A stretch of DNA of 51,195 nt, taken from NCBI GenBank assembly GCA_016930485.1, contig JAFGGP010000011.1, positions 1 to 51,195 on the forward strand, given 5' to 3'. Source of the DNA: Candidatus Omnitrophota bacterium. GTDB lineage: Bacteria > Omnitrophota > Gorgyraeia > JAFGGP01. A program made the position numbers and the translations under genes. The notes below the pieces were generated by a model, which was not told the DNA's origin, made no database searches, and saw only the letters and a list, made by a program, of their open reading frames with translations. Shown here piece after piece: positions 1 to 51,195 of the stretch (position 1 is the first letter of the stretch; each line of letters starts with the position of its first letter).

Positions 1-56
1 GACCGAAGTAATCTCAAAAAGAGAGATTGCTTCGCCATTCAGGCTCGCAATGACGT
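1..56 (-). repeat. Interspersed hairpin repeat; minus strand reads GTCATTGCGAGCCTGAATGGCGAAGCAATCTC...GAGATTACTTCGGTC
   Basis: 12-bp RNA-type stem CGAAGTAATCTC (4-15) / GAGATTGCTTCG (23-34) with one G-U pair; resembles the widespread GTCATTGCGAG...GAAGCAATCTC bacterial interspersed repeat. Confidence 0.6.
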
Positions 57-79
57 CTTTAGCAGGGTTTTGCAACGGT

Positions 80-135
80 CTCAAATTGGAATACAAGAAA
101 CCCCCGGCCTTTAAACCAGCGTCTAACGGGGTAAA
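80..135 (+). repeat. Left-truncated copy of the ACCCCGTTAGA palindromic element (right half only)
   Basis: Ends in GTCTAACGGGGT (121-132), preceded by TCAAATTGGAATACAAGAAA, which resembles the interior of the copies at 47401 and 48163. Confidence 0.5.
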
Positions 136-147
136 GAGGCGTTATCG

Positions 148-1695
148 ATGAAGTATATGCGCGACAGACAACGAAGAATCGTGAGACTTGCCATGCTGAT
201 GGTCGTTATCTGCCTTACGGTTGTCGGCTGGGGCAGAATGCAGGCCCTTGGGCGGAAGGTCGAAAGGGACTTTTACGCCCTTTTGAACAGAGAGATCAAG
301 GAGAAGTTCGGATACGGCGTCGATATCGCCGATGTCCGTTTTTCAAAACTCGGCAGACTTGATATCGCACACCTGACTATCCATAATAAGACCTTTTTTG
401 CGAGATGCGAATCGGTGACGATTCATTACAATATGCTGAATCTATTTAAAAGAGAGCTGGGCACCCTTAATTACGCGTTTATCAAAGGAGGGTCATTCGG
501 TCTGTTTAAGAGCGACGAACTCATAAACAATATTAACGGGACCGTGTTATTTGATAACAGCAATATCGTTGTGAGGGAACTGATCGGCAATGTCCGGCAG
601 TCAGGGCTTGAGCTCCATCTCGGTGGGAAACTTATTGAACTGGACCGGGAAAGGCCTATCGTCTCCGCGCGCATGGATTTTAAAAAACCAAATCCCGGTT
701 CTGTCGGCAGCATAAAGATCTCGGGCAGCTTGTATAATCCGACAGTCGACGGCACATTTGTCTTTTCAGAAGGCGGGTTGGCTACGCTAGAAGGAGGCAT
801 CGAAAAGGATGGACGGTATGGGCTGCGCTGTAAGGTCGATCATGTCAAAATAAAGGGTACCGATCTTCTGACAACCGCGATTCTTTCCTGGAATCAACGG
901 GGAGGCCCCGGAGACCGTATTATTCAGGGAACGATTCAGACAAGGAATTCTGTCGTTGACCTGAGCCCTGTGGAGGAAATAACCGGCGCCTTTAGCATAA
1001 CACAGGATACACTCAGCATCGATGATCTAAAATGGGCGCACAACTACCATCTTTCGGTCAAGGCCTATTTCAGCGATCCCCCGAGCGTCGATGCTATGCT
1101 GGAGATCAGCAACGCCGATATTGCCGAGTTGAATACCGTGCTCTTAAAGCATCTTTCCTCGGGACAGCATACTAACTACGGTGTCTTAAACGGGGTTATT
1201 ACATGTAAGGGGCCGCTGAGTGATATTATGACGAAGGGATATATAGAGTCTTTTGACGGCAAATTGGGGAAGGTAGAGTTTGAAAAGGCGGTTATCGCGT
1301 TTCAGGGTATAGGACCGGTACTTTTCATCGAAGACGCCTGGCTTTATAAAAATCAGCAGAATGCCCGGCTGAACGGTGTTGTCGACCTTCGCCTCATCGG
1401 AGAAAAACATTATATCAAACAAGCCATTCAGGTAGAAGGTGGTAAATCGCAACTTGCCTGGTTTAATTGGGATATGAAAAAAAATACCGAAGACGACACC
1501 CTGATTTTGAGAAAGCCGTTAAATGCCGAGACCACGTTCGGGTTTAAACAGTCGCTGCAGAACGGGACCTCGTCGTTGCAAGAGGGGGGCAATAATCTGC
1601 AGTTTGAGTATAAAGTAAGTGCGTCTGACAGACTGAAAATGGAGCTGAGTGACAAAGACGACTTTTTCGGGATTGAACGCAAGTATTCGTTCTAG
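148..1695 (+). CDS. AsmA-like / DUF748-type periplasmic membrane-anchored protein
   Basis: N-terminal TM helix followed by a long beta-rich AsmA/TamB-like sequence; directly upstream of MCE transporter genes. Confidence 0.6.
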   Translation: MKYMRDRQRRIVRLAMLMVVICLTVVGWGRMQALGRKVERDFYALLNREIKEKFGYGVDIADVRFSKLGRLDIAHLTIHNKTFFARCESVTIHYNMLNLFKRELGTLNYAFIKGGSFGLFKSDELINNINGTVLFDNSNIVVRELIGNVRQSGLELHLGGKLIELDRERPIVSARMDFKKPNPGSVGSIKISGSLYNPTVDGTFVFSEGGLATLEGGIEKDGRYGLRCKVDHVKIKGTDLLTTAILSWNQRGGPGDRIIQGTIQTRNSVVDLSPVEEITGAFSITQDTLSIDDLKWAHNYHLSVKAYFSDPPSVDAMLEISNADIAELNTVLLKHLSSGQHTNYGVLNGVITCKGPLSDIMTKGYIESFDGKLGKVEFEKAVIAFQGIGPVLFIEDAWLYKNQQNARLNGVVDLRLIGEKHYIKQAIQVEGGKSQLAWFNWDMKKNTEDDTLILRKPLNAETTFGFKQSLQNGTSSLQEGGNNLQFEYKVSASDRLKMELSDKDDFFGIERKYSF

Positions 1696-1740
1696 TCTGT
1701 CGACTTCGGCCGTCGGACATTTTGCCAGAGGGACTCGCAC

Positions 1741-2520
1741 ATGAGAGATATATTACTTCAGACGGGTAGACGTTTTATAGCATTCCTCCAATATCTGGGA
1801 GGTCTTACTTCGCTGTCCTTGCTGACGCTGATCTGGCTTTTCGCGGCGCCGTTTAAGTGGAAGTACGTTATTCAGCAGATGAAAAAAATCGGATATGATA
1901 GTATGCCGATTGTCTTTCTGGTGGCGCTCTTTACCGGTATTGTGCTGGCCTTGCAAAGCGCTTATCAGATGCAGAAGATATCGGCAGAGATGTATATCGC
2001 AAGCCTGGTATCGCTTTCGATGACGCGCGAACTCGGTCCGGTCTTAACAGCCCTGGTAGTAGCGGGGAGGGTGGGTGCGGCTATCACCGCGGAGTTGGGG
2101 ACGATGAAGGTTACCGAGCAGATCGACGCCCTTGAGGCGATGGCAGCCCCTCCGGTGCAGCACCTGGTGGTACCGCGGTTCCTCGCGTCTATCTTTATGC
2201 TGCCTTTACTGACGATTTATGCCGATGCAATCGGTATATTCGGCGGTTATCTGGTAGGTGTATATAAGCTGAATCTCAGCTCCAGCATTTATATCAATAT
2301 GTCATTTGACCCGTTGGTTATGAAAGACCTTATGACCGGTCTGTATAAAACATTTTTCTTTGCCGCGATCATCGCACTGGTCGGATGCTTTGAGGGGTTC
2401 CAGACAGAGGGGGGCGCCGAGGGAGTCGGGCTTGCCACGACGAGGAGTGTGGTTATTTCCTTTATTCTTATTATCGCGACAGACTGCTTGTTTACTGTTT
2501 TATTTTACTTTATTTTTTAA
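1741..2520 (+). CDS. mlaE: MlaE-family ABC transporter permease
   Basis: MlaE signatures (LVALFTGIVLALQSAYQMQKISAE..., RELGPVLTALVVAGRVGAAITAELGTMKVTEQIDAL). Confidence 0.93.
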   Translation: MRDILLQTGRRFIAFLQYLGGLTSLSLLTLIWLFAAPFKWKYVIQQMKKIGYDSMPIVFLVALFTGIVLALQSAYQMQKISAEMYIASLVSLSMTRELGPVLTALVVAGRVGAAITAELGTMKVTEQIDALEAMAAPPVQHLVVPRFLASIFMLPLLTIYADAIGIFGGYLVGVYKLNLSSSIYINMSFDPLVMKDLMTGLYKTFFFAAIIALVGCFEGFQTEGGAEGVGLATTRSVVISFILIIATDCLFTVLFYFIF

Positions 2521-2543
2521 TCTGCCGACCTCAATCGGCGAGG

Positions 2544-3323
2544 ATGTCGTTTATGACCACTATTATGATCGATGTTGTTAATGTGCGTAAGTCATTCAGA
2601 GGACGCCCGGTTTTACGTAGTCTGAATCTGACTATCAAGAGGGGCGAGACGATGGTCATTATCGGCCGTTCGGGGTGTGGGAAGAGCGTGCTTTTAAAGC
2701 ATATCGTCGGCCTTCTGAAGCCCGACTCAGGCCAGGTGCTTGTCGGCGGTATTGATATTACCAAGATTCACGGAAGGGAACTCGATAAGATCAGATTGAA
2801 GTTTGGCATGCTTTTTCAGGGGGCCGCGCTTTTCGATTCCCTCACCGTCGGTGAAAATGTAGGTTTTTTACTGAACGAACATGCCCTTTTCGGGCCGGAC
2901 GAGATAACACGGAAGGTTGCGGAGTCGCTTGCTCACGTGGGACTATCGGGGATTGAGCACATGAAACCTGCCGAGTTGAGCGGGGGCATGAAGAAACGCG
3001 TCGGGCTTGCACGGGCTATCTGCCATAATCCCGAGGTTATCTTTTACGATGAACCGACCACCGGCATCGATCCTATTATGGCCGATGTGATTAATAATCT
3101 GATCGTCGCACTGAACAAAAAACTGAATACAACCTCGATTGTTGTCACCCATGACATGGTGAGCGCATATAAAGTGGCGACACGAATAGCGATGCTCTAC
3201 GAGGGCGCTATTATTGCGGTGGGAAACCCGGATGAAATCAGGGCTACGGATAATCCTGTTGTACGGCAGTTTATTACCGGGGCGGCGGAAGGTCCTATTA
3301 CGGAGGCGGAACAACGGCGTTAA
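2544..3323 (+). CDS. mlaF: MlaF-family ABC transporter ATP-binding protein
   Basis: Walker A GRSGCGKSVLLKHIVGLLKPDSG, signature LSGGMKKRVGLARAI, Walker B VIFYDEPTTGIDP. Confidence 0.93.
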   Translation: MSFMTTIMIDVVNVRKSFRGRPVLRSLNLTIKRGETMVIIGRSGCGKSVLLKHIVGLLKPDSGQVLVGGIDITKIHGRELDKIRLKFGMLFQGAALFDSLTVGENVGFLLNEHALFGPDEITRKVAESLAHVGLSGIEHMKPAELSGGMKKRVGLARAICHNPEVIFYDEPTTGIDPIMADVINNLIVALNKKLNTTSIVVTHDMVSAYKVATRIAMLYEGAIIAVGNPDEIRATDNPVVRQFITGAAEGPITEAEQRR

Positions 3324-3370
3324 TGGCGGTTGACTGATTCAACCAGAATCTGATAGGCAGGAGGGGACAC

Positions 3371-4180
3371 ATGGATGGTCGCACTAATTTTGAATTGAAA
3401 GTCGGCATATTCGTTTTTATCGGTCTTGTCATTTTGTCAGCACTCATTTTTTCGATCGGTGAGTTCTATGTGTTTAGGCGGGGAATAAACTATAACATTA
3501 TCTTTAGTTTTGCCAACGGTATCGAACTCGGTGCACCCGTGCGGGTTGCCGGCGTCGAATCGGGCGAGGTTGAAGATATTAAACTGATTTTTGATAAGGA
3601 TGAAAATGAAGTCAGGGTCAAGATACGGGTATGGGTCGAGGAAAGCGCGAAGGTACACACCGATGCCGTTGCCCGGATTAATACCCTCGGCCTGTTAGGG
3701 GAAAAGTATCTCGAGATTTATCCCGGAACGAATCAGGCCCTGCTCTTAAAGCCGAATGCGGTGCTTCGGGGCGTTGATCCCATGTCTACCGAGGAACTGA
3801 CCTATGAGGGTCATAAGACTCTTCAGAAACTGGATCAGTTGATTGAGTCGATGAATGAGGTGCTCGATCAGGATACGAGGGATTCCATAAAGAAGACTAT
3901 TGCCAATGCCGAGGACGCGACTGCGTCGGTTCAGAATATCGTTGATTCAACAAATGATATTCTTGAGACGATTAAAAGCGGCCGGGGAACTGTCGGTAAG
4001 TTGGTATACGACGAAGCACTCTATCAGGAACTGGAGGCGTTTGTCCAGGAGATAAAAGCGCATCCGTGGAAGCTGTTTATCAAGGGCAAAGAAGAAAAGA
4101 AAAAAGAGGAGATGGAAGAGTCTTCTTCCGCGCCTGAGGAGTCACCGCGCGGGGCAAGAGATAAGATACGGTGGTTCTAA
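3371..4180 (+). CDS. mlaD: MlaD/MCE-domain lipoprotein-like substrate-binding protein
   Basis: N-terminal TM plus MCE domain (ANGIELGAPVRVAGVESGEVEDIKL, GLLGEKYLEIYPG). Confidence 0.9.
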   Translation: MDGRTNFELKVGIFVFIGLVILSALIFSIGEFYVFRRGINYNIIFSFANGIELGAPVRVAGVESGEVEDIKLIFDKDENEVRVKIRVWVEESAKVHTDAVARINTLGLLGEKYLEIYPGTNQALLLKPNAVLRGVDPMSTEELTYEGHKTLQKLDQLIESMNEVLDQDTRDSIKKTIANAEDATASVQNIVDSTNDILETIKSGRGTVGKLVYDEALYQELEAFVQEIKAHPWKLFIKGKEEKKKEEMEESSSAPEESPRGARDKIRWF

Positions 4181-4340
4181 TACCAAAAACGCCGGCCTTG
4201 GACGCGTGGAGTTTCGGCATGGCGACCCGCACCCAGGGCGAAAGGCTGAAGCAGCGCCATAGGCATATGGGGCTGGATAACCCAAACCATTACCATTAGA
4301 TACATACTGTCTCATATGTTATGACGCACGGTTAATCGGT

Positions 4341-4369
4341 TTGGTTCTTTATATACTTTACTCTATAAC
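4341..4369 (+). promoter_or_regulatory. Candidate sigma70-type promoter for the PIN-TRAM gene
   Basis: TTGGTT (4341-4346) - 17 nt - TATAAC (4364-4369), about 40 bp upstream of ATG 4408. Confidence 0.4.
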
Positions 4370-4407
4370 ATAACCATCTATATTCATACCAGTTACAGGA
4401 GGAATAC

Positions 4408-5415
4408 ATGAATCTTATTTTTGTCCGCCTTTTTTTTGTGATGGCCTCGACGGTGGTCGGTTATCAGATAGGCACGTTATTACCCAGCGCAACCGGTAAC
4501 TTTTCGGTGCACGGTGCGATCGTCGGTTTTTGCATCTCGGGACTGGTTATGCTGCTGGAGTCTCTCCTGAAAAAGGTGTCACTCAAGGGGCTTTCTGCGG
4601 TTGTCTTCGGTTTAATCTTTGGTCTGATTATGGCAAAGCTTTTAAGCGACGCGATTACGCTTCTGCCGATGCCGGCGTATCTTGCGCAGTCTATACGGAT
4701 TGCGATCACGCTGATTTTATGCTATATCGGCATGAGCGTTACGATGCGAGGGAAAGAAGAATTCTCTCTCGTTATCCCCTATGTGAGGCTGCACCGGCAC
4801 GATCAGGGCCAGGACCTTATTATTCTTGATACCAGTGTTATTATCGACGGGCGGATATCGGATATTTGCAGGACAAAGTTTATCGACGGGAAATTCATCA
4901 TCCCGCGGTTTGTCTTACAGGAACTGCAGGCGATTGCCGATTCATCGGACCCCATAAAAAGAAACCGCGGCAGGAGGGGGCTTGATATATTAAACAAGAT
5001 ACAAAAGAGCACCTCTATGGATGTGACGATCAGCGAGCAGGATTTTCCCGATATCAGAGAGGTTGACGCAAAGCTGGTAAAACTTGCAAAGGTGCTGAGC
5101 GGAAAGATTTTCACGAACGACTACAATTTAAATAAGATAGCCGAACTGCAGGGGATACCCGTCCTCAACATTAACGATCTTGCCGAGTCGTTGAAACCGG
5201 TTGTGCTTCCCGGAGAGCAGATGACGGTCAAGCCTATCAAGGAGGGCAAGGAACACAATCAGAGTGTTGCCTATCTCGAGGATGGGACCATGGTGGTTAT
5301 CGATGAAGGAAAAGACCTCATCGGCAAGACAATAGAGGTGGTTATCACCAGTGTATTGCAGACATCGGCAGGCAGGATGATTTTTGCCAAACCGCGCAAT
5401 GCCAATGCACGCTAG
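4408..5415 (+). CDS. PIN/TRAM domain membrane protein (YacL family)
   Basis: Four N-terminal TM helices; PIN domain [17 protein letters not shown]...[18 protein letters not shown]-terminal TRAM-like region. Confidence 0.88.
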
Positions 5416-5445
5416 CCCCCCACTGTAACGGACATATAGTCGTAT

Positions 5446-6162
5446 ATGAAAAAAATAGAGGCCATTCTTGTTGCCGCCGGCAGCGGTAAACGCATGAACC
5501 GCTCGGGCGAGGATAAAATATTTGTCTCCCTCAGCGGATGTCCGATTCTCTGTTATTCCCTGAAGGAGCTTGAGGCGTGCCGGTATATCGAACACATCGT
5601 TCTTGTGGTGCGGAAAGATGCGCAGGGGCGTGCCCGGTTATTGATCGATGAGTGCGGCTTCAAAAAAGTAAAGGCGATTGTTGCCGGAGGCCTGCGGAGG
5701 CAGGACTCGGTGTCCAGCGGGCTCGCCGCGCTCGACCGTGATACACATTCAGTACTCATTCATGACGGTGCGCGCCCTTTTCTTTCTCAGGAATTACTTG
5801 AGCGCCTATATGAGGGGAGCCGTGAGCGCGATGCGGTAATCTGCGGTCTGCCGCTCGACTCTACCATTAAACGGGCAGACGACCAACACCTCATCACCGA
5901 GACGGTTTCACGGGAGGCGATCTGGGTCGTCCAGACGCCTCAGATGTTTGCGCGGAAGTTGCTATTAGAGGCATTTCGTAGGCAGAAAGAAAGGGGCGGT
6001 GAGACAGTGACGGACGAGGCGTCATTAATTGAAAAATTGTCTCATCCGGTAGGTATTGTGCAGGGCGATCCCCTCAATATAAAAATCACCTATGAACACG
6101 ATCTTGTTCTTGCCAGACTGATTGCGGCAACACGAGGCACGGGAGAGACATGTTGCGGGTAG
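5446..6162 (+). CDS. ispD: 2-C-methyl-D-erythritol 4-phosphate cytidylyltransferase
   Basis: AILVAAGSGKRMNRSGEDKIFVSLSG; VLIHDGARPF; overlaps ispF. Confidence 0.94.
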   Translation: MKKIEAILVAAGSGKRMNRSGEDKIFVSLSGCPILCYSLKELEACRYIEHIVLVVRKDAQGRARLLIDECGFKKVKAIVAGGLRRQDSVSSGLAALDRDTHSVLIHDGARPFLSQELLERLYEGSRERDAVICGLPLDSTIKRADDQHLITETVSREAIWVVQTPQMFARKLLLEAFRRQKERGGETVTDEASLIEKLSHPVGIVQGDPLNIKITYEHDLVLARLIAATRGTGETCCG

Positions 6163-6656
6163 GACTCGGTTATGACATACATCGGCTTATTGCCGGCAGG
6201 CCCCTGATTCTGGGGGGCAGGCACATACCGTACGGTAAGGGTTTGCTGGGGCATTCTGACGGTGATTGCCTGGTGCATGCTGTTATCGATGCCATTCTGG
6301 GTGCGCTTGCACTGGGCGATATCGGACAGCATTTTCCCGATACCGATCCCCGCTATAAAGATGCCGCAAGCCTCCCGCTTCTTGAAGAAGTTGTTGTGCG
6401 CATGCAGAACGAAGGGTATGCCATCGGGAATGTGGATATTGTCGTTATCGCACAGGAACCGAAACTCGCCCCGCATTATCCCGGTATCATCGCATCTCTC
6501 AAAGAGGTTCTTAGGTGTGCTGAGCGGCAGATAAGCGTTAAATCAAAGACGCATGAAAGGATAGGCCCTCTGGGGGCCGGCGAGGCAATAGCCTCATTTG
6601 CGGTATGCACATTACAAAAGATGTCACAAGCCATACCCATACGGGCACAGGCATGA
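6150..6656 (+). CDS. ispF: 2-C-methyl-D-erythritol 2,4-cyclodiphosphate synthase
   Basis: VGLGYDIHRL; LGHSDGDCLVHAVIDAILGALALGDIGQHFPDTDP. Confidence 0.95.
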   Translation: MLRVGLGYDIHRLIAGRPLILGGRHIPYGKGLLGHSDGDCLVHAVIDAILGALALGDIGQHFPDTDPRYKDAASLPLLEEVVVRMQNEGYAIGNVDIVVIAQEPKLAPHYPGIIASLKEVLRCAERQISVKSKTHERIGPLGAGEAIASFAVCTLQKMSQAIPIRAQA

Positions 6657-6672
6657 CACATGTATCTCAAAT

Positions 6673-6700
6673 TCTAAACGCTAAACTCGAGACTCTACAC
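6673..6700 (+). repeat. Degenerate 7-nt-period array (TCTAAAC GCTAAAC TCGAGAC TCTACAC)
   Basis: Four consecutive heptads tile the segment; abuts the palindromic element at 6699. Confidence 0.5.
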
Positions 6701-6759
6701 CCCGTTAGAAAAAGAGGGGTTCATAACAAAACAAGGCGGCATCGGTTTTCTAACGGGGT
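6699..6759. repeat. Short palindromic element with perfect 14-bp TIRs ACCCCGTTAGAAAA / TTTTCTAACGGGGT
   Basis: Left arm 6699-6712, right arm 6746-6759; termini shared with the copies at 80-135 and 48163-48266. Confidence 0.8.
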
Positions 6760-6848
6760 AAATAAACTCAAATGCCCCAACCTCAACCATGAACCAGAAC
6801 CCTGTACCGTGCGATAGTGTTGGTTCAGGGCAAAACAAAAAATGGACA

Positions 6849-6952
6849 ACATACGTCATTCCCGCGGAACCTGTCTTCACGAAAGTGGGGAGCGGGAATT
6901 CAAAATCAAGGAATATATAGAGCCCCGGGTCTTCGCCCGAGGATGACATACG
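6849..6952. mobile_element. MITE-like element TCATTCCCGC...CCCGAGGATGA flanked by direct repeat (A)CATACG
   Basis: CATACG at 6850-6855 and 6947-6952; element ends TCATTCC/GGATGA; internal hairpins TTCCCGC/GCGGGAA and CCCCGGG/CCCGAGG. Confidence 0.6.
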
Positions 6953-6957
6953 AGTTT

Positions 6958-7016
6958 GGAGAATTTTGATTTTGGGTTTTGGATTTGTTTAGGGTTTAGG
7001 ATTTCGGATTTCCGAC
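6958..7016 (+). repeat. Degenerate AT-rich heptad-like repeat upstream of the MuiA-like gene
   Basis: GATTTTG GGTTTTG GATTTG TTTAGG GTTTAGG ATTTCGG ATTTCCG. Confidence 0.45.
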
Positions 7017-7056
7017 GTTATAAGATGTTATGTGAAAAAAAAGGGGGGGGGACATA

Positions 7057-8718
7057 ATGAGATGCTCCGCTTGCACTACGGTTTTATTATCCATCCTGTT
7101 TTGTGCTATAGCCGGTACACCGTCTTGTGCCGAAGAGACGGTTTCTTCGCGCATTACCGGGGCAACCCTTTTTACCAATCAGGCACTGGTAAAGCGCGAG
7201 GCAACGGCAGAGGTTGATAAGGGTGTTGTAGAGCTTCTCCTTGAGGTAGAGGCGTTTCGCGTCGAGGCCGACTCGGTGACCGCAAAGGTCTTTGGTGAGG
7301 GAGAGGTGTACAGCGTTCAGTATAAAGAGATCTACCTGGAGGAGGCTCCCCAGGAGAATATACGGGTGCTTGAGGAGAAGAAAGAGGAATTACAGAATCA
7401 GAGGGTATTGCTTCAGGCAGATCTCGAGATAGTCGGAAAAAAGGCGGAGTTTCTCGATTCGCTCATACAGTTTTCCAGGGTTCAGCTGCCGAAGGACGTG
7501 CAGACGGCCTTTCCCCAGACAGAGGAACTGGAAAAAACGCTTTTCTTCCTGGATAAAAACATGAAAGAACTAGCCCAGAAGAAACACGAGCTGATGCTTC
7601 AAACAAGAGAGATCGACGAAGAGATCGAGCTTATCAATAAGGAACTTACATCACTCAGGCAGACTGTTTCGCACGCGAAGAAGGGCGTCTCGGTTCTGTT
7701 CAATTCTCAGAAGCCCCAGACGATAAGTATCGAGGCCAGTTATCTGGTGAGCGGTGCCTCATGGCAGCCGTTTTATAAGGTGGACGTGCCCCTTGACCTG
7801 AAGGAGATGAATCTTACCATGTTTGCCAAGATCTACCAGAAGACGGGCGAGGACTGGGACGATATTGGTTTATCCATATCGAACGTGGTGCCGTTAAAAG
7901 GGGCGGCCATTCCGTATCTCTCGTCGTGGATTCTCGATGTGCCGAGGCCTCTTATGAGGAAACCGGAGGCAAAGTGTCTTTTTGCGCTGGGAGGGGCGAG
8001 GGACGGCGCGGTAGAAGAACAACTTCCGCGGTCTAAGGCCGATAAAGAAGAAGGCGAGGCGAACTTTATCCAGGCAGACCGAAAAGAACTTCCTCTCTCT
8101 TTCGAATATACTATGCCGCATGCATTTCAACTTGAGTCCAGAGATAAGGAAACCGTGTTACCGCTTTTTTCCAGGGGTATCAGCGGGAACTATGTGTACT
8201 ATGCGGTACCCAGGATAAATCCGTACTGTTTTTTGTTGAGCAGGGTAACGGCTGACAAGGAACTCCTGGGCGGATTGTTAAACGTCTATTTCGGCGGGCG
8301 GTATATCGGCAAGGTATATCTCCAGGAGAAAAAGGCGGGCGATGAGTTCCGCCTGAATCTGGGCGTTGACCGCGACATCAAGGTGAAACGCGAAACAATA
8401 AAAGACCAGGTCAACGAGACCTTCTTTGGCAAGATCCAGCGGCAGACGGTTGTGAGGGATTTCGCGTATAAGATTACTGTAGAAAATCTGAAAAGTAAGC
8501 CGATTACCATACAGGTCGTCGATAATGTCCCGGTCTCACGCACCGACAAGATCGAGGTGAAAAACGTAACCATTACGCCGAAACCGAAGGAAGAGAGGTA
8601 TCAGGACCAGGAGGGCGTTCTCTTATGGGAATTCACCCTCGCACCGGGACAGCAACAGGTGATCGATGTGGCCGTTACGGTTCTGTATCCACAGGATGAG
8701 AAACCGGTCGGGTTATAA
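7057..8718 (+). CDS. Mucoidy inhibitor MuiA-like protein (DUF4139/DUF4140)
   Basis: Signal peptide; RITGATLFTNQALVKREA N-terminus; coiled coil; SYLVSGASWQPFYKVDV...GEDWDDIGLSISN. Confidence 0.85.
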   Translation: MRCSACTTVLLSILFCAIAGTPSCAEETVSSRITGATLFTNQALVKREATAEVDKGVVELLLEVEAFRVEADSVTAKVFGEGEVYSVQYKEIYLEEAPQENIRVLEEKKEELQNQRVLLQADLEIVGKKAEFLDSLIQFSRVQLPKDVQTAFPQTEELEKTLFFLDKNMKELAQKKHELMLQTREIDEEIELINKELTSLRQTVSHAKKGVSVLFNSQKPQTISIEASYLVSGASWQPFYKVDVPLDLKEMNLTMFAKIYQKTGEDWDDIGLSISNVVPLKGAAIPYLSSWILDVPRPLMRKPEAKCLFALGGARDGAVEEQLPRSKADKEEGEANFIQADRKELPLSFEYTMPHAFQLESRDKETVLPLFSRGISGNYVYYAVPRINPYCFLLSRVTADKELLGGLLNVYFGGRYIGKVYLQEKKAGDEFRLNLGVDRDIKVKRETIKDQVNETFFGKIQRQTVVRDFAYKITVENLKSKPITIQVVDNVPVSRTDKIEVKNVTITPKPKEERYQDQEGVLLWEFTLAPGQQQVIDVAVTVLYPQDEKPVGL

Positions 8719-8740
8719 CCAACGCATGACACATATCACG

Positions 8741-8780
8741 AAAAAGCAAATAGCAAAAATTCGGTATCAAAATGACAATG
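8741..8780 (+). repeat. AT-rich heptad array (AAATAGC AAAAATT CGGTATC AAAATGA)
   Basis: 7-nt tiling 8748-8775; related to units at 17769-17796 and 23468-23490. Confidence 0.5.
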
Positions 8781-8788
8781 TAAAGATG

Positions 8789-8824
8789 TGTAGCCCACAT
8801 TTTAATGTGGGAAAAATAGATTCC
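8789..8824 (+). repeat. Hairpin repeat TGTAGCCCACATTTTAATGTGGGAAAAATAGATTCC
   Basis: 8-bp stem CCCACATT/AATGTGGG (8794-8811); near-identical copy at 17847-17882. Confidence 0.75.
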
Positions 8825-8834
8825 AGAGCAGGCA

Positions 8835-9551
8835 TTGAAGGAGGTTACTATGCTTTGTTTTATAAAGACTTTTTTCTGGATTGTGTTGATAGGCGGGGCG
8901 GCACTTTTGTTTATTTACCTTTTTTTCAAAAAAGAGGTTACGGCCTGCTTTGAGCGCGATCCGGCCGCGAAGAATGTCGTTGAGGTACTCCTGACCTATT
9001 CGGGTCTCCATGCCTTGATAGCGTATCGGATTGCCCATAGGCTCCTTAAACTGAATGTCCCGGTTCTGCCGCGGTTTATTTCGCAGTTGACCAAGTTCTT
9101 GACCGGGATCGAAATTCATCCCGGTGCCACCATCGGCGACGGATTATTCATTGATCACGGCATGGGGGTTGTTATAGGAGAGACAACAATCATCGGTGAC
9201 AACGTGACGTTGTTTCAGGGAGTTACCCTGGGGGGGACCGGCAAGGAGCAGGGAAAACGCCACCCGACCCTGGGAAATAACATAGTCGTCGGCGCCGGCG
9301 CGAAGGTCCTGGGCAACATTGTTATCGGCGACAATGCCCGCATCGGGGCAAACGCGGTGGTTATCCGGGATGTGCCGGAGGACTCGACGGTCGTAGGGGT
9401 ACCGGGTAGAATTGCCAGGGAAAAAGGGAAGACCCGTCCCGGCATCAATCTGGATCATACGAACCTTCCTGACCCGATTACCGAACGGCTGGAGCGGCTG
9501 CAGGAGGAGATCGATTTCATTGAACAGCACCTTAAGGATATCCGGGGATAG
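8835..9551 (+). CDS. cysE: Serine O-acetyltransferase (EpsC/CysE family); start may be internal (ATG 8850 after AAGGAGG)
   Basis: Hexapeptide repeats; [47 protein letters not shown]. Confidence 0.93.
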
Positions 9552-9555
9552 GGGT

Positions 9556-11031
9556 ATGCCGCTTTGCGTATATAATACATTAACGAAGAAAAAAGAGGAG
9601 TTCCGGCCGCTCGCAGCCGGAAGGGTGACAATGTATGTATGCGGCGTGACCGTATACGACGATTGCCACATCGGCCACGCACGGAATGCATTTGTCTTTG
9701 AGGTGATGCGGCGCTACTTTGAGTATTCCGGATACAGGGTTACCTATGTGAGAAATATCACCGACGTCGATGATAAGATTATCGAAAAGGCACGCCTCGA
9801 ACTTGTCGCTCATCCCGGGTTGGGCGATGTAAGGGAGGCGACACGGCATATCGCCGAGCGCTATATCAAAAGTTACTATGAAGATATGAGGCGACTCGGG
9901 CTTCCCCGGGCCGATATCGAGCCCCTGGCGACCGGTCACATCGCCGATATCATATGCCTGGTAGAGACGCTCATCAAAAAAGGGTATGCGTATGCGACCC
10001 CGAAGGGGGATGTGTATTTTGAGGTGCGCAGATATAAGGACTACGGCGTCCTTTCGGGACAGGATCTGGACAAGATGTATTCCGGCGTGCGGATCGCCGT
10101 TGAAGAAGAAAAAAAAGACCCGCTCGATTTTGCCTTATGGAAATCCTCGAAGGCGGACGAACCGGCCTGGGACAGTCCGTGGGGTAAGGGTCGCCCCGGC
10201 TGGCATATCGAGTGTTCGGCCATGAGCATGAGGTATCTCGGCGAGACATTCGATATTCATGCAGGGGGGCGCGATCTTACCTTTCCCCATCATGAAAATG
10301 AGATTGCCCAGTCGGTGTGCGCTACCGGCGCCCCCTTCGCCCGCTACTGGATTCACAACGGGCTTTTGACGATTAACGGGGAAAAGATGTCCAAGTCCAT
10401 CGGCAACCTTGTCTCGATACGGGAGGCGGTCAGTGTGTATTCGAGCGAGGTGCTCAAGATGTTTTTTCTGGGCGCGGTCTACTCATCTCCCATTGATTTC
10501 TCCTTTGAAAAGCTGGAGGAGGTAGCGGCGAGCAGGGACCGTTTTGCGGTCTTTTTTGACCGCGCCGATGACCTTGCTGCCACCTACGGCAGTAAGGCCC
10601 CATTGACAGAGCGTTTCTGTAGAGAGATAGCGGATTTTGAAGCTCAGTTCCGCCGGGCAATGGACGACGACTTTAATACCCCGCAGGCCCTGGCCGTGCT
10701 TTTTGATATGGTGAATTATGCCAATAAGGAAATACAGAAGATGACCGGTGCGGACGAGTTTTCCCCGGCGGCGGCATTTGCGGTTGACGTCAGGGAAAAA
10801 ATCACCGTCCTGGCAAAGGTACTGGGGGTTTCTTTTCACGGAATGAGACCGGGCAGCGATGCACAGGCAGCCACCGAAGAGAAAATAGAAGACCTGATCT
10901 TCCGCAGGAACGAGGCGAGAAAAAACAAGGATTTTAAGACAGCCGATCAGGTGCGCGACGAGCTTTCACAGTTGGGCGTTATTATTGAGGACCACAAAGA
11001 TGGGACACGCTGGCGCTGGAAGAGCAGGTAA
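9556..11031 (+). CDS. cysS: Cysteinyl-tRNA synthetase
   Basis: MPLCVYNTLTKKKEEF...MYVCGVTVYDDCHIGHAR; KMSKS; start trimmed from ORF start 9412 to ATG 9556. Confidence 0.96.
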   Translation: MPLCVYNTLTKKKEEFRPLAAGRVTMYVCGVTVYDDCHIGHARNAFVFEVMRRYFEYSGYRVTYVRNITDVDDKIIEKARLELVAHPGLGDVREATRHIAERYIKSYYEDMRRLGLPRADIEPLATGHIADIICLVETLIKKGYAYATPKGDVYFEVRRYKDYGVLSGQDLDKMYSGVRIAVEEEKKDPLDFALWKSSKADEPAWDSPWGKGRPGWHIECSAMSMRYLGETFDIHAGGRDLTFPHHENEIAQSVCATGAPFARYWIHNGLLTINGEKMSKSIGNLVSIREAVSVYSSEVLKMFFLGAVYSSPIDFSFEKLEEVAASRDRFAVFFDRADDLAATYGSKAPLTERFCREIADFEAQFRRAMDDDFNTPQALAVLFDMVNYANKEIQKMTGADEFSPAAAFAVDVREKITVLAKVLGVSFHGMRPGSDAQAATEEKIEDLIFRRNEARKNKDFKTADQVRDELSQLGVIIEDHKDGTRWRWKSR

Positions 11032-11644
11032 ATTTATTACCTTCGAGGGACCCGAGGGCAGCGGTAAGAGTACGCATGCGCGGCTGATCGTCGATTTTTT
11101 GAAGCAGAAAAAAATCCCGGTAGTGTTTGTGCGTGAGCCGGGTGGGACGAAACTCGGGGAGCGGATCAGAAAGCTGCTTTTGGATACGCGTTTTAAGCGG
11201 GTATTTCCCGAAACAGAGCTATTTCTCTATATGGCAGCCCGCTCACAGCTCATGCAGGAGTGCATTGCGCCGCGCTTAACAAAAGGGGTCCATGTGATTT
11301 GCGATCGTTTTCTGGACGCGACGATTGCCTATCAGGGGTACGGCGGCGGCATCGATATCCGTCACATACGCCGGATGGGAAGACTGGCAACCATGGCGAT
11401 AAGGCCCGATTTGACACTGCTCTTGGATCTCCCGGTGCAGGAGGGGCTCAGGCGGGCAGGAATAAAGGGCAGGGCCGACAGGATGGAACAAAAATCGCTT
11501 CTTTACCACCGGCGGGTGCGTCAGGGGTACCGGGCTATAGCAGAACGTGAGCCGCGGCGCGTTAAGGTTATTTCAACCAGGGGTTCTGTCGGGGCGGTAC
11601 AGGACCGTTTGAGGGGACTGGTGCTCGATGTTATTACGCGATAG
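11000..11644 (+). CDS. tmk: Thymidylate kinase
   Basis: KFITFEGPEGSGKSTHARL; VREPGGTKLGERIR; start trimmed to ATG 11000, overlapping cysS. Confidence 0.95.
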   Translation: MGHAGAGRAGKFITFEGPEGSGKSTHARLIVDFLKQKKIPVVFVREPGGTKLGERIRKLLLDTRFKRVFPETELFLYMAARSQLMQECIAPRLTKGVHVICDRFLDATIAYQGYGGGIDIRHIRRMGRLATMAIRPDLTLLLDLPVQEGLRRAGIKGRADRMEQKSLLYHRRVRQGYRAIAEREPRRVKVISTRGSVGAVQDRLRGLVLDVITR

Positions 11645-12509
11645 GGTGCGTTCACACTGCATAGATATTATCGAGGAGGCCGTCTCCGGGGAGAAGGCGG
11701 GAGCTGCCTTTTTGATTATAGCGAGCGATAAAACCTTTGCACAGGACGTTGCCCTTGAGTTTGCCCGGCTGGTTAATTGTGAACAGCGTGCGAGGGTGAG
11801 CTGCGGCGGATGCGCATGGTGCCGGGGCGTTGATTCCCCGGGTCATCCGGACTGTATTGTGCTGGGCGGCGAGGAAGAGAATGCATCGATCAAGATCAAT
11901 GAGGTCCGCTATCTTATCGAGAAGGTTACGCTCAGGCCGTTTGAGGCCCGTTTCAAGGTCGGGCTTATCTATGCCGCCGACCGCCTTACCGAAGAGGGCT
12001 CAAATAGTTTTTTGAAGATACTGGAAGAACCGCCGTCAAACACGTTTTTCATTTTAACAACGATTTTTCCGGATAAGATGCTTGGGACGGTGCGTTCGCG
12101 TTGTAAGGAGATATGGCTGGATAAAGGCGACGCGTTTGGTGATCTGAGGGTGCTTGATGAGACTGCGCTGGATATTGTCACAGGACGTTCCCGGATCCTG
12201 GATGATATATCCCGTGACGAACTCTACCGGATGCTGGGGTCTATCCTTGGGTATCTCAGGGATATGGCGGTTGCCAAAAGCGCGACCGGGGAAACGATCG
12301 CAGAGACCGTGGATATTTTTCTTAATGCCTCTAGAATGAGTGAGTTAAAAAAGGCTGGGAGGACGATTTCATTCGCTTCCTTAATCCGCAAAATCGAATA
12401 TGTTGAGGAGACGATGTGTCAGCTCAGGGAGAGTCATCTCAATGTAAGACTCGCGGTCCACAGTCTGTATCATAACGGTATTGTGCCATTACACAGGGGA
12501 GGGTTATGA
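11628..12509 (+). CDS. holB: DNA polymerase III delta'-like subunit
   Basis: NSFLKILEEPPSNTFFILTTIFPDKMLGTVRSRC clamp-loader motif; Zn-type Cys cluster; tmk neighbour. Confidence 0.88.
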   Translation: MLLRDRVRSHCIDIIEEAVSGEKAGAAFLIIASDKTFAQDVALEFARLVNCEQRARVSCGGCAWCRGVDSPGHPDCIVLGGEEENASIKINEVRYLIEKVTLRPFEARFKVGLIYAADRLTEEGSNSFLKILEEPPSNTFFILTTIFPDKMLGTVRSRCKEIWLDKGDAFGDLRVLDETALDIVTGRSRILDDISRDELYRMLGSILGYLRDMAVAKSATGETIAETVDIFLNASRMSELKKAGRTISFASLIRKIEYVEETMCQLRESHLNVRLAVHSLYHNGIVPLHRGGL

Positions 12510-13303
12510 AGGTCGTAGAGGTTAGTTTGCGCGAGGCAGGCAAGACGGCGCCGCATGACGCCGATGAGCTCGAGCTGCATATAGGAGATGTAGTCATTGT
12601 TGAGGCGGAACGGGGCATTGATTATGGCGTGGTGCGTTCACCGGATAAGGAGGTGAAGTTTGTCAGTCCTGTTGGTCATCCGCGGAAGATACTGAGGAAG
12701 GCGAACGAACAGGATTTGCGGCAGATCGAGGATAATAGAGAACGCATACGCAAGCCGTTCGGTATCTGCGAAAAGAAGATAAAAGGCTTCGGGCTCGACA
12801 TGAAGCTGATTCATGCGGAGTACTCGTTTGACAGAGGCAAGATCATTTTTTACTTTACCTCCGCCGGCAGGGTTGATTTCCGTGATCTGGTGAAAGAGCT
12901 GGCACGCATCTTCGGCGTCCGCATAGAACTGAGGCAGATAGGGGCGCGCGACGAGACAAAACTTCACGGCGGATGCGGTATCTGCGGGCGTCCATTATGT
13001 TGCCAGAGCTTTCTCCAGGACTTCGACGCTATTTCGATCAGGATGGCAAAAGATCAGCACCTGCCGCTCAATCAGGATCAGCTTTCGGGTATCTGCGGAC
13101 GCCTGAAGTGCTGCCTCTCATACGAGCACGGACTCTACAAGCAGCTTGCCCAGGGCCTTCCCAAGGAGGGGCAGCAGATGAAGGTGGAGGATGAGGTGGG
13201 AAAGGTGGTTTCGGTTGAGGTCTTAAAGGGGACTTTTACGGTGCGCCTCCCGTCGGGCAAGGAAGTGGTTATGGACCGCCGCCACTATAAAGGAGCAAAG
13301 TAA
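12506..13303 (+). CDS. ricT: PSP1-domain protein, RicT/YaaT family
   Basis: KLHGGCGICGRPLCCQSFLQDFDAISIRMAKDQHLPLNQDQLSGICGRLKCCLSYE. Confidence 0.92.
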   Translation: MKVVEVSLREAGKTAPHDADELELHIGDVVIVEAERGIDYGVVRSPDKEVKFVSPVGHPRKILRKANEQDLRQIEDNRERIRKPFGICEKKIKGFGLDMKLIHAEYSFDRGKIIFYFTSAGRVDFRDLVKELARIFGVRIELRQIGARDETKLHGGCGICGRPLCCQSFLQDFDAISIRMAKDQHLPLNQDQLSGICGRLKCCLSYEHGLYKQLAQGLPKEGQQMKVEDEVGKVVSVEVLKGTFTVRLPSGKEVVMDRRHYKGAK

Positions 13304-14853
13304 TGGAGAAGACGTTTTATGTAACGACGCCCATATATTATGTGAACGCCGAACCGCATATCGGTCATGCCTATACCAATATCGCGGCCGACTGCATCAG
13401 CCGGTACGAACGGCTCAGGGGGCGTGAGGTCTTTTTCCTGACCGGCACCGATGAGCACGGACAGAAGATTGCGCAGGCGGCCGGGGAAAAGGGAATTGAT
13501 GAGCAGAGTTTCGTCGACGCCGTAGTCCCGCGTTTTAATGCGCTGTGGGAAAAACTGTCTATAGCATACAGCGATTTTATCCGGACCACGCAGGACCGCC
13601 ACATTCGCGTGGTACAGCATATTCTCAGGCGACTCTACGATAAAGGAGATCTCTACCTAGAGAATTATGAAGGATGGTACTGTGTCCCCTGTGAGACATT
13701 TTGGCCCGAGACACAGCTGACAGAGATGATATGCCCGGATTGCCAGAGACCGCTAGAGAAGATAGTAGAAGAGAATTTCTTTTTCCGTCTATCCAGGTAT
13801 CAGCAGTGGCTTCGTTCGTACATCGAGGAACACGAGGAGTTTGTTCTGCCGTCTTCGCGAAGAAACGAAATTATGAAATTTTTAGAAAACCCCCTGAGTG
13901 ATTTGTGTATTACGCGTCCAAAGACACGCATCTCCTGGGGAATCGACGTGCCGTTCAGTAAGGGGCATGTCGTCTACGTATGGTTTGACGCACTCATTAA
14001 TTACATTAGTGCCGCAGGCTTTGCCGCTGACGAAGACCGGTTTAACCGTCTGTGGCCGTGCGAATACCATCTGATCGGCAAGGATATTCTGCGTCCGCAC
14101 ACCGTCTACTGGCCGATTATGTTACGGGCGCTTGATCTTCCTCTTCCCAGGACGGTATTTGCCCACGGGTGGTGGCAGCTGGCCGGCGGCAAGATTTCAA
14201 AGTCGAAGGGTAATGTTGTTGATCCGATTGCCCTGGTCGAAAGATACGGACAGGACGCATTCAGGTATTTTCTGCTCAGGGATGTGCGCTTCGGCCTTGA
14301 CGGCGTTTACTCCGAAGAGGCGCTCGCCCGGCGCTACAATAACGACTTAGGAAACGATCTGGGGAATCTGCTTCAGAGGACCCTGACCATGACGGAAAAA
14401 TACTTCGAGGGCAGAGTTCCTGCGTCTGCCCCGAAAAACGATGATGACCTCTGCCGTTCGGTTCGGACTGCCCAGGGTGTGTTGTGGGGGGCGATGGAGG
14501 CCCCGATGAACCAATTGAATTTTTCCGAGGCCCTCACCGCCATCTGGTCGTTTATTTCGTTGCTCAATCGGTTTGTCGAGGAAACAGCCCCGTGGAGTCT
14601 GGCAAAGGAAGGCAAAAAAGAGTACTTGGCAGGCGTTGTGTTTCACCTCCTTGAAGGACTGCGGGTAGCCGCACTAGCCCTCTTTCCTTTTATGCCGAAT
14701 GCGGCGGCGCGGATGTGGGGGCAGCTGGGGATGACGACGTCTCTCGAGAAGGCCTCATATAACGATATCCGGTCCTGGGGGCTTATCCAGCCGGGTCAGC
14801 GTATCGGTGAAAAGGAGCCCCTTTTTCCCAGGATTACCGTGCCGGAATGTTAG
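13303..14853 (+). CDS. metG: Methionyl-tRNA synthetase
   Basis: FYVTTPIYYVNAEPHIGHAYTNIAADCI; KISKSKGNVVDP. Confidence 0.96.
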   Translation: MEKTFYVTTPIYYVNAEPHIGHAYTNIAADCISRYERLRGREVFFLTGTDEHGQKIAQAAGEKGIDEQSFVDAVVPRFNALWEKLSIAYSDFIRTTQDRHIRVVQHILRRLYDKGDLYLENYEGWYCVPCETFWPETQLTEMICPDCQRPLEKIVEENFFFRLSRYQQWLRSYIEEHEEFVLPSSRRNEIMKFLENPLSDLCITRPKTRISWGIDVPFSKGHVVYVWFDALINYISAAGFAADEDRFNRLWPCEYHLIGKDILRPHTVYWPIMLRALDLPLPRTVFAHGWWQLAGGKISKSKGNVVDPIALVERYGQDAFRYFLLRDVRFGLDGVYSEEALARRYNNDLGNDLGNLLQRTLTMTEKYFEGRVPASAPKNDDDLCRSVRTAQGVLWGAMEAPMNQLNFSEALTAIWSFISLLNRFVEETAPWSLAKEGKKEYLAGVVFHLLEGLRVAALALFPFMPNAAARMWGQLGMTTSLEKASYNDIRSWGLIQPGQRIGEKEPLFPRITVPEC

Positions 14854-15620
14854 TAGATACCCACTGTCATTTAGACCTGGAGCAGTTTGCGGACGATAGA
14901 GCCGCGGTTATCGAACGGGCCCGTGCCAGCGGGATAGGGTGGTTGCTGAATGTAGCGGTTTGTCTTAAAAGCTGTGAGACGACCCTTGAGCTGAGCCGTC
15001 GGCATGAAGATGTATTCGCCTCATTGGGGGTGCACCCCCATTATGCGGATACGGTAAACGAGGATGCCTTTGTAAGAATAAAGGGCTGGCTTGGTCAGAA
15101 GAAGGTGAAAGCGGTTGGCGAGATAGGTCTCGATTTTTACAGAAACCTTTCCTCCGTTGTCTCACAGATGCAGCATCTGCGAGCGTTTATTGGTCTGGCG
15201 CTCGAGTTCGATCTTCCGGTTATTCTTCACTGCCGAAACGCATATAAGGAACTGCTTGCCGTGCTGGATGAGTTTCACAATGCAGGCCTGCGGGGGGTCT
15301 TTCACTGTTTTTCGGGAACCGGAGAGGATATGGCGTGTCTGCTGGAGCGGGGGTTTTCGGTATCTTTTTGCGGAAACCTGACCTATCCCGGTAATACGGC
15401 CCTCAGGGATATCTTGAAGGAGGTACCCCTGGAGAGACTGCTGCTTGAGACAGACAGCCCGTATCTCGCCCCGCACCTCCGGCGGGGAGAACGGAACGAG
15501 CCGGCATTTTTACGTGAGACTGCTCAGGCGATGGCCGACATAAAGGGTATCACGCTTGAGGATTTTGCCCGGTGTACTACTCAGAACGCGGCGGCGTTAT
15601 TCAGAATCGAGGGTATATGA
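14847..15620 (+). CDS. tatD: TatD-family metal-dependent hydrolase
   Basis: MLVDTHCHLDLEQF; VGEIGLDFYRN; LLLETDSPYLAP. Confidence 0.95.
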   Translation: MLVDTHCHLDLEQFADDRAAVIERARASGIGWLLNVAVCLKSCETTLELSRRHEDVFASLGVHPHYADTVNEDAFVRIKGWLGQKKVKAVGEIGLDFYRNLSSVVSQMQHLRAFIGLALEFDLPVILHCRNAYKELLAVLDEFHNAGLRGVFHCFSGTGEDMACLLERGFSVSFCGNLTYPGNTALRDILKEVPLERLLLETDSPYLAPHLRRGERNEPAFLRETAQAMADIKGITLEDFARCTTQNAAALFRIEGI

Positions 15621-16678
15621 TACAGCGGACAGCACAGGCCTTACGACGTTTTCTGACCAGTTACGATATCTATATTGTTATGGTCTGTGCCGTTATTTTG
15701 TTTAACGTCTTTATCCACCTCGGTCAGGTTGAAGAACCGCTGCGTGAATTCCCGGTACGGATGGAGACGACATTACAGGAACGGTTCAGCGATGAGGCGC
15801 TCAGGGAACACCTGCAGGGAAAGCCTTTTTTTGAAATACTCTTTTTCGTGGTCGGGCTCTGCGGCACCGGCGTTTTTCTTCTCGGTCTGGTCTATCTGGG
15901 CCGTTTGATACGGCGGGCACTCCGCGCGCGCAGCTTGCGGGCACTTATTCCCTCGCGGCTCAATAAGGTCCCCTGGGGCCTGGAGCATATTATCAAGAGT
16001 TGCATTGTGCTGGTCTTTATCGGGTATGTCCTGAATTTTTGCGAGGGTATTGTGCTGGCCGGTCTGCGGACGCGGCAGTTTGATGAGAACCTGTTTATGC
16101 TTATTAACACGGTTCTTATGGATATCGGGATCGTCGGTATCATGTTTTACTTTATCAAAAAGGTGCACCATAGCCCGTTTGTTTCTCTGGGGTTTCATTC
16201 CCGGACCCCCCTCGCCGATATCAAGACCGGACTGCGGGGATATATAACGATTATACCGGTTCTGGCAGTTGTGCTGTCTCTTACATCCGTAATCGTCAAG
16301 GCCATTCAATATGAAATTCCGCCTCAGCCTATCTTTGACATTTTTTTTGAAGAGACGGATACGCGGATGTTAACCGCGTCATTTCTCTTTGTTATTTTTT
16401 TGGGACCTCTGGTAGAAGAGATGTTTTTCAGGGGATTTTTGTACCCCGCCCTCAGGGCGCGGACAGGGCGTCTGTTGGGGATGATGATCAGCGCGGCGTT
16501 ATTTTCCGCCCTGCACACAAACCTTGTTGGTTTTGCCCCGATTTTTATATTAGGCATGTTGCTTGCCTTTCTCTACGAACGCACCGGCAGCTTATTCTCT
16601 TCCCTGAGCGTCCACATTCTCCATAACGGCCTGGTGAGCTCTTTTGTTATATGCCTGAAGGCGATAGGGGGCGCCTAA
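15617..16678 (+). CDS. CPBP-family intramembrane glutamic endopeptidase
   Basis: Multiple TM; LGPLVEEMFFRGFLYPALR, SALFSALHTN, LHNGL motifs. Confidence 0.9.
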   Translation: MIQRTAQALRRFLTSYDIYIVMVCAVILFNVFIHLGQVEEPLREFPVRMETTLQERFSDEALREHLQGKPFFEILFFVVGLCGTGVFLLGLVYLGRLIRRALRARSLRALIPSRLNKVPWGLEHIIKSCIVLVFIGYVLNFCEGIVLAGLRTRQFDENLFMLINTVLMDIGIVGIMFYFIKKVHHSPFVSLGFHSRTPLADIKTGLRGYITIIPVLAVVLSLTSVIVKAIQYEIPPQPIFDIFFEETDTRMLTASFLFVIFLGPLVEEMFFRGFLYPALRARTGRLLGMMISAALFSALHTNLVGFAPIFILGMLLAFLYERTGSLFSSLSVHILHNGLVSSFVICLKAIGGA

Positions 16679-16682
16679 TCCG

Positions 16683-17738
16683 ATGACGCAGAGGCTGACA
16701 CCGACCGTATGGTGGAATGACGGTCAGGTCAAATACATCGATCAGACGCGGCTGCCGTGCGAGCACGTCATTGCCTCATGCGATACCGTTGAGTTGTTAT
16801 GGGAGGCGATAAGGACGCTTAAGATCAGGGGGGCCCCGGCCCTCGGTGTTGCGGCTGCACTGGGTGTCGTGCTTGGGATCAGGAGTCTGGAACCAGCTAC
16901 ACATAAAGAGGTTATGAACGATGTTGAAGGACTTGCGACATATCTCGGTTCTGCACGTCCGACCGCGGTAAATCTTTTTTGGGCACTGGCTAGGATGAAG
17001 AAGGCCGTTGCCGGTCTCGCTACCCGGACGGTCGACGAATTGAAAGAGGCGCTGTTTCAGGAGGCCATGCTGATCATTGAGGAAGACCGGCAGACCTGCC
17101 GTCTCATCGGCAGGTACGGTGAGGGGCTTATCGCCGATGGGGACAGCATCCTCACGCACTGTAATGCGGGGAGGCTTGCGACCTATGATTATGGGACTGC
17201 CCTCGGGGTTATCTACAGCGCACAGGAGGCGGGGAAAAAGATTTCGGTATACGCCGATGAGACTCGTCCGCTTCTTCAGGGCGGCAGGTTGACGGCATGG
17301 GAGTTGCTTAACTCCGGGATTGATGTAACGGTGATTTGCGATAATATGGCTGCCGATCTTATGGCACGGGGGAAAATCGCAAAGGTGATTGTGGGTGCAG
17401 ACCGCATCGCGGCTAACGGCGACACGGCGAATAAGATAGGAACCTACGGTCTGGCGGTGCTGGCCCGTTTTCATGCCATCCCTTTTTATATCGCGGCACC
17501 GTCTTCGACCTTTGACCTGACACTCGCAGACGGGGCATCTATCCCGGTTGAGCAGCGTGACAAAAAGGAAGTGACCGAGTTCGGTGGCGCATGCATAGCG
17601 CCCGAGTCGGTGGCGGTGTATAACCCGGCCTTTGATGTGACACCGCACACCCTTATCAGTATCTTTATCACCGACCGGGGGATCATTCATCCGCCGTTTG
17701 CAGAGAATATTAAAGAGAAAATGGCGTCTAGCGGATAA
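16683..17738 (+). CDS. mtnA: S-methyl-5-thioribose-1-phosphate isomerase
   Basis: IRGAPALGVAAALG; ADETRPLLQGGRLTAWEL; GADRIAANGDTANKIGTYGLA. Confidence 0.95.
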   Translation: MTQRLTPTVWWNDGQVKYIDQTRLPCEHVIASCDTVELLWEAIRTLKIRGAPALGVAAALGVVLGIRSLEPATHKEVMNDVEGLATYLGSARPTAVNLFWALARMKKAVAGLATRTVDELKEALFQEAMLIIEEDRQTCRLIGRYGEGLIADGDSILTHCNAGRLATYDYGTALGVIYSAQEAGKKISVYADETRPLLQGGRLTAWELLNSGIDVTVICDNMAADLMARGKIAKVIVGADRIAANGDTANKIGTYGLAVLARFHAIPFYIAAPSSTFDLTLADGASIPVEQRDKKEVTEFGGACIAPESVAVYNPAFDVTPHTLISIFITDRGIIHPPFAENIKEKMASSG

Positions 17739-17768
17739 CCCTGTACCACACAGGGTGCGAGTAAAATT

Positions 17769-17842
17769 AAATATCAAAAATCAAATAGCAAAATGACCCT
17801 TCGATGCAACTCAGGGCAGGCAAATGCAAAATTCAAAAAAAG
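17769..17842 (+). repeat. AT-rich heptad array (AAATATC AAAAATC AAATAGC AAAATGA ... AAATGCA AAATTCA) interrupted by CCCTTCGATGCAACTCAGGGCAGGC
   Basis: 7-nt tiling 17769-17796 resumes at 17822 after a 25-nt GC-rich hairpin insertion. Confidence 0.55.
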
Positions 17843-17846
17843 CAAT

Positions 17847-17882
17847 GTAGCCCACATTTCAATGTGGGGAAAATAGATTCCG
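17847..17882 (+). repeat. Hairpin repeat TGTAGCCCACATTTCAATGTGGGGAAAATAGATTCC
   Basis: CCCACATT/AATGTGGG stem 17851-17868; near-identical to 8789-8824. Confidence 0.75.
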
Positions 17883-17893
17883 GGTCAAGCTTG

Positions 17894-18829
17894 ATGAATA
17901 AAACAGTGAAGACAAAGTTTACGGAAGATGCGTGGATTGCGTGGCTTAAAAGGAAACTGAGGCCCGGACGGGGGGTAATGCGTTCTGTCGGCGATGACTG
18001 TGCGGTTATCAAAACGGCTTCTGCCGAATCGTTTCTAGTTACCTCCGATATGGTTATCGAGGGTACCCATTTTTTGCTCAGCGACGCTACTGCCCGTGAG
18101 ATAGGGCACAAGGCAATGGCGGTCTCTCTCAGCGATATCGCCGCTATGGCCGGTATCCCGCGGTGGGCAACGGCGTCGGTCGGTATTCCGGGTCACATGA
18201 GCCGGAAATTTCTCACAGACCTTTTTTACGGCCTTACCACGGTACTGGAAAAATACGGTGGGGTGCTGGTTGGCGGTGATACGAATCGCTCCGAAAAACT
18301 GGTAATCGACGTTACCCTGATCGGAGAGGCGCCCGGCGGCTCTTTTCTCGGGCGGGATACCGCGCGCCCGGGAGACCTGCTGCTTGTGACCGGGAGATTA
18401 GGCGGTTCAGGAAGCGCGGGAAGACATCTGCGATTTACTCCCCGCATAAAAGAGGCACAGTTTATCAGGAGGTATCTTGCTCCTACCGCTATGATTGACC
18501 TCTCAGACGGATTGGCGCAGGACCTGAAGAGGCTCTGTGATGAAAGCGGGACAGGGGCCCTTCTCTATCAGGAAGAGATTCCGTTACGGAGAGGGTGCAC
18601 TGTCGATAACGGACTTTATGACGGAGAGGATTTTGAGCTGTTATGTGCCATTGAGCCAGGCGCTCTTTCCGAAAAGCAGCGCACCCGGTTCAAAAAGGAA
18701 TATAATATTCCCCTCACCGTTATCGGCCGGATGAGAGAGAAAAAAGAAGGCATCTTTCTCGAGGACGCGGCCGGACAAAAAAAAAGAGTATCGCATGCAA
18801 AAGCATTTCAGCATTTCGGTCTTAGTTAA
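17894..18829 (+). CDS. thiL: Thiamine-monophosphate kinase
   Basis: SVGDDCAVI; TSDMVIEGTHFLL; IGHKAMAVSLSDIAAMAG; GGDTNRS; start trimmed to ATG 17894. Confidence 0.93.
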   Translation: MNKTVKTKFTEDAWIAWLKRKLRPGRGVMRSVGDDCAVIKTASAESFLVTSDMVIEGTHFLLSDATAREIGHKAMAVSLSDIAAMAGIPRWATASVGIPGHMSRKFLTDLFYGLTTVLEKYGGVLVGGDTNRSEKLVIDVTLIGEAPGGSFLGRDTARPGDLLLVTGRLGGSGSAGRHLRFTPRIKEAQFIRRYLAPTAMIDLSDGLAQDLKRLCDESGTGALLYQEEIPLRRGCTVDNGLYDGEDFELLCAIEPGALSEKQRTRFKKEYNIPLTVIGRMREKKEGIFLEDAAGQKKRVSHAKAFQHFGLS

Positions 18830-18831
18830 CC

Positions 18832-19311
18832 ATGAGAAAAAAATTCTTATCTGCTTCGCCCGCTGATACCACTGCCTTGGGCCGTTTTTTGGGGATGCGC
18901 CTTGAGAGGGGTGACTGCCTTGCCCTTTTTGGAGAGCTTGGCAGCGGTAAGACCACCCTCATTAAAGGAGTAGTCGATAGCGCCTTAAGCGGGGCACCGG
19001 TTGAAGTGACGAGTCCGACCTTTTGCCTGGTTAATGTATACACCGCCACGGCACGCCCGGCTGTTTATCATATTGACCTATACCGCATCAAGGGCGTATC
19101 TGAATTATCAGGGATTGGATGGGATGAATATGTCACGAGCCGGGAGGGGGCCTCGATTATCGAGTGGGCCGATAAGGCGGTTGATTTTCTGCCCGAGGAC
19201 TACCTAAAGATAGAATTAGAACATCTGGAGAAAGATTTCCGGCTTATTACCATAAGTGCCCTGACAAAGAAATACAGGAGATTTGTAGTGTTTCCGGGAC
19301 ATCAAGCATGA
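18832..19311 (+). CDS. tsaE: tRNA threonylcarbamoyladenosine biosynthesis ATPase TsaE
   Basis: LALFGELGSGKTTLIKGV; TSPTFCLVNVY; YHIDLYRI. Confidence 0.95.
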   Translation: MRKKFLSASPADTTALGRFLGMRLERGDCLALFGELGSGKTTLIKGVVDSALSGAPVEVTSPTFCLVNVYTATARPAVYHIDLYRIKGVSELSGIGWDEYVTSREGASIIEWADKAVDFLPEDYLKIELEHLEKDFRLITISALTKKYRRFVVFPGHQA

Positions 19312-20012
19312 AGATACTAGGGATAGAGACCTCTTCACCTGTCATCGGATGTGCCCTCCTTTCCGATACATGTCTTGTCGCGCAGCTTGAGGGTAGCTTT
19401 GGGAAGGGGCAGTCCTCTGTCCTTGTGCCGCTTCTTGCCGATCTCTTTAAGCATGCGCAGATGACGCTGGATGACGTGGACGGACTGGCGATAAGCATGG
19501 GCCCCGGTTCGTTTACCGGACTCCGAGTCGGTTTTGCCAGCGTCAAGGCCATTGCCTATACAAAAAAACTGCCGGTGGCCGGAATCCCGACACTTGATGC
19601 GATCGCCCATAACGCCCTCTCCTGTACCTGCGGTACTATCGCGGTTATTCTTGACGCCAGGAAAGACAGGGTGTACGCGGCGTTCTATGAATCAGACGGA
19701 TATTCGCTGAAGCGCTGTTCACCCTATCTCCTGGACAATATCACTATGGTATTAGGGCGGTTAAAGGCGGTATCGAAAAATAAAAAAAGCTGTTATATAC
19801 TCGGCGACGGCATCACGGCTTACGGACCGGCGCTGAAAAAAAAGGTAGGCGCAAAGAAGACGGTATTCGGCCCTCCCGAGACGTGGTTGCCGCGGGCAAG
19901 CACGATTGCCGTATTAGGCATGAAGAATCTGAAAAAGAAAAAAGAGCTGGATATCATTACCGCAAGTCCGTTATATCTGTACGAGAGGTACTGCAATGTC
20001 AGAGTACGATGA
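19308..20012 (+). CDS. tsaB: tRNA threonylcarbamoyladenosine biosynthesis protein TsaB
   Basis: MKILGIETSSPVIGCALL; AISMGPGSFTGLRVGFASVKAIAY. Confidence 0.95.
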   Translation: MKILGIETSSPVIGCALLSDTCLVAQLEGSFGKGQSSVLVPLLADLFKHAQMTLDDVDGLAISMGPGSFTGLRVGFASVKAIAYTKKLPVAGIPTLDAIAHNALSCTCGTIAVILDARKDRVYAAFYESDGYSLKRCSPYLLDNITMVLGRLKAVSKNKKSCYILGDGITAYGPALKKKVGAKKTVFGPPETWLPRASTIAVLGMKNLKKKKELDIITASPLYLYERYCNVRVR

Positions 20013-21249
20013 TTCAAAGCGCCGGTTTTTGAAACAGTTATCACGGCCGACGTGGCTTGAAATCAACCTGGAACACCTACGTGGAAACTTCCGGTCGTTA
20101 AGGTCTGTGACGGGGGCGGACGTATCCATTATGGCCATTGTCAAGATGCAGGCATACGGACACGGCCTTACCCCGGTGGCGACACTTCTTGAGAAGGAAG
20201 GGTGTACCTTTTTTGGCGTGAGTTCACCCGGAGAGGTGAAGCAGCTGCGGGATGTGGGTATTGTCTCACCGATTTTGATGCTGGGTGCCTTTCAGCAAAA
20301 TGACCTTCCACTTCTTGCCAGGCTTAAGACTTCGATACTGATTTCCGGGATAGAGCAGGTGCAGATTCTCCACCAGCTGGAGCAGACAGAACGCAGACAG
20401 ATAAGGATGCACATTAAGGTAGATACCGGGATGGGGCGCCTGGGGGTGTGGTATGAGGAGTTCGGACATTTTCTTGACCGGTTTCTCAAACTGTTTGACC
20501 CCTCGGCCGTCGAGGGCATCTGTACCCATTTTTCAAGTTCTGATATCACCGAGGACACGTTTACAGAACTGCAGCTAGAGCGGTTTGAAGGGGCGCTGAC
20601 CATAGCCAGAAAAAAAGGGGTTGTCCCGTCCTATATCCATGCCGCCAACAGTGCCGGTGTGATGAGGACATCAAAGAGTCATTTCAATCTTGTCAGACCC
20701 GGCCTTGTCCTCTACGGCGTCCATCCCCTGAAGGGCCCCTCCGAAAAGACAGTGCCCCTCAGAGAGGTGATGGAGCTTAAAAGCAGGGTGACCCACATAA
20801 AATGTGTCCCCGCCGGGGTTCCGGTCAGCTATGGCCGGGCATATACGACACCCTCTGAGACAAAACTAGGGGTTGTACCGGTAGGGTATGCGGATGGTTA
20901 TCCGCGCTCCCTGAGCGGGAAGGCGCGCGTGCTGATTAAAGGGGGTATTTTTCCGGTTGTCGGGACCATCTGCATGGACCATATCATCGTCGATCTGGGC
21001 TCTTCATCGCAAGTCGCTGTAGGAGATGATGTTACATTGATAGGGTCAGACGGCGAAAGTACGATCACGATAAGCGAGACGGCGGAGCTGGCAGGGACTA
21101 TTCCATACGAGATTATGACCTCTCTCGGTAAGTCTTTATCTAAGTTATATAAAATACAGACATTAGGGGATTTGACAACCTCTGTATCTTTAGTATATAA
21201 TGAACAAACTTTAGAAGACTATAACCCACTATCAACAACACAAGGATGA
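19996..21249 (+). CDS. alr: Alanine racemase, with about 30-aa C-terminal extension
   Basis: IMAIVKMQAYGHGLTPVA (PLP lysine motif); VVGTICMDHIIVDLG; GTIPYEIMTSL. Confidence 0.95.
   Translation: MSEYDDSKRRFLKQLSRPTWLEINLEHLRGNFRSLRSVTGADVSIMAIVKMQAYGHGLTPVATLLEKEGCTFFGVSSPGEVKQLRDVGIVSPILMLGAFQQNDLPLLARLKTSILISGIEQVQILHQLEQTERRQIRMHIKVDTGMGRLGVWYEEFGHFLDRFLKLFDPSAVEGICTHFSSSDITEDTFTELQLERFEGALTIARKKGVVPSYIHAANSAGVMRTSKSHFNLVRPGLVLYGVHPLKGPSEKTVPLREVMELKSRVTHIKCVPAGVPVSYGRAYTTPSETKLGVVPVGYADGYPRSLSGKARVLIKGGIFPVVGTICMDHIIVDLGSSSQVAVGDDVTLIGSDGESTITISETAELAGTIPYEIMTSLGKSLSKLYKIQTLGDLTTSVSLVYNEQTLEDYNPLSTTQG
21172..21201 (+). promoter_or_regulatory. Consensus sigma70 promoter inside the 3' end of alr, for ilvB
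   Basis: TTGACA (21172-21177) - 18 nt - TATAAT (21196-21201), about 45 bp upstream of the ilvB ATG 21246. Confidence 0.65.
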
Positions 21250-22937
21250 CTATGAAAAAAATGACCGGTGCTCACATTTTGGTTGAGTCTCTCTTAAAAG
21301 AGGGTGTTGAGGTGATGTTTGGCTACCCCGGGGGGTCGGTGTTGCCGTTTTTTGATGTCCTGATGGATGCCCCGCTCCGGCATGTGCTGATGCGTCATGA
21401 GCAGGCCGCTGCGCATGCGGCGGATAGTTATGCCCGCGTTACCGGAAAAGTAGGGGTGTGTGTTGCTACATCAGGCCCCGGGGCAACGAATCTGGTAACC
21501 GGCATCGCAAATGCATACATGGACTCTATACCGATGGTGGCGATTACCGGGCAGGTCAAGACATTCCTTATCGGCAATGACGCGTTTCAGGAAGCCGACG
21601 TCACTGGTATTACCCGGCCGATCACCAAACACAATTATCTGGTCAAGGATGTGCGCAATCTTGCGCGTATCGTGAAGGAGGCCTTTTATATTGCCTCGAC
21701 CGGCAGGCCGGGTCCGGTGGTGATTGATCTGCCGGTGGACGTGACGGTGGCAGAGACCGAATTTACCTATCCCAAGTCCGTCACTATCAGGAGCTACAAG
21801 CCGACCTACAAGGGCCACGTCAAACAGATAGAAAAGGCCGCCGACGTCATTGTAAAGAGCAAGCGTCCGGTGCTGTATGTGGGCGGCGGCATTATCTTGG
21901 CAAACGCATCGCAGGAACTCAGGGAGTTTGTCTCGAAGACGGGAATCCCGATCACAACGACTCTTCTTGCGCTGGGGTCATTTCCGGAGACAGACCCCTT
22001 GGCTCTGGAGATGCTGGGGATGCACGGTACGGCGTACGCCAATCATGCGGTTCAGGAGTCCGATCTTTTAATTGCGATCGGCGCCCGATTCGATGACCGG
22101 GTGACAGGGAAGCTTGATGAATTTGCCCCTCACGCCCAGATTATCCATATCGATATCGATCCGACCGCGATCAGCAAGAATGTAGAGGTGGATATTCCCA
22201 TAGTGGGCGACTGTAAGCACGTCTTGAGGGAACTGAACAAGATCGCGAAACCCCCGAAGATCGACACGTGGATTAAGCAGATCAAGACATGGAAAAAGAA
22301 GTATCCGCTTAAGTATGATACAAAGACGCCCGGACTTGCCCCCCAGTTTGTTATTGAAAAGCTCTATGAGGCGACACAGGGTAAGGCAGTGATTGCCACC
22401 GGCGTGGGCCAACACCAGATGTGGGCCGCCCAGTTCTATAAGTATTCGCTGCCCCGGCACTTTGTTTCTTCGGGCGGATTGGGAACGATGGGTTTCGGCT
22501 TTCCGGCGGCGATCGGGGCGCAGGTGGGAAGGCCGAATGAAACGGTGATCTGTATTGACGGGGACGGCAGTTTTCAGATGACCAGTCAGGAACTGGCAAC
22601 GGCCGTCGTTGAGAAGCTGCCGATAAAGATCGCCCTGATCGATAACGGTTATCTGGGGATGGTGAGGCAGTGGCAGGAGCTTTTCTACAAGAAGCGCTAT
22701 TCCCATACATGTATCGGTGATACATGCCCGCCTGACTTTATAAAACTGGCAGAGGCCTACGGTGCGTGCGGGATTCGGGTTACCAAGGAGGCGGAGGTGA
22801 TGCCTGCTATAAAGGAGGCCCTCAAGATAAAAGACAGGCCGTGCCTCCTGGATTTTCGTGTGAGGCGGGAAGAGAATGTATTTCCCATGGTGGCCGCCGG
22901 GCGCCCCTTGCACGAAATGCTGGGGGCTATGGCGTAA
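21246..22937 (+). CDS. ilvB: Acetolactate synthase large subunit
   Basis: VEVMFGYPGGSVLPFFDVL; GPGATNLVTGIANAYMDSIPMVAITGQV; C-terminal ThDP motif. Confidence 0.97.
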   Translation: MTMKKMTGAHILVESLLKEGVEVMFGYPGGSVLPFFDVLMDAPLRHVLMRHEQAAAHAADSYARVTGKVGVCVATSGPGATNLVTGIANAYMDSIPMVAITGQVKTFLIGNDAFQEADVTGITRPITKHNYLVKDVRNLARIVKEAFYIASTGRPGPVVIDLPVDVTVAETEFTYPKSVTIRSYKPTYKGHVKQIEKAADVIVKSKRPVLYVGGGIILANASQELREFVSKTGIPITTTLLALGSFPETDPLALEMLGMHGTAYANHAVQESDLLIAIGARFDDRVTGKLDEFAPHAQIIHIDIDPTAISKNVEVDIPIVGDCKHVLRELNKIAKPPKIDTWIKQIKTWKKKYPLKYDTKTPGLAPQFVIEKLYEATQGKAVIATGVGQHQMWAAQFYKYSLPRHFVSSGGLGTMGFGFPAAIGAQVGRPNETVICIDGDGSFQMTSQELATAVVEKLPIKIALIDNGYLGMVRQWQELFYKKRYSHTCIGDTCPPDFIKLAEAYGACGIRVTKEAEVMPAIKEALKIKDRPCLLDFRVRREENVFPMVAAGRPLHEMLGAMA

Positions 22938-22950
22938 CGGAGAAACCACT

Positions 22951-23463
22951 ATGCCAAAAAAGAAAAACGGACAGACGCAAAAACGAAAAATCGGCAGGCA
23001 CATCATTACCGCACTGGTGGAAAACCACTTCGGCGTGCTCGCTCACGTATCCGGTCTCTTTAGCGCCAGGGGCTTTAATATCGCGAGCCTTGCCGTTGGC
23101 GAGACAGAAGACCCGACCGTGTCGCGGATGACGATCGTGGTCGAGGCGGACGACCGTACTCTGGAACAGGTAAAGAAACAACTGAACCGGTTAATCGATG
23201 TTATCAAGGTTGTCGAACTGACCGGGAAGGACTTTATTGATCGGGAACTGATTCTGGTGAAGGTCAAGATCAGTTCGAAGACACGGGCCGAAATTATACA
23301 GATCGTCGATGTATTTGATGCGAAGATCGTCCAGGCGACCGATCAGACAATTACTATCGAGGCAACGGGAGACCAGCAAAAAACCCAGGCGTTTCTTGAG
23401 CTCCTGGAAAAATATGGCATAGCGGAGGTCGTGCGGACGGGTCGCATCGCGATGGAGAGGTAA
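22951..23463 (+). CDS. ilvN: Acetolactate synthase small subunit
   Basis: ACT domain VENHFGVLAHVSGLFSARGFNIASLAVGETEDPTVSRMTIVV; ATG 22951. Confidence 0.95.
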   Translation: MPKKKNGQTQKRKIGRHIITALVENHFGVLAHVSGLFSARGFNIASLAVGETEDPTVSRMTIVVEADDRTLEQVKKQLNRLIDVIKVVELTGKDFIDRELILVKVKISSKTRAEIIQIVDVFDAKIVQATDQTITIEATGDQQKTQAFLELLEKYGIAEVVRTGRIAMER

Positions 23464-23560
23464 AACCAAATATCAAAAATCAGACATCAGAAACACGACC
23501 TGGCTTTTCCCGCGCAGAATGTGTGTTTTTGATTTTTGGTATTTGGTTTTTGATTTTAAT
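23464..23560. repeat. AT-rich palindromic heptad array: AAATATC AAAAATC AGACATC ... GATTTTT GGTATTT GGTTTTT GATTTTA
   Basis: Inverted arms AACCAAATATCAAAAATCA (23464-23482) / TGATTTTTGGTATTTGGTT (23530-23548), 18/19 complementary. Confidence 0.7.
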
Positions 23561-23576
23561 AATACATTTATTAAGC

Positions 23577-23647
23577 CTTCAGCTCTCAGCTCTCAGCCCT
23601 CAGCTTTCAGCAACTAGAGGCTGATAGCTGAAGGTTGGCAGCTTAAA
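23577..23647. repeat. TCAGC/GCTGA palindromic heptad array upstream of ilvC
   Basis: CTTCAGC TCTCAGC TCTCAGC CCTCAGC TTTCAGC - 8 nt - GCTGATA GCTGAAG GTTGGCA GCTTAAA. Confidence 0.85.
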
Positions 23648-23663
23648 AAAAAGGGGAGGTACA

Positions 23664-24656
23664 ATGGCAAAGATATATTATGAAAAGGACGCGGATCTTT
23701 CAGTCTTGAAAGGCAAGAAAATAGCCATTATTGGATACGGCATTCAGGGCCGTGCCCACGCCCTTAACCTGAAAGACAGCGGTTGTGATGTGGTTATCGC
23801 CGAACGCGGGGGAACGCCCAATTTTGAGATTGCCACAAAAGACGGCTTTAAGCCCGTGAGCGCCAAAGAGGCCAGCGGCATATGCGATGTTATTATGATT
23901 CTCACACAGGATAATGTGCAGCCGGTTGTCTATCACGATGAAATCGCACCGGCGATGAAAAAGGGCGCCGCATTAGGATTTGCCCACGGTTTTAACATCC
24001 GCTTCAACCAGATTGTGCCCCCGAAGGAGATCGACGTTTTTATGGTGGCGCCGAAGGGCCCTGGCTCACTGGTGCGTCAGACGTATGAAGAGGGCAAAGG
24101 GACCCCGTGTCTCGTTGCCATCCACCAGGACTATACGGGTAAGGCCCTGGCAGTTGCCCTGGCATATGCCAAGGGTATCGGCGGTGCGCGGGCAGGCGTC
24201 CTTGAGACAACCTTTAAAGAGGAGACGGAGACCGATCTTTTCGGGGAGCAGGCGGTGCTCTGCGGGGGTGTCAGCGAACTCGTGAAGGCGGGATTCGAGA
24301 CGCTTGTCAATGCCGGCTACCAGCCGGAGGTGGCGTATTTTGAGTGCCTCCATGAATTAAAACTGATCACCGATATGATTTATGCGACGGGCATTCAGGG
24401 AATGCGCCGCCGCGTGTCCGATACGGCAAAGTACGGGGATCTTACCCGCGGTCAACGAATTATCGATGAACACGTCAAGAAAGAAATGGCAAAGATTCTC
24501 AAGGAGATCCAGTCAGGGGCGTTTGCCGATGAATGGATAGACGAAAACAAGAAAGGACGCCCCGTCTTCAATAAGCTTATGCAGCGCGATGAGAAACATC
24601 TCATCGAAGAAATAGGCAAAAAGCTCAGAGGGATGATGAGCTGGATAAAGGGGTGA
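23664..24656 (+). CDS. ilvC: Ketol-acid reductoisomerase
   Basis: [61 protein letters not shown]. Confidence 0.97.
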
Positions 24657-24662
24657 TGCACT

Positions 24663-26216
24663 ATGGTAAAAAGAGGTACGGGCAAAAAAGAAAAGATCAT
24701 TATTTTTGATACCACGTTGCGGGATGGGGAGCAGTGTCCGGGCGCCAGTCTGGGCACCAAGGAAAAACTGGAGATTGCCAGACAGCTGGCGTTGCTGGGT
24801 GCTGACGTGATCGAGGCCGGTTTTCCGATCGCGTCTCCCGGTGACCTTGAGGCGGTGAAGCTGGTGGCCAGGAATGTAAAGGGGCCGGTCATCTGCGGCC
24901 TGGCCCGTTCCAACAAACCGGATATCGATGCGGCCCGCGAGGCCCTCAGGCTCGCCAGGCGGGGGCGCATCCACGTCTTTCTGGCAACCTCGAAGATACA
25001 CATGAAGTATAAGCTGCGCAAGGCGGAGGGTGAAATCCTGCGGCTTGCCAGGCAGTCGGTCAAATACGCCCGGCGCTTTACCGATGACGTTGAATTTTCT
25101 CCCGAAGATGCCTCGCGTTCGGAACGCGAGTTCCTCTTCAGGGTCCTTGAGGCGGTTATTCAGGCCGGCGCAAAGACGGTCAATATCCCCGATACGGTGG
25201 GGTATGCCATCCCGCGGCAGTTCGGCCAGCTTATCAGTCAGATCAGAGAGCGGGTTCCCAACATACATAAAGCGGTTATCAGCGTGCACTGCCACAATGA
25301 CCTCGGGCTGGGTGTATCTAATTCACTCGAGGCCGTATTGAATGGAGCACGTCAGGTCGAGTGTACTATGAACGGGCTTGGCGAGCGCGCCGGTAATGCG
25401 TCTCTCGAAGAAATCGTTATGACCATTAAGACCCGTAAGGACGTCTTTAAAGGGATGTATACCGGCATCAACACCAGACAGATCTGCAAGACCAGCCGTC
25501 TCGTCAGCAAACTCACCGGGATGATAGTGCAGCCCAACAAGGCGATTGTCGGACAGAACGCCTTCCGTCACGAGGCAGGCATCCATCAGCACGGCGTTCT
25601 CAGGAAAAGGACAACGTATGAAATTATGAGGCCCGAGGACGTCGGTTTTGGCGGTACGTCTCTGGTTCTGGGGAAACATTCGGGGCGGCACGCCCTGGAA
25701 GACCGGCTGCGGAAGCTGGGGTATGCGCTCTCAAAGGCAGAACTCGATAAGATCTTTCTGCGCTTCAAGGAGCTGGCCGACAAAAAGAAAGAGGTCTTTA
25801 ACGAGGATATAGCCGCTATTATCGAGGATGAAATATTGGTCGTCCCCGAGATATACTCCCTGGAGGCAGTGCATACCTCAAGCGGCACCAAGACCATTCC
25901 GACGGCTACGGTGCGCCTCCGCAAGGGCAACGAGATTTTTCAGGATGCGGCCTGCGGTGACGGACCGGTAGATGCGTGCTGCAAGACGATCGACCGCATC
26001 ACCGGTATCCAGTGTGAACTTCTGGAATACAGCCTAAAGGCAGTGACCGGCGGCAAAGACGCGTTAGGCGAAGTGAACGTACAGGTCCGCGCAAAAAACC
26101 GGGTAGTCACCGGACGGGGGGCAAGTACGGATATTATCCAGGCATCTGCCAAGGCGTATCTGAACGCGATTAATAAACTCTTATTCCGGAAGCCCCCAAA
26201 GGTGAAGGGAGAATAA
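24663..26216 (+). CDS. leuA: 2-isopropylmalate synthase
   Basis: [59 protein letters not shown]. Confidence 0.95.
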
Positions 26217-26253
26217 CTAAGCGCTAAACGCTATCCGTTAGACGCTATCTGTT
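26217..26253 (+). repeat. Degenerate heptad array CTAAGCG CTAAACG CTATCCG TTAGACG CTATCTG abutting the aroE start
   Basis: Five consecutive heptads fill the gap between leuA stop and aroE ATG 26254. Confidence 0.6.
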
Positions 26254-27129
26254 ATGAAACAAAAACCTATTAACGCGCATACCGGTATATACGGTATTAT
26301 CGGACATCCCGTACGGCACACCTTCTCGCCGTCTATGCACAATGGTGCCTTTCAGGCCTGCGGCGTTGATGCCCGTTATCTGGTGTTTGAGGTGTGTCCC
26401 GGCAGTCTGAAGCAGGCGGTGCACGGCTTGAGGGCGCTGGGCGTGAGCGGTTTCAATGTGACTATTCCCCATAAAGAGGCCATCATCGCCTGTCTTGACA
26501 GTCTTGACCGGGAGGCAGAGATTATCGGTGCGGTTAATACGGTAAAAAATATACGGGGTACCCTTAAGGGGTACAACACCGACGGCGAAGGTTTTGTGAC
26601 CGCACTGAGAAAATCGGGTGTTTCGCCTGGTGGAAAGCGCGTGGTCATGATCGGTGCCGGCGGCGCTGCCCGTGCGGTGAGCGTCTATCTTGCGCGGGGA
26701 GGGATAAAGACACTGACACTGGCGGATGCCGCAGATAGGCGTGCGCAATCGCTGGCAAAGGCCCTCAAAAAACATTTCCCCCGGACAGAGACAAGGGTGA
26801 CTGGAGCCAGCAAGGCAGCCCTCTCGCGGGAGGCGCGCCAGGCGGACATTCTCATTAATGCGACACCTGTCGGCATGAAAAAAAGCGATCCCCTTCTTGT
26901 TGATAAGACGGTGCTTAAGCCGTCACTGGTCGTCTGCGATCTTGTTTATAATCCGCCAGAGACACGGCTGTTGCGTGAGGCGAAACAAAGCGGATGCACC
27001 GTAATGAACGGGATAGGCATGCTCCTTTACCAGGGTGTGGCGGCATTTGAGATTTGGACAGGAGTTGTTGCACCGACAGGGGTTATGAAAAAGGCCCTTT
27101 TGAGCCAGGTCGAAAGGAAACACCGGTGA
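26254..27129 (+). CDS. aroE: Shikimate dehydrogenase
   Basis: GIIGHPVRHTFSPSMHNGAFQ; GFNVTIPHKEAI; VMIGAGGAARAV. Confidence 0.95.
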   Translation: MKQKPINAHTGIYGIIGHPVRHTFSPSMHNGAFQACGVDARYLVFEVCPGSLKQAVHGLRALGVSGFNVTIPHKEAIIACLDSLDREAEIIGAVNTVKNIRGTLKGYNTDGEGFVTALRKSGVSPGGKRVVMIGAGGAARAVSVYLARGGIKTLTLADAADRRAQSLAKALKKHFPRTETRVTGASKAALSREARQADILINATPVGMKKSDPLLVDKTVLKPSLVVCDLVYNPPETRLLREAKQSGCTVMNGIGMLLYQGVAAFEIWTGVVAPTGVMKKALLSQVERKHR

Positions 27130-27914
27130 CACCTCAGGCACTTTTCTTAAACTGTTTTATTTTTTTTCTGGGAGCCTGTTTCGGGAGTTTTTTAAATGTT
27201 TGCATCTACCGTCTTCCCCGGGAGTTGTCGCTTATTTTTCCTGGTTCTCACTGTCCTCGTTGCAGCGAGCCGATCCGGTGGTACGACAATATACCCTTTA
27301 TCAGTTTTTGCCTTTTGGGAGGGAGATGCCGGCATTGCCGCGGGCGCATCAGTTTCCGGTATTTTCTGGTAGAGCTCTTAAGCGCCCTTACCCTGCTGGG
27401 GCTGTTTTATCGGTTCCATGAGTCAGTACTATGGGTAGTCTATGCCCTGCTATTCTACTTATTGATTATTGTAAGCTTTATCGACCTCGAATTTCAGATT
27501 ATACCCGATGAAATCAGCATATCGGGGACGGTGGTAGGGATACTCCTGAGTGGTATATTTCCTTATATGCATCATCAGACAACGTCCCTTGCCGGGTTCC
27601 TGTCATCCATTACCGGCACCGTTACGGGTGGCCTCATGATTTATCTGATTGGTGTATTCGGGACGATGGTTTTTAAGAAAGAAAGTATGGGCGGCGGGGA
27701 CGTGAAGCTCCTGGCGATGATAGGGGCGTTTTTAGGGTTTAAATATGCAATACTAACTTTTTTTATAGCTCCCTTTTTTGGTTCGGTCATCGGGATTATT
27801 GCGAAATTAAAGTACAAACAGGATATTATTCCGTATGGACCGTTTCTTTCGTTGGGGGCGGTCATTTCACTTTTGTGGGGAGAGCAGATTCTCTTCCGAC
27901 TTTTTCATCCCTAG
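27126..27914 (+). CDS. pilD: Prepilin peptidase (type IV, A24 family)
   Basis: GSFLNVCIYRLPRELS; CPRCSEPIRWYDNIP; GGGDVKLLAMIGAFLG; GTG start 27126. Confidence 0.93.
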   Translation: MTPQALFLNCFIFFLGACFGSFLNVCIYRLPRELSLIFPGSHCPRCSEPIRWYDNIPFISFCLLGGRCRHCRGRISFRYFLVELLSALTLLGLFYRFHESVLWVVYALLFYLLIIVSFIDLEFQIIPDEISISGTVVGILLSGIFPYMHHQTTSLAGFLSSITGTVTGGLMIYLIGVFGTMVFKKESMGGGDVKLLAMIGAFLGFKYAILTFFIAPFFGSVIGIIAKLKYKQDIIPYGPFLSLGAVISLLWGEQILFRLFHP

Positions 27915-27943
27915 CTGTATACCTCTGAAAGGGGGGATTTGAT

Positions 27944-29068
27944 ATGTTGCGTTATCTGACAGCTGGTGAATCGCACGGGTCGTCTCTCGTCGGGATTCTT
28001 GAAGGAATGCCGGCAGGCATCGCTGTCAATACCGGGCTTATCGATAAGGAGCTGGCGCGGCGGCAGCAGGGTTACGGGCGCTCGGCACGCATGAAGATAG
28101 AATCGGATAAAGTCGCGATTCTTTCGGGGGTGCGCTCCGCAGTGACCACCGGGGGCCCTATCGCGCTACAGATTATCAACAAGGATAGCTCCATAGATAC
28201 GCTTCCCAAGGTGCAGTGTCCCCGGCCCGGTCATGCGGATTTATCCGGCGCGATCAAGTATCAGACCGGGGATGTGCGCAATATACTGGAACGGGCCTCT
28301 GCACGCGAAACCGCGATGCGCGTTGCGATCGGCGCGCTCTGCAAGAGTTTGCTTACGGTTTTTGAGATTAAGATCATCAGCCATGTTGTTTCGATAGGGG
28401 GCATTGAGGCCCACACGTGCAGTTTATCACCCGGTGAGATCACCGAACTTTCCGAAACTTCACCACTCAGGTGTGCCGACCGGGCTGCCGAAAAGTTGAT
28501 GATGGAAGAGATAGATAACATGAAGGAGGCAAAGGATACCCTCGGCGGCATCTTCGAGGTTATCACCAGCGGCGTGCCGGTCGGATTGGGGTCTCATGTG
28601 CAGTTTGACCGCAAACTTGATGCGCGCCTAGCCGCTGCTGTTATATCGATTCAGGCGATCAAGGCGGTTGAATTCGGTATGGGGTGCGAGGTGGCCAAGA
28701 AGACGGGGTCGCAGGTACACGATGAGATTTACTATAGTCAGGAAAAGGGGTTTTTCAGACAGACTAATCGTTCCGGCGGGATTGAGGGGGGTATCTCTAC
28801 GGGAGAAGATATCGTGCTTCGCGGCTACATGAAACCGATCGCCACCCTCGGTAAACCGCTTAAAAGCGTTCACATCGAGACCAAAGAAGGTGCGGAGGCG
28901 ACTATTGAACGATATGATATCTGTGCCGTTCCGGCGGCCGGTGTAGTTGCCGAGGCAGTCTGCGCCTTTGAGATTGCCAATGCCCTGTGTGAGAAGTTCG
29001 GCGCCGATAGCCTCCGGGAGATGAAGTCCAATTTTGACGGCTACCGTACTCTCGTTAGGGATTTTTAA
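27944..29068 (+). CDS. aroC: Chorismate synthase
   Basis: LRYLTAGESHGSSLVGILEGMPAG; RQQGYGRSARM; RASARETAMRVAIGAL. Confidence 0.96.
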   Translation: MLRYLTAGESHGSSLVGILEGMPAGIAVNTGLIDKELARRQQGYGRSARMKIESDKVAILSGVRSAVTTGGPIALQIINKDSSIDTLPKVQCPRPGHADLSGAIKYQTGDVRNILERASARETAMRVAIGALCKSLLTVFEIKIISHVVSIGGIEAHTCSLSPGEITELSETSPLRCADRAAEKLMMEEIDNMKEAKDTLGGIFEVITSGVPVGLGSHVQFDRKLDARLAAAVISIQAIKAVEFGMGCEVAKKTGSQVHDEIYYSQEKGFFRQTNRSGGIEGGISTGEDIVLRGYMKPIATLGKPLKSVHIETKEGAEATIERYDICAVPAAGVVAEAVCAFEIANALCEKFGADSLREMKSNFDGYRTLVRDF

Positions 29069-29568
29069 TGAGGAATATTGTTCTGGCGGGATTCATGGGG
29101 ACCGGCAAGACCTGTGTCGGTAAGAAATTGGCCGGGAGGCTTGGGATAGAGTTTGTCGATTTAGACGATGTGATCGAGGCGCGGGAAGGCCGTCTGATTA
29201 CGCAGATTTTCGCCGAAAAGGGAGAGGCGTATTTCCGGGGTGTTGAGAAGGCCCTTGTCAGGGAGTTTTCGGAAAAGACCCCCTTTGTCATTGCAACGGG
29301 CGGCGGGGCGGTTGTTGATCAGGAAAATCTCCGGCTCTTAAAAAAGTCGGGTGTCGTCATCCTCCTCGAGGCGGATATCGAGACGATACTCGAAAGGACC
29401 CATGGCCAGACCCACAGGCCGCTTCTTATGGTGGCTGACCCGAAAGGGCGCATCAAGGAGCTTTTAGAGGCGCGGGCCCCGTTTTATAAAAAAGCGGATT
29501 ATGCTATCGATACCACCTCTTTGAATGTCGATGAGGTCGTCGAGAGGATACTTTCGCTTGTTTCATAG
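29068..29568 (+). CDS. aroK: Shikimate kinase
   Basis: IVLAGFMGTGKTCVGKKLA; FVDLDDVIEAREG; ATGGGAVV. Confidence 0.95.
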   Translation: MRNIVLAGFMGTGKTCVGKKLAGRLGIEFVDLDDVIEAREGRLITQIFAEKGEAYFRGVEKALVREFSEKTPFVIATGGGAVVDQENLRLLKKSGVVILLEADIETILERTHGQTHRPLLMVADPKGRIKELLEARAPFYKKADYAIDTTSLNVDEVVERILSLVS

Positions 29569-29572
29569 CAAC

Positions 29573-30712
29573 ATGACACAACGCAGTCTATCTGATTCCG
29601 AGGCCCTGATCGGGCTCAATATGGTTCCGGGTATTGGTGCGCTCCGGCTGAAAAAATGCATTGAAGCGGGCATTCATCCGGCCGATATTTTTTCCGTGTC
29701 TGAAAAGGCCCTTTCTTCAATCGACGGCATCGGAGGGGAGATCGCGTCACACATAAGAGAGTTAAAGAAAAACGGTCTCCTCGAAAGGGAACTGGAGGCC
29801 ATAGCCTCTTCGGGGATTTGTGTCCTGACGCTCTTTGATGAGGCCTATCCTTTTTTACTGCGGCAGATACCCGACCCGCCGTGTGTGCTGTATGTGGCGG
29901 GTGATACAGGCGCCTTGGCCCAGGCGGGCGTTGCCGTCGTCGGGTCCCGGCGGGCGACTTTCTACGGCCTTGAACAGGCCAGCCGCATCGCTGCGCAGCT
30001 TGCCCGGCTGAGTATTGTGGTGGTATCGGGACTGGCCAGGGGTATTGACACTGCCTCTCATGAGGGGGCGCTGGGTGCAGGCGGCAGGACCGTTGCCGTA
30101 CTGGGAAGCGGGTTGAACAGGGTGTATCCTGATGAGAATAGGGGGCTTGCCCGGCGCATAGAGAGAGAGGGCGCCGTTATCTCGGAGTTGCCGCTCGACT
30201 ACGAGCCGCTCCCGTTTAACTTTCCCCGGCGCAATAGAATTATCAGCGGTCTCTCGAAGGCGGTGATAGTGGTGGAAGCATCCCGCAGGAGTGGGGCGCT
30301 TCTGACGGCCTCGTGTGCGCTGGATCAGGGGAGGGAGGTATTTGCCGTGCCGGGCCAGGTTACCTCGCCGAACTCCGAAGGCACCAATGCACTGATTAAG
30401 GAAGGGGCGAGGCTTTTTACCGATATCTCCGACATGCTATCCGAATTGGGCAGCGCCCTTTCGGTGGGCCCGGAACACAGCACAGAGGACACAGCGGGAC
30501 GGTCGCGTTCACAGAATGCCGTGCCTATCTCGCTCACGGATGAGGAGGACACGGTGTACAGGTTGCTGTCGTCCCGGCCGGCTGACTTCGATTCCCTGCT
30601 CCAACAGAGCGGGTTGTGTATGCGGGACCTGATGTACTTATTGCTGCAGCTTCAGGTAAAACATCTAATCAGAGAACTTCCAGGAAAACGGTTTGCGAGG
30701 GAGATTTTTTAG
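29573..30712 (+). CDS. dprA: DNA processing protein DprA
   Basis: VAVVGSRRATFYG; VSGLARGIDTASHEGAL; GQVTSPNSEGTNALIKEGA; ATG 29573. Confidence 0.94.
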   Translation: MTQRSLSDSEALIGLNMVPGIGALRLKKCIEAGIHPADIFSVSEKALSSIDGIGGEIASHIRELKKNGLLERELEAIASSGICVLTLFDEAYPFLLRQIPDPPCVLYVAGDTGALAQAGVAVVGSRRATFYGLEQASRIAAQLARLSIVVVSGLARGIDTASHEGALGAGGRTVAVLGSGLNRVYPDENRGLARRIEREGAVISELPLDYEPLPFNFPRRNRIISGLSKAVIVVEASRRSGALLTASCALDQGREVFAVPGQVTSPNSEGTNALIKEGARLFTDISDMLSELGSALSVGPEHSTEDTAGRSRSQNAVPISLTDEEDTVYRLLSSRPADFDSLLQQSGLCMRDLMYLLLQLQVKHLIRELPGKRFAREIF

Positions 30713-30714
30713 CA

Positions 30715-32697
30715 ATGAAGAGATCTGTTGTCGTAGTCGAATCGCCGGCCAAGGCGCGCACTATTAATAAATTTCTCGGGAAAAATTACATTGTTAAGTC
30801 CTGCATGGGACATATCGTTGATTTGCCGCCGCATGAGATGGGGGTTGATGTCGATGATGACTTTAAGGCAAAATATCAGATTATCCCCGGTCGCAAAAAG
30901 CTGGTGAGTGAATTAAAGAAGGCGGTGAAGGAAGCAGAGAATCTCTATCTTGCCCAGGACCCTGACCGGGAAGGGGAGGCTATCAGTTGGCACGTATCAA
31001 ATCTGGTGGGCAAGGGGAAGGAGATATTCAGGGTCACTTTTCATGAAATTACCCGCAGCGCCATAGAGGCTGCTTTTAAGAAACCGGGGTCGATCGACAT
31101 TAAAAAGGTCAATGCCCAGCAGGCGCGGCGCATCCTGGACAGGCTGGTGGGCTATAACCTGAGCCCGCTTCTGTGGAGGAAGGTTGGCAGGGGGCTTTCG
31201 GCGGGCAGGGTTCAGTCCGTTGCCCTCAGGCTGATCGTAGAACGGGAAAGAGAGATCGAGGCCTTTGTCCCGGAGGAGTACTGGGAAATTGCCGCTGAGC
31301 TGGAGAAGAAAGCCAAGGTACCCGAAGGGGTTTCCGCCCGGTTCGTTGCCAAACTGGAGAAGAAGAATAACGAAAAGATCCGCATCCCGGACGAGCGCCA
31401 GGCCCATCAGATTATCGACGAACTCTCCAACGAGCAGTTCATCGTGGAGAAAATCGAGAATAAAAAGCGCACCAAAAACCCCGCCCCACCCTTCATTACC
31501 AGCACCCTGCAGCAGGAGGCATTTAATAAACTGCGGTTTCCTGCGGAGAAAACCATGCGCACGGCCCAGGCCCTCTATGAAGGGCTTGAGATAGGCGAGG
31601 AGGGAAGCGTCGGTTTGATTACCTACATGCGAACCGACTCGGTCAGGGTCTCTACTCAGGCGCAGAAGGACGCGCGCGACTATATTCTCGGGACATTCGG
31701 AAAAACCTATCTTCCGCCCTCTGCCCGCGCGTATCGCTCCCGTAAAGGAGCACAAGAGGCGCACGAGGCCATCAGGCCGACGGCCTCCCATCGGGAACCG
31801 GACAAGATTAAGCAGTATCTGACCTCCGATCAGTATAAGCTGTACAATTTAATATGGAAACGTTTTATTGCCTCACAGATGAAATCGGCCCTGTATAATG
31901 TGACTACTGTTGATATTAAGGCCGGCAACTATACGTTTCGGGCGGCAGGGTCGGTGTTGCTTTTTGACGGGTTTATGAGGCTCTATAGGACGGATGAGGC
32001 AGAAAACGGTTTAAGCATCCCGCCACTTTCCAAAAAAGAAGAACTGCAGCTTCTTAATTTGATTCCGTCCCAGCATTTCACCAAGCCTCCTGCGCGGTAT
32101 ACGGACGCCTCGTTAGTTAAGGCGCTCGAACAAAAGGGTATCGGCCGGCCCAGTACCTATGCGCCCATCATCCATACGATTGTCCAGCGCGACTACATCA
32201 GAAGACAAGGGGGCGTTTTAATACCCACCGAATTAGGCAAGGTTGTCATCGACCTTCTAATCGTACATTTTCCGAAGTTACTTAACGTCAAATTTACCGC
32301 TTCGCTGGAAGAACAACTGGATAAGATTGAAGAGGGTACGGAGGAATGGATACCCATGCTCCGTCATTTTTATTCTTCCTTTGAGGAAAATCTGCAAAAG
32401 GCGAATGTGGAGATGCAGAATATTAAGAAGGTGGCGGTCGAAACCGATGAGGTCTGCAGCGAGTGCGGCAGCCCCATGGTAATCAAGTGGTCGAGGAGAG
32501 GCCGCTTTCTAAGCTGTTCGGCTTTTCCCAAATGCAGATTCGCCAAACCCCTCACCACCGGGGTTAATTGCCCCCAGGACGCATGCGATGGCAAGTTAAT
32601 CGAACGACGGAATAGACGGGGTAAGATGTTTTACGGTTGCAGCAACTATCCGAAATGCACGTATATTGCCAATAAGTTGCCTCAAGAGTCTGCCTAA
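30715..32697 (+). CDS. topA: DNA topoisomerase I
   Basis: VVVESPAKARTINKFLGKNYIVKSCMGHI; GLITYMRTDSVRVS; two C-terminal zinc ribbons; ATG 30715. Confidence 0.96.
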   Translation: MKRSVVVVESPAKARTINKFLGKNYIVKSCMGHIVDLPPHEMGVDVDDDFKAKYQIIPGRKKLVSELKKAVKEAENLYLAQDPDREGEAISWHVSNLVGKGKEIFRVTFHEITRSAIEAAFKKPGSIDIKKVNAQQARRILDRLVGYNLSPLLWRKVGRGLSAGRVQSVALRLIVEREREIEAFVPEEYWEIAAELEKKAKVPEGVSARFVAKLEKKNNEKIRIPDERQAHQIIDELSNEQFIVEKIENKKRTKNPAPPFITSTLQQEAFNKLRFPAEKTMRTAQALYEGLEIGEEGSVGLITYMRTDSVRVSTQAQKDARDYILGTFGKTYLPPSARAYRSRKGAQEAHEAIRPTASHREPDKIKQYLTSDQYKLYNLIWKRFIASQMKSALYNVTTVDIKAGNYTFRAAGSVLLFDGFMRLYRTDEAENGLSIPPLSKKEELQLLNLIPSQHFTKPPARYTDASLVKALEQKGIGRPSTYAPIIHTIVQRDYIRRQGGVLIPTELGKVVIDLLIVHFPKLLNVKFTASLEEQLDKIEEGTEEWIPMLRHFYSSFEENLQKANVEMQNIKKVAVETDEVCSECGSPMVIKWSRRGRFLSCSAFPKCRFAKPLTTGVNCPQDACDGKLIERRNRRGKMFYGCSNYPKCTYIANKLPQESA

Positions 32698-32714
32698 CCA
32701 TTGTCTTGTCTCTA

Positions 32715-33599
32715 ATGCTCATAGAACAATTTCAGCGGTACATAGATAGGTTCATCAGGTATCTTCAGGTCGAGAAGAACGCCTCGTCCCACACCGTCCT
32801 TAATTACGCGACAGACCTCACGAGTTTTCTGCAGTTTTTGGAGACCCTTCCTCAGGTAAAAGAGGTTGACGGGTTGATTCTCAGACGGTTTCTGGCGCAT
32901 CTGAAAGAACGCCAGTTTGCCAAGACGACAATCGCGCGCAAGCTGGCCGCCCTCAGGAGTTTCTTTAAATTTCTGTATGCCGAGGGTTTCATCAAAAAGA
33001 ATCCTGCTACGAGCGTATGGACACCGAAGCTCGATAAGAAACTCCCTGTTTTCTTAAATGTGTCCGAGGTGGAATCGCTGCTCACCTGCCCTGACATAAC
33101 TACCGAACAGGGGCTGCGGGACAGCGCGATTCTTGAAACCCTTTACAGCACGGGGGTACGGGTGGGGGAGCTGGTTGGTATTAATTATGAGGATGTTGAT
33201 TTTATCGGCGAGGTTATTAAGGTGCGAGGCAAGGGGCGCAAGGAGCGTCTTGTGCCGGTCGGCACCAAAGCAATACAGGCCATACGTCGATACGTTAAGA
33301 AAAGGGCCACCGCTGCCTCGCGGGAACCGCTGTTTGTCAACAGAGGCAATAAACGGCTTTCCGACAGACAGGTCAGGAGAGTCGTCGATAAGTATATTAA
33401 GATGGCGTCTGTACAGCATCATGTATCACCGCACACCCTTCGTCATTCATTCGCGACACACCTCCTTGACCGCGGCGCTGACCTGCGTTCTGTTCAGGAG
33501 CTCCTCGGCCATAAAAATCTTTCGACGACACAGATTTATACGCACGTCAGTGCGGAACGTCTTAAAAAGGTATATGAGAAGGCCCATCCACGGGCCTAA
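32715..33599 (+). CDS. Tyrosine recombinase, XerC/XerD family
   Basis: N-terminal SAM-like domain; STGVRVGELVGI; HTLRHSFATHLLDRGADLRSVQELLGHKNLSTTQIYTHV. Confidence 0.93.
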   Translation: MLIEQFQRYIDRFIRYLQVEKNASSHTVLNYATDLTSFLQFLETLPQVKEVDGLILRRFLAHLKERQFAKTTIARKLAALRSFFKFLYAEGFIKKNPATSVWTPKLDKKLPVFLNVSEVESLLTCPDITTEQGLRDSAILETLYSTGVRVGELVGINYEDVDFIGEVIKVRGKGRKERLVPVGTKAIQAIRRYVKKRATAASREPLFVNRGNKRLSDRQVRRVVDKYIKMASVQHHVSPHTLRHSFATHLLDRGADLRSVQELLGHKNLSTTQIYTHVSAERLKKVYEKAHPRA

Positions 33600-33608
33600 C
33601 GAATAAGC

Positions 33609-33672
33609 TTTCAGTCGTCAGCCCTCAGCCATCAGCTGCTGAGAGCTGAAAGCTGAGAGCTGAAAGCTAAAA
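33609..33672. repeat. TCAGC/GCTGA palindromic heptad array abutting the waaA start
   Basis: TTTCAGT CGTCAGC CCTCAGC CATCAGC - T - GCTGAGA GCTGAAA GCTGAGA GCTGAAA GCTAAAA; ATG at 33674. Confidence 0.9.
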
Positions 33673-33673
33673 A

Positions 33674-34972
33674 ATGTCACTTTTGGTTAATATACTCTAC
33701 GATATAGTCTGCGTACTCCTTTCGCTCTTCTATATCCCGTATGCGCTTTTTCGAAAAAAGCTCCATAGAGATCTGTGGAGGAGGCTCGGCTATCTTCCCG
33801 GTACGGTAGTGGCTGATAGGCGTAAAAAAATATGGATCCATAGCTGCAGCGTGGGAGAAACAAAATCCATAGGGACCCTCTTTACGCTTCTCAAGGGGGC
33901 CTTTCCGGACAGGGCGTTTCTCATTTCGACAATTACCCCTACCGGCAATACAGTAGCCCGCGAGATTGCCGGTGAGGCCGCAACGGTCTTCTACCTCCCG
34001 ATCGACCTCTTTGTCTTGACCGAACGGGTTGTCCGGAGCATTAAACCGGAATTATTTATTCTGGTAGAGACCGAATTATGGCCTAATCTACTGGGTTCAC
34101 TGAGACGTTCCGGCAGCAGGATTATTGCGGTGAACGGCAGAATTTCCAAAAAGTCATTTGCCGGTTACCGGCTGGTCCGTTTTCTTTTTAAGAGGATTTT
34201 TTCATACGTTGATACTTTTTGCGTACAGAGCGCAACCGATAAAGAGCGCCTTAAGAATCTCGGCGTTTCAGAATCCAGTATTATGATGACAGGAAACATG
34301 AAGTTTGATATGACACTCTCTTTGCTGAGCGAAGATAAGAGGCGGCTTTTTCAAACACTTTTTCCGCCCGCAGCCAACAGGCATATCATCGTTGCGGCCA
34401 GTACGCATTTTCCGGAGGAGGGGCAGATTATGAAGGTGTACAAAAAGCTGCAAGAAGAGCGTCCTTCTCTGGTATTGTGTATTGCGCCGCGGCATCCGGA
34501 GCGCGCAGCCGATGTTGCGCGCCAGGGCCGGGAGATGGGCCTCGGTCCGTTATTTATCAGCCGGCTCAAACAGGACCCCGCGTATTATACAGAGGAGTCT
34601 GACGGTCCAAGGGTTTACATACTGGATAGCGTTGGTGAGCTCATGTATCTCTATGAGATGGCCTCTCTGGTTATCATAGGGGGGTCGTTTGTGCCGTGCG
34701 GCGGGCACAATCCCATAGAACCCGGCTCGCTGGAGAAGCCTGTCATTGTCGGTCCTCACATGGAAAACTTTCGGGATATCTTTGAGCTTTTTATGCAGTG
34801 CGGCGGCATACGGCAGGCGCAGACGATCGCTGATTTAGAGATGGAGATCCGTCATATCTTAGGCAATGCCTTGCTAAAAGATTCTCTCGGCAAGAACGCC
34901 AGCCGCGTCGTACGCGCAAACAGAGGGGCCTCCTACCGTATTGCCTCGTTTATCGGAGAGAAGATAGGATGA
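33674..34972 (+). CDS. waaA: 3-deoxy-D-manno-octulosonic acid transferase
   Basis: KKIWIHSCSVGETKSIGTL; STITPTGNTVA; GGSFVPCGGHNPIEPGSLEKPVIVGPHMENF. Confidence 0.95.
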   Translation: MSLLVNILYDIVCVLLSLFYIPYALFRKKLHRDLWRRLGYLPGTVVADRRKKIWIHSCSVGETKSIGTLFTLLKGAFPDRAFLISTITPTGNTVAREIAGEAATVFYLPIDLFVLTERVVRSIKPELFILVETELWPNLLGSLRRSGSRIIAVNGRISKKSFAGYRLVRFLFKRIFSYVDTFCVQSATDKERLKNLGVSESSIMMTGNMKFDMTLSLLSEDKRRLFQTLFPPAANRHIIVAASTHFPEEGQIMKVYKKLQEERPSLVLCIAPRHPERAADVARQGREMGLGPLFISRLKQDPAYYTEESDGPRVYILDSVGELMYLYEMASLVIIGGSFVPCGGHNPIEPGSLEKPVIVGPHMENFRDIFELFMQCGGIRQAQTIADLEMEIRHILGNALLKDSLGKNASRVVRANRGASYRIASFIGEKIG

Positions 34973-36048
34973 AGGACACCGAGAGGGTGTGCCGCTATTT
35001 TCTGAGTATATGGAGTTCCGGGCCGCAGGGGGCGCGGGAGAAGGCATTCTTTCTGATACTCATCTTTTTTTCTGTACTCTACGGGGCGTGTGTGCGTCTT
35101 ATCGTCTACTGTTACCGGAGACGCATCTTCAGAAAGCAGCATGCCCCCCTCAGGGTGATCGGGGTCGGAAATATTACCGTCGGCGGGACCGGTAAGACGC
35201 CGTTATGTGCGCTCTTATCAGAATACTGCTCGGCGGGAAGCAGGGTGCCTGTGATTGTCATGCGCGGACACGGCAATCCTGATTCGCGGGGGGGCATCTC
35301 GGACGAGTCCATCCTGCTTTCGCAAAAACTGCGGGCCCCTGTTCTGGTGAGCAAAAGGCGTCTCCCGGCGATTATGCGGGCATACAGGGAATACGGCAGC
35401 CGGTGTGTTATTCTCGATGATGCCTTTCAGCAGTGGGGCATCCGTAAGGATATCGAGATCGTCATTATTGATAGCCTTGCTCCTTTTGGCAACCGGAGAT
35501 TATTGCCGGCAGGACCGCTGCGGGAACCGATTGCGCATATCGCGCGCGCCGATATGGTACTTCTTTCGAATGCCCGGTTATGCGAGGTTCACGCGCTCAA
35601 GGAGCTGAGGCAAGAGGTTGCGCGGTATGTTGGAGAGGAGGCGATCTACGAGGTCAGTCACGTCCCGGTTTGTTTCCGAAATATACAGGACGCAACCGAG
35701 TTGCCGCCTTCGGGGCTGGAAGGAAAGAACGCACTGCTTTTCTGCGGCATCGGGAATCCCGTCTCTTTCGAAAAAACGGTTGCCTCGTTAGGGATCGCTG
35801 TAAGGAGAAGGCGTTATTTCAGCGACCATTACTGGTATACGCAAAAGGATCTTGATGATATCGCCACTGAGTGCGCAGACAAAGGTGTTTTCTGTGCTGT
35901 GACGACTGAAAAAGACGCTGTCAGATTACAGGGGCTTATAACGCGGGTGTTACCGTCTCCGTTGTATGTCATGAAGACCGCATTGGCGTTTCCCCCGGCC
36001 GACGGAGAGAGATTTTATGAAAGAATATCTCGTATGCTGGATGCTTAA
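34969..36048 (+). CDS. lpxK: Tetraacyldisaccharide 4'-kinase
   Basis: VIGVGNITVGGTGKTPLCALL; VILDDAFQQWGIRKDIEIVIID; VTTEKDAVRL. Confidence 0.94.
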   Translation: MKDTERVCRYFLSIWSSGPQGAREKAFFLILIFFSVLYGACVRLIVYCYRRRIFRKQHAPLRVIGVGNITVGGTGKTPLCALLSEYCSAGSRVPVIVMRGHGNPDSRGGISDESILLSQKLRAPVLVSKRRLPAIMRAYREYGSRCVILDDAFQQWGIRKDIEIVIIDSLAPFGNRRLLPAGPLREPIAHIARADMVLLSNARLCEVHALKELRQEVARYVGEEAIYEVSHVPVCFRNIQDATELPPSGLEGKNALLFCGIGNPVSFEKTVASLGIAVRRRRYFSDHYWYTQKDLDDIATECADKGVFCAVTTEKDAVRLQGLITRVLPSPLYVMKTALAFPPADGERFYERISRMLDA

Positions 36049-37972
36049 AACCCTTATGTTCTTTTTTTCTATCGTGCCGATCCGGTGCGCACTTGCCCTC
36101 GGATACTGCGGGGGATTAGTGGCATATCTAGTGAGTCCGCGGCGCTCGGCGATTGCGTACCGGAATCTGCGGCGCGCCCTTTCCGATACCATCCCGCCGG
36201 CCGCCTTACAAAAGATAGTGCGCAGAAGTTTTTGTCATTTAGGCATGAATGTCGCCGAAATCCTGAGTGTACGCAGAATTGATCAGAGGTACGTTGACAG
36301 GTATATTACCATTCATGGGTTAGAGCATCTGCAACAGGCCCGCGACCGCGCCGCCGGCACCATCATTCTGACGGCCCACTACGGTAACTGGGAACTCTCC
36401 TCTTTTATCGGTGGTATATTGGGATATGATATTAATGCCATTGCGCGTTTTCAGATGGGCGAACGGATAAACCAACTTTTGTCCGAGTACCGGCAGGAAA
36501 AGGGGGCCCGGATTATTGATAAAAAAGGGGCCCTGAGAAAGATGATTTCGATTGTCCGGGGCGGCGGCATCATGGGGGTGTTATTGGATCAGAATGCCGG
36601 TGCCGGAGGGATATATGCGGATTTTTTCGGGCGTCCGGCATCGGTGAGAAAAGAACCGCTTTTTATTGCCAGGAAGATATCGTGCACCGTTATCCCGGTT
36701 TTTCTGGAGAGGGTGAAAGGGCCGTATCACGAATTGTTTATTTATCCGCCGATAGACTATTCGAACGCACCGTCTCCTGCGGAGGCCGCCGAGCGGATAA
36801 TCAGAGAATTTCATTTTCTTTTGGAGAGACATATCCACAGAAGCCCTTCTCAGTGGCTCTGGGGTCATAATCGCTGGAAGGCGACGCCCCTGAGAGACGT
36901 CGTTATTCTTGACGATGGAAAAAGGGGACACAGCAATCAGTCGCAGGCCGTCGCGCGCATTGTAACAGACGTTTTTACCCGGCTCGGGAAAACGGTCCGG
37001 CAGAAAACCATATCGATCCGGTTTAAAGGCCGCGTTCGGCGTTTCGTTTTTGCGGTGCTATGGAGGCCTTTTTTCTGTTGTTGCCGGCTCCGTTTTGGTT
37101 TGGCTCAGTGGGCCCTTGCGCCTGAATCGTTTCAGGCATTTGTCGCGGCGGGAGCGGATGTGGTTATTTCAGCCGGCTCATCCCTTGGGCCTGTAAACGC
37201 TTTTCTTGCCAGGGAACATGCGGCACGTTCCATAGTGTGCATGCGCCCTCAGGGCATCGGTCTCACTCATTTTAGTGCGGTTATTTTACCGTGGCACGAC
37301 ACCCTTAAATTTTCACAACTTCCTGATAATATTGTTGTTACGAACGGTTCTTTACATGCAATTACCGCAGACTCCCTCCAACAGGCGGCCCACCGTCTCA
37401 GCAGGACTTTCTGTCTTTCATCCTCCGGCGATGTCAGGCGTATCGGTATTCTGATAGGAGGCGATACCCAGCGGTTTTCCCTAACAGCGCAATCGGTGAC
37501 GCATCTTTTTGACAGCCTTTTTGCAGTGGCCCCGCCGGCGCCGTGCCGCTTCCTCGTTACAACCTCACGGAGGACTTCGTCTGCAATCGAGGATTATCTG
37601 GAAAGACACATTGCCCGGCACCCTGCCTGCGAGTTGTTAATTATCGCTCATAAGGAAAATCCGGAAGACGCGGTATGCGGCATCCTCGGACTGAGCGACG
37701 TAATTGTAGTCACTCCTGACAGCATTTCCATGATTTCAGAATCTGCCAGTTCGGGGAAGCCGGTTATTGTGTATGCGCCGGAACGATTTGACAACCTTCC
37801 CCCGAAACATCGATTGGTCATTGACAAGTATAGAAAAGAGAATATCATCAAGCTGTGTTCCGCCAGCGAGATTACCGCTGCCGTGCGCGGAGTATTCGAA
37901 CAAAGGTGTTCTACCAGAAAACTTGAAGATGCCGGGCACGTCAGGCTGGCATTGGAACCTATCCTATCATGA
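36017..37972 (+). CDS. Fusion: LpxL/HtrB-type lipid A acyltransferase + ELM1-like domain
   Basis: LTAHYGNWELSS acyltransferase motif (aa 1-~295) then VVILDDGKRGHSNQSQAVA...VVTPDSISMISESASSGKPV (ELM1-like). Confidence 0.85.
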   Translation: MKEYLVCWMLKTLMFFFSIVPIRCALALGYCGGLVAYLVSPRRSAIAYRNLRRALSDTIPPAALQKIVRRSFCHLGMNVAEILSVRRIDQRYVDRYITIHGLEHLQQARDRAAGTIILTAHYGNWELSSFIGGILGYDINAIARFQMGERINQLLSEYRQEKGARIIDKKGALRKMISIVRGGGIMGVLLDQNAGAGGIYADFFGRPASVRKEPLFIARKISCTVIPVFLERVKGPYHELFIYPPIDYSNAPSPAEAAERIIREFHFLLERHIHRSPSQWLWGHNRWKATPLRDVVILDDGKRGHSNQSQAVARIVTDVFTRLGKTVRQKTISIRFKGRVRRFVFAVLWRPFFCCCRLRFGLAQWALAPESFQAFVAAGADVVISAGSSLGPVNAFLAREHAARSIVCMRPQGIGLTHFSAVILPWHDTLKFSQLPDNIVVTNGSLHAITADSLQQAAHRLSRTFCLSSSGDVRRIGILIGGDTQRFSLTAQSVTHLFDSLFAVAPPAPCRFLVTTSRRTSSAIEDYLERHIARHPACELLIIAHKENPEDAVCGILGLSDVIVVTPDSISMISESASSGKPVIVYAPERFDNLPPKHRLVIDKYRKENIIKLCSASEITAAVRGVFEQRCSTRKLEDAGHVRLALEPILS

Positions 37973-40053
37973 AAATAGTACAGCTGGTTCCCGAATTAAA
38001 GGTAGGTGGTGTCGAGAGAGGGGTCGTTGATCTCTCCCGAATACTGATAAAGGAAGGCCACCAGGCTTACGTTATTTCACATGGTGGCGAACTGGTGAAT
38101 CGTCTTACCAAAATAGGCGCTACCCACTACACACTCCCTATTCACAGCAAGAATCCTTTTCTTATGATCCGGATGATCTGGAAGGTAGCGGAGATCATCG
38201 AAAAAGAGGGGATAGACATTGTCCACGCCAGAAGCCGGGTTCCGGCCTGGATCGGTTTTTTCGCGGCCTTTAAGAGTCAGCGCCCCTTCGTGACTACCTG
38301 CCATGGATATTATCGTAAACACTTTTTTAGTAAGGTGATGGGATGGGGCAAGCGCGTTATCGCCAATTCGGCCGTTGTCGCTAATCATATGATTAGCGAT
38401 TTCGGGGTGGCGCATGACAAGATAAGAATCATCCCTAGAGGGGTCGATTTGGAGGAGTTCCGGTTTACCGAATGCAGGACAGAGCTCTCGGGGGACTGGA
38501 CGGTTGCGCTCGTCGGTCGAATGACGCCCTTAAAGGGCCACATACCTTTTTTAAAGGCAATGGCCAAGGTAGCGCGGGTGGTACCTCATATAAAAATATG
38601 GTTTGTGGGCGATGCCCACGAAAAAAACGCAGGCTATAGAAACGAGGTACAGCTTATGGCAAAGCGGTTGGGGCTCGACCGCTACACCGAGTTTCTGGGC
38701 AATCGAGAGGACATTCCGGCACTGCTTAACAGCATAGATTTACTGGTGTTACCTACCATTAAACCGGAGGCGTTCGGGCGTGTGTTAATCGAAGCCGGGG
38801 CCTGTGGCGTTCCGGTTGTTGCCTCCCGTGTCGGGGGCATCACCGAGGTCATCGAGGATAAAAAAACAGGGCTTCTGGTGCGTCCCGAAGATCCCGATGA
38901 GCTCGCCTCGGCGATTATTGCTGTACTGAGAGACAGATCAGTGGCGAAGACGATGGCGCATGCCTTACGGGAAAGGGTTGAGAAGCTGTTTTCGTTGGAG
39001 AGTATGGCACAACAGGTGTTGAAGACATACCAGGACGTGCTTACGCATAAAAAGATACTGATTATTAAAATCGGCGCCCTCGGTGATGTCATTTTGGCAG
39101 TCCCCGGTATTCGTGCCATACGGGAAAAATACCGGCAGGCGCATATTACGGTATTAGTCGGTGAAGAGGCAGCCCCGGTCATACGGCGCTGCCCTTATAT
39201 CGACAACATTATTATCTATGAGCGCGATCTGCTCGACAGGGATCCAGCGGCATTCATGAAGTTTATTGCCAGACTCCAGAAAGAATCTTTTGATATGAGC
39301 TTTGACCTGCAGAATAACAGGAGAAGCCGTCTTCTCGCATTCGCGGCCTTCATACCGAAGCGATACGGATATAAAAACGGTAAGTACTCCTTTTTACTCA
39401 ACCACGGTGTGCCAGTTGTGAATAAGCAGATGCGTCCTGTTCCCCATCAGTTTCACATGCTTCACTTTTTTGGCATGAGCAGCACGCGTGAGGATCTGGA
39501 GTTTTGGATAAAAAAAGAGGATGAACGGGCGATCGATCAGTTACTCCAGGAGGGATGGACGGCACACGACAGCCTTTTGATAGGGATTAATCCGGGCTCA
39601 AGCGACCGGTGGACAAGTAAGCGGTGGCCTCTCAGGAACTTTGTCAGATTGTGCGATGAGTTGGCCAAGATGAATATCCGCGTTATTTTTACCGGCACCG
39701 AGACAGACAAGAACGTGATCAAAGAAATCATCGCCTCCACCAAAGCCAAACCCGTCGATGCCTCAGGAAGAACCTCGCTCTTTGAGCTCGGGGCGTTGAT
39801 AAAACGGTGCGCCGTCTTCGTGACAGCAGACAGTGCCCCTCTTCATATCGCCGCTGCCGTGCAAACGCCTTTTGTAGCACTCTTCGGCCCCACCGACCCG
39901 GAGCGCCATCTTCCTCCTGCCAAAAAATACGTGGTTTTGCATAAAAAAGTCAGGTGTGCCCCGTGTTATAAACCTGAGTGCAACAGCGACTTACGATGCC
40001 TGAAAAAGATAACAGTCGATGAAGTCCTCAAGGCGATCAAAGGACTGTTGTAA
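37969..40053 (+). CDS. Fusion: GT4 glycosyltransferase + GT9 (heptosyltransferase-type)
   Basis: aa 1-~357 VPELKVGGVERGVVDLS...PEAFGRVLIEAGACGVPVVASRVGGITEVI (GT4); then KKILIIKIGALGDVILAVPGIRAIR...FVALFGPTDPERHLPP (GT9). Confidence 0.9.
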   Translation: MKIVQLVPELKVGGVERGVVDLSRILIKEGHQAYVISHGGELVNRLTKIGATHYTLPIHSKNPFLMIRMIWKVAEIIEKEGIDIVHARSRVPAWIGFFAAFKSQRPFVTTCHGYYRKHFFSKVMGWGKRVIANSAVVANHMISDFGVAHDKIRIIPRGVDLEEFRFTECRTELSGDWTVALVGRMTPLKGHIPFLKAMAKVARVVPHIKIWFVGDAHEKNAGYRNEVQLMAKRLGLDRYTEFLGNREDIPALLNSIDLLVLPTIKPEAFGRVLIEAGACGVPVVASRVGGITEVIEDKKTGLLVRPEDPDELASAIIAVLRDRSVAKTMAHALRERVEKLFSLESMAQQVLKTYQDVLTHKKILIIKIGALGDVILAVPGIRAIREKYRQAHITVLVGEEAAPVIRRCPYIDNIIIYERDLLDRDPAAFMKFIARLQKESFDMSFDLQNNRRSRLLAFAAFIPKRYGYKNGKYSFLLNHGVPVVNKQMRPVPHQFHMLHFFGMSSTREDLEFWIKKEDERAIDQLLQEGWTAHDSLLIGINPGSSDRWTSKRWPLRNFVRLCDELAKMNIRVIFTGTETDKNVIKEIIASTKAKPVDASGRTSLFELGALIKRCAVFVTADSAPLHIAAAVQTPFVALFGPTDPERHLPPAKKYVVLHKKVRCAPCYKPECNSDLRCLKKITVDEVLKAIKGLL

Positions 40054-40063
40054 CCCATTATAT

Positions 40064-40120
40064 TTTTAGCTTTCAGCCGTCAGCTTTCAGCTGCTGATAG
40101 CTGAGTGCTGAAAACCGAAG
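40064..40120. repeat. TCAGC/GCTGA palindromic heptad array upstream of miaA
   Basis: TTTTAGC TTTCAGC CGTCAGC TTTCAGC - T - GCTGATA GCTGAGT GCTGAAA ACCGAAG; ATG at 40127. Confidence 0.88.
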
Positions 40121-40126
40121 GCTCAC

Positions 40127-41056
40127 ATGAAAGACCAGGTCATTTTTATTGTTGGCCCTACCGCCTCGGGAAAATCAGAAATAGCTGTAGCATTTGCCGA
40201 ACGGGTTAATGGGGAAATTATTTCCTGTGATTCCATGCAGGTCTACAGAGGTATGGATATCGGTACTGCCAAACCGTCGGCCGAGTTCTCAGAGAGAGTG
40301 AAACATCACCTTATTGATTGTATTCCCCCATCCGAAGAATACAGCGCCGCCCGTTTTGCCCGGGAGGCGACCGTCCTTATTGGCCAGCTGCATGCATCCC
40401 AGAAGGTGCCGGTGGTTGTTGGCGGAAGCGGACTGTATATGAAGGCACTTCTTGACGGTATTTTCCCGGACAAAGGAAAAGACCCTGAACTGAGACAGCG
40501 GCTAAAGTCGCGTGCGCATCGGGAGGGCGTGGAGGTTCTCTACAGGGAACTAGGAGAAATAGACGCCGAAAGCGCCTCCCAGATACATCCGAACGATCTG
40601 CGGCGGATTATCAGGGCCCTCGAGTTATGTTATGTAACCGGAACGAGGCCTTCCGCATTACGCCAGGAGGGAGAGGGTATCTGCCACCGGTATCGCTGCG
40701 TCCTGTTTGGCATTGCCTATGAAAGAAGTGAGCTTTATGCTCGGATAGAAAAACGGGTTGAACAGATGTTCGATGAGGGGTTTCTTGATGAGGTCCGCCG
40801 ACTTCGTTACAATACTGCAATAGGGCAGACTGCCTCGCAGGCCCTCGGCTATAAAGAGAGTTATGACTATCTGCGCAAAAAGATACATCTCAATCACCTT
40901 AAATATTTGGTAAAGCGCAATACGCGCAGGTTCGCCAAGAGGCAGCTGACATGGTTTAGACGGGACAGACGCATCCAATGGATTAATGTAACCTCAGCAA
41001 TGGATCCGGCGAGCGTCGCCGATCAACTGATTCATCGTCTATCTCTACAGAAATAA
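40127..41056 (+). CDS. miaA: tRNA dimethylallyltransferase
   Basis: IFIVGPTASGKSEIAVAFAERVNGEIISCDSMQVYRGMDIGTAKP. Confidence 0.96.
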   Translation: MKDQVIFIVGPTASGKSEIAVAFAERVNGEIISCDSMQVYRGMDIGTAKPSAEFSERVKHHLIDCIPPSEEYSAARFAREATVLIGQLHASQKVPVVVGGSGLYMKALLDGIFPDKGKDPELRQRLKSRAHREGVEVLYRELGEIDAESASQIHPNDLRRIIRALELCYVTGTRPSALRQEGEGICHRYRCVLFGIAYERSELYARIEKRVEQMFDEGFLDEVRRLRYNTAIGQTASQALGYKESYDYLRKKIHLNHLKYLVKRNTRRFAKRQLTWFRRDRRIQWINVTSAMDPASVADQLIHRLSLQK

Positions 41057-41059
41057 AGC

Positions 41060-41123
41060 CTTCAGCCTTCAGCTCTCAGCCATTAGTCGCTGAGAGCTGA
41101 AGGCTGAGAGCTGAGAGCTCAAA
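41060..41123. repeat. TCAGC/GCTGA palindromic heptad array running exactly to the hflX start codon
   Basis: CTTCAGC CTTCAGC TCTCAGC CATTAGT - C - GCTGAGA GCTGAAG GCTGAGA GCTGAGA GCTCAAA then ATG 41124. Confidence 0.92.
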
Positions 41124-42398
41124 ATGGAAAAGGCCTTGATTGTTACTGTCGGTTTTGAGAGCGGCTTTAACAAGACCGTCTGCGAAGATGATATGATAGA
41201 GTTGCGCCAACTTGTCCTTTCAACCGGTGCTGTGGTGTGCGGGGAGGTATTCTGCAAGTGCAGGCACCCCCAGGCAAATCTCTTAATAGGAAGGGGCAAA
41301 ACAGAGACAATCGCCGAAGAGGCACGGAGACTCAGGGCGCAGTGTGTTGTTTTTGATGTCGATCTCTCGAGTACCCAGCAGAGAAATCTGGAAGAGATTA
41401 TTCAGCTCAAGACGATCGATCGAACACAGCTTATACTGGATATTTTTTCCAGGCGGGCGCGGTCACTTGAAGGAAAGGTGCAGGTCGAACTTGCGCAGCT
41501 TACCTATCTTTTGCCCCGCTTGACGGGAAAGGGTATTGTATTATCGCGTCTCGGCGGCGGAATCGGGACGAGAGGGCCGGGGGAACAGAAACTTGAGGCA
41601 GACCGAAGACGGATACGGCGGCGGATTTCGCATCTGAAGGATGAATTAAAAAAACTGAAGGAACGGCGTGGGCGATTGAGAGAAAAAAGACAGGCAATGG
41701 AACTCCCGACCATCGCCCTTATTGGCTATACAAACGCAGGAAAGTCGACGCTCTTAAATCGTCTAACCGGTGCACAGGCCTTTGTTGCAGACAGTCTTTT
41801 CAGCACGCTGGATCCTTTGGCGCGCCGGCTGGTTCTTCCCACAAGTCAAGTAGTGCTTTTTTTGGATACCGTAGGATTTCTAAACAACCTCCCTCACCAT
41901 CTGATCGAGGCATTCCACGCAACGCTCGAAGAGGCAGCTGAAGCGGACCTGCTTTTACATGTTATAGATATGAACGACAACAGAATGATGACCCACATTG
42001 CCGCTGTTTATCGGGTGCTTGAGGAACTGTGTGCTATGGACAGAAAAATTCTTACGGTTTTAAATAAAAAGGATCTTGTCGAAGACAGCGACCAAAGAAG
42101 CAGGATAGAGAAAGAGACGCAGCCCGATGTTGTTATCTCTGCAACACGCGGTGACGGCCTGGAGAAGCTCATATCAGTGATCGCTGATTCGCTCAAAGGG
42201 CTCCTGTGTCGATTGACCGCCTGTGTGCCCGCCACCCGTCAGGATATCGTTCATAAACTCTATAACTGGGGGAAGGTTATTCAGCGAGAAGACAGGGATG
42301 GGGCTGTTATTCTTACAGCAGTGATGAGAAAACACCTTGCCCAGCAGATAGTCTCTTACTATAAAGAGGATGCGGACATTTCTCTGAAAAACCCTTGA
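41124..42398 (+). CDS. hflX: GTPase HflX
   Basis: RTQLILDIFSRRARSLEGKVQVELAQLTYLLPRL; ALIGYTNAGKSTLLNRLTG. Confidence 0.95.
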   Translation: MEKALIVTVGFESGFNKTVCEDDMIELRQLVLSTGAVVCGEVFCKCRHPQANLLIGRGKTETIAEEARRLRAQCVVFDVDLSSTQQRNLEEIIQLKTIDRTQLILDIFSRRARSLEGKVQVELAQLTYLLPRLTGKGIVLSRLGGGIGTRGPGEQKLEADRRRIRRRISHLKDELKKLKERRGRLREKRQAMELPTIALIGYTNAGKSTLLNRLTGAQAFVADSLFSTLDPLARRLVLPTSQVVLFLDTVGFLNNLPHHLIEAFHATLEEAAEADLLLHVIDMNDNRMMTHIAAVYRVLEELCAMDRKILTVLNKKDLVEDSDQRSRIEKETQPDVVISATRGDGLEKLISVIADSLKGLLCRLTACVPATRQDIVHKLYNWGKVIQREDRDGAVILTAVMRKHLAQQIVSYYKEDADISLKNP

Positions 42399-42422
42399 CA
42401 AAAAAAAATTCTATGATACTAT
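42395..42422 (+). promoter_or_regulatory. Promoter of the hrcA-grpE-dnaK-dnaJ operon
   Basis: TTGACA (42395-42400) - 16 nt - TACTAT (42417-42422); -35 overlaps the hflX stop codon. Confidence 0.65.
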
Positions 42423-42427
42423 TCACT

Positions 42428-42454
42428 TTAGCACTCGATTCATGAGAGTGCTAA
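42428..42454. promoter_or_regulatory. CIRCE operator (HrcA binding site)
   Basis: Perfect TTAGCACTC-N9-GAGTGCTAA directly upstream of hrcA. Confidence 0.97.
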
Positions 42455-42467
42455 TCAAGGGCTAAAA

Positions 42468-43511
42468 ATGGACATAACTGATTATAAATCAAGAAGAAAC
42501 AAAATTCTTCAGTCTATTGTAGAGCTATATCTTGAGGATGCCGTACCGGTCAGTTCGCGCGCTGTCGTCAGGCATGCGCGCTTAAACGTGAGTTCGGCAA
42601 CCGTGCGTAATATTATGTCCGAACTGGAAGAACTTGGACTGATTCAACAGCCGCACACCTCGGCAGGGAGGATTCCCAGCGATAAGGGCTATCGGTATTA
42701 TGTTAATTCGGTAATGCAGAGGCGCCCACTGACGCGCGAGGAAACGGTGTATATCGATAAATTGGCAAAGAACTGGTGCAGGCAGATCGAGCGTGTCGTA
42801 GAACCAACCATCCAGATTCTTACCTCGCTCACCAATTACTGCGGGGCAATTTCATTTCCCCGGATCGAAAAAACAGGTTTTAAGCGTCTGGAGTTGGTGC
42901 CTATCAGCAGAAACAGGGTCCTGGCCGTTCTCATTACTACCTCGGGTTTTGTAAGGAACGTATTCATCGAATTAGATCATGAACTGGAAGATAGCGAGCT
43001 ACTACGGATATCAAATTTTCTCAACAGCGAACTAACGTCGCTGAATTTTGACGATATCGAGAATTTTCTTCTTAGAAAAACGCTTGAAATTCAAGACTCA
43101 TTTTACTTCCTGTTTAAAGAAGCGACACAGATACTGGAGGATTTAATTCACGCGACACATGAGCGGATTGTGCTGGAAGGAATCAGCAAGATGATACGGC
43201 AGCCGGAGTTTCAGGATGTAGAATGTGGCAGGCGTTTTTTAAGCGCCATAGAGCAAAAAAATACCTTGCTCGAGATGTTTATGAAAGGGGCTGAAGGAGG
43301 CGCTGTAAAGGTGTATATAGGAGACGAAAGCGCCCATTCCGGGTTTTATGACTGCAGCATCGTTATCTCTCCTTACCAGGTGCTGGGGAAGGCGATCGGG
43401 GCACTGGGGGTAATCGGCCCCAAACGCATGGATTATGCTAAGGCGGTGAGCGTAGTAGAGTATGTTGCCCACAAACTGAGCGGTTTTCTTGATGAAGGAG
43501 ACATTTTTTGA
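42468..43511 (+). CDS. hrcA: Heat-inducible transcription repressor HrcA
   Basis: VPVSSRAVVRHARLNVSSATVRNIMSELEELGLIQQPHTSAGRIPSDKGYRYYV. Confidence 0.96.
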   Translation: MDITDYKSRRNKILQSIVELYLEDAVPVSSRAVVRHARLNVSSATVRNIMSELEELGLIQQPHTSAGRIPSDKGYRYYVNSVMQRRPLTREETVYIDKLAKNWCRQIERVVEPTIQILTSLTNYCGAISFPRIEKTGFKRLELVPISRNRVLAVLITTSGFVRNVFIELDHELEDSELLRISNFLNSELTSLNFDDIENFLLRKTLEIQDSFYFLFKEATQILEDLIHATHERIVLEGISKMIRQPEFQDVECGRRFLSAIEQKNTLLEMFMKGAEGGAVKVYIGDESAHSGFYDCSIVISPYQVLGKAIGALGVIGPKRMDYAKAVSVVEYVAHKLSGFLDEGDIF

Positions 43512-44191
43512 GAGAAGGGGCAAGCCCTCATAAAAAAGAAAAATATAAGAGACGCGACGACGAACGCGAATCCTCCGAAGAGACGCGACTGGACGAATCT
43601 GTCCGGCCTGCCCAGGAAGACGCGGTGACCATCAAGAAAGGAGACTATCAGGCCCTGCTCGATGAGGCGCGCAAAATCGAAGAGTATACAGATAAGCTGC
43701 TGAGGCAGCAGGCCGAGTTTGAAAATACAAAAAAGCGCCTGAGCCGTGAGACAGTAGAGGCTATTGACAACGCAAACCGCGATCTTATCACTAGCCTTCT
43801 GCCGGTGTTAGACAATTTTGAGCGCGCCCTAAATACCCTGGATAGCGCCGGTTCGGGCGACCGCTTTTCGGAAGGGGTCATCCTCATCTATAAACAACTT
43901 AAGACCGTCCTGGAGCAGGCCGGTCTTCAAAAAATCGATGCCCTGAACGGCGAGTTTGATCCGTATAAGCACGAGGCGGTATCTCATGTTGTCTCTGGCG
44001 AGCATCCCGACAATACCGTTGTCGAGGAGATGCAGGCGGGGTATCTATTCCGTAAACGGCTCCTACGTCCCTCGCTGGTTGTGGTAAGTAAACAGCTTGC
44101 AGATGCCCCCGTTGGTGAAAAGGAAGATGCGACTCCTTTAGAAGAGGGTGAAGGAATCGGGGACGAGAACGCAAAAACAGAAAATGAATAA
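43508..44191 (+). CDS. grpE: Nucleotide exchange factor GrpE
   Basis: [18 protein letters not shown]...[12 protein letters not shown]...[12 protein letters not shown]. Confidence 0.94.
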
Positions 44192-44204
44192 GAAGGAGGA
44201 GGCT

Positions 44205-46154
44205 ATGGGCAAGGTTATCGGTATCGATCTAGGGACAACCAACAGTTGTGTTGCGGTCGTTGAAGGAGGGGAGCCGGTTGTCATTGCAAATGCGGAAGGC
44301 AACCGGACGACACCCTCAGTCGTTGCGTTTTCCAAACAGGGAGAGCGGCTGGTGGGGGCACCAGCGAAGCGACAGGCAATCACCAACCCAGAGGGGACGA
44401 TTTTCAGTATAAAGCGTTTTGTTGGTCGCAGGTACTCAGAGGTCAACCATGAAATTAAGTTGGTCCCCTATAAAGTAGTGCAGGCGACAAACGGTGATGC
44501 CCACGTTGAGGCGGACGGCAAGTCATATTCGCCACCGGAGATAAGTGCTATGGTTCTTCAGAAGATGAGACAAACGGCCGAGGATTATCTGGGTGAGAAG
44601 GTAACCCAGGCGGTTGTTACGGTTCCTGCCTACTTTAATGATAGCCAGAGACAGGCAACAAAGGATGCGGGGACAATTGCCGGCCTCGAGGTTTTGCGTA
44701 TTATCAACGAGCCGACCGCCGCAAGTATGGCATACGGATTTGATAAAAAGAAAGAGGAAAAAATCGCTGTCTACGATTTAGGCGGCGGGACTTTTGATAT
44801 CTCGATCCTTGAGATAGGAGAAGGGGTTTTTGAGGTGAAAGCGACCAACGGAGATACCCATCTCGGCGGCGATGATTTCGATCAGAAGATTATAGAGTGG
44901 CTGTGTGACGAATTCAAAAAGGATACGGGGATCAACCTGAGGAACGACAGGATGGCCCTGCAGCGCCTTAAGGAGGCGGCCGAAAAGGCAAAGTGCGAAC
45001 TTTCTTCGTCGTTGACCACGGAGATCAATCTGCCCTTTATTACCGCCGACAGCTCAGGCCCCAAACATCTTGCCGTTCAATTGACCCGGGCAAAACTGGA
45101 ACAACTGGTTGATGATTTAATTGAGAGGACAAAAAAACCGTGTCTGCAGGCACTCAAGGATTCAGGCTTTCAGCCCTCGGATATCGACGAGGTGATTCTG
45201 GTGGGCGGCCAGACACGTATGCCTAAGGTTCAGGAGACGGTGAAGGTGCTTTTCGGAAAGGAACCGCATAAAGGCGTTAACCCCGATGAGGTAGTGGCCG
45301 TAGGGGCGGCGATTCAGGGAGCGGTGCTTTCCGGTGATATCAAGAAGGATATGGTGCTTTTAGATGTGACTCCTCTTTCACTGGGGATCGAGACGCTCGG
45401 CGGCGTGATGACGCGGTTAATCGAAAGGAACACCACGATTCCGACGCGAAAGAGCCAGATCTTTTCCACAGCGGCGGATAATCAAACGGCTGTTTCCATC
45501 CATGTATTACAGGGTGAGCGGGAAATGGCACAGCATAACCGGACGCTGGGCCGTTTTGATCTGGTCGGGATTCCCCCTGCGCCGCGGGGCATCCCTCAAA
45601 TAGAAGTTACCTTTGATATCGATGCCAACGGTATTGTCCATGTCTCTGCAAAGGATATGGCTACCGGCAAGGAGCAGAAGATCAGGATTGAGGCATCGAG
45701 CGGTCTGTCAAAGGAAGAGATTAACAAAATGACCAGGGACGCCGAGGCACATGCGGATGAAGATAAACAAAAGAGGGAGCTTATCGAGGCACGCAACAAC
45801 CTTGACAACATGATCTATGCGGTGGAGAAATCGCTCAAAGAGCATGGTTCAGCACTTGCCGCCGACGAGAAAAAAGATGTTGAGACTGCCGTAGGCGCAG
45901 CAAAGAAGGGGCTGACAAGCGAAGACATTAATGAGATTAAGTCGTTGACGGATCAACTGATGCAGAAATCCCACAAACTTGCCGAGAAGATGTATCAGCA
46001 GGCATCGGCCCAACAGGCCGGGGCAAAGGCTCAGGGTCAGTCGGCAACAGGTGCTTCATCGACGCAGGATGCTGAAGCCGGAGGCGGATCTGCACCAGAA
46101 GAGGATGTGGTTGATGCCGAATATAAGGTAGAGGACGAGGACGATAAGAAATAG
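44205..46154 (+). CDS. dnaK: Chaperone DnaK
   Basis: [25 protein letters not shown] 44205 after AAGGAGG. Confidence 0.98.
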
Positions 46155-46156
46155 CC

Positions 46157-46231
46157 ATGACACATGACGCAGGTCGCATGACACAGGTAGTTAATGTATT
46201 ACTGGGGACATGTGACCTGTGACCGGTGACA
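46157..46231. repeat. Palindromic heptad array, ATGACAC/GTGACCT type, between dnaK and dnaJ
   Basis: ATGACAC ATGACGC AGGTCGC ATGACAC AGGTAGT - 12 nt - GGGGACA TGTGACC TGTGACC GGTGACA. Confidence 0.75.
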
Positions 46232-46245
46232 TGAATAAGGAAGTT

Positions 46246-47391
46246 ATGAAACGCGACTATTACGAGGTGTTAGGCGTTGAAAAAGGTGCTTCCCCGGATG
46301 AGATCAAAAAGGCATACAGAAAACTTGCCTTGCAGTATCATCCCGACAGGAACAAGGATAACAAAGAGGCCGAGGATAAATTTAAAGAGATCTCAGAGGC
46401 GTATGAAGTACTGAGCAATCCCCAAAAAAGAAGCCAGTACGACCAGTTTGGTCATGCAATGGGTGATTATGCCCAGTACGGTGCCGGTAGTCCCTTTGGC
46501 GGCTTCGGTGATTTTGATATATCGGATGCCTTTAGAATATTCCAGGAGGCCTTTGGCGGTTCGGGTGGGATATTTGACGGCTTTGATATCTTCGGCGGCT
46601 CCACAGCGCGGTCACAACGCGGCTTTAACGGTTCCAATCTGGAGTATGTCATTGAGATTTCACTTTCTGACGCGGCTACCGGCGTAAAGAAAGAGATCGA
46701 GGTGCCGCGTTTAGAGGCATGCGCCCGCTGTAACGGCAGTGGTTCAGAGCCGGGAACAAAAAAAGAGATGTGCCCACACTGCAGGGGGGCAGGCCGTACG
46801 AGGACATCGTTCGGTATTTTTGATATCTCTATCTCTGTTTGTTCTGCCTGTAACGGCACCGGCGAGGTTGTCAAGAATCCCTGCAGGGAATGCAAGGGAA
46901 AAGGACGGATTCAGCGTAAAAGAAAGCTTACTATCAAGGTTCCTGCGGGGATTCATTCCGGACAGCATCTGCGTTTAAACGGCGAAGGAGAGGGTGCGGT
47001 AGGTGGTGGCAGGGCCGGCGACCTCTACATATTGGTGAAAGTGGCCCAGCACGAGCTCTTTGTCAGACGCGACGATAATCTGTTCTGTGAGGTGCCGGTT
47101 ACCATTACACAGGCGGCCCTCGGCGCCGAGGTGAGTGTGCCGACACTTTTAGACGGAAATGTTAAGGTAAAAGTGCCTGCCGGTACCCAGAGTGGAAGGC
47201 TGTTGCGGTTGCGCGGAAAGGGAATGCCGCGTTTACAGGGGTATGGCAACGGCGATCAATTGATTCGCGTAGCAGTAGAGGTGCCCGCTTCGTTGACCGC
47301 TGAACAGAAGCGTCTGCTCAGGGAGTTTGAGCAGTTGAGTAATACAAAGACGTATCCTGCACAGAAGTCTTTTTCAGAAAAAATAAGGTAA
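46246..47391 (+). CDS. dnaJ: Chaperone DnaJ
   Basis: [36 protein letters not shown]; four CxxCxGxG-type zinc motifs; ATG 46246 preferred (AAGGAAG SD). Confidence 0.96.
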
Positions 47392-47400
47392 TTATCGAAG

Positions 47401-47471
47401 CCGCTATAAACCCGGAAAGCCCTGCGTTTCAAAACGCCGGTTCATATGCTCTTGAATTGGAACAAAAAAAG
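47401..47471 (+). repeat. Diverged copy of the palindromic element (left end and core)
   Basis: CCGCTATAAACCCGGAAAGCCCTGCGTTTCAAAACGCCGGTTCATATGCTCTTGAATTGGAACAAAAAAAG aligns without gaps to 48163-48232, about two-thirds identical by eye. Confidence 0.6.
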
Positions 47472-47476
47472 CGACA

Positions 47477-47503
47477 GAACGTGCCAACGTTGTTGGCGCG
47501 TTC
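47477..47503. other. Strong stem-loop downstream of dnaJ
   Basis: GAACGTGCCAAC-GTT-GTTGGCGCGTTC: 12-bp stem with one T-G pair. Confidence 0.6.
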
Positions 47504-47656
47504 AGAACGTTCTTTATGAGGTGCTTTGCTCCTGTAGTATTGCGCATGAGCGTCTTTGATGCTGGTGATGTCTATTGTTATAGCTTCCTAGGCAGCAAGA
47601 AGGCCCCGGTCTTTCAACTGGCATCTCATGGGGTTTGTATAAAACAAGGTTACGCT

Positions 47657-47938
47657 ATGCCGACATATGAATATGAATGTAGACAGTGCGGTCAAAAGTT
47701 CGAGGTATTCCAAAAAATGACCGATAAGCCACTTGTTACCTGCCAAAAATGTCAGGGTGGCCCGGTGATGCGGTTGATCGGGACCGGAAGCGGCATCATC
47801 TTTAAAGGCACCGGTTTTTATGAAACGGATTACCGTCGTTCTTCTTATAAAGAGGCGGAGAAAAAGGAAAAGGAGACGGCTAACGACACATCTTCAAAGG
47901 AGACATCTCCAAAGAAGACGTCTGCGGAATCTTCTTAA
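47657..47938 (+). CDS. FmdB-family zinc ribbon protein
   Basis: MPTYEYECRQCGQKFEVFQKMTDKPLVTCQKCQGGPVMRLIGTGSGIIFKGTGFYETDYR. Confidence 0.9.
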   Translation: MPTYEYECRQCGQKFEVFQKMTDKPLVTCQKCQGGPVMRLIGTGSGIIFKGTGFYETDYRRSSYKEAEKKEKETANDTSSKETSPKKTSAESS

Positions 47939-47978
47939 CGTGCCGAATCCCGGGCAACCGTAACGAACAGGACTTTTC

Positions 47979-48503
47979 GTGACCAGAATTATCAAACTGT
48001 GGATTCCCACGGTTATGTGGGCCGTAGTAATTTTTATTTTCTCTTCTCTTTCCGGCGTTCCCGACCCCATAGAGAATCTTCCTCACTTCGATAAATGTTT
48101 TCACGTCGCCGAGTTCACTATTTTTGGTTTCTTACTGTGCCGCTCTCTTACAGGGACGTTTACCCCATTAGACCCAGAAAGCCCCGCTTTTCGAAGGGGG
48201 GGTGAATGCACTGTTGGATTGAAACAAAAAAGAAGGTCCTGTCCGAGAGATCGGGGTCTAACGGGGTTTACTGTATCGGCGTCTTCTGTTATGATAGTGA
48301 TGACCATATTCTGCGGTGCGGTGTATGGCGTACTCGATGAGGCACACCAGCTTTTTGTCGAAAACCGGCATTGGGAGATAACCGATATCATAGCCGATAG
48401 CCTGGGTAGCGCCATCGGTTCTTTTATTTTTGTGCAGCGCGCCGCTATTATTCATGCGCTCGGTTCATTTTTTCACAAGAAAGGTGCCTTATGGCAGAAG
48501 TAA
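47979..48503 (+). CDS. VanZ-like family membrane protein carrying an in-frame palindromic-element insertion
   Basis: HFDKCFHVAEFTIFGFLLCRSL ... AVYGVLDEAHQLFVENRHWEITDIIADSLGSAIG; hydrophilic insert TPLDPESPAFRRGGECTVGLKQKRRSCPRDRGLTGF is encoded by the repeat. Confidence 0.85.
   Translation: MTRIIKLWIPTVMWAVVIFIFSSLSGVPDPIENLPHFDKCFHVAEFTIFGFLLCRSLTGTFTPLDPESPAFRRGGECTVGLKQKRRSCPRDRGLTGFTVSASSVMIVMTIFCGAVYGVLDEAHQLFVENRHWEITDIIADSLGSAIGSFIFVQRAAIIHALGSFFHKKGALWQK
48159..48270. mobile_element. Palindromic element CCCCATTAGACCC...GGGTCTAACGGGG (48163-48266) flanked by TTTA direct repeats, inside the VanZ-like CDS
   Basis: TTTA at 48159-48162 and 48267-48270; inverted termini; net insertion 108 bp = 36 codons. 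Confidence 0.8.
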
Positions 48504-49822
48504 GACCATTTCGCGGCATTCGGTATAATTCCGAACGAGTTCATATTGAAACGGTTGTGGCACCTCCGTACGATGTGATTAATAGCAATCAACGCGACGC
48601 ACTCTACGAAAGGAGCCCCTTCAATATTGTTCGTCTTATCCTCAATAAGGAAGAAGCAGGGGATATCGCCCCCTATCAGAAGCACGCTAGGGCTGCTTTG
48701 TGTTTAAAACAATGGCTCAACGAAGGCATCCTGATTCAGGATAAGCTTCCCAGCATCTATCTTTATAACAAGGAATTTGACTATAACAATAAGAGGGTGA
48801 CCCGTCTGGGCTTTATGGTGCGATTGCGACTCGAAGACGATGAAAAGGGGATCGTTTATCCGCATGAAAATACCCTGGCAAAACCCAAGGAAGACCGCTT
48901 GATGCTGACACGGATGGTAAAGGCGAATATGAGCCCGATCTTTGGTTTCTACGAACCGAGCGACCAGTCTCTGGAGGAACATCTGCGCGCGTATGCCCGC
49001 ACAAATCAGCCCGTGGCGGATATGCATACAGAACCGGATGATGTGCGACATCGTCTCTGGCTTATTCCGGAGGGCGAACTTACCCGGGCGGTTGTTAAGG
49101 AACTCGAACATAAAAAGATCTTTATAGCCGATGGCCATCATCGTTATGAGGTGGCCCGCATGTTCCGGGATGAGATGAGAAAGACGCTGGGAAGACCCAC
49201 GCCGCAGGATTTCGATTATATCTTGTGCTATCTGACCCCTCTCAGGGAAGAGTCGGTTGCTATTTTGCCGATTTACCGTTTGGTAATGGGGGCCGAGTGC
49301 GGGGATACTCAACAGTTCGTAGGGCGTCTGGAGAAATTGTTTACGGTTACAAAAATGGATTCTCTCCAGCACTGTCTTGCTGCACTGGAGACCCATCAGG
49401 AGCATTCGTATGTGTACGGGGTGTACCTCCCGCAGGATGCCTGTTATTTTCTCTTTCCTAAAGATGTTGTCTTTTTGCAAAAACGGCTGACCGAAAAAAA
49501 AGTTCCTGAGGCGCTGAAGGTGCTTGGCGTCACGGTGCTCCATAGAATCATTTTCGAGGAGTTGCTGGAAACCGGCAGCGACCCCTCGCTGCATTCGCTC
49601 CAGATAAGTTATACCCGGGATTTGATGCACGCAAAGACCCTGGTCGATATCCATGATCAACAGGCCCTCTTTTTAATAAATCCGACCCGTGCAGAGCATG
49701 TCAAGGAGGTTGCCTCTCAGGGGGAAAAGATGCCCCCCAAAAGCACCTATTTTTATCCTAAGGCGTTGAGCGGCCTGGTCATTAACCGGTTTGACTCCCT
49801 ACAGGACGTTGCTACTGTGTAA
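48491..49822 (+). CDS. DUF1015 family protein
   Basis: AEVRPFRGIRYNSERVHIETVVAPPYDVI; FIADGHHRYEVARMFRDEM. Confidence 0.92.
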   Translation: MAEVRPFRGIRYNSERVHIETVVAPPYDVINSNQRDALYERSPFNIVRLILNKEEAGDIAPYQKHARAALCLKQWLNEGILIQDKLPSIYLYNKEFDYNNKRVTRLGFMVRLRLEDDEKGIVYPHENTLAKPKEDRLMLTRMVKANMSPIFGFYEPSDQSLEEHLRAYARTNQPVADMHTEPDDVRHRLWLIPEGELTRAVVKELEHKKIFIADGHHRYEVARMFRDEMRKTLGRPTPQDFDYILCYLTPLREESVAILPIYRLVMGAECGDTQQFVGRLEKLFTVTKMDSLQHCLAALETHQEHSYVYGVYLPQDACYFLFPKDVVFLQKRLTEKKVPEALKVLGVTVLHRIIFEELLETGSDPSLHSLQISYTRDLMHAKTLVDIHDQQALFLINPTRAEHVKEVASQGEKMPPKSTYFYPKALSGLVINRFDSLQDVATV

Positions 49823-49885
49823 TAGCCCTTTTTCCGTAACCCCTATCTCTATATCATGATAGATATACTCCCCTATTAAACACAA

Positions 49886-49914
49886 TTGACCTGGTAGTAT
49901 TACTATGGTATCAT
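49886..49914 (+). promoter_or_regulatory. Promoter upstream of accD with a palindrome in the spacer
   Basis: TTGACC (49886-49891) - 17 nt - TATCAT (49909-49914); TAGTATTACTA palindrome at 49895-49905. Confidence 0.6.
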
Positions 49915-49962
49915 ACATTCTTTTAGAAGCCCTGTTTTGTCGGTCAGGGGCGTGGGGTCTCT

Positions 49963-50844
49963 ATGGCGCTATTCAAACCGGATAAAGTAGGGAAGTCGCT
50001 GCGCAAGAAAGGCATTCCAGAGGGGCTTTGGACGAAGTGCGCCGAATGCGGCCATATTATTTTTAATAAGGCATTAGAAGAAAATCTGAAGGTATGCCCC
50101 AAGTGTGGCTATCACTTTACGCTGGGCGCCCCTGAGAGAATAGAGAGTCTTCTCGATAAGAAAACCTTCAGCGAAATCGATATAGCCTTGACCTCTCTGG
50201 ATCCTCTGGAGTTCAAGGGGCCCAAGACATATAAGGAGAAGCTGGTTCAGGATAAGAAAAAAACCGGTCTTACAGAGGCCTGCGTTACCGGCTACGGGAA
50301 GATTGATTCCAGAGACGTTCTTTTTGGGGTGACCGACTCGCGGTTTATTATGGGGTCAATGGGGTCGGTGGTTGGGGAAAAGCTGACCCGGCTTTTTGAA
50401 AAGGCCCTGGCCGAGACTCTGCCGGTGATTATCGTGTCGGGTTCTGGCGGTGGGGCGAGGATGTATGAAGGTATGCTCAGCCTGATGCAGATGGCGAAAA
50501 CAAGTGCGGCATGTTCGCGCTTGAAGGAGGCAGGGGGACTTTTTATTTCTGTATTGACCGATCCGACTATGGCGGGTGTCATGGCGAGTTATGCGTCTTT
50601 GGGGGATGTGGTTATAGCAGAGCCGAGGGCATTGATCGGTTTTACGGGGCCGCGCGTTATCGAACAGACCATTCGTCAGAAACTACCCGAGGGATTCCAG
50701 AAGTCAGAATTTTTGCTTGAGCACGGCCTGATTGATATAGTTGTACATCGAAAAGAACTCAAGAGTACACTTTCGCATGTATTAGGATATCTGTGCCCTC
50801 ATGCCGGGAGAAAGAAGAGAAAAAATGGCTCAGGTAACGCTTAA
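49963..50844 (+). CDS. accD: Acetyl-CoA carboxylase carboxyltransferase beta subunit
   Basis: [31 protein letters not shown] zinc ribbon; [45 protein letters not shown]. Confidence 0.97.
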
Positions 50845-51195
50845 GAATCTAACAAAGATATTTCCGGGTAATATACAGGCGGTAAAGAACGTATCGCTGG
50901 CGGTGGAGAATAAGGAGTTTCTGGTGCTGGTTGGCCCGTCAGGATGCGGCAAATCCACAACCCTCAGGATGATAGCGGGTCTTGAGGAGGCATCCGAAGG
51001 CGAGATATATATCGGTAATCGGCTGGTTAATGATGTGCCCCCTAAAGACCGAAACATCGCTATGGTATTCCAGAATTACGCCCTCTATCCGCACATGAAC
51101 GTGTATGAGAATATGGCCTTCGGATTAAAATTGCGGGGATACCCGAAGACCGAAATTGATAAACGGGTCAGAGAGGCTGCCGATATTTTAGGGCT
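50825..51195 (+). CDS. ABC transporter ATP-binding protein, MalK/UgpC type (truncated by window end)
   Basis: [55 protein letters not shown]...[28 protein letters not shown]; open to the window edge, absent from the ORF track. Confidence 0.93.

Follow-up and report, generated by a model that had tools for sequence, protein, structure and literature searches.

A palindromic element flanked by TTTA and inserted in frame in a VanZ-family gene and other protein genes of an Omnitrophota bacterium

The window analysed here is the whole stretch of 51,195 nucleotides of contig JAFGGP010000011.1 from a Candidatus Omnitrophota bacterium (assembly GCA_016930485.1). It contains a VanZ-family gene that carries a palindromic DNA element, and related copies are found elsewhere in the same stretch. 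The features are the following.

47979 to 48503, plus strand: VanZ-family gene with the insert (PF04892; orthologue alignment; AlphaFold2 model)
48159 to 48162, plus strand: TTTA, left target-site copy, with TTT as a Phe codon
48163 to 48266, plus strand: palindromic mobile element of 104 bp, with termini CCCCATTAGACCC / GGGTCTAACGGGG
48267 to 48270, plus strand: TTTA, right target-site copy, in the same orientation as the left copy
47400 to 47633, plus strand: degenerate intergenic copy of about 234 bp, from a subfamily of about 231 bp, between dnaJ and a zinc-ribbon gene
6700 to 6758, minus strand: 59-bp copy of an intergenic subfamily of about 61 bp, found by pattern search and end pairing
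62 to 131, plus strand: decayed copy of the 104-bp type (104-type), with right end GTCTAACGGGG (121-131) and an unrecognisable left end

The open frame of the VanZ-family gene (Pfam match PF04892, E=1.6e-11) is unbroken from the GTG at 47979 to the stop at 48503, the element included. The left end CCCCATTAGACCC (48163-48175) and the right end GGGTCTAACGGGG (48254-48266) are inverted relative to each other with one mismatch (A/G). The 104 bp together with one TTTA give a net addition of 108 bp, or 36 codons, and the peptide TPLDPESPAFRRGGECTVGLKQKRRSCPRDRGLTGF encoded by the element forms residues 62-97 of the protein. RNA folding of the element gives z = -2.9 against shuffles, none of which was equally stable. 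A sequence-only reading made earlier had described this palindrome with its inverted termini and direct TTTA flanks, as well as the addition of 36 codons in frame and without a stop; both claims held, and the coordinates were exact.

VanZ matches were found in 34 of the 99 relatives searched, with the aligned residues falling on either side of the insert. An explicit alignment shows that residues 62-97 are absent from all 29 orthologues fetched; column occupancy is 8% over the insert and 85% elsewhere. In the AlphaFold2 model, built with these 29 orthologues as the alignment, the insert forms a loop that connects helix 37-61 to helix 99-124, with block pLDDT values of about 50-68, while the rest of the protein is mostly at 88-98. 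The model thus predicts that the loop is disordered and the rest of the fold intact. The insert was gained in this lineage. An ancestral VanZ loop that is palindromic by accident would be consistent with the intact frame; however, the absence of the loop from 29/29 orthologues and the presence of the same DNA in other genes all but exclude it.

The VanZ palindrome is not a chance occurrence, since a BLAST search with a 118-bp query finds 15 further places in the genome (1.9 Mb, 57 contigs) with E-values from 5e-27 to 3e-5. Pattern searches, on which the copy counts also rest, gave 162 matches to the 14-base end when up to two mismatches were allowed, compared with 68 for the reversed control; at least 46 matches are exact. 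The sequence-only reading would have been refuted by orthologous VanZ proteins with the same loop but without the palindrome, or by the lack of other genomic copies sharing the termini; neither was observed. The consensus termini of the genome-wide family are CCCCRTTAGA/TCTAAYGGGG. When the ends are paired, many pairs appear beyond the 15 BLAST relatives, and the copies fall into three main kinds: the 104-type, an intergenic type of 61 bp, and a TPLE-type of other lengths. The subfamily of about 231 bp corresponds to the 104-bp form with about 130 bp more inside.

That reading had also noted related copies within the window, which is correct, although their boundaries required revision. The copy placed at 47401-47471 is the left part of the longer degenerate copy 47400-47633, which was aligned with C44:59562-59792 and C44:55829-56074 and has its right terminus TCTCATGGGG at 47624-47633. 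The copy placed at 6699-6759 spans 6700-6758 and belongs to the different, intergenic subfamily of about 61 bp; its TTTA is found at 6759-6762 on the minus strand and the opposite flank is degenerate. A fourth, decayed copy ends at 131. The called start of the zinc-ribbon ORF (47516-47938), the ATG at 47516, falls inside the decayed 231-bp element, and the true start of this gene is likely to be the ATG near 47658 (MPTYEYECRQCG). The intergenic stretch 6860-6960, after the 6700-6758 copy, resembles another dispersed intergenic repeat (gagccccgggtcttcgcccgaggatgacata). A second set of short hairpins in this genome (C52:7057-7096, C21:5616-5651, C9:27337-27374 and C11:8680-8725) ends in CCCCGTGAGA/TCTCACGGGG, with TTTA/TAAA-like flanks that are inverted in most cases; these could be a sister family or terminators.

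The VanZ gene is one of six unrelated genes in this genome that contain a 104-type copy, in the same orientation and the same frame in all. The other five are as follows.

C19:9712, in frame: gene of a radical-SAM protein
C19:19602, in frame: gene of a YfhO-like membrane protein
C25:121550, in frame: MurB gene, identified by PDB homologues
C27:301674, in frame: gene of a protein without assignment
C51:31901, in frame: gene of a SpoIID-domain protein

TPLE-type copies are located inside the genes of a PMT_2 protein, a Dus protein and a prepilin, and one further in-gene copy with a different interior is located in a protein without assignment. The in-gene copies of this genome read F-TPL(D/E)...LTG-F or nearly so. 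The net length of the 104-type is divisible by three in all six in-gene copies and in none of the nine intergenic copies, most of which contain stops. These in-frame copies in unrelated proteins support the earlier proposal of a protein-invading repeat in an unrelated lineage.

The frame was assessed further with 175 elements from this genome, its relatives and other phyla, scoring long ORFs, in any frame, that reach both sides of the element. With ORFs of at least 100 codons on both sides, the same frame continues through 23 of 28 elements and meets no stop. When ORFs of at least 60 codons on both sides are required, the net length is a multiple of three in 37/45 cases, compared with 56/130 for the others (Fisher p=4.6e-6). 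Elements inside genes keep the reading frame. Insertions are tolerated in the sense readings FTPL...LTGF or YPVR...SNGV and in the antisense reading NPVR...SNGV. The ends are free of stops in FTPL(D/E)...LTGF and in the (Y/N)PVR...SNGV frames. A copy with a net length divisible by three therefore adds a hydrophilic peptide and does not destroy the host protein.

One could suppose that the peptide was recruited, giving VanZ and the other hosts a function that is kept by selection. A similar sequence in six proteins, and the open frame of all copies in coding sequences, speak for this. However, the third codon positions of the six in-gene 104-type copies are not more variable than the others (0.182, compared with 0.228 and 0.231 at positions 1 and 2), the hosts are unrelated, the interiors differ freely between genomes, and the loop in VanZ is disordered in the AlphaFold2 model. 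Recruitment is therefore unlikely. The inserted peptide shows no amino-acid selection, and the shared entity is the DNA, while the frame is maintained by selection on the host protein.

Prepilin genes, which the sequence-only reading could not have seen in its window, are recurrent hosts of the element. In all of them the insertion separates the leader glycine, or the residue that replaces it, from the FTLIEL helix, since TTTAC codes for Phe-Thr at this junction. The right end, CTA ACG GGG followed by TTT, reads Leu-Thr-Gly^Phe and recreates Gly^Phe-Thr-Leu-Ile-Glu. The prepilin-peptidase motif is thereby kept (glycine at position -1, Glu at +5), and the whole insert consequently falls in the leader. 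It would be discarded with the cleaved leader of the pilin; this is inferred from sequence alone, and cleavage has not been shown. The right end is found at the cleavage site in 5 of the 22 N_methyl-motif matches of this genome (two exact, three with one mismatch) and, by our own count, in 8/27 in the relative G249. Of the 384 genomes of the phylum, 8 contain the exact DNA pattern for LTGFTLIEL, with 10 occurrences in total. One prepilin leader of G249 (L452, contig C40) contains two elements in series and reads GFTPLE...SLPGFTPLE...LLSG^FTLLEM, with each element ending in a Gly-Phe-Thr junction.

Neighbouring prepilin paralogues allow empty and filled sites to be compared directly. At locus L176 the empty gene reads AAAAAATCA-TTTACG (AAATCA-TTTACG), and the filled genes read AAAAAATCATTTA-[53 bp]-TTTACG or TTTACC, with two identical 53-bp copies; the filled site is also given as AAATCATTTA[53 bp]TTTACG. 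The paralogues at L151 and L188 have the same pattern. One TTTA is present when the site is empty and two when it is filled (L176, L151). The empty and filled sites thus differ by the element plus one TTTA.

The TTTA flanks of 146 copies are direct, and those of 5 are inverted. The base on the 3' side of the right TTTA is C in 62% and T in 28%, that is, C or T in 90%. Most of the loci in these counts were selected by a pattern containing TTTA, and only the following base is an unbiased result. When 15 copies of the 104-type are aligned, the interior has the same orientation relative to TTTA in all of them. The right TTTA may be a duplicated target or may be borne by the element; the data do not separate the two. 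The minimal copies are only 28-31 bp long.

The family extends well beyond this genome, which was also outside the view of the sequence-only reading. The exact 14-base left end is present in 115 of 384 Omnitrophota genomes, patchily, with 1 to 55 occurrences per positive genome, while the reversed control pattern in the same genomes is near zero. The exact two-ended pattern was found in at least 118 stretches of GTDB representative genomes. According to the record titles, these come from Omnitrophota and about ten other phyla: Nitrospirota, Deltaproteobacteria/Desulfobacterota, Nitrospinota, Planctomycetota, Elusimicrobia, many Patescibacteria groups, WOR-3, NPL-UPA2, Aerophobetes and Cloacimonadota, together with one Aenigmatarchaeota contig. 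Misbinning is possible for the records that are single short contigs, among them the archaeal one, but is less easily invoked for the contigs of 74-425 kb from Elusimicrobia, NPL-UPA2 and Phycisphaerales. Between genomes the interiors vary freely, while the ten-base ends and TTTA flanks are constant.

Viral contigs do not contain the full element pattern, and their relaxed matches are mostly terminator-like hairpins with other flanks; phage as a vehicle was rejected on this basis. The search of plasmids gave weak matches only, two of which are pilin-gene sequence. Rare hairpins in the viral contigs L490, L492, L501 and L482 have identical ten-base ends and direct TTCA or CTCA flanks, and may represent a related element with a different target.

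The repeat could also be considered a chromosomal signal and not a mobile element: a DNA-uptake sequence, a terminator, or an integron-like recombination site. The hairpins have conserved 10-mers, the intergenic copies could serve as terminators, and GTTAGAC/GTCTAAC recalls the core sites of attC through the resemblance GTTRRRY/RYYYAAC. However, the copies are discrete insertions with empty sites; they number 0 to 55 per genome with a patchy distribution, where hundreds would be expected of an uptake signal; and the region 46000-50000 has no Rfam match at E<=1. The attC-like core boxes of the element are in inverted order relative to attC. The attC-like and uptake-sequence readings were rejected on box order and copy number, and a chromosomal signal of any of these kinds is very unlikely.

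Among known systems, the closest in behaviour are the Rickettsia palindromic elements (RPE; Ogata et al. 2000, 2002; PMC10969869, PMC3733652), which likewise form several palindromic subfamilies per genome, each coding for a conserved peptide, and interrupt unrelated functional proteins without loss of frame. The present family meets this description, with one repeat in frame in several unrelated protein genes and with hosts that are otherwise normal without the insert, as in the VanZ orthologues and prepilin paralogues. RPEs have been reported from Rickettsia, and RPE-4 and RPE-6 end in CGTC (PMC3733652). A shared end of this kind, which would indicate descent, is not present here; the comparison was made by ends, without direct alignment to RPE sequences. 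Unlike RPEs, the family ends in CCCCRTTAGA/TCTAAYGGGG between two TTTA copies, is distributed over many phyla, is tolerated in three readings, one of them antisense, and recurs at prepilin cleavage sites. It works like RPE, but by its ends it is an unrelated family. The comparison with RPE drawn earlier thus held for behaviour and not for the sequence family. Neither the end sequence nor the peptide motifs appear in any paper in the literature searched, subscription papers and preprints being mostly outside the search.

REP elements and REPINs, which are moved by TnpA-REP (RAYT) and are in some cases intragenic (PMC3733652, PMC8266576, PMC6006769), also take the form of short hairpins (28-60 bp) whose foot bears a fixed tetranucleotide, and in-frame intragenic copies are known. 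The REP tag is GTAG, or GTGG/CGTC, at one foot (PMC8266576, PMC6006769), while TTTA is found here at both feet. REPs are described as species-specific in sequence (PMC6006769), unlike the present element, whose ends are identical across phyla. An adjoining or flanked tnpA-REP (Y1) gene, expected of REPs, was not found either among the Y1 genes that were read, with 0 of about 120 Y1 loci flanked by these ends.

The non-autonomous derivatives of IS200/IS605-type elements (HUH Y1) have folded ends, a short T-rich target beside the left end, a fixed orientation and no long target duplication. Insertion 3' of a fixed short target in a fixed orientation is met by the present family, with the reservation that TTTA itself is partly ascertained, but no autonomous relative with TnpA between these ends was found. 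The family also differs in its single-hairpin copies of 28-31 bp and in lacking a guide tetranucleotide between target and hairpin foot. The TTTA directly abuts the foot with zero nucleotides between, and for this reason the guide region of IS200/IS605 is not visible.

These observations allow us to propose a non-autonomous palindromic mobile DNA element that is inserted at TTTA, usually followed by C or T, in an orientation fixed to the tetranucleotide, leaving TTTA on both sides. Some enzyme would move it in trans. Present or past movement of the element, at TTTA and in a fixed orientation, is shown, as is the compatibility of its ends with open frames; the overall reading, including benign in-frame ends and mobilisation in trans, is likely. 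The hairpin, the minimal size of 28-31 bp and the way the element is oriented to a short, asymmetric target favour a route through folded single-stranded DNA. The enzymes of IS200/IS605 bind to hairpins, and their cut falls at a tetranucleotide next to the left end (PMC6006769). Whether an enzyme of the HUH/Y1 kind is the mover could be answered either way, and no mobilising gene was found. Under single-strand transposition, a GGGGTTTA-CCCC junction would be the expected mark of a circular intermediate.

The second possibility, which ranks below the HUH/Y1 route, is a classical MITE, with a DDE transposase recognising the terminal inverted repeats and making a staggered cut at TTTA, so that 4 bp are duplicated. 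Terminal inverted repeats with direct TTTA flanks, whether duplicated or element-borne, and the absence of coding capacity for a transposase agree with this, and palindromic MITEs are common. However, near-identical ends at an asymmetric TTTA predict a random orientation of the interior, while 15/15 aligned 104-type copies are alike. The minimal copies are very short for a two-ended synapsis and far below the typical MITE length of 70-300 bp (PMC3733652), and no matching or parent IS was found among the loci examined, without a systematic DDE search. A DDE route remains possible.

The search for a mobiliser was directed mainly at Y1 transposases. None of the roughly 120 Y1 loci in element-bearing genomes, covering element-rich relatives and other phyla, is flanked by these ends, and a linked Y1 TnpA was rejected as the mobiliser; the survey is incomplete, as some Y1 genes in the genomes examined were left unread. 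The element-rich relative G024 gave no Y1 match. Long autonomous copies were excluded among the loci examined, as no end pairs 260-4000 bp apart enclose a gene; a 281-bp end pair in L196 is at most a long non-coding copy. Composite elements were rejected too, since element pairs 250-2500 bp apart enclose ordinary genes. The strand bias expected of lagging-strand insertion is weak, 15/21 in one closed genome by our own count, and a pooled test by local skew gave no bias but is confounded by gene strand.

This genome has two Y1 genes, at C44:52687-53031 and C55:1243-1500, each flanked on both sides by its own palindrome (TAGGTCACATTTAAGTGTGACCTA and TTAACCTACGAGGTTCAACCTCGTAGGTTAA, respectively); this layout is RAYT-like and unrelated to the element studied here. 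A copy of about 62 bp lies inside an IS200-type tnpA gene in a Deltaproteobacteria MAG (L414:390-500), where tnpA is the victim of the insertion and not its partner. One other copy is located 420 bp from a tnpA gene.

A bolder reading may also be considered. It would hold that a single family keeps the same ends in a dozen phyla, Patescibacteria and possibly an archaeon among them; that its termini are benign to proteins, with no stops in three of six readings, and its pilin insert is discarded at the protein level; and that it spread by an undescribed, trans-acting and probably single-strand mechanism. Taken jointly, we would lean slightly against all of these parts being correct. Translation of the inserted peptide has not been shown.

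Protein-coding palindromes are known mainly from Rickettsia, and their movement and their tolerance by proteins are still puzzling. The present family provides a large comparative sample outside Rickettsia, with both empty and filled sites, and offers a natural experiment in which insertions at a cleaved leader can be compared with those in a mature protein. It also gives a warning for annotation: the FTPLE...LTGF and NPVR...SNGV stretches in proteins of candidate phyla are transposed DNA and not domains. The mobiliser, if identified, could reveal a new transposition system.
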